The notes beneath the pieces were generated by a model that was not told the origin of the DNA, ran no database searches, and saw only the letters and a program-made list of their open reading frames with translations. A stretch of 36,767 nt of DNA, taken from assembly GCA_947304495.1 (NCBI GenBank), contig CAMZBG010000009.1, forward strand, positions 1-36,767, read 5' to 3'. The DNA comes from an uncultured Clostridia bacterium (GTDB lineage Bacteria; Bacillota_I; Bacilli_A; RF39; UBA660). The translations under genes were made by a program, and so were the position numbers. Positions 1 to 36,767 of this stretch are shown piece by piece; positions within the stretch are counted from its first letter, which is position 1, and each line of letters starts with the position of its first letter.

Positions 1-57
1 GATGTAACACCAATTCCACATAATGGATGCCGTCCACCAAAAAAACGTCGTGGATAG
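1..57 (+). CDS. rpsK: 30S ribosomal protein S11, C-terminal end (partial)
   Basis: The first 18 codons read as DVTPIPHNGCRPPKKRRG and then TAG, the highly conserved C-terminus of ribosomal protein S11, which helps form the platform of the 30S subunit near the mRNA exit. The 5' part lies outside the window. It sits directly before rpoA with a 21-nt gap, the standard rpsM-rpsK-rpoA-rplQ order of Bacillota, so the four genes are presumably one operon. Confidence 0.95.
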   Translation, partial: DVTPIPHNGCRPPKKRRG

Positions 58-78
58 ATAGAAAAGGAGTGAAAGTAA

Positions 79-1032
79 ATGTTAAAATTTGAAAAACCAG
101 AATATAAAGTAAAAGAATATATAAGGGATAATTTTTATGGAAAGTTTGAGATTGAACCACTTGAAAGAGGATTTGGTACAACTTTAGGTAACGCACTTAG
201 AAGAGTTATGTTATCTAGTTTACCTGGAGATGCAATTACAAGTGTTAAAATAGATGGTATTGCTCATGAATTCCAAAAAATTGATGGAGTAATCGAAGAT
301 GTTACCGCAATTATCTTAAATATTAAGAGTTTAGTTATTAAAAATCATTCAACTGATTACGATAAAGTATTAAGATTATCTGCTAGTGGTGAAGGAGTAG
401 TAACTGCTGCTGATATTGAAAAAGATGCTGATATTGAAATATTTAATCCTGATCAAGTTATTTGTACACTTGCTGAAGGTGGAAGTATCAATATTGAAAT
501 GACTATTGCTAATGGTAGAGGATATGTAAGAGCTGAAGAAAATAAGCAATTATTTAATAAGGGTAAAGTAAATGTTATTGCTGTCGATTCTTCATATTCA
601 CCTATCGAAAGAATCAATTATGAGGTAGAACCAGCTAGAGTTGGTCAAAACGATAATTATGATAAGTTAATACTTGAAGTTTGGACTAATGGTTCAATTA
701 CTCCAGAAGAAGCAATTGCTTTAGGTAGTAGAATTTTGATTGAACACTTCAATGTTCTAACTGACTTAAATGAAATTGCTGACCAAACAGGACTTATGAT
801 TGCTAAAGTAGAAGATCCAAATGTTAAAATATTAGAAACTTCAATCGATGATTTAGATTTATCTGTAAGAGCATATAATTGCTTAAAGAGAGCTGGAATT
901 TTAACTCTTAAAGATTTAGTAAGTAAGAGTGAAAATGAAATGATGAAGATTAGAAACTTAGGTAAGAAATCATTAAAAGAAGTAATGGATAAAGTAAAAG
1001 ATATGGGCTTAAACTTTAGAAATGAAGATTAA
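79..1032 (+). CDS. rpoA: DNA-directed RNA polymerase subunit alpha
   Basis: At 317 aa this is the normal length for the alpha subunit, which dimerises to seed RNA polymerase assembly and contacts promoter UP elements and activators. The N-terminal domain (about 1-230) carries the assembly motif [22 protein letters not shown] near residues 29-50. The C-terminal domain (about 250-310) has the helix-hairpin-helix DNA-contact region, with [12 protein letters not shown] and [11 protein letters not shown]. The start follows an AAGGAGTG ribosome site. rplQ follows 17 nt downstream. Nothing unusual is seen. Confidence 0.98.
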
Positions 1033-1049
1033 TAAAAGGAGGAACTAAT

Positions 1050-1391
1050 ATGGCATACAGAAAATTAGGAAGAGATAACAAACATAGAAGAAGTATGTTA
1101 GCTACAATGACAAAACAACTAATTGAAAATGAAAAAATTGTGACAACTGAGACAAGAGCTAAAGAAGTTAGAAAATGTTTTGATAAAATGGTTACATATG
1201 GAAAAAATGGTTCTTTAGTATCTCGTAGATTAGCCCTAGCTTTCTTACATAATGATGAAGCTGCTGTATCAAAAGTATTTGGTGAATTAGCTACACGTTA
1301 TAAAGAAAGAAATGGTGGCTATACAAGAATAGTTAAAGTTAAAGAAAGAAAAGGAGATAACGCTCTTAAAGTTATCTTAGAATTAGTATAA
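1050..1391 (+). CDS. rplQ: 50S ribosomal protein L17
   Basis: The 113-aa product begins [17 protein letters not shown], the signature start of bacterial L17, and contains the conserved [10 protein letters not shown] segment. L17 binds 23S rRNA near the exit tunnel. It has a strong AAAGGAGGAA ribosome site. It is the last gene of the S11-alpha-L17 operon and is followed 10 nt later by an intrinsic terminator. Confidence 0.98.
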
Positions 1392-1401
1392 TATAAAAAA
1401 T

Positions 1402-1434
1402 GACTGGTATACATTTCTTACTGGTCTTTTTTTT
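1402..1434 (+). terminator. intrinsic terminator after rplQ
   Basis: GACTGGTA (1402-1409) pairs with TACTGGTC (1419-1426) with two G-U pairs around a 9-nt loop. A run of eight or more T follows. It closes the ribosomal/rpoA operon. Confidence 0.85.
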
Positions 1435-1461
1435 ATAACTATATATTGGTAATAAAATAGT

Positions 1462-1489
1462 TTGACAAAAAGCCTATAATGAGTATAAT
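1462..1489 (+). promoter_or_regulatory. sigma-A type promoter of the RNB-domain gene
   Basis: A perfect TTGACA (1462-1467) and a perfect TATAAT (1484-1489) are separated by 16 nt. The expected start near 1496 leaves an approximately 20-nt leader containing a GGAAAGGG ribosome site before the ATG at 1515. Confidence 0.8.
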
Positions 1490-1514
1490 ATAACTACTAA
1501 GGAAAGGGAAAATT

Positions 1515-2954
1515 ATGGGCAAAATCAAAATTGGTAAATTATCTTTAGAAGAATTGCTATCACTTGAGAATAAAGTTAGTCTTGATATGTTTTATGTTTA
1601 TATAAATAACTATTTAGATAACAAATTTAATAAAAAAATAGCTTTAAGTGATAGTGAAATACAACAATTGGAATTATTGGTTCAATCAATTAAATCAAAT
1701 GATAATATAAAGGTAAAGATTAAAAATAAAATATATATAAGTATAATTAGATTGATAGTATTATCTAAAAATAGTGATAATCAAAGTTTTATTGATAAAA
1801 TATCCGATTTAAAATCTTTGTCTTTAGATGAATTATATTTATATTTAGAAACTACTATTAAATATTCAACATTTTGCCTAACTAAAGAATATTTGATACT
1901 AATTGTTAGTTTGTTCGGAGATAACTATATATATTTAAGTAAAATAAAGAAACTTTTAAGTGATAGTAAAATAGGTGAAATTGCTAAATCAACATTGAAT
2001 AAGTTATCTTTATTATTATTGTTTGATAATAAGGAATCTGAATTTCCTAATATTAATGTTTTTAACTTTCCAAATGATGAACTACCTTTTAAAAATGATA
2101 AAAATATTTTTACTATAGATAATTCCTTTTCACCAGATTTAGATGGGGCTTTTTCAATAGATAAGAAAGGCGATGTATATTTTTTAGAAGTATATATAAC
2201 CGATGTACCAAGTTTATTATTATTGAATGAAGATTTGTTAAAATATGCTTTTGATAGATCTGCTAGTATGTATAATAGTCAAAATAGTTATAAATTGTTA
2301 ATACGTGATATGTTACCACCTTCAATATCACATCATCGCTTATCATTAAAAAAGAATCAGTTTAGAAATGTAATTACATTTTCATATTGTATCGATAGTG
2401 CTGGTAATGTTTGTTTGCAAGGAGTTTCACGTAATTTAGTATTTATTAATGATAATATTGATCCGCAGATTGCAAAAAATATGATTCTATCTGATTCACA
2501 TAATAATAGAACACAAGAAGATTTAAAGTTATATAAACAATTGTGTGAATTAATATGTCAACATGCTGAAGAAAAATTTTTAAAAAAATCAAGTCCTTTA
2601 TCTTTTGGTGATATTATAAGTGTTCCATCTATATTAACTAATTATTGTGTTGGACAAAATTCTAAATTGGCAATATATAGAGAGCATGGAGTATATACGA
2701 AAAGTAGTGAAGAGCACTATACTCATTCTGTAACTCCATTAAGAAGATTTGTCTCTGATATAAATTTAATCGCATTTTTAAATCAATTGGGTATTATTAA
2801 TTGTCCAGATAGATATATTTATTATTTTGATGATAACATAGACTTTATTATTGATCATTTAAATGAACAAGATAGGCTTAGTGAATCTTTCGAAAAAAAT
2901 TATAGGTTGATAAAAAAATATTGTAAATATTTAAAATGCATTAGAATAGATTAA
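1515..2954 (+). CDS. stand-alone RNB-domain protein, probably degenerate RNase II/R homologue
   Basis: The 479-aa product is related to RNase II/RNase R, processive 3'-5' exoribonucleases. The RNB domain begins near residue 195: TIDNSFSPDLDGAFSI (200-215) aligns with the catalytic motif TIDxxxxxDxDDA. YTHSVTPLRRF (402-412) matches the conserved YTHxTSPIRRY segment with its RNA-binding arginine. Three motif aspartates (D202, D208, D210) are present, but the fourth, normally part of the metal site, is G211. There is no cold-shock pair before the domain and no S1 domain after it; instead about 190 helical residues precede it. Family assignment is from motifs; loss of catalysis is inference. It has its own promoter and terminator. 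Confidence 0.75.
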   Translation: MGKIKIGKLSLEELLSLENKVSLDMFYVYINNYLDNKFNKKIALSDSEIQQLELLVQSIKSNDNIKVKIKNKIYISIIRLIVLSKNSDNQSFIDKISDLKSLSLDELYLYLETTIKYSTFCLTKEYLILIVSLFGDNYIYLSKIKKLLSDSKIGEIAKSTLNKLSLLLLFDNKESEFPNINVFNFPNDELPFKNDKNIFTIDNSFSPDLDGAFSIDKKGDVYFLEVYITDVPSLLLLNEDLLKYAFDRSASMYNSQNSYKLLIRDMLPPSISHHRLSLKKNQFRNVITFSYCIDSAGNVCLQGVSRNLVFINDNIDPQIAKNMILSDSHNNRTQEDLKLYKQLCELICQHAEEKFLKKSSPLSFGDIISVPSILTNYCVGQNSKLAIYREHGVYTKSSEEHYTHSVTPLRRFVSDINLIAFLNQLGIINCPDRYIYYFDDNIDFIIDHLNEQDRLSESFEKNYRLIKKYCKYLKCIRID

Positions 2955-2974
2955 TAATAAATTCTATTCTTTTT
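2943..2974 (+). terminator. intrinsic terminator overlapping the RNB-gene stop
   Basis: AGAATAGA (2943-2950) pairs perfectly with TCTATTCT (2963-2970) around a 12-nt loop that contains the stop codon, followed by a T tract. Confidence 0.75.
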
Positions 2975-2975
2975 A

Positions 2976-2984
2976 TGATACAAT
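2976..2984 (+). promoter_or_regulatory. extended -10 promoter before ligA
   Basis: TGATACAAT is an extended -10 element (TGn plus TACAAT), placed just after the upstream terminator. A start around 2991 would give an unusually short leader of about 11 nt beginning at the ribosome site itself. No good -35 is visible. Confidence 0.4.
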
Positions 2985-2992
2985 ATAGATAG

Positions 2993-4984
<1,992 letters not shown>

Positions 4985-4988
4985 TAAT

Positions 4989-6206
4989 ATGCATGAATTA
5001 TATAATAAATATGCTAGACTATTATTAGAAAGAGGACTTAGAATAAATAGACACGAACCATTAGTAATCAACGCTCCAATTGAAGCAATTGATTTTATTA
5101 GAGTACTTACTGAAGTGGCATTATCACTTGGAGTAGATAATATATACTATGATTGGTATGATGATGAACTAAAGCGTTTAGAATTGGACTATTTTGATGA
5201 AGAAGCAATTAAAAAGAGTTTGTTTTGGAATAAAGAAATACATGATGAGTATGCTAAAAAAGGAGGAGCTTTTCTCTTTTTGGTGGCAGCTAATCCAGGT
5301 ATTATGAGCAAAATAGATTCACAAAAGATTAAAACGGCTACAGCCCAGTCATTAAAGACAAGACAGGTATATCGTGAGATGCAAAGTAATAATACTGTCG
5401 ATTGGTGTATTGCTTCAGTAGCTACGGATACTTGGGGAAAATTATTATTTCCAGAAAGTAATAAACCAAAAGAAGAATTGTGGAATTTAATATTTGATAT
5501 TTGTTTAGTTAATGATGATGATCCCTTAAAAGCTTGGGATAATAAAATGAGGGAAAACAAGAATATATGTCAAAAATTAACTGATTTAAATATTAAAACA
5601 TTGCATTACATTAATAGTTTAGGTACTGATTTAGAAATAACTTTAGATGAAAAAGCAATTTGGTGTGGAGGCGCTAGTAAAATAAATGATATGGAATTAA
5701 TTGTCAATATGCCTACAGAAGAAGTATTTACTACACCAAATAAATTTAAGACAAATGGTATTGTCTATACATCGATGCCTTTAATTCATTCAGGAGTTAC
5801 AATAAATGATATTATGTTAGAATTCAAAGATGGTAAAGTTATTAATTATCAAGCCTCTAGTGGTATAGAAGAACTTAAAAATATTATTGAAACAGATGAT
5901 GAATCAATGATGTTGGGGGAAGTTGCTTTAGTAGATAAAAATAGTAAGATAGCTAAAGCTAATTTACTATTCTATGAAACATTATTTGATGAGAATGCTT
6001 CTTGTCATATTGCATTAGGTAGAGGATTTAAAGAATGCTTAAAAGATGGAGAAGAGTATACTTACGACGAATTAGAAGCAGTTGGATATAATAAATCCAA
6101 AAATCATGTCGATATGATGATAGGAACAAAAGATTTATCAATAATAGGAATAACTTATGATAATAAAGAAATAGAAATATTTAAAGATGGAAGTTTTGTA
6201 ATATAA
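4989..6206 (+). CDS. M29 family aminopeptidase (AmpS/PepS-like)
   Basis: The 405-aa protein matches the thermophilic-aminopeptidase (M29) family: cytosolic two-metal exopeptidases removing N-terminal residues from peptides. Visible family signatures are LVINAPIEAIDFIR near the start, NMPTEEVFTTP (metal-ligand glutamate), LGEVALVD (glutamate ligand), the FYETLFDENASCHIALGRG segment with a histidine ligand, and NHVDMMIGT near the C-terminus with the last histidine/aspartate ligands. The length is normal. It is transcribed with ligA, probably by position rather than shared function, and a terminator overlaps its stop codon. Confidence 0.93.
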   Translation: MHELYNKYARLLLERGLRINRHEPLVINAPIEAIDFIRVLTEVALSLGVDNIYYDWYDDELKRLELDYFDEEAIKKSLFWNKEIHDEYAKKGGAFLFLVAANPGIMSKIDSQKIKTATAQSLKTRQVYREMQSNNTVDWCIASVATDTWGKLLFPESNKPKEELWNLIFDICLVNDDDPLKAWDNKMRENKNICQKLTDLNIKTLHYINSLGTDLEITLDEKAIWCGGASKINDMELIVNMPTEEVFTTPNKFKTNGIVYTSMPLIHSGVTINDIMLEFKDGKVINYQASSGIEELKNIIETDDESMMLGEVALVDKNSKIAKANLLFYETLFDENASCHIALGRGFKECLKDGEEYTYDELEAVGYNKSKNHVDMMIGTKDLSIIGITYDNKEIEIFKDGSFVI

Positions 6207-6217
6207 ACTTCTTTTTT
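6190..6217 (+). terminator. intrinsic terminator after the M29 gene
   Basis: GAAGTTT (6190-6196) pairs with AAACTTC (6205-6211), and six T follow. The stop codon lies in the hairpin. Confidence 0.75.
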
Positions 6218-6260
6218 GTATAAATAAATTATATTAGTCAATAATATAAATGGTGATAAA

Positions 6261-6698
6261 ATGAATGAAAATAATGAACTATTAATGTATATTTATCAAA
6301 ACGCTGATATGGGAGTAAAATCTACGACTAAATTAATTAAATTACTAAATACTTCCGATAATAAGATAAAGAATCTTGTTGAAGGAGAATTAAAAGGATA
6401 TGAAAATTTCTTAAAAAAAGCAAAATTATTGCTTAAAAAAAATAAAATAACTCCAAAGGGAAGTGGAATAATCGCTGAAATATCTTCTTCTATTGCTATG
6501 GATATGGAATTTATGAAAGATAATAGTGATGCTAAAATAGCTGATATCTTAATAAGAGGTTTTACAATGGGAAATATTGAAATAGATAAAAAGATTGATA
6601 AATTTAAAGATGATGCTGATAAAAGTATTATTAGATTAGCAAAAGATTTAAAAAAATTTGGAGAAGAAAATATTGAATTATTAAAACCATATTTATAA
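6261..6698 (+). CDS. small all-helical protein of unknown function
   Basis: I do not recognise this 145-aa protein. It is predicted to be almost entirely helical, lysine-rich, without signal peptide or membrane segment. The pattern of four amphipathic stretches (about 4-30, 35-60, 68-100 and 103-145, ending KKFGEENIELLKPYL) recalls ferritin-like four-helix bundles or DUF2383-type stress proteins, but no metal-binding EXXH pair is evident, so this is only an impression. The start is the first ATG after a weak GGTGAT ribosome site. It is monocistronic, bounded by terminators at 6217 and 6698. Confidence 0.7.
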   Translation: MNENNELLMYIYQNADMGVKSTTKLIKLLNTSDNKIKNLVEGELKGYENFLKKAKLLLKKNKITPKGSGIIAEISSSIAMDMEFMKDNSDAKIADILIRGFTMGNIEIDKKIDKFKDDADKSIIRLAKDLKKFGEENIELLKPYL

Positions 6699-6722
6699 AT
6701 ACTACTAGGTAGTATTTTTTTT
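6698..6722 (+). terminator. intrinsic terminator
   Basis: A perfect 8-bp stem, AATACTAC (6698-6705) with GTAGTATT (6709-6716), has a 3-nt loop and an eight-T run. It overlaps the last base of the preceding stop codon. Confidence 0.88.
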
Positions 6723-6732
6723 ATTAAAATAC

Positions 6733-6761
6733 TTGTCAAAAAAAGATATTTATGGTATATT
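6733..6761 (+). promoter_or_regulatory. promoter of tRNA-Met
   Basis: TTGTCA (6733-6738) and TATATT (6756-6761) are separated by exactly 17 nt, and the tRNA starts 21 nt downstream. Confidence 0.7.
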
Positions 6762-6782
6762 AATATTGCTTTAAAAATTTAT

Positions 6783-6859
6783 GGCGAGATAGCTCAGTTG
6801 GCTAGAGCGATCGGTTCATACCCGATAGGTCGAGGGTTCGACCCCCCCTCTCGCTACCA
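6783..6859 (+). tRNA. tRNA-Met (CAT), elongator type
   Basis: A complete 77-nt cloverleaf. The acceptor stem GGCGAGA/TCTCGCT has a terminal G-U pair. The D arm is GCTC/GAGC, and the anticodon stem ATCGG/CCGAT carries loop TTCATAC (anticodon CAT at 6817-6819). The variable loop is AGGTC, the T loop TTCGACC, and CCA is encoded at 6857-6859. The lack of a C1-A72 mismatch excludes the initiator, and the layout closely resembles the elongator tRNA-Met of Bacillus, which also begins with a G-U acceptor pair. Oddity: position 50-64 of the T stem is an A-C mismatch beside a run of seven C. Confidence 0.95.
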
Positions 6860-6882
6860 ATATTGTAATTTACTCGAACTTA
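6855..6882 (+). repeat. tRNA 3'-flank copy, possible attachment-site half
   Basis: The tRNA 3' end and following bases (TACCAAT, 11-nt gap, CTCGAACTTA) recur at 9374-9400 (TACCAAT, 10-nt gap, CTCGAACTTA). tRNA 3' ends are the commonest integration sites for mobile elements. The match is short and imperfect, and no integrase gene is in the window. Confidence 0.35.
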
Positions 6883-6900
6883 ATTGTTCGAGTTTTATTT
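6873..6900 (+). terminator. intrinsic terminator after tRNA-Met
   Basis: CTCGAAC (6873-6879) pairs perfectly with GTTCGAG (6886-6892) around a TTAATT loop, and an interrupted T tract follows. Confidence 0.8.
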
Positions 6901-6994
6901 TAGAACAAAATATGATTTTTAATAGATAATTTTAGAATTAATAATAAATAATTGAATATTAGTGATATAATAAATAATTAAAAGGAGGATTAAT

Positions 6995-7696
6995 ATGGAA
7001 TATAATGTTTATTGTGATGAAAGTTGTCATCTAGTAAGCAATGACAGTAAGTATATGTTAATTGGAGCAGTTTATTGTCCAAAGTATAAAGTAAAAAAAG
7101 TAAATGAATATATAGAACATTTAAAGGAAAATTATAATCTTTCTGATAAAATAGAATTAAAATGGAATAAGATTGATAAAAAAACAGAAAAACTATATTT
7201 AGATATTATTAACTATTTTTTTAATAATGATGATTTAAAATTTAGAGTTATCGTAATCGATAAGACAAAATTAGATCATGAAAAATATAATCAGACTGAA
7301 AATGATTTTTATCATAAAGTATATTATGATATGTTAAAATATATTATTATTCCTGGTAATTCCTACAACATATATCCCGATATAAAAGATACAAATTCAT
7401 ATTATTATCATCAAGTAATGCTTGATTATTTAAGAATTAAAATGTCAGATACAAATAAAAAGACTATAAAAAAAGTTCAACCAATTCGATCTTATGAAGC
7501 ACCAATATTACAAATTAATGATATTTTGATTGGAGCATTATCATATTATTATAGGAATCTCTCTGGTAATAGTGTAAAACTAAATATTATTAATGAAATT
7601 AAAAAATTATATCAAAATGATTTCAATACTTCATCATATTATAGTAACACAAAATTTAATATATTTATTTGGAGATCAAGAGATGATACCTTTTAA
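6995..7696 (+). CDS. DUF3800 domain protein
   Basis: The 233-aa protein fits the DUF3800 family, predicted RNase H-like fold proteins often found in mobile elements and defence neighbourhoods. Family marks are the N-terminal strand YCDES (D8, E9), the IGAVY strand near residue 23, ELKWNKI (54-60), the acidic YPDIKDT (127-133), and QINDILIGALSYY (173-185) with the aspartate that usually completes the acidic site. The start follows a strong AAAAGGAGG ribosome site. Its last 14 nt overlap the next gene in another frame, so the two products are made together. No function is established for the family; a nuclease role is inference. Confidence 0.8.
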   Translation: MEYNVYCDESCHLVSNDSKYMLIGAVYCPKYKVKKVNEYIEHLKENYNLSDKIELKWNKIDKKTEKLYLDIINYFFNNDDLKFRVIVIDKTKLDHEKYNQTENDFYHKVYYDMLKYIIIPGNSYNIYPDIKDTNSYYYHQVMLDYLRIKMSDTNKKTIKKVQPIRSYEAPILQINDILIGALSYYYRNLSGNSVKLNIINEIKKLYQNDFNTSSYYSNTKFNIFIWRSRDDTF

Positions 7697-8195
7697 AAAT
7701 AAATGCGGTTTAAATGGACCATTAACTGAAACAACTACAGATGATGAATTATATGATTATTTTATAAAAAATATATATTATGGTGATTTAAAAATAAACG
7801 GAATGAAAATTAAAGTATTTACTACACCATTTGAAGATAATAGAATGCAAGGATTCTTTCATCTGACTACTAAAACACAGAAAAATTTTGGAATAAAAAT
7901 TAGAATGAAAGAACCTCGAGCATATTTTATAAATTATGTTGCTCCAATGATAAAAAATTATATAAATTGTTCTACTTGTGATGATTTAGGATGTAGTAAA
8001 ATAAAAATATGGACTGCCCCATATAAAAATACTAAAAGAACTAAACTATTGTATAGTGATGATTTATATAGTTATATAATAATACTTGAAAAGAATAAAA
8101 ATGATATGTATATAATTAGCTCATATTTAATTGATGAGCCAGGTTATTTAACGAATATATTAAAGGAATATAATAAATATAAAAAAGTCTCTTAA
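7683..8195 (+). CDS. putative BECR-fold (RelE/EndoU-like) nuclease or toxin
   Basis: The 170-aa soluble protein has no family I can name with certainty. The pattern MQGFFHLTTK (55-64), EPRAYFINYVAPMI (77-90), IKIWTAPYKNTKRTKLL (107-123), YIIILEK and YIISSYLIDEPG (143-154) resembles phage/plasmid nucleases of the barnase-EndoU-colicin-RelE class, where a histidine and basic residues cut RNA. Three cysteines (C96, C99, C104) cluster in the middle. I place the start at ATG 7683, preceded by GGAG at a good distance, rather than the in-frame ATG at 7593 inside the DUF3800 gene. Overlap with that gene implies coupling. The 3' end overlaps a convergent small RNA gene. Confidence 0.6.
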   Translation: MIPFKNKCGLNGPLTETTTDDELYDYFIKNIYYGDLKINGMKIKVFTTPFEDNRMQGFFHLTTKTQKNFGIKIRMKEPRAYFINYVAPMIKNYINCSTCDDLGCSKIKIWTAPYKNTKRTKLLYSDDLYSYIIILEKNKNDMYIISSYLIDEPGYLTNILKEYNKYKKVS

Positions 8196-8288
8196 GCAAA
8201 TTAAGAGGCTTTTCATTTTAGTATAAACGGATAACGCAACTAATAAAAGTTGCGTCTCCAGGACTCATATAACCCTTGGTCATTGAGT
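8181..8288 (-). ncRNA. candidate structured small RNA (~108 nt)
   Basis: On the minus strand a near-consensus promoter (8295-8323) predicts a start at A 8288. The RNA begins at once with an 11-bp hairpin (ACUCA-AUGACC, loop AAG, GGUUAU-A-UGAGU; one bulged A, one G-U). A second hairpin has the 8-bp stem ACGCAACU/AGUUGCGU (8235-8254 core), extended by GGA/UCC across a small internal loop. It ends with a terminator hairpin (8187-8209) and six U at 8181-8186. No open reading frame of note lies inside. Its 3' end is complementary to the end of the BECR-like mRNA. It matches no RNA family I can recognise. Confidence 0.65.
8187..8213. terminator. bidirectional intrinsic terminator
   Basis: GTCTCTTAA (8187-8195) pairs with TTAAGAGGC (8201-8209), 9 bp with one G-U. 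TTTT follows on the plus strand and six T (positions 8186-8181) on the minus strand. It ends both the DUF3800/nuclease mRNA and the convergent small RNA, and includes the nuclease stop codon. Confidence 0.8.
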
Positions 8289-8294
8289 AATTAA

Positions 8295-8323
8295 ATTGTA
8301 GCACATATTTTATTTAAAGTCAA
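8295..8323 (-). promoter_or_regulatory. promoter of the small RNA
   Basis: Read on the minus strand: TTGACT (8323-8318), a 17-nt spacer, then TACAAT (8300-8295). This is one of the best promoters in the window and has no protein gene downstream of it on that strand before the terminator, which is the main argument for a small RNA. Confidence 0.8.
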
Positions 8324-8390
8324 TCCATGGAAATTTTTGCACTACACTATATATTATTTCCAATAATGATTAATTATTCGTAATAATAAA

Positions 8391-9206
8391 TTATCCCTTT
8401 TTCATTTCTGAAATTTTCTTATCAATTACTTGAACGTGTGATTGTTCATCGCTTTTCATTTTAGCATAAGCATATGCCATAGCATAAATTTCTTCATCAA
8501 CTTCTTGAGCATCCCAAGAGTACATCTCACTTTGCCCAATTCTGTTTCGTATAACATCTGTATAATGATACGTTCCATCTTCTGCAACGTATTTTAAATC
8601 ATGTTTATGTGCCATACTTGTAAATATTGCATCAATACTTTTTCCACTTGCTAATTCTTCGTTATATTGACCAGTTAATTCCAAAAATTCTTTTAATTGA
8701 TTTAATTCACAATTATGTTTTTGAACTTTGAATTTTTCATATAATTCTCCAATTGTAAACTTTCTATCATAATCATTTCTTTTTGCAATATAGTTTATAA
8801 AATCTAATAATACAATAGCACCATCATTAGCATCAAATTGTTCAGTACAATCATTCATATGATTATTTCTTAAAACAGATTCAACAATACCTTCATTAAA
8901 CATATAATATGCATAATGATTAACTATAGCAGTCAATAAACATTGTGCATCAACTTCTTTTTCGTGTTTTTTTGCGTCATATAAATCTTGTGTATACAAT
9001 GCAAAATCACAACCACCCCTTGATCCTAAATAATTTATAGCGTCAACCAATACAGCATCCCTTACTTTTTTGTCAATATCAGAAATAATTTTACGATTTT
9101 CTAATATATAATCTTTGGCATATTGAGTAAGGCAAAAACAAAGATGTGATGCCGAATAAGGTATTCTACCATTTTCACTTTGATATTCAACAAATTCTTT
9201 TCCCAT
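8391..9206 (-). CDS. unknown soluble protein, 271 aa
   Basis: I do not recognise this protein. It is mixed but mainly helical, with no signal peptide or membrane span. It contains cysteines near the start (LCFCLTQYAKDYI, 23-35) and in RGGCDFALYTQDLYD, and a helical C-terminal part (YSWDAQEVDEEIYAMAYAYA) ending in a lysine-rich tail. The start is supported by a GGAGGA ribosome site and by a strong promoter 30-55 nt upstream. It lies in the same orientation as the small RNA gene and upstream of it. Membership in the same accessory island as DUF3800 is inference from position. Confidence 0.75.
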   Translation of the reverse strand: MGKEFVEYQSENGRIPYSASHLCFCLTQYAKDYILENRKIISDIDKKVRDAVLVDAINYLGSRGGCDFALYTQDLYDAKKHEKEVDAQCLLTAIVNHYAYYMFNEGIVESVLRNNHMNDCTEQFDANDGAIVLLDFINYIAKRNDYDRKFTIGELYEKFKVQKHNCELNQLKEFLELTGQYNEELASGKSIDAIFTSMAHKHDLKYVAEDGTYHYTDVIRNRIGQSEMYSWDAQEVDEEIYAMAYAYAKMKSDEQSHVQVIDKKISEMKKG

Positions 9207-9231
9207 TTAAAGTCCTCCATACAAGTTGATT

Positions 9232-9260
9232 ATTATACATTAAAACCTTAATAATTGCAA
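9232..9260 (-). promoter_or_regulatory. promoter of the 271-aa gene
   Basis: On the minus strand TTGCAA (9260-9255) and TATAAT (9237-9232) are separated by 17 nt. The predicted leader is about 20 nt and contains the GGAGGA ribosome site. Confidence 0.75.
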
Positions 9261-9373
9261 ATTAATTCATTTTTTTCGAAAAAATATTTGAAACAAGTGA
9301 TATCTGTGGTAAAACGTATTTAGTAATTATGTTTATCAACTATTCCTAAGGTTTAGGATATACTATTTGTCCG

Positions 9374-9400
9374 TACCAATTAGAATTTTGCTCGAACTTA
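9374..9400 (+). repeat. second copy of tRNA-Met 3' flank, possible attachment-site half
   Basis: TACCAAT then CTCGAACTTA ten bases later match the tRNA-Met 3' end and its terminator arm at 6855-6882. The following bases (TAGTTTGGGTTT) look like a decayed second arm of the same terminator. No tRNA body precedes it. Confidence 0.35.
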
Positions 9401-9419
9401 TAGTTTGGGTTTAATAAAT

Positions 9420-9448
9420 AACTAATTCGTAATACGATTAGTTTTTTT
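9420..9448 (+). terminator. intrinsic terminator with no upstream gene
   Basis: AACTAAT (9420-9426) pairs with ATTAGTT (9437-9443), and eight T follow. No plus-strand protein gene lies between 8195 and here. Confidence 0.65.
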
Positions 9449-9512
9449 GTTTATAAAAAAATATCCGATTTATAAAAAGTATTTTTTTTTATGATGAAAA
9501 ATCAACAAAGTA

Positions 9513-9521
9513 TGTTATAAT
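9513..9521 (+). promoter_or_regulatory. extended -10 promoter
   Basis: TGTTATAAT is an extended -10 (TGn plus TATAAT) with the same 11-base context TATGTTATAAT as the three downstream cassettes. No clear -35 is seen. Confidence 0.6.
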
Positions 9522-9546
9522 AATTAGTTAAATGAAGGAGGTTTTT

Positions 9547-10365
9547 ATGAAATTCGAAAAAATAGACGGAGTTCAATATATTGTTCTTGAGGAAAATGAT
9601 AAAATTTCTATAACTATACCAGATCAATTAAGGCAAAAACAAATAGAAATTAGAAGTGATGACGAGGGATTAGAGATTTGTGGTAATTCTTCTATTGTCA
9701 GTTCTATTCGTGGAGAAGGAATGCTTGAAAAAGTATATATACCACCAGTTGTATCATCAGAAGAAATTATTAAAAAATGTGATAAATGGCTTGAAATGTT
9801 TAGGCAAGTTCATGATGTATTTAAAAAAAAGGTTTTAACTGATAGATATAGAAGGCAAAATGTATACATGGAATTATCTTTCCCAATCTTTGCTTCATTT
9901 GCTGAAGACAATGTTAAAGGAAGAGCAATTGATTTAGATTTAAAGCAACATGGTAGAAGTATTAGCGAAGGCGTGACTATTTCAATTGATGAAGCAAATG
10001 ATGATGTATATGCATATTTATTTGCCAATGTTTTAGATTATTATGTATCGCAAAATCTTAGAGGTCAACAAATTGATTTAATGGATTTTAACAACATTTT
10101 ATATTCTAACGTAGTGAATGAAAGATGTACACCAGTTCCAATGTTTGCAGGGTTAAGTTCATTAACTGAATCATCAGAATACTGGAATATAGTTACTAAT
10201 ATATTAATTAATCATAATCTTGGTGAATCATCAGAACAACTAATTGCAAATTTAAGAAAAAGAATTTCTAATCAACAAATTAGTGATAGAATGGATTCAA
10301 GTATTATACGTTCATCTAATCAATGTGAACATATTTTGGAAAGAATAAATTCTGATAAAAAGTAG
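9547..10365 (+). CDS. unknown soluble protein, 272 aa
   Basis: I do not recognise this protein. It begins with a strand-rich segment (about 1-75), followed by helices (SSEEIIKKCDKWLEMFRQV) and a mixed region, and ends with a hydrophilic helix. It has no membrane segment. The start is ATG 9547, because AAGGAGG at 9535-9541 is perfectly spaced for it, while the ATG at 9532 sits immediately before that site. It has its own extended -10 promoter. Its stop codon lies inside the first terminator-promoter cassette. Confidence 0.75.
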   Translation: MKFEKIDGVQYIVLEENDKISITIPDQLRQKQIEIRSDDEGLEICGNSSIVSSIRGEGMLEKVYIPPVVSSEEIIKKCDKWLEMFRQVHDVFKKKVLTDRYRRQNVYMELSFPIFASFAEDNVKGRAIDLDLKQHGRSISEGVTISIDEANDDVYAYLFANVLDYYVSQNLRGQQIDLMDFNNILYSNVVNERCTPVPMFAGLSSLTESSEYWNIVTNILINHNLGESSEQLIANLRKRISNQQISDRMDSSIIRSSNQCEHILERINSDKK

Positions 10366-10405
10366 TGAATAACTGCTTTTTTTATTAATTAAAATATGTT
10401 ATAAT
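10357..10405 (+). repeat. terminator-promoter cassette, copy 1
   Basis: This 49-nt unit is identical to 11160-11208. It contains hairpin AGTAGT/ACTGCT (one U-G pair), a seven-T tract, a short AT linker and the extended -10 TGTTATAAT (10397-10405). It ends one transcript and starts the next within 49 nt. Here the upstream gene stops at the TAG inside AGTAG. Confidence 0.9.
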
Positions 10406-10429
10406 GTAATTGTAGGAGGTTATATTTTT

Positions 10430-10927
10430 ATGACTGAAGAAGAGAAAAAACAAAAAGTATACAAAATAAAACAAATTGAAAAATATGAAGAATTAAAAGA
10501 ATCTGAACAAAAGGTGGTTGACAATACTTTTTTGCTTACATGGGCTAGTTTAGTTTCTGGGGTATTAATTTTAATTAACGCTCCTGGACATAAATTTGTA
10601 CAATCTTTAGTTATTGTGCTGCTTGGTATTTTAGAATTAGGTATTATACATTCAGCCGTATTTTATGGCTTTATTAGGGCTTTTGTCAAAAAAACTGTTT
10701 TAGAAAGTCAAATTGAAGAATTGTATCATGAACTAGGATTTGATGCACTTAATGAAGAAGATAGAGAAAAACAACTTGAAAAATTATATCGTAAACTTGG
10801 AATTACCACAGAAGATGTGGATGAAAGAAAACAACAACTTGAAAAATTATACAATGAGTATTGGGGTCATGATGAAGAGGAAACGGAAGAACAAGAAGAA
10901 GAGAAAACTAGTAGAGGTGTTAAATAA
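10430..10927 (+). CDS. membrane protein with two spans and a charged coiled-coil tail
   Basis: The 165-aa protein is unrecognised. A charged N-terminus (1-30) precedes two membrane segments (about 33-53 and 60-85). A cytoplasmic tail follows in which a motif recurs: EKQLEKLYRKLGI and KQQLEKLYNEYWG, preceded by IEELYHELGF. These are three heptad-like copies and a likely coiled coil. It ends in an acidic EEE/KTS stretch. The start follows TAGGAGG. Its stop codon overlaps the start of the next gene (TAATG), so translation is coupled. Confidence 0.78.
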   Translation: MTEEEKKQKVYKIKQIEKYEELKESEQKVVDNTFLLTWASLVSGVLILINAPGHKFVQSLVIVLLGILELGIIHSAVFYGFIRAFVKKTVLESQIEELYHELGFDALNEEDREKQLEKLYRKLGITTEDVDERKQQLEKLYNEYWGHDEEETEEQEEEKTSRGVK

Positions 10928-11175
10928 TGAATATTAATATTAAAGATGTATTAACATTAAGTGATGATAATAGATATGTTGTTGCTAGTAAAGCAAAATA
11001 TGAAAATAAAGAATACTTGTATTTAATAGATATTAAAAATAATGAAAATATTAAATTCTGTTATTTAAATGGCGATGAAGTAGTTGAAAGTGATGATAAA
11101 GAATTAAATACAAAACTTATTCCTCTGTTTTATGATAAAATAAAACCATTATTTATTGAAAAAAGTAGTGAATAA
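10927..11175 (+). CDS. small strand-rich protein, 82 aa
   Basis: The pattern DVLTLSDDNRYVVASKAKYENKEYLYLIDI resembles small strand-rich proteins of the DUF1292/YrzB kind common in Bacillota, whose function is unknown. Assignment to that family is tentative. It is translated from an ATG overlapping the previous stop by one base, so it probably works with the coiled-coil membrane protein. Its last codons (KSSE, stop) are supplied by cassette copy 2. Confidence 0.72.
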   Translation: MNINIKDVLTLSDDNRYVVASKAKYENKEYLYLIDIKNNENIKFCYLNGDEVVESDDKELNTKLIPLFYDKIKPLFIEKSSE

Positions 11176-11208
11176 CTGCTTTTTTTATTAATTAAAATAT
11201 GTTATAAT
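11160..11208 (+). repeat. terminator-promoter cassette, copy 2
   Basis: This unit is identical over 49 nt to copy 1, but the upstream reading frame enters it in a different phase, so the coding part reads KSSE-stop instead of K-stop. The extended -10 is at 11200-11208. Confidence 0.9.
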
Positions 11209-11230
11209 ACAAAGTCATAGGGAGGAACTT

Positions 11231-12367
11231 ATGGAGAAGTTAGATTATGATACTCAACTAGAAGCTGTTGGACTAGTCCTTGAGGAAATGCGTAAATTAG
11301 AAGAACACTTTGAGAGTGAAAATGTTTCGTGGCAGGAAGAATATTATGATGCTTATTGTCTACCATTACATTACGAAATTGGCGAAGCTGATGTGCGTGA
11401 TATGCAAGCAAAATATGGAGATACATATAAACTATCAAATGCTTTTTATTTTGCTAATACGATTAGTGTGCCACTTGCTAGAAAAATATTAATTGGTAAT
11501 AATACATTGACTGGTGAATATGATAAGGAATTTAGAGTCGATTTTGGTAGGATTGAGTGGCCTATTATTTCAAAAAAAATGAAAAGACGTTTTTCATTTA
11601 ATTGTGATGGGACAATTAAGCTTTCCAAAACACCTAAATCAAACTATAAATTTCCAAGGGAGATTTTTTATGATACATCTTATAATGTACTATCGGATAA
11701 TTTTGATGTATCAATTGGTTTTTCTACATTAATTGATGCTTCAAACAGTGAATATCAATATTCGCGTATTGAATTATCACTAAAAGATAATATATTATTT
11801 GAAAGATTTAATGCTCTTGAAATACAGAGAAATTTAACTACTGGGATAGTGACAATTAAGCCTGTAATGGAATATGGCAGTAAAAATGGTGTTTCGATGT
11901 CAGTTGAAATTGTATTAAATTCAGAGGGTACGCTTAAAAACGCAGCGATTGTAATTAAAAAGAAGAACAAAAGAGGTAAAGTTTGTAGGACATATAGGTT
12001 CGATATAAGTAGTAAAAAAGGTTTAAGAATATCTTTTGCTGATAATCCTGAATTGCAAAAAGAAGTCAGTGAATTATTACCAATAATATTTGATGATGTT
12101 CAAGGAGAAGATTTGAAAGTTTTTGTAGATCCAACATTAAACGATATAATACCTGGTGAGAAGATTGAAGTTCCTGATGTTAAAAATAAGATAGATCAAA
12201 TAGAAAATAGTATATTGAATGAAGTTAAGGGCATTAAAGGAGAATTATTATTATCTGGTTTAATCGATAGAATTGATAATTGTTTAGAAAAAGTAGATAA
12301 GAGTCGTGGAATTTCAAAAAAGAGTAGTAAGCGAAGAACTATTAGTGATGAAAGAAGTAGTGAATAA
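11231..12367 (+). CDS. unknown soluble protein, 378 aa
   Basis: I do not recognise this protein. The first ~90 residues are mainly helical (DYDTQLEAVGLVLEEMRKLEEHFE), about 90-270 is strand-rich with alternating hydrophobic residues (VSIGFSTLIDASNSEYQYSRIELSL), and the C-terminal 80 residues are helical with a basic end. No signal peptide or membrane segment is visible. The start follows a GGGAGGAA ribosome site 23 nt after cassette copy 2. It ends SSE-stop inside copy 3. Confidence 0.75.
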   Translation: MEKLDYDTQLEAVGLVLEEMRKLEEHFESENVSWQEEYYDAYCLPLHYEIGEADVRDMQAKYGDTYKLSNAFYFANTISVPLARKILIGNNTLTGEYDKEFRVDFGRIEWPIISKKMKRRFSFNCDGTIKLSKTPKSNYKFPREIFYDTSYNVLSDNFDVSIGFSTLIDASNSEYQYSRIELSLKDNILFERFNALEIQRNLTTGIVTIKPVMEYGSKNGVSMSVEIVLNSEGTLKNAAIVIKKKNKRGKVCRTYRFDISSKKGLRISFADNPELQKEVSELLPIIFDDVQGEDLKVFVDPTLNDIIPGEKIEVPDVKNKIDQIENSILNEVKGIKGELLLSGLIDRIDNCLEKVDKSRGISKKSSKRRTISDERSSE

Positions 12368-12397
12368 CTGCTTTTTTTTATTAAACTATGTTATAAT
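12355..12397 (+). repeat. terminator-promoter cassette, copy 3
   Basis: A slightly diverged version of copies 1 and 2: the same AGTAGT/ACTGCT hairpin, an eight-T tract, a shorter linker, and the extended -10 TGTTATAAT (12389-12397). It starts the Nudix gene transcript. Confidence 0.88.
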
Positions 12398-12418
12398 GAG
12401 TTTAGTAAGGAGGAATAT

Positions 12419-12844
12419 ATGAAACCAGGAGTAGGCGTTGGAGTAATGATATTAAAAGATAATAAAATATTGTTGGGGTTGAGAAATCCTGATAAAGTAA
12501 AGGCTAGTAGTGAGTTGCAAGGACAAGGAACATGGACTATGCCAGGAGGTAAGGTTGAATTCATGGAGAAGCTTGTCGATGCAGCTAAGCGTGAATTAGA
12601 GGAAGAAACTAGTTTAAAAGCAACTAAATTAGAACTTTTGTGTATTTCAGATGATATGACCGATACAGCACATTATGTAACGGTAGGTTTTGTCGTTAGT
12701 GAATATACTGGTGAAGTAAAAGTAATGGAACCAGAAACAATACTTGAATGGAAATGGTTTGATTTAGACAACTTACCTGAAAATTTATATAAACCTAGTC
12801 AGAAATGTATTCAAAAGTATAAGAATGGTATTATTTATGAATAA
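12419..12844 (+). CDS. Nudix hydrolase (NUDT15/MutT-like)
   Basis: This 141-aa pyrophosphohydrolase acts on a nucleoside-diphosphate-linked substrate. The Nudix box is clear: G44, E50, R58-E59, E62-E63, followed by T64-S65-L66. The glycine usual at position 65 is serine; the catalytic glutamates are intact. GVGVGVMILKDNKILLGLR and the insert before GTWTMPGG resemble the NUDT15/MTH2-like subgroup, suggesting nucleotide clean-up, but the substrate cannot be read from the sequence. It has an AAGGAGGA ribosome site and a promoter in cassette copy 3. A terminator lies 71 nt downstream. Confidence 0.9.
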   Translation: MKPGVGVGVMILKDNKILLGLRNPDKVKASSELQGQGTWTMPGGKVEFMEKLVDAAKRELEEETSLKATKLELLCISDDMTDTAHYVTVGFVVSEYTGEVKVMEPETILEWKWFDLDNLPENLYKPSQKCIQKYKNGIIYE

Positions 12845-12914
12845 AAATGTAAATTAAGCGTATACATATTGTTGGCTAAATCCTTTAATTATATGGATAT
12901 ATGTAACGTATATG

Positions 12915-12945
12915 GCAAATTACTTATTGAGTAATTTGCTTTTTT
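12915..12945 (+). terminator. intrinsic terminator after the Nudix gene
   Basis: A perfect 10-bp stem, GCAAATTACT (12915-12924) with AGTAATTTGC (12930-12939), is followed by a T tract. Upstream, 12857-12910 can form another bulged stem (CGTATACATAT with ATATGTAACG) around an ATCC/GGAT hairpin. Confidence 0.85.
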
Positions 12946-12997
12946 CTTTCTTTTTTTGATAAAATATGCTATTATTATGATAGAAAGGTAGGAGTTT

Positions 12998-14749
12998 ATG
13001 AATAAGAACATAAATAAGGTAATTAAAAGATTACCAAAGAAGATTGTGGCTTTTACAATGGTTTTAGCAATGGTATTTACTTATTTCTTGCCATTAACTG
13101 AAGTATTAGCTAACAATACTTATGGTGAAGGTGATTATTCAATTAATTTAGATATAACGAATGAGTTAGGTTTCACCATAAACAGTGTAACTATCAATAG
13201 TTCTCCTTGGACTACACACTTGGATGAATATCATTCTGATAATAACCAGTTTCATATTATAGTTAATGTTTCTGGCAATGAATCGACAGGTGATAAGATT
13301 CCTAAATTTTATTGGGGAGGAAATTGGAACGGTGAAGATGGTACAGTTACAAGTAGCCGTCATACTGAAGAAGGTGGATACGAATTTGCGGTTGATGTAA
13401 CAATTAACGGTTCAACTAAATTCGTAGGTTTAACGCTTGGAGAACAAGGTGAAGAAGCAGGACCAGAACCAGGAGAAGGATACTTCGATGGTAAAGCATA
13501 TGTATTATGGTCTTGTGGTAATGGTGTATGCTATCATTATTTTGACAATATACCAGATTTTAATGATGGAAATAGTACGTTATATAAGGATACAACAGTT
13601 ACTGCTGATAATAAACCTGGGGCAACATTTGATGTTCATGCAGACTATATTGGATGGTATTTAGCTTCAGAATTTAATGATTGGCAAGAATTGTATGAAC
13701 TTGTAACAGGTGAAGAAGTTGATTGGAATACCTTAGATCCAGAATTAATATTAGGTGAACCTAATCAACACATTGGTGAATTAGAAAATGCCGCAGTAAG
13801 TAGTAATGCTTGTACAAGGCCTGAAAATAATTCTCCTAGAGAAGAGAGAGAAGCTTTTGAAAGATGTATCAATAGATATGCGGCAGAACATAACCACGAG
13901 ATATGGACACATAAATTGCAACCTGTTGGAGAACCAACAGCCAATAATGCATATGTATCTTATGGCGATAGAAATTTTAAAGTAGTTATCTATAATAGCG
14001 AATATAAGGGTATTGCAATGGGTGATTTATCTGAATTAAGTTATTATCCATCTCATTGGACTGATCCATTTATAAAAAGAGATCATTTTGATCTTTCAGG
14101 AACTACTAGAAATAAACCAGCATTATTAGATTCAATATTACTTGAAAGTACAGTAGTGATTAAAGAATTAAATTATAATTCATTTAAGATTGCTTCAATT
14201 GAAGCGTTGGATGTTCCAGATACAGCTGTTGCAATTAATAAGGTAAACGGCGAATTTAGATTAGTATTTTCATCTAATTTCTATGATAATGTAACATTCA
14301 AAGTTACCGATACCAATGGTGAAGTATCTTATATGTTAATTAAAAGATATACCATAGATGGTTGGATTAGACATGATGGAGATAGAGCAATATTGACAGC
14401 TGATTTCTATTTTGATAATGAAAAATCTTATCACGATTTTGAGCTTACAGCTAAAATAGTCCATAAAAATGGAACAACAAGAAATGTTAGATTAACGGCT
14501 GTAAATAGGATTGATGATGGATTAGGCAATATAACGAATGACTATGAGGTTGATGAAGCAACCCGTGGTGGTAAAGGACTTAAGAAAGCAGTATTTGAAG
14601 TTAATCTAGATGATGGTGAAGAAGAAACAATTCAAGATATTTATTTGAATGCTGAATATGAAGGAAGTACAGAATCAAATTATGCTGGGGCATATGTTGG
14701 TTCTGGCGAAGGTGTCCTTGCCAATATTTATCATGGGGAGGGCGAATAA
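12998..14749 (+). CDS. large secreted surface protein
   Basis: The 583-aa protein has a classic Gram-positive signal peptide: basic MNKNINKVIKRLPKK, a hydrophobic core (16-33) and likely cleavage after VLA (38). The mature part is strand-rich and acidic, with no anchor motif at the C-terminus. A proline/glycine/glutamate linker (EEAGPEPGEG, about 151-160) precedes a segment with CGNGVC, and two further cysteines follow, so two disulfides are possible outside the cell. I know no family for it. The start follows a TAGGAG site, with an extended -10 TGCTATTAT near 12967. The next surface gene begins one base after its stop, so the two products probably act together. Confidence 0.82.
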   Translation: MNKNINKVIKRLPKKIVAFTMVLAMVFTYFLPLTEVLANNTYGEGDYSINLDITNELGFTINSVTINSSPWTTHLDEYHSDNNQFHIIVNVSGNESTGDKIPKFYWGGNWNGEDGTVTSSRHTEEGGYEFAVDVTINGSTKFVGLTLGEQGEEAGPEPGEGYFDGKAYVLWSCGNGVCYHYFDNIPDFNDGNSTLYKDTTVTADNKPGATFDVHADYIGWYLASEFNDWQELYELVTGEEVDWNTLDPELILGEPNQHIGELENAAVSSNACTRPENNSPREEREAFERCINRYAAEHNHEIWTHKLQPVGEPTANNAYVSYGDRNFKVVIYNSEYKGIAMGDLSELSYYPSHWTDPFIKRDHFDLSGTTRNKPALLDSILLESTVVIKELNYNSFKIASIEALDVPDTAVAINKVNGEFRLVFSSNFYDNVTFKVTDTNGEVSYMLIKRYTIDGWIRHDGDRAILTADFYFDNEKSYHDFELTAKIVHKNGTTRNVRLTAVNRIDDGLGNITNDYEVDEATRGGKGLKKAVFEVNLDDGEEETIQDIYLNAEYEGSTESNYAGAYVGSGEGVLANIYHGEGE

Positions 14750-14750
14750 T

Positions 14751-16076
14751 ATGAAGAAAAATTATTTATATGTTTTAGCTTTATTATTATTGATACCTTT
14801 TAGTGTATATGCGGCAGTAAATGCTAATGTAGTAACTTTAAATGCTACAGTTGATGGAAATGTAATTGGCTTTGAAGGTACAACTGAAGGTGGTTCAACC
14901 GCAGTTATGTGTAAGCTATATGATTCAGAAAATGAAATAATTACTATGTTGTCATTGGCTGTTAACGAAAATGAATTTAATGGCATTTTTCCAGTAACAG
15001 AGAATGGTACATATAAAATAACTTGTGCTAACTATGAAGGCGGAACTATAGTTAGTAAAAGTGTTACCGTAGCTGCTGATGTAGAAGAACATACAGTAAC
15101 ATTTAATACTGATGGTGGAAGCAATGTAGCAGATCAAAAAGTGGAAAATGGATTAAAAGCAACAAGACCGGAAGCTCCTACTAAAGACGGATATGACTTT
15201 GATGATTGGTATGAAGATGCTACATTTACTACTTTATTTGATTTTAATGAACCAATAACTGAAGATGTAACTATTTATGCAAAATGGAATGAGAAACCTG
15301 TTGAAAAGATTACGGTCTCATTTAATACAAATGGTGGTAATGAAATAGAACCAATAGAAATAGAAGTAAATGAAAAAATTCAACCACCAGAAGTGCCTAC
15401 TAAAGAAGGATATACTTTTGATGATTGGTATGAAGATGCCACGTTTACGACAAGGTTTGATTTCGATGCACCTATTACTGAGAATATAATATTATATGCT
15501 AATTGGATAGATAATTTAGCTAATTATACAGTATCTGATGATAATGGAAATTTAGTTGTATTCAAAGATGAACCTGAACATGAATTCCATCTTAATATTT
15601 TTGACTTTTCTTCATTAACAGATGAAGAATTAGAAGAACTAGAAATAAGTAGAGAAGAATATGATCAAGTATTTGATATAATCATAGATGCAACTAAAGA
15701 TAAAGGTGATTTATTAGCATTTTATGAAATTATTGTAACTGATGAAAATGATTCAGAATTGACTGAAACTCTTGGTGGAAATATTAAAATCAAGATTAAA
15801 TTAACTGAAGAAATGAAAAAATATAACAAATTTAGATTGATATATTTTAAAGATGATTTTACTACTGAAAAGCCTATAGAATTGAAAGTTGAGGGTGACT
15901 ACTTAGTTGGTGAATTAGAACATTTAAGTAACTATGCGTTAGTAGGTAGTGTTGTCGAAAATTCTTCAAATCCTAAGACAAACGATAATATTAATATATG
16001 GATTGGTATGTTTATTATATCAGCTTTAGGTTTAGCATTTTCAGCTTTTATGAGTTTTAAAAAGAAAAATTATTAA
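14751..16076 (+). CDS. wall-anchored surface protein with two Listeria-Bacteroides repeats
   Basis: The 441-aa protein has a signal peptide (MKKNYLYVLALLLLIPFSVYA, 1-21), a first domain (about 25-110), and two tandem Listeria-Bacteroides (Flg_new type) repeats at 114-179 and 187-252. Both repeats contain FDDWYEDATFTT and end in AKW/ANW. A further domain leads to the sorting signal NPKTN (407-411), a hydrophobic span and a KKKNY tail, consistent with sortase attachment. ATG 14751 is chosen over an upstream in-frame ATG because GGGGAGGG sits just before it and the signal peptide begins there. It is one base from the preceding secreted-protein gene. The role, perhaps adhesion, is inference. Confidence 0.9.
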   Translation: MKKNYLYVLALLLLIPFSVYAAVNANVVTLNATVDGNVIGFEGTTEGGSTAVMCKLYDSENEIITMLSLAVNENEFNGIFPVTENGTYKITCANYEGGTIVSKSVTVAADVEEHTVTFNTDGGSNVADQKVENGLKATRPEAPTKDGYDFDDWYEDATFTTLFDFNEPITEDVTIYAKWNEKPVEKITVSFNTNGGNEIEPIEIEVNEKIQPPEVPTKEGYTFDDWYEDATFTTRFDFDAPITENIILYANWIDNLANYTVSDDNGNLVVFKDEPEHEFHLNIFDFSSLTDEELEELEISREEYDQVFDIIIDATKDKGDLLAFYEIIVTDENDSELTETLGGNIKIKIKLTEEMKKYNKFRLIYFKDDFTTEKPIELKVEGDYLVGELEHLSNYALVGSVVENSSNPKTNDNINIWIGMFIISALGLAFSAFMSFKKKNY

Positions 16077-16092
16077 AATTATAAGGCAATAT

Positions 16093-16443
16093 ATGAAATA
16101 TAGAAGAATAAATAAAAAGAATGTAATATTATGTATAGTATTAATTATTGGAATAATATTAGTAATGTTAGGAATATTTAAAGTAATTAATTCTAAAAAT
16201 AAACTTATTGGTTCATGGACAACAGATGGTGTTACTGTCTACGAATTTAATAAGAATGGGAAAGGAAAATTAATTCTTCCACTAGCAGAGTATGAATTTA
16301 ATTATAAAACTAAAAGCAATAAGCTTTCAATTGATTTTATAAATGATAAGTCTGAAGATTCAGATTATACATACTCATTTAAAATGAAGAAACTTGTACT
16401 AGAGGGAGAAAAAGGAGTATTTATATTTAGTAAAAAAAACTAG
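16093..16443 (+). CDS. small membrane-anchored protein, DUF5640-like
   Basis: The 116-aa protein has one N-terminal membrane segment (about 11-30) and an extracytoplasmic strand-rich domain: LIGSWTTDGVTVYEFNKNG followed by GKGKLILPLAEYEFNY. This is the layout of small lipocalin-like DUF5640/DUF4923-type domains of Bacillota, whose function is unknown. There is no lipobox cysteine, so it is held by the uncleaved helix. The ribosome site is weak (AAGGC). Position suggests it is transcribed with the two surface genes before it and ends at a shared bidirectional terminator. Confidence 0.75.
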   Translation: MKYRRINKKNVILCIVLIIGIILVMLGIFKVINSKNKLIGSWTTDGVTVYEFNKNGKGKLILPLAEYEFNYKTKSNKLSIDFINDKSEDSDYTYSFKMKKLVLEGEKGVFIFSKKN

Positions 16444-16465
16444 TGTAATTTACACTAGTTTTCTA
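16433..16465. terminator. bidirectional intrinsic terminator
   Basis: A perfect 10-bp palindromic stem, ACTAGTGTAA with TTACACTAGT (16439-16459), has T runs on either strand. It ends the surface-protein operon and the convergent membrane-protein gene. Confidence 0.88.
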
Positions 16466-17987
16466 TTTTTACAACATATACTGCCGATCTTAATTTTTTA
16501 AATAGAATAAAATATTCATCTTCGTATATAATTTCATAGTCTTCATCATTAGTTAAAGTTTTAACAAAACCATTTTTATCTTTATTTAAAAGAGCATGGG
16601 TTATATTATAAAATTCAAATTTTTCTTGATAATTTGTTGGCATATATTCAAAATCATCAAATATATCATATTCTAAGCCACTAAATTGTTTAGTATATAA
16701 ATCTGCTCTAGAATCGATAAATACGGGTATATCATTTAAGATAAGATAACTACCATAGTTATATTCATTAAATAATTTTATATTATTTATATCTAAATTT
16801 TCTTTAATATATTTAACGGCATTAACAGGATATGATTTGGGATCAACATAATTTTTCTTTAATTGAAAATTCAATAAGAAGATACATAATAAACTAGCAA
16901 AGACAAAGAAAATAATAGTTACAACCTTTTTTTGAATAAAGTTTAAGATAATGTTATTAATATCTATTTCAAATAAATCTAAGAACATACCGAAGATTCT
17001 TGTAAAACAAATGGTACCAATAACAGCTAATAATGATAAGTGTCTAATTGAAGTTATAGACATAATTATTAAACCACAAATCATAAATAAGTCTCTTATT
17101 TTAGCTTTAGAGAAGAAGGCTAAGAATATAGTTTCAACAGCTATAACAATTGCAAATGGGCTATCTTTCCAAGAAATCATCTGATGTTCTTGAATATATT
17201 TTTGACTATTACCCATCATTGTTTTAATTAAGTATGTATATGGGGTATCACCAAGAGGGGTAATTAAACCAGTTAAGATACTTAGAATCATTATTAGAAA
17301 TAAATATTTAACATTATCATTCTTTTCAATAATAATTTTCTTTTTTAAAAAGTTAATAAATTTATATTCTTTTTTTAATTTAATTTTTTTAAGAATAATA
17401 GCTACGATATATTCAGCTAAATAAGGTAGATATATAATAAAGTAAAATGGCCATACGGCAACGTGGATATTACATATTATTAGAGATATTAGAATTAAAC
17501 CTATAAGGTTTCTTTTTTTACCACTATTTAAGAAACTTTCAATAAAGTATATTTCTAAAACAAAGAGAATAAAAGTAACTAATTGAGCTCTAGCAGTAGC
17601 AAAAGCACTAGCAGTTAGGGCACAGATAAAGGTTCCAAAGGCAGCCATTAAATAGTTTTTAGTCATTTTATAGTTTGTTTTAAAGACTAGAAGTAATAAC
17701 ATAATAAATAAGATAATTGTCGATATATATAATCCTGTAAATCCAGTAAATTTATATATGTAATAGATAAATAAATCATATAACCAATGTGGATATGTAT
17801 AGGCAAGATTAGCATGAATTGAAAAATGATCTAACATATCAATTCCATATTTGATTATTGATTCGCCAATTTTTATGGTATAGAAAGTATCATTCTGAAA
17901 ATTCTTTTTCACCATACCAACGGCAAAAATAATTATCCAGATGATAAAAGCATATTTAAATTTTTGCCATTTTTTATCATTAGTCAT
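16455..17987 (-). CDS. polytopic membrane protein, GT-C glycosyltransferase-like
   Basis: The 510-aa protein has roughly ten membrane spans, followed from about residue 395 by an extracytoplasmic domain. That domain contains LFNEYNYGSYLILNDIPVFIDSRADLY, a pattern shared by large GT-C-like membrane proteins that are annotated as hypothetical or as mannosyltransferase-like. The first loop after span 1 has YTYPHWLYDLFIYY, the region where GT-C enzymes carry acidic residues for a lipid-linked sugar donor. An enzymatic role is therefore possible but unproven. It is on the same strand as the downstream flippase gene (58-nt gap), consistent with a polysaccharide or glycolipid pathway. Confidence 0.7.
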   Translation of the reverse strand: MTNDKKWQKFKYAFIIWIIIFAVGMVKKNFQNDTFYTIKIGESIIKYGIDMLDHFSIHANLAYTYPHWLYDLFIYYIYKFTGFTGLYISTIILFIMLLLLVFKTNYKMTKNYLMAAFGTFICALTASAFATARAQLVTFILFVLEIYFIESFLNSGKKRNLIGLILISLIICNIHVAVWPFYFIIYLPYLAEYIVAIILKKIKLKKEYKFINFLKKKIIIEKNDNVKYLFLIMILSILTGLITPLGDTPYTYLIKTMMGNSQKYIQEHQMISWKDSPFAIVIAVETIFLAFFSKAKIRDLFMICGLIIMSITSIRHLSLLAVIGTICFTRIFGMFLDLFEIDINNIILNFIQKKVVTIIFFVFASLLCIFLLNFQLKKNYVDPKSYPVNAVKYIKENLDINNIKLFNEYNYGSYLILNDIPVFIDSRADLYTKQFSGLEYDIFDDFEYMPTNYQEKFEFYNITHALLNKDKNGFVKTLTNDEDYEIIYEDEYFILFKKLRSAVYVVKIEN

Positions 17988-18045
17988 TTATATCACCAAT
18001 TTAAATATATCACACCGATATATCTTTTTCAATAAACTTGACATG

Positions 18046-19344
18046 TTACTGACATTCTAAATACTTTTTAAGTGATTTATCAGTATAGTAAATATGATGA
18101 ATAGTAACAAATGCTATATTGATAATACTAGAAATAATAAATCCCCAAATACCAATAAACAATGGTAATATAAGTAATAAAATATTCTTTATAATAGAAC
18201 CTATAAGTGTTCCTATCATAGCTTCTTTAGCTAGATTAGCTGCTTGCATATATGATGTAAGTGGTCCTTGAATATAATGCATAATAAATAGGGGAGCAAT
18301 CCATCTGATATAAGTTACTCCTTCTTTAGTGTTATAGATAAAATAAAGTAATTCTTGAGGAAATAAGATAAAGATAGTAGTAAAAAAGATACCTATCATA
18401 AGTGATAATGATAGTGCTTGTTTTAATTTCTTTTGGGTATAATGGTATCTTTTGTTAGATAGACCATTACCAATAACAGGTAATATAGAAGTCGATATAG
18501 CCATTGTAAAGAAAGAAGGAATTAATAAAAGAGGAAAAATATAACCATTAATAATACCATATTCATAAGTAATATAATTACTAGTGTATCCTACTTTTAT
18601 AAGTGTAAAGGTTAAAATTATTGGTTCTAAAAAATAAGAAATAGAGCCAATCAATCTACTTCCAGTGGCATTAAGAGAAACATTTAAAATATCTTTAAGG
18701 ATTATTTTATCTATTTTAATATCATTTAGTTTAATCTTTTTATTTGGAATAAATAACAATAGACATACTTCAGAAGTCAATTCACTGACAATATTAATTA
18801 AAACGACGCCTAATACAGCTATTTTAATGCCATAGATTAATAATTTGGGTATGATATAAATAATAAACAATAATCTAATTAATTGTTCTACAATATTAGA
18901 AATAACATATGGAAGCATATTTTCTTTACCATAAAAGTATCCTTTTAAAATACTCGATAAAGAAATAAATGGAAGTGTTAAACTAATACCAATAATAGGA
19001 TAATAAGTATCAGCATTATTTAATAAATTGTTAGATATATAGGGAGCTAAAACAATTAAAATAATCATAAGGATGAAGTTATATATTAGACTTATAGGTA
19101 TAAGAGGGATAATTACTTTTTTACTACGATTACCAACTGATATTAATTTACTAATAGCTGTTGGTAAAGATAAAGTAGATAACGTTATAAATAAATTAAA
19201 GGTAGGCATAACTAACATATATAAACCAATACCATTATTACCAATACTTCTAGTTAAAAAAATTTTAATAATCATAGCCATAAGTTTAGTAATGGCACCA
19301 CCAACAATTAAAATAGCAGTTGATTTGATAAATTTATTTTTCAT
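18046..19344 (-). CDS. SpoVB/MurJ-type lipid flippase (MOP family)
   Basis: The 432-aa integral membrane protein has about 12-14 spans. The N-terminus FIKSTAILIVGGAITKLMAMI, then RSIGNNGIGLYMLVMPTFNL and ALPTAISKLIS-like text, is typical of the stage V sporulation protein B/YtgP branch of the multidrug-oligosaccharide-polysaccharide exporters, which flip lipid-linked peptidoglycan or other polymer precursors. The family's usual length is about 450-540 aa, so this is at the short end. A murC gene diverges from its promoter region. Whether it serves the spore cortex or the vegetative wall cannot be decided here, but a CotE gene nearby favours sporulation. Confidence 0.88.
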   Translation of the reverse strand: MKNKFIKSTAILIVGGAITKLMAMIIKIFLTRSIGNNGIGLYMLVMPTFNLFITLSTLSLPTAISKLISVGNRSKKVIIPLIPISLIYNFILMIILIVLAPYISNNLLNNADTYYPIIGISLTLPFISLSSILKGYFYGKENMLPYVISNIVEQLIRLLFIIYIIPKLLIYGIKIAVLGVVLINIVSELTSEVCLLLFIPNKKIKLNDIKIDKIILKDILNVSLNATGSRLIGSISYFLEPIILTFTLIKVGYTSNYITYEYGIINGYIFPLLLIPSFFTMAISTSILPVIGNGLSNKRYHYTQKKLKQALSLSLMIGIFFTTIFILFPQELLYFIYNTKEGVTYIRWIAPLFIMHYIQGPLTSYMQAANLAKEAMIGTLIGSIIKNILLLILPLFIGIWGFIISSIINIAFVTIHHIYYTDKSLKKYLECQ

Positions 19345-19429
19345 AATTAATTATATGTTATTTAATAGTAATAATTAGTGTATAAATATAATAAGTATGA
19401 TATAATTAAGTAGAAAGAGAGTGATAACT

Positions 19430-20734
19430 ATGTACCATTTTATTGGAATTAAGGGTGCTGGAATGAGTTCTTTGGCAGTTATTTTAAAACAATTAGGTTA
19501 TGAAGTTAAAGGAAGTGATTTACCAAAGCATTTCTTTACCGAAGCAGAATTAATTAAGAATAATATTCCGATGACTCCATACAGTAAAGATAATATTACT
19601 TTAGGACTAAAGATTATTAAAGGAGCTTCAATTACTGAAGATAATGAAGAATTAATAAGAGCAAGAGAACTTAATTTAGAAATAATCGATTATGAAGATA
19701 TGATTGGTGTATTAACCAGAAAATTTAAAACAATATGTATTGCCGGTTGTCATGGTAAAACCACGACAACAGCTATGATGTCTCTTGTTTTAGATAAGAT
19801 TGTGGGAACAAATTATCTAATTGGTGATGGTACAGGACATGCTAATAAAGATAACGAATTCTTTGCTTTAGAAAGTTGTGAATATCGTCGCCATTTTCTA
19901 GCGTATACACCATATTATGCGGTTATTCTTAATATTGATTTAGATCACGTAGATTATTTTAAAGATATTAATGACATTATTAGTGCTTATGAAGAATTTG
20001 CTAATAAGGCAACAAAAATGGTTATAGCTTGTGGCGATGATGATAATACAAGAAAAATGAAACTAGATAAGCCAGTGATTTATTTTGGACTTAATGAAAA
20101 TAATGAAGTTAGAGCAGTGAATATAGATTACAATAAAGATGGTACTAGTTTTGATGTCGTAATTAAAGGTAATATGTATGGCCACTTTGATTTACCAATA
20201 TTTGCTAATCATCAATTATTAGATTCCTTAGCAGTTATCAGTATTTGTTATTTAGAAGGCTTTAATAGCGATGAAGTATTAAAATACTTTAAAGAATTTA
20301 AAGGAGCTAAAAGAAGATTTACGGAAACTTTTGTTGGAAATAATGTCATAATCGATGATTATGCGCATCATCCAAATGAAGTTAAATCAGTAATTAATGC
20401 AGTTAAACAAAAATATCCCGATAAGAAACTTATTGCTATATTTCAACCACATACATTTACTCGTACTCAAGAATTTGCTAATGATTTAGCTAATGTTTTA
20501 AAAGAAACTGATGAAGCATATATTATGGATATTCATCCAGCAAGAGAAAAGCAAGAAGATTATCCAGAAGTAACTAAAGATATAATAATTAATAAATTAA
20601 GTAATGGTCATTCACTAACAATGGATGAAGCAGATAAACTAGCAGTTTACGATAATGCGGTATTTGCATTTATGTCTCCAAACGATGTTAGCAAATTAGA
20701 AAATGACTTAATTAAACTTAAGAGTAATATTTAG
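19430..20734 (+). CDS. murC: UDP-N-acetylmuramate--L-alanine ligase
   Basis: This cytoplasmic Mur ligase adds L-alanine to UDP-MurNAc, the first step of the peptide stem. The 434-aa protein shows the MurC N-terminal Rossmann motif FIGIKGAGMSSLA, the ATP loop GCHGKTTTT (106-114), ESCEYRRHF, NIDLDHVDYF, GAKRRF, DDYAHHPNEV and FQPHTFTRT. The P-loop has cysteine (C107) where most MurC proteins have threonine. The start is ATG 19430, well spaced from GAGAGTGAT; the GTG at 19421 lies inside the ribosome site. An extended -10 TGATATAAT (19398-19406) precedes it. It stands alone rather than in a mur cluster. Confidence 0.95.
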   Translation: MYHFIGIKGAGMSSLAVILKQLGYEVKGSDLPKHFFTEAELIKNNIPMTPYSKDNITLGLKIIKGASITEDNEELIRARELNLEIIDYEDMIGVLTRKFKTICIAGCHGKTTTTAMMSLVLDKIVGTNYLIGDGTGHANKDNEFFALESCEYRRHFLAYTPYYAVILNIDLDHVDYFKDINDIISAYEEFANKATKMVIACGDDDNTRKMKLDKPVIYFGLNENNEVRAVNIDYNKDGTSFDVVIKGNMYGHFDLPIFANHQLLDSLAVISICYLEGFNSDEVLKYFKEFKGAKRRFTETFVGNNVIIDDYAHHPNEVKSVINAVKQKYPDKKLIAIFQPHTFTRTQEFANDLANVLKETDEAYIMDIHPAREKQEDYPEVTKDIIINKLSNGHSLTMDEADKLAVYDNAVFAFMSPNDVSKLENDLIKLKSNI

Positions 20735-20764
20735 TTAACATAGTGATTAATTTAAAAGAAAAAT

Positions 20765-20804
20765 AAAGAAGTTTTACGAAAAAAAAGTAAAACGTCTTTT
20801 TTTT
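20765..20804 (+). terminator. intrinsic terminator after murC
   Basis: AAAGAAGTTTTAC pairs with GTAAAACGTCTTT (one mismatch) around a GAAAAAAAA loop, followed by a T tract. Confidence 0.85.
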
Positions 20805-20834
20805 CGTGAATATTATTAGTGAGGAGGGAAAAAT

Positions 20835-22916
20835 ATGACAAAAAATTTCATCGTTATCCAGGATGGAATTAAAGAATGTGGTAGTGCTTGTCTTTTGTCC
20901 ATCATTAGATATTACGGAGGAAATGTTTCTTTAGAAAAAATATTGGAATTAACAAATACCACTAAAGAGGGAACAACATTTTATGATCTTAAGGTAGCTG
21001 CTTTAGAAATTGGTTTGGCAGCTAAAGGATATAAGTTAGAATCAATTAACAGTCTATATGAAATTGATAAACCATTCATTAGTCAAGTTATTATAAACAA
21101 TTATACTCATTTTGTAGTAGTCTACAAAATGAGTAATAATATAATGACGATAATGGATCCAGCTAAAGGAATGGTAAAACTAGATGTACGTAAATTTAAA
21201 GAAATATGGACAGGCTATATTCTTATCTTAGAACCTTATAAAAAATTACCAGAATATGCTGATAATAATTATTTAAATAAGATTATTAAATGGGTAATAG
21301 TGAATAATAAAAAGATGATTTTAAATCTAATATTTTTAACATTAGTAACGACTTTAATGACATGTATTTATGGTTATCATTTTAAAGTATTAATCGATGT
21401 TGGAATAAACACCAATAAATTAAATTTATTGGTAATAACAATTATCTTTATAATTATTTTATTGATAAAGTTAATATCTGAATACTTAAGAAATAGTCTT
21501 TTGTTATATCTAAATCAAAAAATTGATTTATCCATAATAACTACTACCATAAATAAAGTTATTTCTCTTCCTTATAGTTATTATAAAAATAAAACAACAG
21601 GTGAGACCATATCTAGAATAAATGATTTATTCTATATAAAGAATGTTATTTCAAAAATGATAACCACAATATTCTTTGATATGATTTTATCAGTTATGGT
21701 ATTTATGGTCTTATTTATAATCAATAAAACGATGACTATTACTTTAATTATAATAATTATAGCTTATTTCTTAATTTTTCTTCTTTATAAAACAACTATC
21801 AAAGATATGGTTAACAATATTCAGGTAGAAAGTGGGAAAGTAAATTCTTTATTAGTTGAGTCGATAAATAGCTATGAGACAATTAAAGGATTACATATAG
21901 AAGAGCATTTTAAAAATAAGATCAATACTCAATATTTAAAAACAATAGATAGTAATATAACTTTATCAAAGATTATTAATGCAGAAAACTTATTAAAAGA
22001 TTTGATTGAGGGTATTACAATTATGTTTATTATGTATATGGGTATTAATAATGTTATGGATAAATCACTGACAGTAGGATCACTTGTTACTTACAATACA
22101 TTATTATTCTATTTCTTAACACCAATTAGAAATTCATTAGATTTTTATAAAGAACTATCTTATACCAAAAATAGCATTAAAAGAGTAAATAATCTTTTAA
22201 ATTATAAATATGAAAAGTTAGACAAAGAAAGCTATTTAAATATGGATGGAGATATTATAATAAACAAACTAAATTTTAGTTACAACAATAAAGAAGTGAT
22301 TTTAAAAGATATCAATTTAAATATTAAATCAGGCAGTAAAGTTTTAATTTTAGGTTCTTCAGGAACTGGAAAATCTACTTTATTAAAGATATTGTATCGT
22401 TATTATGAGATAAATAGAGGACAAGTATTTATCAATAATTATGATTTACTTGATTATGAAATAACTGATATTAGAAAGAATATTACTTATATCTCACAAA
22501 ATGAATTTTTATATACAGATTCAATTAAGAATAATATCATTTTAGATAGAAAAGTGTCAGATACAGAATTCTTAAATATTTGTAAGTTAACATATGTCTC
22601 AGAAATTGTTAAAAATAATATATTGTCTTACAACTATTGTCTTTCAGAAAATGGAGTCAATATATCTGGTGGACAAAGACAAAGAATTATTTTGGCTAGA
22701 GCGATATTAAAAAAAGCAAAAATAATCTTGATCGATGAAGGACTCAATGAAATAGATGTCAATTTAGAACGAAAGATTTTAAAAAATATCTTTAATTATT
22801 GCCAAGATAAAACGATTATTATCGTTTCACATCGAACTGATAATATGGATTTATATGATAATGTAATTAGATTAGAAGATGGAAAAGTAAAGGATGTGTT
22901 AGTAAGAAATGGATGA
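20835..22916 (+). CDS. bacteriocin-processing ABC transporter with C39 peptidase
   Basis: The 693-aa protein combines three parts. An N-terminal C39 cysteine protease cuts double-glycine leaders (C15 in GIKECGSACL, H92 in THFVVVY, D108 in IMDPAKG). A six-span ABC permease occupies about 155-440. The ATPase has Walker A GSSGTGKST (507-515), signature SGGQRQR (611-617), Walker B with D634-E635, and a VSHR switch. It cleaves and exports peptides in one step, as in LagD/ComA/PCAT1. It has a GAGGAGGG ribosome site. The next gene overlaps by 8 nt, and two GG-leader peptides follow, which are the obvious substrates. Confidence 0.95.
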   Translation: MTKNFIVIQDGIKECGSACLLSIIRYYGGNVSLEKILELTNTTKEGTTFYDLKVAALEIGLAAKGYKLESINSLYEIDKPFISQVIINNYTHFVVVYKMSNNIMTIMDPAKGMVKLDVRKFKEIWTGYILILEPYKKLPEYADNNYLNKIIKWVIVNNKKMILNLIFLTLVTTLMTCIYGYHFKVLIDVGINTNKLNLLVITIIFIIILLIKLISEYLRNSLLLYLNQKIDLSIITTTINKVISLPYSYYKNKTTGETISRINDLFYIKNVISKMITTIFFDMILSVMVFMVLFIINKTMTITLIIIIIAYFLIFLLYKTTIKDMVNNIQVESGKVNSLLVESINSYETIKGLHIEEHFKNKINTQYLKTIDSNITLSKIINAENLLKDLIEGITIMFIMYMGINNVMDKSLTVGSLVTYNTLLFYFLTPIRNSLDFYKELSYTKNSIKRVNNLLNYKYEKLDKESYLNMDGDIIINKLNFSYNNKEVILKDINLNIKSGSKVLILGSSGTGKSTLLKILYRYYEINRGQVFINNYDLLDYEITDIRKNITYISQNEFLYTDSIKNNIILDRKVSDTEFLNICKLTYVSEIVKNNILSYNYCLSENGVNISGGQRQRIILARAILKKAKIILIDEGLNEIDVNLERKILKNIFNYCQDKTIIIVSHRTDNMDLYDNVIRLEDGKVKDVLVRNG

Positions 22917-23328
22917 TGTTTTAGCAATCGATTTAATTATGAATAGAAAAAAATATCCAATAATCTATAATGCTTCAATCATATGTTTAGTGATACTTCT
23001 AGTAACAAGTTATATTATATTTGTTTACAAGTATCAAAGTTATTACATTACTAAAGGAAAAATTACTGATAATAAATTAGAATTACTAGTTAGCAGTAGT
23101 AATTTAAAATATATAAATCAAAACAATACATTAAAAATAGATAATAAATATTATTCATATAAAATTGTTTCTATTGATGACGAAATCTATTTAGATAATA
23201 ATTACAATGATTATCAATATGTATATTTATTAGTTCAAGGTTTAGTTAATATCGATAATTATGTATACGAAATACAGATACCAAAAGAAAATAAAATCAT
23301 AGCCAAATATTTAAAAGAATACTTATAA
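22909..23328 (+). CDS. small membrane accessory protein of the bacteriocin exporter
   Basis: The 139-aa protein has a short cytoplasmic N-terminus, one membrane span (about 19-43: ASIICLVILLVTSYIIFVY) and an extracytoplasmic strand-rich domain of about 95 residues. It overlaps the transporter gene by 8 nt. HlyD-like accessory proteins usually sit in this position but are some 450 aa with long coiled coils; this one resembles only the membrane anchor plus a small domain. It may be a minimal periplasmic-adaptor equivalent, or an immunity protein. The sequence does not decide between them. Confidence 0.75.
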   Translation: MDDVLAIDLIMNRKKYPIIYNASIICLVILLVTSYIIFVYKYQSYYITKGKITDNKLELLVSSSNLKYINQNNTLKIDNKYYSYKIVSIDDEIYLDNNYNDYQYVYLLVQGLVNIDNYVYEIQIPKENKIIAKYLKEYL

Positions 23329-23338
23329 GGAGGTATAA

Positions 23339-23476
23339 ATGGAATTAACAGAAAATGAAATGTATGCCGTTAATGGTGGCATAGCATGGTATGTAGTAGC
23401 TGGAGTTGCCGGATTAATTACATATGTAATTGGCATTTTTAGTGGCTATACCAATCCTAATAAATGCAATAATTAG
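23339..23476 (+). CDS. double-glycine bacteriocin precursor 1 (45 aa)
   Basis: The leader MELTENEMYAVNGG (14 aa) ends in the GG cleavage site recognised by C39 peptidases. The predicted mature peptide has 31 residues and is hydrophobic, with GVAGLITYVIG and a GxxxG motif (GIFSG), and ends NPNKCNN with one cysteine. A perfect AAGGAGG ribosome site lies 5 nt from the ATG, directly after the transporter accessory gene. GxxxG motifs mediate helix-helix pairing in class IIb two-peptide bacteriocins. The gene is short and easily missed. Confidence 0.85.
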   Translation: MELTENEMYAVNGGIAWYVVAGVAGLITYVIGIFSGYTNPNKCNN

Positions 23477-23490
23477 AAAGGAGAAATAAC

Positions 23491-23664
23491 GTGGAAATAA
23501 ATGAATTAAAAAATAATGAAATGGAAAATATTTCCGGTGGAGCAATTACATCACAATTTATCAATGCTGTTACTAAAGCAATTGGTGCTATATATAGTTT
23601 AGGAAAAGATACAGGAAGCACGATTAGAAGATTAGTAAGCGGTAAATATTGTCCTGCCAATTAA
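23491..23664 (+). CDS. double-glycine bacteriocin precursor 2 (57 aa)
   Basis: It starts with GTG after AAAGGAGA, 14 nt behind peptide 1. The 17-aa leader (EINELKNNEMENISGG after the initiator) is a canonical GG leader. The predicted mature peptide has 40 residues: AITSQFINAVTKAIGAIYSL, GKDTG (a GxxxG motif), TIRRLVSG and the end KYCPAN with one cysteine. It is cationic and amphipathic. Together with peptide 1 it fits a two-component class IIb bacteriocin. A terminator follows 7 nt after the stop. Confidence 0.85.
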   Translation: MEINELKNNEMENISGGAITSQFINAVTKAIGAIYSLGKDTGSTIRRLVSGKYCPAN

Positions 23665-23671
23665 ATAAAAG

Positions 23672-23699
23672 AGTGTAGACTATAAAGTCTACACTTTTT
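23672..23699 (+). terminator. intrinsic terminator of the bacteriocin operon
   Basis: A perfect 10-bp stem, AGTGTAGACT (23672-23681) with AGTCTACACT (23686-23695), has an ATAA loop and T5. Confidence 0.92.
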
Positions 23700-23702
23700 A
23701 AC

Positions 23703-23731
23703 TTGAAAAATATGTTTAAATTTGTTAAAAT
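23703..23731 (+). promoter_or_regulatory. promoter of the second flippase-like gene
   Basis: TTGAAA (23703-23708), a 17-nt spacer and TAAAAT (23726-23731) lie immediately after the bacteriocin terminator. Confidence 0.6.
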
Positions 23732-23758
23732 TAATTTATAAGAGGGAGTATGGATAAT

Positions 23759-25177
23759 ATGAAAGAGGACAAAATTTCACTTTTAAAATTATTTAATTTA
23801 ATTTCAATAGTGTTTTTATATTATATATTAGGCTCTAAAAACTTATTTTTATATGTTTTATCATTCAGTCTATATAATATTTTTATGGCCTCTTTTGACG
23901 GAATAACAATTAAAGCATCACTTCAAAATTTAGAAACCCTATCTTCAAAGAAAAAACTATTTAGGGTAATGATGGTGATAATTAGCTTTATTTGGGCATT
24001 ATTTATCTTACTTAGTATTTTAATTAGTGATTTAGTTAGTGTCTTTTTAAATATCGATAATATATTACCAATATTTGTGGTGATGAGTATATCTTTAATA
24101 ACTAAGCCATGTGTTAAGATAATAGCGGAATACTTAGAGAACATTAAACATAATCGTCATTATACTGAATTACTATATATCTATCATGAATTAGACTATA
24201 TCTTAATTGTAATCATTGCTTTAATAACATTTAGAGTATTTAAGTTGGATGTAGTAATTGCTACAGCGTCTTTATATCTATCAAAAATATTTAGTGCTAT
24301 TATTGTAATGGGTACTTTGTATTTATTAAATAGACCAATAAAACATATTAAAGTATTTAACAAAGATAATGCCAATTATTTTAAAGAAGTTAAAAAAGTG
24401 TTGACAAAGAATAGTACAAAAAGTACTATTAATATAGTAAGGAATAGCTACTATTATCTTTCGATTATTATTTTATATTTAGTATTTAGTACTAGATATA
24501 ATTATAAATTAGATGATGTTCAAGAAATAATAAGCTTTGTATATTTCTATGCATTATCGATAGTTGATTATTTAATATATGTAGCTAAACTGACAATTAA
24601 AGGATTACCAAGTGATATGTTGCCTACTGATAAAGTATATAATAGCTTTAAAGCAATGCTACCAATGGCAATTATCTTTGGCGTGATATCACCATTAACA
24701 TGTCGAGTAATCTTTAATGATCCAAGCAAATCAATATATTTAGTAATGATAAATTTTATGGCTATATTTGTTTTATTATATGATTTAACATTTGATGCCG
24801 TAAAAAACAAATTAATTATCAATGTTAGTTTAATTAGCGGATTATTAGTAAAAGTAATTACTATTATTCCACTTATTAACGCTTTTTACCGAATGGGCTA
24901 TAATCTTGTATATGGCGATGTAGTAAGTACAATTATTGCATTATTTACATCGATAATTATCAATTATATTCATCTTAAAAAAATTAACCCATCGGCAAGT
25001 AATTACTTTGAAAAATTACTTAATATATTGTATGAAAATATATTATTAGGGATAATATTAATATTAGCACAATTTATAGTTCCATTAGATACAAGATATT
25101 ACTTCAAAGCATTAGGACTTATTATTATCTATTTGGCTATAAGTCTAGCATTTATGAAAATAAAGAATAAAAAGTGA
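23759..25177 (+). CDS. polytopic MOP-superfamily-like membrane protein
   Basis: The protein of about 472 aa has 12-14 hydrophobic segments and the general layout of polysaccharide flippases (paired spans, a basic cytoplasmic loop near 130-140, KHIKVFNKDNANYFKEVKKVL around 195-215), but the sequence is well diverged. AGAGGGAG (23741-23748) is one base from ATG 23750 and ten from ATG 23759; I prefer the latter, with modest confidence. It has its own promoter after the bacteriocin terminator and sits 9 nt before ppaC. A role in wall polymer export is inference; an immunity role for the adjacent bacteriocin cannot be excluded. Confidence 0.75.
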   Translation: MKEDKISLLKLFNLISIVFLYYILGSKNLFLYVLSFSLYNIFMASFDGITIKASLQNLETLSSKKKLFRVMMVIISFIWALFILLSILISDLVSVFLNIDNILPIFVVMSISLITKPCVKIIAEYLENIKHNRHYTELLYIYHELDYILIVIIALITFRVFKLDVVIATASLYLSKIFSAIIVMGTLYLLNRPIKHIKVFNKDNANYFKEVKKVLTKNSTKSTINIVRNSYYYLSIIILYLVFSTRYNYKLDDVQEIISFVYFYALSIVDYLIYVAKLTIKGLPSDMLPTDKVYNSFKAMLPMAIIFGVISPLTCRVIFNDPSKSIYLVMINFMAIFVLLYDLTFDAVKNKLIINVSLISGLLVKVITIIPLINAFYRMGYNLVYGDVVSTIIALFTSIIINYIHLKKINPSASNYFEKLLNILYENILLGIILILAQFIVPLDTRYYFKALGLIIIYLAISLAFMKIKNKK

Positions 25178-25186
25178 GGTTAAAAC

Positions 25187-26800
25187 ATGGAGAAAGTATA
25201 TGTATTTGGTCATCGTAATCCTGATACGGATAGTGTAACGGCAGCGATTACTTTAGCTTATTTAAAAAAGAAACAAGGAATGAATGCGGTTCCAGCTATT
25301 TTAAGTTCTATCAGCAGGGAGACCAAATATGCTTTAAACTACTTTGGAGTTAAAGAACCAGTATTCTTAAATGATGTCAAATTAAAAGTAAAAGATTTAG
25401 ATTATTCAAAAGGATATATGGCTGATATGGATTGTTCCATATATGATGCTTATCATAAAATGGTCGAAGAAGGAATCAGTAAAATACCAATTGTCGATAA
25501 ACAAAAAAAGATTTTAGGTATTGTCAGCATGAAAGATATTGCCGAAGAGTGTTTAGTAGGTGAATACTCTAAAATAGATAGTTGCTATAAAAATATATTG
25601 GCGGCGATAAACGGCGAAAAAGTAATCAAATACGATAATATTATTAAAGGTAGATTGATTGTACCGGGATATCGTTCGACAACATTTATAAATGAAGTTG
25701 AATTAAATGAGAATGATATTTTAATAACGGGGAATAGACATAGTATTATCGAATATGCAATCATTTCAAAAGTTAAATTAATAATTGTTACTAACGATTT
25801 AGAAGTTAAGCCAGAACAATTAAAGATGGCTAAAGAGAATAGAGTAAATATTATAAAAACTAAACATACTACTTTAGATACGATTAAAAAATTTAATTTC
25901 TGTAATAGTGTATCAACAATCGTAAACACAAGAAAAATACATATAATAAATGAAAATGATGATTTAAGTACTTTTATTAGTGAAGCTGAAAAATCTAAAT
26001 ATACATATTATCCAATTGTTGATAACAATAAAAAATGTTTAGGTATTGTCAAATTTGCTAATGTTGGATATCAACATAAGAAAAAAGTTATTTTAGTCGA
26101 TCATAATTCATATGAACAATCAGCTGTTGGTTTGGAAGAATCAGATATTCTAGAAATTGTCGACCATCATAATATTTCTAATATTGGGACAACCCATCCG
26201 ATTAATTTTAGAAATATGCCTGTAGGTAGTACCAATACGATTATCTATTTAATGTATAAAGAAAATGATATTAGAATTCCAAAAGATATAGCTGGATTAA
26301 TGCTATCAGGTATCTTATCAGATACGCTTATCTTAAATTCACCAACGACAACTAATTTGGATAAAGATGCTGTCAACAATTTAGCAAGAATTGCTAAAGT
26401 TAGTTATAAAAAATATGGATTTGATATGATATCCTATGGTACTAAGTTAGTTGGTAAAACTAGAGAAGAAATACTTTATAACGATTTTAAACGTTATCCA
26501 ACCGATTCAGGAACAATTGGTCTTGGTCAGATATATACGACAAATATTGCCGATATGGAAAAACAACAAAAGGCATATATCGATATGTTAAACAATGTAG
26601 CTAAAGTTAATGAATATAAATTTGTAGCATTATTTGTTACTGATATAATCAAAAATGGTACTTATGTATATTATAGTGATGAAGCTAGAGATATCTTAGG
26701 AAAAGCCTTTAACGTCGAAATGGAAGAGGGTATTTATTTACAAGATGTCTTATCTAGGAAAATGCAAATTTTACCAGCAATTTTAGATATTATGAATTAA
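25187..26800 (+). CDS. ppaC: family II (Mn-dependent) inorganic pyrophosphatase with CBS domains
   Basis: This cytosolic DHH-superfamily enzyme splits pyrophosphate. The 537-aa protein has the first metal motif GHRNPDTDS (8-16). It then has a regulatory insert of about 230 residues holding a CBS domain (YMADMDCSIYDAYHKMVEEGISKIPIVD), a DRTGG-like module and a second CBS domain. The catalytic part resumes with VDHHN (D326-H328), GSTNT, and the C-terminal DHHA2 domain. CBS-containing pyrophosphatases are controlled by adenine nucleotides, so energy charge probably tunes activity. The start follows a GAGGT site. A terminator follows. Confidence 0.94.
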   Translation: MEKVYVFGHRNPDTDSVTAAITLAYLKKKQGMNAVPAILSSISRETKYALNYFGVKEPVFLNDVKLKVKDLDYSKGYMADMDCSIYDAYHKMVEEGISKIPIVDKQKKILGIVSMKDIAEECLVGEYSKIDSCYKNILAAINGEKVIKYDNIIKGRLIVPGYRSTTFINEVELNENDILITGNRHSIIEYAIISKVKLIIVTNDLEVKPEQLKMAKENRVNIIKTKHTTLDTIKKFNFCNSVSTIVNTRKIHIINENDDLSTFISEAEKSKYTYYPIVDNNKKCLGIVKFANVGYQHKKKVILVDHNSYEQSAVGLEESDILEIVDHHNISNIGTTHPINFRNMPVGSTNTIIYLMYKENDIRIPKDIAGLMLSGILSDTLILNSPTTTNLDKDAVNNLARIAKVSYKKYGFDMISYGTKLVGKTREEILYNDFKRYPTDSGTIGLGQIYTTNIADMEKQQKAYIDMLNNVAKVNEYKFVALFVTDIIKNGTYVYYSDEARDILGKAFNVEMEEGIYLQDVLSRKMQILPAILDIMN

Positions 26801-26806
26801 ACAAAG

Positions 26807-26833
26807 CAAATGTTAATAATAACATTTGTTTTT
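26807..26833 (+). terminator. intrinsic terminator after ppaC
   Basis: A perfect 9-bp stem, CAAATGTTA (26807-26815) with TAACATTTG (26820-26828), has an ATAA loop and T5. Confidence 0.9.
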
Positions 26834-26855
26834 CTATAAAAAAACGCATATTTAC

Positions 26856-26884
26856 TTGAAAAAATAAGGATATTTAGATATAAT
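26856..26884 (+). promoter_or_regulatory. promoter of ackA
   Basis: TTGAAA (26856-26861), a 17-nt spacer and a perfect TATAAT (26879-26884) precede an AAAGAGGTG ribosome site. Confidence 0.75.
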
Positions 26885-26906
26885 TACATAAGAAAGAGGT
26901 GTAGTA

Positions 26907-28127
26907 ATGATTATATTATCGTTAAATGCAGGAAGCTCTTCTTTAAAATTTCAAGCTTTTGATATGCCTGAAGAAAACGTATTAATTTCTGGTGTGTTTG
27001 AAAGAATAGGAATGAAAGAAAGTTTCTATACAATAGAATTAAATGGTGAAAAAACAAAAAAAGAAGTAGAACTTAAAAATCATGAAGCTGCCATGGAATT
27101 AGTAACCGAAGAATTGATGGAAAATGGCATTGTTTCATCATTGGATGAAATTAAAGCTATAGGACATAGAATTGTTCAAGGTGGACCATATTTTGATAAG
27201 ACAGTAGAAATGACTGAAGAAAACATTAAGAAAGTAAAAGAATTATCAGTTTTATCTCCACTTCATAATCCAGCAGCAGTTTCAGGTATCAAAGCTGCAA
27301 AAGCAGTTGCTCCAAAAGCTCTTCAAACAGGAGTTTTTGATACTGCATTCCATCAGACAATCGAACCTGAGAACTATTTATATCCAGTTCCTTATGAATG
27401 GTGTGAAAAGTATAAAGTAAGAAAATATGGAGCACATGGAACTAGTCATAAATATGTAGCAGCTAGAATGAATGAAATTTTAGGAAGATATAATACAAAA
27501 CTAATTACTTGTCATATTGGTAATGGTGCAAGTATTTCGGCTATTAATGAGGGTGTATGCGTAAATACATCTATGGGTCTTACTCCAAATGCAGGACTTA
27601 TGATGGGCTCTCGTTGTGGTGATATGGATGCAACTGTAGTTACTTATATGATGCGTGAATTAGAATGTAGTCCAGATGAAATGGATACAATATTGAATAA
27701 ACAAAGCGGTTTACTTGGTATAAGTGGTATTAGCAGTGATTCAAGAGATATCGAAGATGGTATTAAAATTGGTAATCAAAGATGTGCTCTTGCACAAAAA
27801 ATGTTTGCTAATAAGATTATCGATCATATTGCAAAATACTATGTTCAACTTGGTGGATGTGATGCTATTGTATTTACAGCTGGTATTGGTGAAAAATCTA
27901 TTCATACGAGAAGAGAAGTATTAGATGGTTTAGCCGTATTAGGTGTAAAAATTGATGAAGAAGCCAACGATTGCCGTGGCGTAGAAAGGTTAATAACAGC
28001 CGAAGATTCATCTATTCCATGCTATGTCATTCCAACAAATGAAGAGTTGATGATAGCTAGAGATACATATGCTTTGTATCAAGAGAGAGAAAATGAAAAA
28101 GAATTAATTGAAAATGAAATTATTTAA
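26907..28127 (+). CDS. ackA: acetate kinase
   Basis: This enzyme interconverts acetyl phosphate + ADP and acetate + ATP, the ATP-yielding end step of mixed-acid fermentation. The 406-aa length is normal. Signatures are SLNAGSSSLKF (4-14, with the catalytic asparagine), GHRIVQGG, FDTAFHQT, YGAHGTSHKYV, HIGNGASI and GIGEKS near the C-terminus. No pta is in the window. Its last 14 nt overlap the nrnA-like gene, coupling the two. Confidence 0.97.
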   Translation: MIILSLNAGSSSLKFQAFDMPEENVLISGVFERIGMKESFYTIELNGEKTKKEVELKNHEAAMELVTEELMENGIVSSLDEIKAIGHRIVQGGPYFDKTVEMTEENIKKVKELSVLSPLHNPAAVSGIKAAKAVAPKALQTGVFDTAFHQTIEPENYLYPVPYEWCEKYKVRKYGAHGTSHKYVAARMNEILGRYNTKLITCHIGNGASISAINEGVCVNTSMGLTPNAGLMMGSRCGDMDATVVTYMMRELECSPDEMDTILNKQSGLLGISGISSDSRDIEDGIKIGNQRCALAQKMFANKIIDHIAKYYVQLGGCDAIVFTAGIGEKSIHTRREVLDGLAVLGVKIDEEANDCRGVERLITAEDSSIPCYVIPTNEELMIARDTYALYQERENEKELIENEII

Positions 28128-29070
28128 GGAAATATTAAAATTAATTAAAAAATATGATAGCATTGTAATTGCTAGACATATTGGAGCAGATCCCGATGCT
28201 TTGGGTAGTCAATTTGCACTTAAAGAACTAATTGAAACTAATTTTAAAAATAAAAAAGTATATGCCGTTGGTTCAATAGCTGCTAGATTTAAATTTATGG
28301 GAAGTACCAATAAAATAGATGAAGTTGATAAATCAAAGACACTTTTAATCGTTGTCGATACTCCAGATAAAAAACGTATTGAAGATATCAATTCTGTCGA
28401 TGAATTTGCCAAAGTAGTTAAGATCGATCATCATCCATTTGTCGAAAAACTAACTAGTGATAGTTTAGAATATATTGAAGATAGTGCTTCAAGTTCTAGT
28501 CAACTAATATTTAAATTTATACTATATAATAAACTTAAAATGACTAAGAAGATAGCTGAAAATATCTATATTGGAATTGTTGGTGATACCGATAGATTTT
28601 TACATGATTATACTTCACTTGAAACATTTGAACTAACTACTAAACTATTAAAAATGTCAGGAATCGAATTTACAAAGTTATATGAACCATTATATATGAG
28701 ACCACTTACCGAAATTAAATTCCAAGGATATATTTATCAGAATTTAGTTTTAACTGAGAACAATGTGGCTTATATTAAGTTAACTGACGAAGTTTTAAAA
28801 AAATATGAAGTAGATTCTGCTTCAGCCGGAAATATGATCAATGATTTAAAATTTGTCAGTGGAATTATGGTTTGGGTATTCTTTTCAGAAGATCCTAGAG
28901 CAAATATAATTAAGGCTAACATTAGATCAAGAGGGCCAGCAATTAATGATGTTGCAAGTAAATATGGTGGTGGTGGTCATATATATGCTGCCGGTGCTAG
29001 ACTTAAGACTTGGGAAGAAGCTGAATTATTAATAAAAGATTTAGATGAAGTAACAGCTAAATATGAATAG
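28114..29070 (+). CDS. nrnA: DHH/DHHA1 phosphoesterase, NrnA-like
   Basis: The 318-aa protein has the two-domain plan of NrnA/GdpP-catalytic proteins: ARHIGADPDALGS (DHH motif I), VVDTPD (II), KIDHHPF (III), IGIVGDTDRF (IV), and DHHA1 with GGGGHIYAAGAR near the C-terminus. NrnA degrades nano-RNA (2-5 nt) and pAp; some relatives hydrolyse pApA from c-di-AMP breakdown. I place the start at ATG 28114 (MKLFKEI), inside the end of ackA, rather than the TTG at 28108. The ribosome site is poor, so re-initiation from ackA translation is likely. Confidence 0.9.
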   Translation: MKLFKEILKLIKKYDSIVIARHIGADPDALGSQFALKELIETNFKNKKVYAVGSIAARFKFMGSTNKIDEVDKSKTLLIVVDTPDKKRIEDINSVDEFAKVVKIDHHPFVEKLTSDSLEYIEDSASSSSQLIFKFILYNKLKMTKKIAENIYIGIVGDTDRFLHDYTSLETFELTTKLLKMSGIEFTKLYEPLYMRPLTEIKFQGYIYQNLVLTENNVAYIKLTDEVLKKYEVDSASAGNMINDLKFVSGIMVWVFFSEDPRANIIKANIRSRGPAINDVASKYGGGGHIYAAGARLKTWEEAELLIKDLDEVTAKYE

Positions 29071-29085
29071 CACTTCATCTTTTTT
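29043..29085 (+). terminator. intrinsic terminator built into the nrnA 3' end
   Basis: AGATGAAGT (29043-29051, coding) pairs perfectly with ACTTCATCT (29072-29080) around a 20-nt loop containing the stop, and a T tract follows. Confidence 0.75.
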
Positions 29086-29133
29086 CTTTACTATAAACCA
29101 GATATGGTGCTATAATTAATTTAGGTGGTAAGT

Positions 29134-29502
29134 ATGAATATATATTTACAAATTACAATTGAAATTGTTGTCGTATTCATCTTAATATTTCTTTTAAATC
29201 ATTTCTTATTTGTTAGAAAAAATAAAAAATTAAAAAAAGATGAAATGCCTTTAGAATTAATATATCTATCAGGAATATATGGAATTGATCCTAAAAAGAT
29301 TAATTTTAGACAATTTCAATATGCATATAGTTTAATCAATTCCTTTATTATAACTACGACATATATGTTAGTTACATATCTAATCCATGTAATGATTTTA
29401 AAAGTTATTATCGGTATTATTATTTTAGTACTCTTAATAATAATTTGTTATGGATTGTTAGGAAGATATTATTTATATAAAGAAGAGAAAAGTACAAAGT
29501 AG
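29134..29502 (+). CDS. small three-span membrane protein
   Basis: The 122-aa protein has spans at about 6-25, 68-88 and 90-112. A conserved-looking cytoplasmic loop lies between the first two (MPLELIYLSGIYGIDPKKINFRQF). I know no function. ATG 29134 is chosen because TAGGTGG is properly spaced for it; the GTG at 29125 lies within that site. An extended -10 TGCTATAAT (29108-29116) precedes it, and a terminator overlaps its stop, so it is monocistronic. Confidence 0.75.
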   Translation: MNIYLQITIEIVVVFILIFLLNHFLFVRKNKKLKKDEMPLELIYLSGIYGIDPKKINFRQFQYAYSLINSFIITTTYMLVTYLIHVMILKVIIGIIILVLLIIICYGLLGRYYLYKEEKSTK

Positions 29503-29513
29503 TACTTTTTTTT
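29488..29513 (+). terminator. intrinsic terminator
   Basis: A perfect 8-bp stem, AAAAGTAC (29488-29495) with GTACTTTT (29502-29509), is followed by further T and overlaps the stop codon. Confidence 0.85.
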
Positions 29514-29549
29514 AGCCATTTGCATATGCTAAAATGAGGAGTGATGTAA

Positions 29550-30071
29550 GTGGCATATCGCGAGATAGTTACTAAAGCAATAATTGCTAAAGGTAAGAAA
29601 AAATATAAAGAACAATATAAAATAACCGTTGAAGAAACTCCATCAACAATTTTAGGTTGCTGGATAATCAATCATAATTTTGAAGCTAAAGAAGTAGCAG
29701 GTAAGATTATTATCAATGGTTCATTTGATGCAAATATCTGGTATTCATATGATAACGATACGAAAACAACGGTAGTAAACAAAAAAATAAATTATACCGA
29801 AGAAGAAAAACTAATGACTTCGACACAAGATATAACTAATAAAAATATTATTGTAAGAAGCTTAAAACAACCAAATTGTGTTTCAGCTAAAGAAGAAGGC
29901 AATGATATCAATTTAGAGATTGAAAAAGAATTAGGAATCGAAATAGTAGGGGATACCAAAGTTAAAATATCTTCAGTTGACGATGAAGAAGAAAATTGGA
30001 TCAATTTAAATGATGATAATGAATTTGAAAACATCAATACAGAATATGTAAATGAAAAGATGACACCTTAG
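29550..30071 (+). CDS. cotE: outer spore coat protein CotE
   Basis: The 173-aa protein matches Bacillus CotE, the morphogenetic protein that directs outer coat assembly around the forespore. Conserved blocks are YREIVTKAIIAKGKKK (3-18), STILGCWIINHNFEAKEV (32-49), GSFDANIWYSY (57-67), TKTTVV (71-76), IVRSLKQPNC (101-110) and EIVGDTKVKISS (131-142), then an acidic tail (DDEEENW). Translation starts at GTG 29550 after GAGGAGTGAT. CotE is a spore-specific marker, so this organism probably makes spores. The length is close to the usual ~180. Confidence 0.93.
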   Translation: MAYREIVTKAIIAKGKKKYKEQYKITVEETPSTILGCWIINHNFEAKEVAGKIIINGSFDANIWYSYDNDTKTTVVNKKINYTEEEKLMTSTQDITNKNIIVRSLKQPNCVSAKEEGNDINLEIEKELGIEIVGDTKVKISSVDDEEENWINLNDDNEFENINTEYVNEKMTP

Positions 30072-30085
30072 TCTCTTTTTTTATT
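30055..30085 (+). terminator. probable terminator after cotE
   Basis: AAAAGA-T-GAC pairs with GTC-TCTTTT with one bulged T, and it leads into T-rich sequence. The stem is weak but the T tract is strong. Confidence 0.5.
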
Positions 30086-30145
30086 TTTTTTATAAAAAAC
30101 TCTTCCAATTTTTTTAAAATTGTTGTATCATTTATTATGTAGAGT

Positions 30146-30289
30146 ATACGGAGAGTATTTCGTATGTTTACATGTAATGTATATATGGTTATATGCATTA
30201 GGATTAATTCCTGACCTAATACTTTGGGAACAGTATTATGGTTTATATATTCTAAGTTCCCAAAGTAATTAACGAAGGGTTAGGAGGTG
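30146..30289 (+). promoter_or_regulatory. structured 5' leader, possible riboswitch-like element
   Basis: This leader of about 145 nt forms several stems. ATACG/CGTAT is at 30146-30165, and AATGTATAT/ATATGCATT at 30176-30199. ATTAGG (30197-30202) pairs with CCTAAT (30215-30220), and a perfect 12-bp stem joins TACTTTGGGAAC (30220-30231) and GTTCCCAAAGTA (30256-30267). The CCTAA at 30215-30219 can instead pair with TTAGG (30280-30284), which overlaps the AGGAGG ribosome site (30282-30287). The two pairings exclude each other, as in translational switches. It matches no riboswitch class I can name. Confidence 0.6.
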
Positions 30290-30295
30290 AAAAAT

Positions 30296-30973
30296 ATGGA
30301 AAAAAGAGATGGAACTAAAGTTGTAGCACTTGTTGCTCTAATTGTAGCCGTTGTTGCTTTATCAGTAGGTTTCGCCACTTTCTCTGCTACACTTAATATA
30401 ACTAATGCTTCTGCAGTAGTTGAAGCTAGCGATGAATTTAGTGCAAACGTTCACTATGATACATCATTTACACCAATATGTTATTTACCTAGTGATACTG
30501 CTACTGATATTACAGTTTATACTGATAGTCCATATTCACATGGTACAGCAACTCAACATAGTTGGGCTAATATCAAAGTACCTATTACAACAACAAATAG
30601 AACAGTAATTTGTAAAGCAAGAGTTATCAATGAAAGTATCTATGCAGCTACTTTGACTGAAATAACTAGTCATAGTACATTCTTAACTGCTACTACAGGT
30701 ACTGGAAGTGATGCTGCTACAAATATGACAGCTGTTCTTCAAAATACAACTGTAACAGTAACAATTGGTGCTACTCCAAATGTTGGAACAATAACTTATA
30801 ATGCAGCAGCAGCTGTAACTAGTGGATTAAATAATGTTATTCAACCAAATGCAACTACTGATGTATTATTAACAATTGAATACGCAGCAGCAGGACCTGC
30901 ACCAGATGGTGACGTTACAATCAACATTCCACTTGTTGATTTCACTTACGAAAGTACAGCACCATCATCTTAA
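30296..30973 (+). CDS. TasA/CalY-like secreted fibre protein with SipW-type signal
   Basis: The 225-aa protein has a hydrophobic N-terminal segment (8-27) leading to VGFATFSATLNI (24-35), like the SipW-dependent signal of TasA/camelysin-family proteins. The mature part is threonine/alanine/valine-rich, strand-forming and low in charge, with two cysteines (C62, C106). Such proteins polymerise into biofilm fibres or decorate the surface. It is translated from ATG 30296 behind a perfect AGGAGGTG site; the in-frame GTG 30287 is inside that site. The dedicated signal peptidase gene follows after a large hairpin. Family membership rests on signal type and context, so polymerisation is inference. 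Confidence 0.78.
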   Translation: MEKRDGTKVVALVALIVAVVALSVGFATFSATLNITNASAVVEASDEFSANVHYDTSFTPICYLPSDTATDITVYTDSPYSHGTATQHSWANIKVPITTTNRTVICKARVINESIYAATLTEITSHSTFLTATTGTGSDAATNMTAVLQNTTVTVTIGATPNVGTITYNAAAAVTSGLNNVIQPNATTDVLLTIEYAAAGPAPDGDVTINIPLVDFTYESTAPSS

Positions 30974-30984
30974 TAGTAAAGATG

Positions 30985-31039
30985 AATATATTACTGGCGT
31001 GATAGATAATAACGTCTATTACGCCAGTAGTAATATATT
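30985..31039 (+). other. long intercistronic hairpin
   Basis: AATATATTAC-TGGCGTGATAGA pairs with TCTATTACGCCA-(GTA)-GTAATATATT: about 22 base pairs with one G-U and a 3-nt bulge around an eight-base loop. No T run follows, so it is not a standard terminator. Its place between a structural-protein gene and its signal peptidase suits mRNA stabilisation or differential expression. Confidence 0.8.
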
Positions 31040-31063
31040 TACATAAGATTATTTGGAGGCTAT

Positions 31064-32191
31064 ATGAAAAAGAGTTATTTGAAGCTGATGGTATTTTGCA
31101 CCATCATTGTTACAATTTTACTTCTAAATAGTCTTATATTAAGTATATTATCAAATTACTATTATATGGCTATGTTTTTAGCTATCTTGGTAGTGATATT
31201 CAAGTTTGCTTTTGGATTTGAAAAAGATAATCATAGATATATTAAAGATATAATTTTAGAATTGGCAATCTTATATTTGGCATCTTTTATCATATTCTAT
31301 CTATCAGGATTAATAATTGGTTTTGCAAGAACTAGTAATTATTATTCTTGGTATGGCTTAAAGACATTTATTATTCCGTATGTTTTAGTTATATGTCTAA
31401 AAGAATTCTTAAGATATCAGATGTTAAATAAAGTCGAAAAACATACATTATATACGATTGCAATATGTATGATATTTGTTTTTATCGATATTGGAGCTAA
31501 TATTGCTAATAAGAATCTAATCGGAGCATATAATATATTTATCTATTTCGCTTTAACTGTATTGCCAGCCATAAGTGATAACGTAGCGGCAACGTATGTC
31601 GCTAAGAAAGTAGGGTATAAACCGAATATCTTTTGGTTACTAATTGCTAATTTATATGCGGTATTATTACCAATTATTCCGAATACAGGATTGTATGTGT
31701 CTTCAATTATTAAATTCTTATTCCCATTTGTTATTATCTATAATGTTTATGTGTTCTTTAGAAGAAGAGAAAGAAACGTTCCATTAAGAACCAAGGATAA
31801 GAATAGATATATTGGATTAGTATCTTTAGCGATAGTAACCGTTATTCTCGTATATTTTGTGTCAGGATTCTTTAAGTATTATGCAATAGCGATTGGATCA
31901 GGAAGTATGACTCCTACAATATATAAGGGAGATGTCGTCATTGTCGATCAAGAATTTCAATTTGGAGATTTAGACATAGGTGATATCATAGCTTATCGTT
32001 ATAATGGCGTAGTCGTTGTTCATAGATTAGTAAATATCGTTATAATTGATGATGAATACTATTTCTATACTAAAGGAGATGCCAATTTAGAAAAGGATAA
32101 TTATGTAATATTTTCAAATACTGTTGTTGGCGTTGTCAAAGCAAGAGTACCATTTATCGGTGCTCCAACAGTATGGCTAAGTGAATTATAA
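31064..32191 (+). CDS. SipW-type (ER-type) signal peptidase I with long multi-span N-terminus
   Basis: The C-terminal ~110 residues form a signal peptidase domain: SGSMTPTIYKGDVVIVD with nucleophile S281, GDIIAYRYNGVVVVHRL with H320 in place of the usual lysine (the mark of SipW/ER-type enzymes), and YTKGDANLEKD. The first ~265 residues contain about eight membrane spans. Known SipW proteins are about 190 aa with two spans, so this N-terminus is an extension. It has a TTGGAGG ribosome site. It lies between the TasA-like substrate and a DUF5305 gene, whose products it most likely processes or assembles with. Confidence 0.9.
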   Translation: MKKSYLKLMVFCTIIVTILLLNSLILSILSNYYYMAMFLAILVVIFKFAFGFEKDNHRYIKDIILELAILYLASFIIFYLSGLIIGFARTSNYYSWYGLKTFIIPYVLVICLKEFLRYQMLNKVEKHTLYTIAICMIFVFIDIGANIANKNLIGAYNIFIYFALTVLPAISDNVAATYVAKKVGYKPNIFWLLIANLYAVLLPIIPNTGLYVSSIIKFLFPFVIIYNVYVFFRRRERNVPLRTKDKNRYIGLVSLAIVTVILVYFVSGFFKYYAIAIGSGSMTPTIYKGDVVIVDQEFQFGDLDIGDIIAYRYNGVVVVHRLVNIVIIDDEYYFYTKGDANLEKDNYVIFSNTVVGVVKARVPFIGAPTVWLSEL

Positions 32192-32221
32192 AAAAGAAAA
32201 AAGAAGAAAAGGAGGTGCAAA

Positions 32222-33364
32222 ATGACTAAGAAAGTCAGCAAAGAAGTAACAAGTGACGTTAAGAAAAAGAAGACTGTGGCAACTAAAAAAAGTGAACCTG
32301 CAAAACCCAAGAAAACGATGTATTTTAGTTTCAATTTTAGATTAGGTTTTAACATTATTTTGTTCTTGTTATTAGTTATTTTAGGCACCATTCTTATAAA
32401 TAAGTCCATTAATTTTGAAGAGGAACAGATAGTAAAATACAACGAAAAAAGTAGTTTAGATTACAAAGTATATTTGTTTAAAAATGATTTTTATGATCAA
32501 GAATATCTTGATAAAGATATGCTATATGTAGCTAGCTTAATTAAAAATATTAAATTAGATTTCGATTATTTATTTACGGCTGAAGATAAAGAAAATTTAG
32601 ATTTTGAATATAGCGTTATTGGAAAACTTTCAATTACTAATAAAGAAGGAACAAGATACTACTTTGAAAAGACATATACATTACTTAATCCAAAAAAAGT
32701 TACAATGACTGATACCAATATTCAAAGAATTGTTGAAGAAGTAAATGTCGATTATAGTTATTATAATAATTTAGCTACTAACTTTAAAGCATCTTATGGA
32801 GTAGATACCGAAAGTAAATTAACAGTATTTATGCTTATTAATAAGAAGAATACTCCACAAAGTAACTTTGTTATGGATAATAATACAATTATGAATGTTG
32901 TTATTCCATTATCACAGAAATCAATCGATATCAGATTAGATTATAAAGATATTAATCAGACTAGTAATATCATAAAAGCACAAGATGTAAAAGTTAGAAA
33001 TACAGTAATTTTAGCAGTAGCTATTACTTTAGTAGTAAGTTCATTGGCAGTAATGATAAAGACAATGAGAATGCTTAGTTTACTTCGTACTAAACGTAGT
33101 GCATACGACAAATATATTGCTAAATTACTAAAAGAATACGATAGATTAATAGCAGAAACATCAACTTCGATATCATTTAAAGATAAAGAAATAATCGATG
33201 TTAATAAATTCACTGAATTATTAGATTTGCATGATAATTTACAGTTACCAATTATGTTTTATTCAGTAACTAATCATCAAAAAGCATATTTCTATATTTC
33301 ACATGATAATACAATTTATTTGATGACGGTTAAAGCATCTGATTTTGAAAAAAAGAAGAAATAA
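32222..33364 (+). CDS. DUF5305 family membrane protein
   Basis: The 380-aa protein has a basic lysine-rich cytoplasmic N-terminus (1-35), a first span (about 39-60), an extracytoplasmic domain (about 62-255), a second span (about 262-282), and a cytoplasmic C-terminal domain (285-380). SLDYKVYLFKNDFYD and YLDKDMLYVASLIKNI are typical of DUF5305, a family that commonly neighbours SipW-type signal peptidases and TasA-like proteins. It probably helps assemble or anchor the fibre; this role is inference from context. The gap to the peptidase gene is 30 nt with an AAAGGAGG ribosome site. A terminator follows. Confidence 0.85.
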   Translation: MTKKVSKEVTSDVKKKKTVATKKSEPAKPKKTMYFSFNFRLGFNIILFLLLVILGTILINKSINFEEEQIVKYNEKSSLDYKVYLFKNDFYDQEYLDKDMLYVASLIKNIKLDFDYLFTAEDKENLDFEYSVIGKLSITNKEGTRYYFEKTYTLLNPKKVTMTDTNIQRIVEEVNVDYSYYNNLATNFKASYGVDTESKLTVFMLINKKNTPQSNFVMDNNTIMNVVIPLSQKSIDIRLDYKDINQTSNIIKAQDVKVRNTVILAVAITLVVSSLAVMIKTMRMLSLLRTKRSAYDKYIAKLLKEYDRLIAETSTSISFKDKEIIDVNKFTELLDLHDNLQLPIMFYSVTNHQKAYFYISHDNTIYLMTVKASDFEKKKK

Positions 33365-33366
33365 TT

Positions 33367-33389
33367 AGAAGAGAAATCTCTTCTTTTTT
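33367..33389 (+). terminator. intrinsic terminator of the TasA/SipW/DUF5305 operon
   Basis: AGAAGAG (33367-33373) pairs with CTCTTCT (33378-33384) with an AAAT loop, and T6 follows. Confidence 0.85.
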
Positions 33390-33442
33390 CTTGCTAACAT
33401 TACATATCTTATAGTATAATTAATATACTAGGAGCGATATGT

Positions 33443-34450
33443 ATGAATGCCAATGAATTAATCTCATATAATGGATATTTATTAGATTTATTAGATAATA
33501 ATAGTACTAAATACGATTATAGTAATGAATTTAAATTAAATTTATATATAACATTATTATCATTAAATAATTCTAATTATCATGAATCAATATATTTAGA
33601 AGAAATTAATACCTTGGAAGATTTCTTAAGAAAAGTTAATAATCTTAAAGTAAAGATTCAACTTAAACGAAAAGAAATAGAAATCGATGAATTAATCTCA
33701 GTAATTAGTGCAATATATAATAGTAATCAAGTAATAATTGATAAATATAATAAAGAACATATCGATATAACTAGTATATTAGATAGTAAAGATCCCAAAG
33801 AATTAACAACACTAATCGATAAATTAACCAAAGAAAAAATGATTGCTATCGACAATAAAGAACACGATGATATTAAAAGAAATCTAATATCTTACAGTAT
33901 TCTTAACAATCGATATCGATTAAAAGATAATACCATATATATAGAATCTGAAAACCAAATAGAAATATCTTTAGATGAATTCTTTAGAATATTTGAATAT
34001 CTATTATATATTAAAAATTATCCTAAAATATATTCAAACGAAGAAACTAATAATATGCATATTTCTCTTATTACCAATATTATCGACTATTTAAACACAG
34101 AAATACTTAACGATAATAATATCATACCAATAATACTAACATATATCGTTTTAAATGATATACCTAACTATGAAATGATCGATACATCATACTTTAATAT
34201 AGAAAACATAAAAATAACCGATCTATATTCATTAGCTAACCATAAAAAAGATAATGAAAATACAGCTAAATGGAAGAATATCTATATACCTAATAGTTAT
34301 CTATATCAAAGAATAAAAGAAATGACCTTAAATGGCAATTATTATTTTAAAGATAATAACTTTATTTTAGATAATATAGTAAACTTTAAAATAACAATAA
34401 GTATCGACAATATGAAAGAATTCTTAAGAGCTAATTTAAACAACTTATAA
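33443..34450 (+). CDS. unknown helical protein, 335 aa
   Basis: I do not recognise this protein. It is soluble, asparagine- and isoleucine-rich, and predicted mostly helical. Short charged helices alternate with loops (for example DFLRKVNNLKVKIQLKRKEIEIDELISVIS, about 62-90, likely coiled) and a middle domain (170-230) contains ISLDEFFRIFEYLLYI. The start follows TAGGAGCGAT. It is monocistronic between two terminators, upstream of recG. Its codon use is at the AT-rich extreme of the window, but not out of keeping with recG. Confidence 0.75.
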   Translation: MNANELISYNGYLLDLLDNNSTKYDYSNEFKLNLYITLLSLNNSNYHESIYLEEINTLEDFLRKVNNLKVKIQLKRKEIEIDELISVISAIYNSNQVIIDKYNKEHIDITSILDSKDPKELTTLIDKLTKEKMIAIDNKEHDDIKRNLISYSILNNRYRLKDNTIYIESENQIEISLDEFFRIFEYLLYIKNYPKIYSNEETNNMHISLITNIIDYLNTEILNDNNIIPIILTYIVLNDIPNYEMIDTSYFNIENIKITDLYSLANHKKDNENTAKWKNIYIPNSYLYQRIKEMTLNGNYYFKDNNFILDNIVNFKITISIDNMKEFLRANLNNL

Positions 34451-34465
34451 AATATAAGTTGTTTT
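34438..34465 (+). terminator. intrinsic terminator
   Basis: AACAACTTAT pairs with ATAAGTTGTT around an AAAAT loop, followed by T. It overlaps the stop codon of the preceding gene. Confidence 0.85.
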
Positions 34466-34481
34466 CTTTATGTCAACTATC

Positions 34482-34509
34482 TAGACAATAATTTAAAATA
34501 TGATATAAT
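34482..34509 (+). promoter_or_regulatory. promoter of recG
   Basis: TAGACA (34482-34487), a 16-nt spacer ending in TGA, then TATAAT (34504-34509): a combined -35 and extended -10 promoter. Confidence 0.65.
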
Positions 34510-34543
34510 TAAATTAACTAATAGTAAAGAGTATGGAGGAGTC

Positions 34544-36535
34544 ATGAACGAATTAGAACAAATTGAAGGAATAGGTCCCAAAACAAAAGAATTATTAGAA
34601 AAATTAAGAATATTTACAATCGATGATTTAATCAACCATTATCCATTTAGATATGAAGTAATTAAGAGAAGTAATTTATTAGAAATAAAAAATGGAGATA
34701 AAATAATTATCGATGGTGTTATCGAGGGTCAACCAACAATTATATATATATCTCCAAAATTAAAAAAGATAATCTTTCGTATTAATACTGGAAGTAATAT
34801 ATTAAATGTAACAATATATAACAGAGTATATCTAATGGAAAATATTAAAACTGGAAAAGCTATTACAGTTATTGGCAAATATGATAAGATAAAGAATGCA
34901 GTTATTGCCAATGATATCAGAATGGAAAAATTACCAGTTATTCCTAAAATTGAAAGTATTTATTATACAACAGCAGGATTATCTAAAAAGAGTATATCTA
35001 AATATATAACATCACTGATAATGAATGGTTATAAACCAATAGATATATTACCAGAATACTTAATTCAAAAATATAATCTATTATCTAAATATGAAGCAAT
35101 CGTAGAAATTCATAATCCTACCGAAGTAACCCTATTAAAAAAAGCTAGACAAAGATTAAAATATGAAGAATTATTTATATATTTACTTAAAATAGGATTC
35201 TTAAAAGAAAAACTAAATAATGATGAAGAAGCTATCAAAAGAAATATCGATAGAGAAAAAATAGATGAATTTATTAAAACATTACCATATCAATTAACAA
35301 TTGATCAAAGTGCTTCATTAAATGAAATATTAGAAGATATGGCATCTTCAAAAAGAATGAATAGATTACTTCAAGGTGATGTTGGTAGTGGTAAAACAAT
35401 CGTTGCCTTATTAGCAGGATATGCTAATTATTTATCTAAATATCAGACAGCTATTATGGTACCAACAGAAATATTAGTAACACAACATTATGAAGAAGCT
35501 AAGAAACTATTTAAGAAAGTTAAAATGAATATAGCATTATTAACTTCTTCAACTAAAAAAGCTGATAGACAAAAAATATTAGATGATTTAGCTCAAGGTA
35601 AAATAGATTTAATAATTGGTACTCAAAGCTTAATAAGCGAAAGTATTAAATTTAAAAATTTAGGTTTAGTAATTACTGATGAACAACATCGTTTTGGAGT
35701 TAATCAGAGAAGTGAATTTAAAAACAAAGGAATATCTCCAGATGTCTTATCAATGAGTGCTACGCCAATACCTAGAACATATGCTTTAACAATATATGGT
35801 GATATGGAAGTATCTAGTATTTTAACAAAACCAGCTGGTAGAAAAGAAGTAATAACATACTACAAAAAAGAAAACGATATAACTGAAGTATTAGAATTAA
35901 TGAAAAAAGAAATAGATCAAAAACATCAAATATATGTTATAGCACCAATGATTGAAAATGAAGATACCGATTTAGAAAATGTTACCGATCTAGAAGAAAA
36001 AATGAATAAAGCTTTTGGCAAGATAGGTACAATAGCTTCAATTCATGGGAAGTTAGATGTTAAAGAAAAGAACAAGATAATGAAAGACTATGAAGATGGC
36101 AAAATTGATATCTTAATATCTACCACAGTAATTGAAGTAGGTATCAACGTACCAAATGCCAGTATGATAGTAATATTTGATGCAAATGTATTTGGTCTAT
36201 CAACAATCCATCAATTAAGAGGAAGAGTAGGAAGAAGTGATATTCAAAGTTACTGTATACTTATTTCTAAAGAATACCAAGAAAGATTAAAATTCTTAGA
36301 AACATGTAATGATGGATTTGAAATAAGTGAATATGACTTTAAAAATAGAGGAGAAGGAGACTTATTTGGTATAAGACAAAGTGGTGAAACAGGATTAAAA
36401 CTGGCTAATGTCAAAAAAGATTTTCAAATGTTATTAAAGGCTAGAGATGATGTTCAAGAATTTCTACCTAAATTAAACCAAGAAGATTATCCAAAACTAT
36501 ATGAATTATTAACTAGTGTAAGTGATGTTGATTAA
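34544..36535 (+). CDS. recG: ATP-dependent DNA helicase RecG
   Basis: This superfamily 2 helicase regresses stalled forks and processes Holliday junctions. The 663-aa length is normal for Bacillota (about 680). An N-terminal LEQIEGIGPKTKELLEKL helical segment precedes the wedge OB domain (about 55-150). Then come QLTIDQSASLNEI, Walker A GDVGSGKT (278-285), DEQH (379-382), SMSATPIPRTYAL, motif V TTVIEVGINVPNA, and HQLRGRVGRSD. The C-terminal GEGDLFGIRQSG is the TRG/wedge-contact region. The start follows GGAGGAG. All motifs are intact. Confidence 0.97.
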   Translation: MNELEQIEGIGPKTKELLEKLRIFTIDDLINHYPFRYEVIKRSNLLEIKNGDKIIIDGVIEGQPTIIYISPKLKKIIFRINTGSNILNVTIYNRVYLMENIKTGKAITVIGKYDKIKNAVIANDIRMEKLPVIPKIESIYYTTAGLSKKSISKYITSLIMNGYKPIDILPEYLIQKYNLLSKYEAIVEIHNPTEVTLLKKARQRLKYEELFIYLLKIGFLKEKLNNDEEAIKRNIDREKIDEFIKTLPYQLTIDQSASLNEILEDMASSKRMNRLLQGDVGSGKTIVALLAGYANYLSKYQTAIMVPTEILVTQHYEEAKKLFKKVKMNIALLTSSTKKADRQKILDDLAQGKIDLIIGTQSLISESIKFKNLGLVITDEQHRFGVNQRSEFKNKGISPDVLSMSATPIPRTYALTIYGDMEVSSILTKPAGRKEVITYYKKENDITEVLELMKKEIDQKHQIYVIAPMIENEDTDLENVTDLEEKMNKAFGKIGTIASIHGKLDVKEKNKIMKDYEDGKIDILISTTVIEVGINVPNASMIVIFDANVFGLSTIHQLRGRVGRSDIQSYCILISKEYQERLKFLETCNDGFEISEYDFKNRGEGDLFGIRQSGETGLKLANVKKDFQMLLKARDDVQEFLPKLNQEDYPKLYELLTSVSDVD

Positions 36536-36587
36536 AAAATGTCAAATATAATCAAAAATAAAAAAAGTACTTGCATTTAATTAAATT

Positions 36588-36767
36588 CTATATTACAATG
36601 ATATTGTCATAATAATCAATAAGCTTATCCGCGCGTTCCTTAAATGCTTTGTAGTCCTCATCCTGCCACCAGTCGGCAAGATCACCATTCTTATCATACT
36701 GTGAACCGCTTGTATCAAATGCATGGCTTATCTCATGACCTATGACAGTCCCTATCCCTCCGAGCAG
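36588..36767 (-). pseudogene. M13 (PepO/neprilysin-like) metallopeptidase fragment, truncated
   Basis: Reading in from the window edge, 59 codons encode GGIGTVIGHEISHAFDTSG followed by DKNGDLADWWQDEDYKAFKERADKLIDYYDNI, the zinc-binding core of M13 endopeptidases (HEISH with two histidine ligands). M13 proteins should continue some 120 residues past here with a GExxAD third zinc ligand, but a TAG stops it just after YYDNIIVI. Bases from about 36625 are clearly GC-richer, with codons such as GCG, CGC, CTC and GGG that are rare elsewhere in the window. It is either a decayed foreign gene or an assembly join at a contig end. The 5' part is outside the window. Confidence 0.75.

Follow-up and report, generated by a model that had tools for sequence, protein, structure and literature searches.

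A structured small RNA adjoining rlfA-rlfB-like genes in gut bacteria and phage P1 and present alone in phages

The window analysed here, a whole stretch of 36,767 nucleotides from an uncultured Clostridia bacterium with chromosomal gene content (rpoA, L17, DNA ligase), carries a small RNA of ~108 nt that lies convergent to a pair of genes homologous to rlfA and rlfB of phage P1. The RNA is conserved in sequence and structure, is linked to the rlfAB pair, persists at loci where the proteins are broken or missing, and occurs on its own in phages. We see about an even chance that it restrains RlfAB as an RNA antitoxin and that the stand-alone phage copies are decoys.

An earlier note on this DNA had described a minus-strand promoter, TTGACT and TACAAT separated by 17 nt, followed by an RNA with an 11-bp hairpin at its start, a second hairpin and a terminator. 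The promoter is present, with the -35 box TTGACT at 8318..8323 and the -10 box TACAAT at 8295..8300 (both minus strand), a TG preceding the latter within the 17-nt spacer, and the RNA start at 8288, 6 nt past the -10 box. From there the RNA runs on the minus strand to 8181 (8181..8288), as judged from fold and homologues. Folding of 8288-8181 gave all three elements. Hairpin 1 (8263..8288, minus strand) begins at nucleotide 1 with 11 pairs and has a nearly constant CUC/GAG base and an inner stem that covaries between subfamilies; hairpin 2 (UGGAGACG...CGUUAUCCG; 8228..8260, minus strand) has 13 pairs and is, like hairpin 1, supported by fold and alignment; and the terminator hairpin (8182..8214, minus strand, by fold), with its U run at 8181-8186, overlaps the end of the convergent gene. 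The fold energy was -35.2 kcal/mol (z -5.64) and equal stability was reached in 0 of 200 shuffles, but the terminator adds to this z and is common to the convergent gene, and therefore the value by itself is no proof of an RNA. Similarly, there were 33 promoter matches in 2.9 kb versus 27.4 expected in shuffles, so that a single match is not rare here. It is on conservation, i.e., the recurrence of the core elsewhere and the promoter at the right distance, that the reality of the RNA rests. A short ORF across hairpin 1 was rejected as a candidate, as changes in relatives hit codon positions 1 and 2 and no ribosome site was seen by eye.

A core of 66-67 nt was found again in 15 other genomes, those with the nearest RNAs, which belong to uncultured Bacilli and relatives. 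The 15 loci in genome contigs were picked by an exact match to a 20-mer of hairpin 1 and the invariance of that 20-mer is thus uninformative, but across the 16 loci the core outside it was almost equally constant. Promoter, core and terminator were laid out similarly at 15/15 loci, and behind the RNA at each lay the same gene, at least as a C-terminal piece. A promoter with at least 9 of 12 matches at the correct distance was present at 26 of 33 RNA starts, many of them from close relatives, versus 2.9% of random positions. The seven starts without it were L004, L042, L043, L044, L062, L090 and L094; for L062 and L090, of subfamily C, a promoter further upstream would mean a longer 5' leader. 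These results bear out the view of the earlier note that a chance origin is unlikely. Of 385 genomes from the order, 23 were matched by an RNA model built from the window and the 15 loci (R1, 16 RNAs), with a single copy in each. A second model (R2), built from 10 RNAs of subfamily A and 3 of subfamily C, gave four matches at E 0.001 in a class-wide sample of 395 genomes: two were training loci (G034, G582), one was an orphan RNA untrained in R2, situated between phage portal and head genes (G057), and one (G411, locus L128, E 9e-4) was judged false, having no CUC/GAG.

The stems have mostly been kept by compensatory changes between subfamilies. Within subfamily A the core is very constant, and changes on both sides were seen in 4 of 24 pairs (21 distinct rows). 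Across subfamilies, 92.9% of the cells of hairpin 1 were paired versus 74.4% in shuffles, and 21 cells had both-side changes versus 7.6, both values above all 500 shuffles (14 distinct rows); the number of pairs with such changes, 5 of 9, was matched by 182 of 500 shuffles. For subfamilies A and C together, both-side changes occurred in 5 of 22 pairs versus 2.2 in shuffles (reached by 4 of 500) and 97.2% of cells were paired versus 91.5%. These changes sit on few branches and so represent few events, the rows were chosen by hand, and L091 was left out of the alignment, having been misplaced by MAFFT. The CUC and GAG were constant in 19 aligned rows, with UUC in L106 and L113 and a matching change in L113. 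In the second copy of phage L143 the inner stem UGUAC/GUACA compensates for UCUAC/GUAGA. Neither the P1 RNA nor the E. coli copy L168 forms the CUC/GAG base of hairpin 1 in its predicted best fold, and some other phage RNAs also have a different predicted best fold.

The first of the convergent genes (6995..7696, plus strand) encodes an RlfA-like DUF3800 protein with a predicted RNase HII-like fold and overlaps the start of the second (7683..8195, plus strand), which encodes an RlfB-like protein of 170 aa; the listed ORF start at 7593 is too long compared with the 170-aa homologues. They are homologues of P1 RlfA (HMM E 4e-93) and RlfB (3e-29). The RlfB-like protein has 111 database relatives at E up to 0.001 and no Pfam family, and its structure model weakly resembles RelE/HigB/BrnT, a match under the reliability level of the tool. 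In a viral fold library it matched the uncharacterised Siphoviridae protein A0A8S5VG57 (E 4.7e-8). Searches of solved structures by sequence gave none for RlfB and two matches only for RlfA (E 0.25 and 0.53), an RlfB alignment scan of viral sequences yielded 89 pattern stretches with 0 confirmed, and the window RlfB had no match in plasmids and only Bbif-1 among phages. Given the predicted RNase HII-like fold of RlfA and the weak resemblance of the RlfB model to RelE/HigB/BrnT, the pair probably cleaves RNA. Two other candidates were rejected. The gene at 8391-9206 as partner of the RNA was missing from the stretches of all 15 loci initially found outside the window; its 271-aa product belongs to a family of 101 database proteins with no Pfam or PHROG family and lies inside the same tRNA islet. 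RlfA as a transposase does not agree with one RNA per genome in 23 genomes, and the repeats around the cassette are tRNA 3' ends.

Upstream of the cassette is a tRNA-Met(cat) gene (6783..6859, plus strand), which is likely an integration hot spot. A weak 77% repeat of its 3' flank (6855-6898) at 9374..9415 (plus strand, E 0.015 within the window) is possibly the right end of the islet. A tRNA-Met(cat) was found upstream of the cassette in 13 of 36 loci, and tRNA-Met 3' pieces were repeated around it in L081, L072 and L006 and weakly in the window. When 11 window proteins were sought near the cassette in 35 other loci, one weak ligase-like piece (28%) was the only result; the cassette sits in varied surroundings. 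In L081, tRNA-Met 3'-end repeats at 126-170, 3491-3535 and 5385-5429 flank the cassette and a neighbouring unit, as tRNA-linked islets, and no integrase gene was seen among the ORFs of that locus. Further along the window, at 14649-16443, a gene for a Listeria-Bacteroides repeat protein is followed by one for a DUF5640 protein.

That the RNA belongs to the DUF3800/nuclease-like pair beside which the earlier note had placed it is supported by conserved linkage. RlfB-like matches occurred in 25 of the 385 genomes (17 genes intact, 8 broken) and the RNA adjoined all 25 genes or remnants. In 19 of these it is the adjacent R1 match, one of the 23; the other six RlfB sequences are 30-45% identical, and in the corresponding convergent position each adjoins an RNA, recognised by eye, that shares the architecture (two of the six, L060 and L062, went into R2). 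Four genomes (G034, G110, G171, G238) had the RNA and no RlfB match. The RNA without the proteins occurs; among the 25, an intact RlfB next to DUF3800 without the RNA does not. Three genomes (L070, L078, L080) share one internal deletion, which fuses the first 30 residues of RlfA to RlfB residues 139-169 and leaves the RNA whole. Mean identities of core, upstream and downstream sequence to the nearest intact locus were 0.98, 0.95 and 0.86 in 16 intact loci and 0.93, 0.84 and 0.83 in 13 broken or orphan loci. In both sets the core is more conserved than its flanks, though its conservation is lower where the proteins are broken, and the orphan RNAs L042-L044 have decayed. Class-wide, an RlfB profile matched in 5 of the 395 genomes and R2 at E 0.001 found the RNA at one of them. 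G674 had an R2 match at E 0.0068, G178 a subfamily B RNA and G409 the motif by eye (R2 E 3.9), while at G012 neither a DUF3800 gene nor an RNA was seen. Locus L092 encodes an RlfB-like protein, with neither a DUF3800 match nor, in the 450 nt inspected, a visible RNA.

Viral contigs were scanned with a pattern of 20 fixed bases of hairpin 1 and a second pattern, which matched 35 and 1 contigs respectively, 36 in all with 30 distinct loci; a permuted-stem control pattern gave 0 matches. RlfAB was found in the fetched stretch of 3 of the 36 contigs, whereas 33 were without it in stretches of 1.4-15 kb, a copy elsewhere in the phage being possible. R2, untrained on any of them, matched 37 of 40 sources (the 36 contigs, P1, phi3T, a Vibrio phage and one E. 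coli stretch) at E 2e-8 to 0.28, but the loci had been picked by hairpin 1 and the result is not independent of the pattern. It missed L137, L157 and L168, and in L143 detected only the second copy. Two phages have two tandem RNA copies with different inner stems (L143:3091-3211, L159:13027-13275). In Bifidobacterium phage Bbif-1, a DUF3800 gene annotated as RlfA phagic protein is accompanied by an unannotated RlfB-like ORF (22% identity) and the RNA (R2 E 1.8e-4, untrained). P1 has the RNA convergent to rlfB of its rlfA-rlfB pair (R2 E 0.0033). The RNA is also present in phi3T and Vibrio phage 1.084.O, with no RlfAB in the 3-4 kb fetched. Of 5426 complete E. coli genomes, 168 contain a P1-like RNA, with a match covering 80% or more of the query in 121 of them, and the one chromosomal copy examined had no RlfAB within 2.5 kb. 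BLASTN matches of the window RNA to phages and plasmids were short, at E 0.02 or worse, and were weak and taken as chance; the RNA varies in sequence from one subfamily to another.

The occurrence of the RNA without the proteins, its own promoter, the nuclease-like partners and the stand-alone phage copies, twice paired, fit an RNA antitoxin with phage mimics. Among the three roles that the earlier note had left open, i.e., regulator, RNA antitoxin or effector component, we favour the antitoxin because loss is asymmetric and phages carry stand-alone copies. The RNA would complete a mobile RlfA-RlfB-RNA cassette as its third component; it would be made from its own promoter, fold into two hairpins and most likely bind RlfA, RlfB or both, holding the proteins inactive as RNA antitoxins do. 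Phages and orphan loci with the RNA alone would use it to counteract RlfAB systems that they encounter in a host. This account infers that the RNA is transcribed, that the proteins are toxic nucleases to which it binds, and that it works against defence when carried alone. Several observations count against the antitoxin reading. For trivial reasons a short RNA outlasts protein genes; the core is less conserved where the proteins are broken, the orphan RNAs L042-L044 have decayed, the P1 and L168 folds are without the CUC/GAG base, there is a weak pairing trend at the rlfA start (below), and the structural match of RlfB is below the reliability level. Moreover, P1 rlfA and rlfB are scored as non-essential (NE) in entries of a CRISPRi study, with second values of 0.061 and 0.030 (PMC10695390).

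According to the main rival, an RNase HII-like RlfA ribonucleoprotein needs the RNA as its cofactor or guide, with RlfB as accessory nuclease and the stand-alone copies as relics or used in trans; we consider it the less probable account, at roughly one chance in four. Its standing comes from DUF3800 loci without RlfB, which carry another RNA. DUF3800 was found in 135 of the same 385 genomes, and an RlfB-like ORF at 8 of the 30 best DUF3800 loci. R2 (E up to 1) matched six of the 30, all among the eight (L107 and L115, training loci; L106, L113, L120 and L121, untrained, the last two with identical RNAs), and the remaining two have subfamily B RNAs, recognised by eye. Among the 22 loci lacking RlfB, 10 carried the Rfam RNA DUF3800-VII, versus 0 of the 8 with RlfB; RlfA may therefore be the actual partner, with an active role for the RNA, which counts against the antitoxin reading. 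The other 12 of the 22 (L099, L100, L103, L105, L109, L111, L114, L117, L119, L122, L123, L124) have no Rfam DUF3800 RNA and may hold further unlisted RNAs. At L038:1680-1779 (G034), a DUF3800-VII RNA lies directly beside an orphan copy of our RNA, next to a tRNA gene, with no RlfA or RlfB match in 10 kb (L068), and at L120:3261-3310 an Rfam ssNA-helicase RNA is near the RlfAB cassette. The authors of FLSHclust ascribed an RNase H fold to DUF3800 and noted its occurrence next to putative ncRNAs and with Cas12a2 (PMC10910872). The constancy of the core within subfamily A would suit a cofactor, but it leaves no variable segment for a guide, and a guide alone should be useless, whereas the RNA without proteins is frequent.

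It is improbable, in our estimate, that the stand-alone phage RNAs serve a separate purpose, e.g., in tRNA arrays, and that RlfAB loci merely borrowed the RNA. Of 27 distinct stand-alone copies, 11 have a same-strand tRNA gene no more than 500 nt away, versus 8.35% of random positions in the same stretches, and 25 annotated phage records (Bacillus, Escherichia, Vibrio and other names), from which P1, phi3T and Vibrio phage 1.084.O were inspected, match one phage copy at E up to 1. However, the RNA stands beside rlfB in distant hosts (Bacilli, the Bifidobacterium phage, P1), and such borrowing would need to have happened repeatedly. A type I-like antisense regulator, acting on rlfA or rlfB mRNA through overlap or base pairing, is more improbable still. 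The convergent arrangement with overlapping terminator would suit it, and duplex energies at the rlfA start were below the shuffle mean at five of seven loci (z -2.36 in the window, and -1.33, -1.5, -1.15 and -1.41), but the other two gave +0.17 and +1.22, and the seven tests at the rlfB start ranged from -1.97 to +0.74 with no trend; the tests covered start regions only, with a rough two-base-block shuffle. Furthermore, the RNA of L091 shares its strand with rlfB, and no such target lies near the stand-alone phage copies. A chance promoter and hairpins between convergent genes, for which the commonness of single promoter matches could be cited, have a negligible probability in view of conservation, covariation and the phage copies.

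Beyond the antitoxin reading, we propose tentatively, and with more doubt than conviction, that RlfA-RlfB-RNA is a new type of RNA-restrained two-nuclease defence present in bacteria, prophages and P1, and that many phages, often in their tRNA arrays, have the RNA alone as a counter-defence decoy. Small RNAs in phage tRNA clusters would then be predicted to be counter-defence decoys. An RNA unnamed in Rfam is present beside a nuclease-like pair in gut bacteria and P1, and alone in phages; rlfA and rlfB, two unexplained genes of a classic laboratory phage, gain an RNA partner, and DUF3800 proteins are tied to the RNAs found beside them.

No Rfam family matched the window RNA at gathering score; with E up to 10 there were five matches, of which the best, RefA9 (E 0.071), lay on the opposite strand and fell short of its gathering score. 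The claim of a structured RNA outside the Rfam families thus stands, for the window, the relatives and the 20 phage loci scanned, and the Rfam DUF3800 covariance models gave no match at gathering score in the same set. Those families, at least DUF3800-I, -VII and -IX, are reportedly from the work of Weinberg et al. in 2017. Titles and abstracts of the literature on DUF3800, PBECR, RNA antitoxins and rlfA/rlfB contained no publication on this RNA, which may equal a published motif missing from Rfam. Like DUF3800-VII (RF02967) and its kin, it is a small structured RNA beside a DUF3800 gene, yet it is distinct from them: DUF3800-VII differs in sequence and folds into a multi-branched structure. 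The stand-alone phage copies of our RNA have no DUF3800 gene as neighbour. P1 resembles the window in having homologous proteins in the same order and the same RNA convergent to rlfB, but its record annotates no RNA there and gives the genes a possible association with lytic replication. The c4 antisense RNA is likewise a small phage RNA of P1, but it is a separate gene (P1_gr044), and no C4 match was obtained in the Rfam-scanned loci, a set without P1. Type III antitoxins are repeats upstream in the toxin operon. As in the type III systems ToxIN and CptIN, an RNA lies beside an RNase-like protein and phages carry RNA mimics, for which the pseudo-ToxI described for phage TE is a precedent (PMC5086642). 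In contrast, this RNA has its own promoter, is convergent, accompanies two proteins and is present as one copy per cassette rather than as upstream tandem repeats, two copies being found only in phages L143 and L159, and the RlfB model is nearest to RelE/HigB/BrnT entries.
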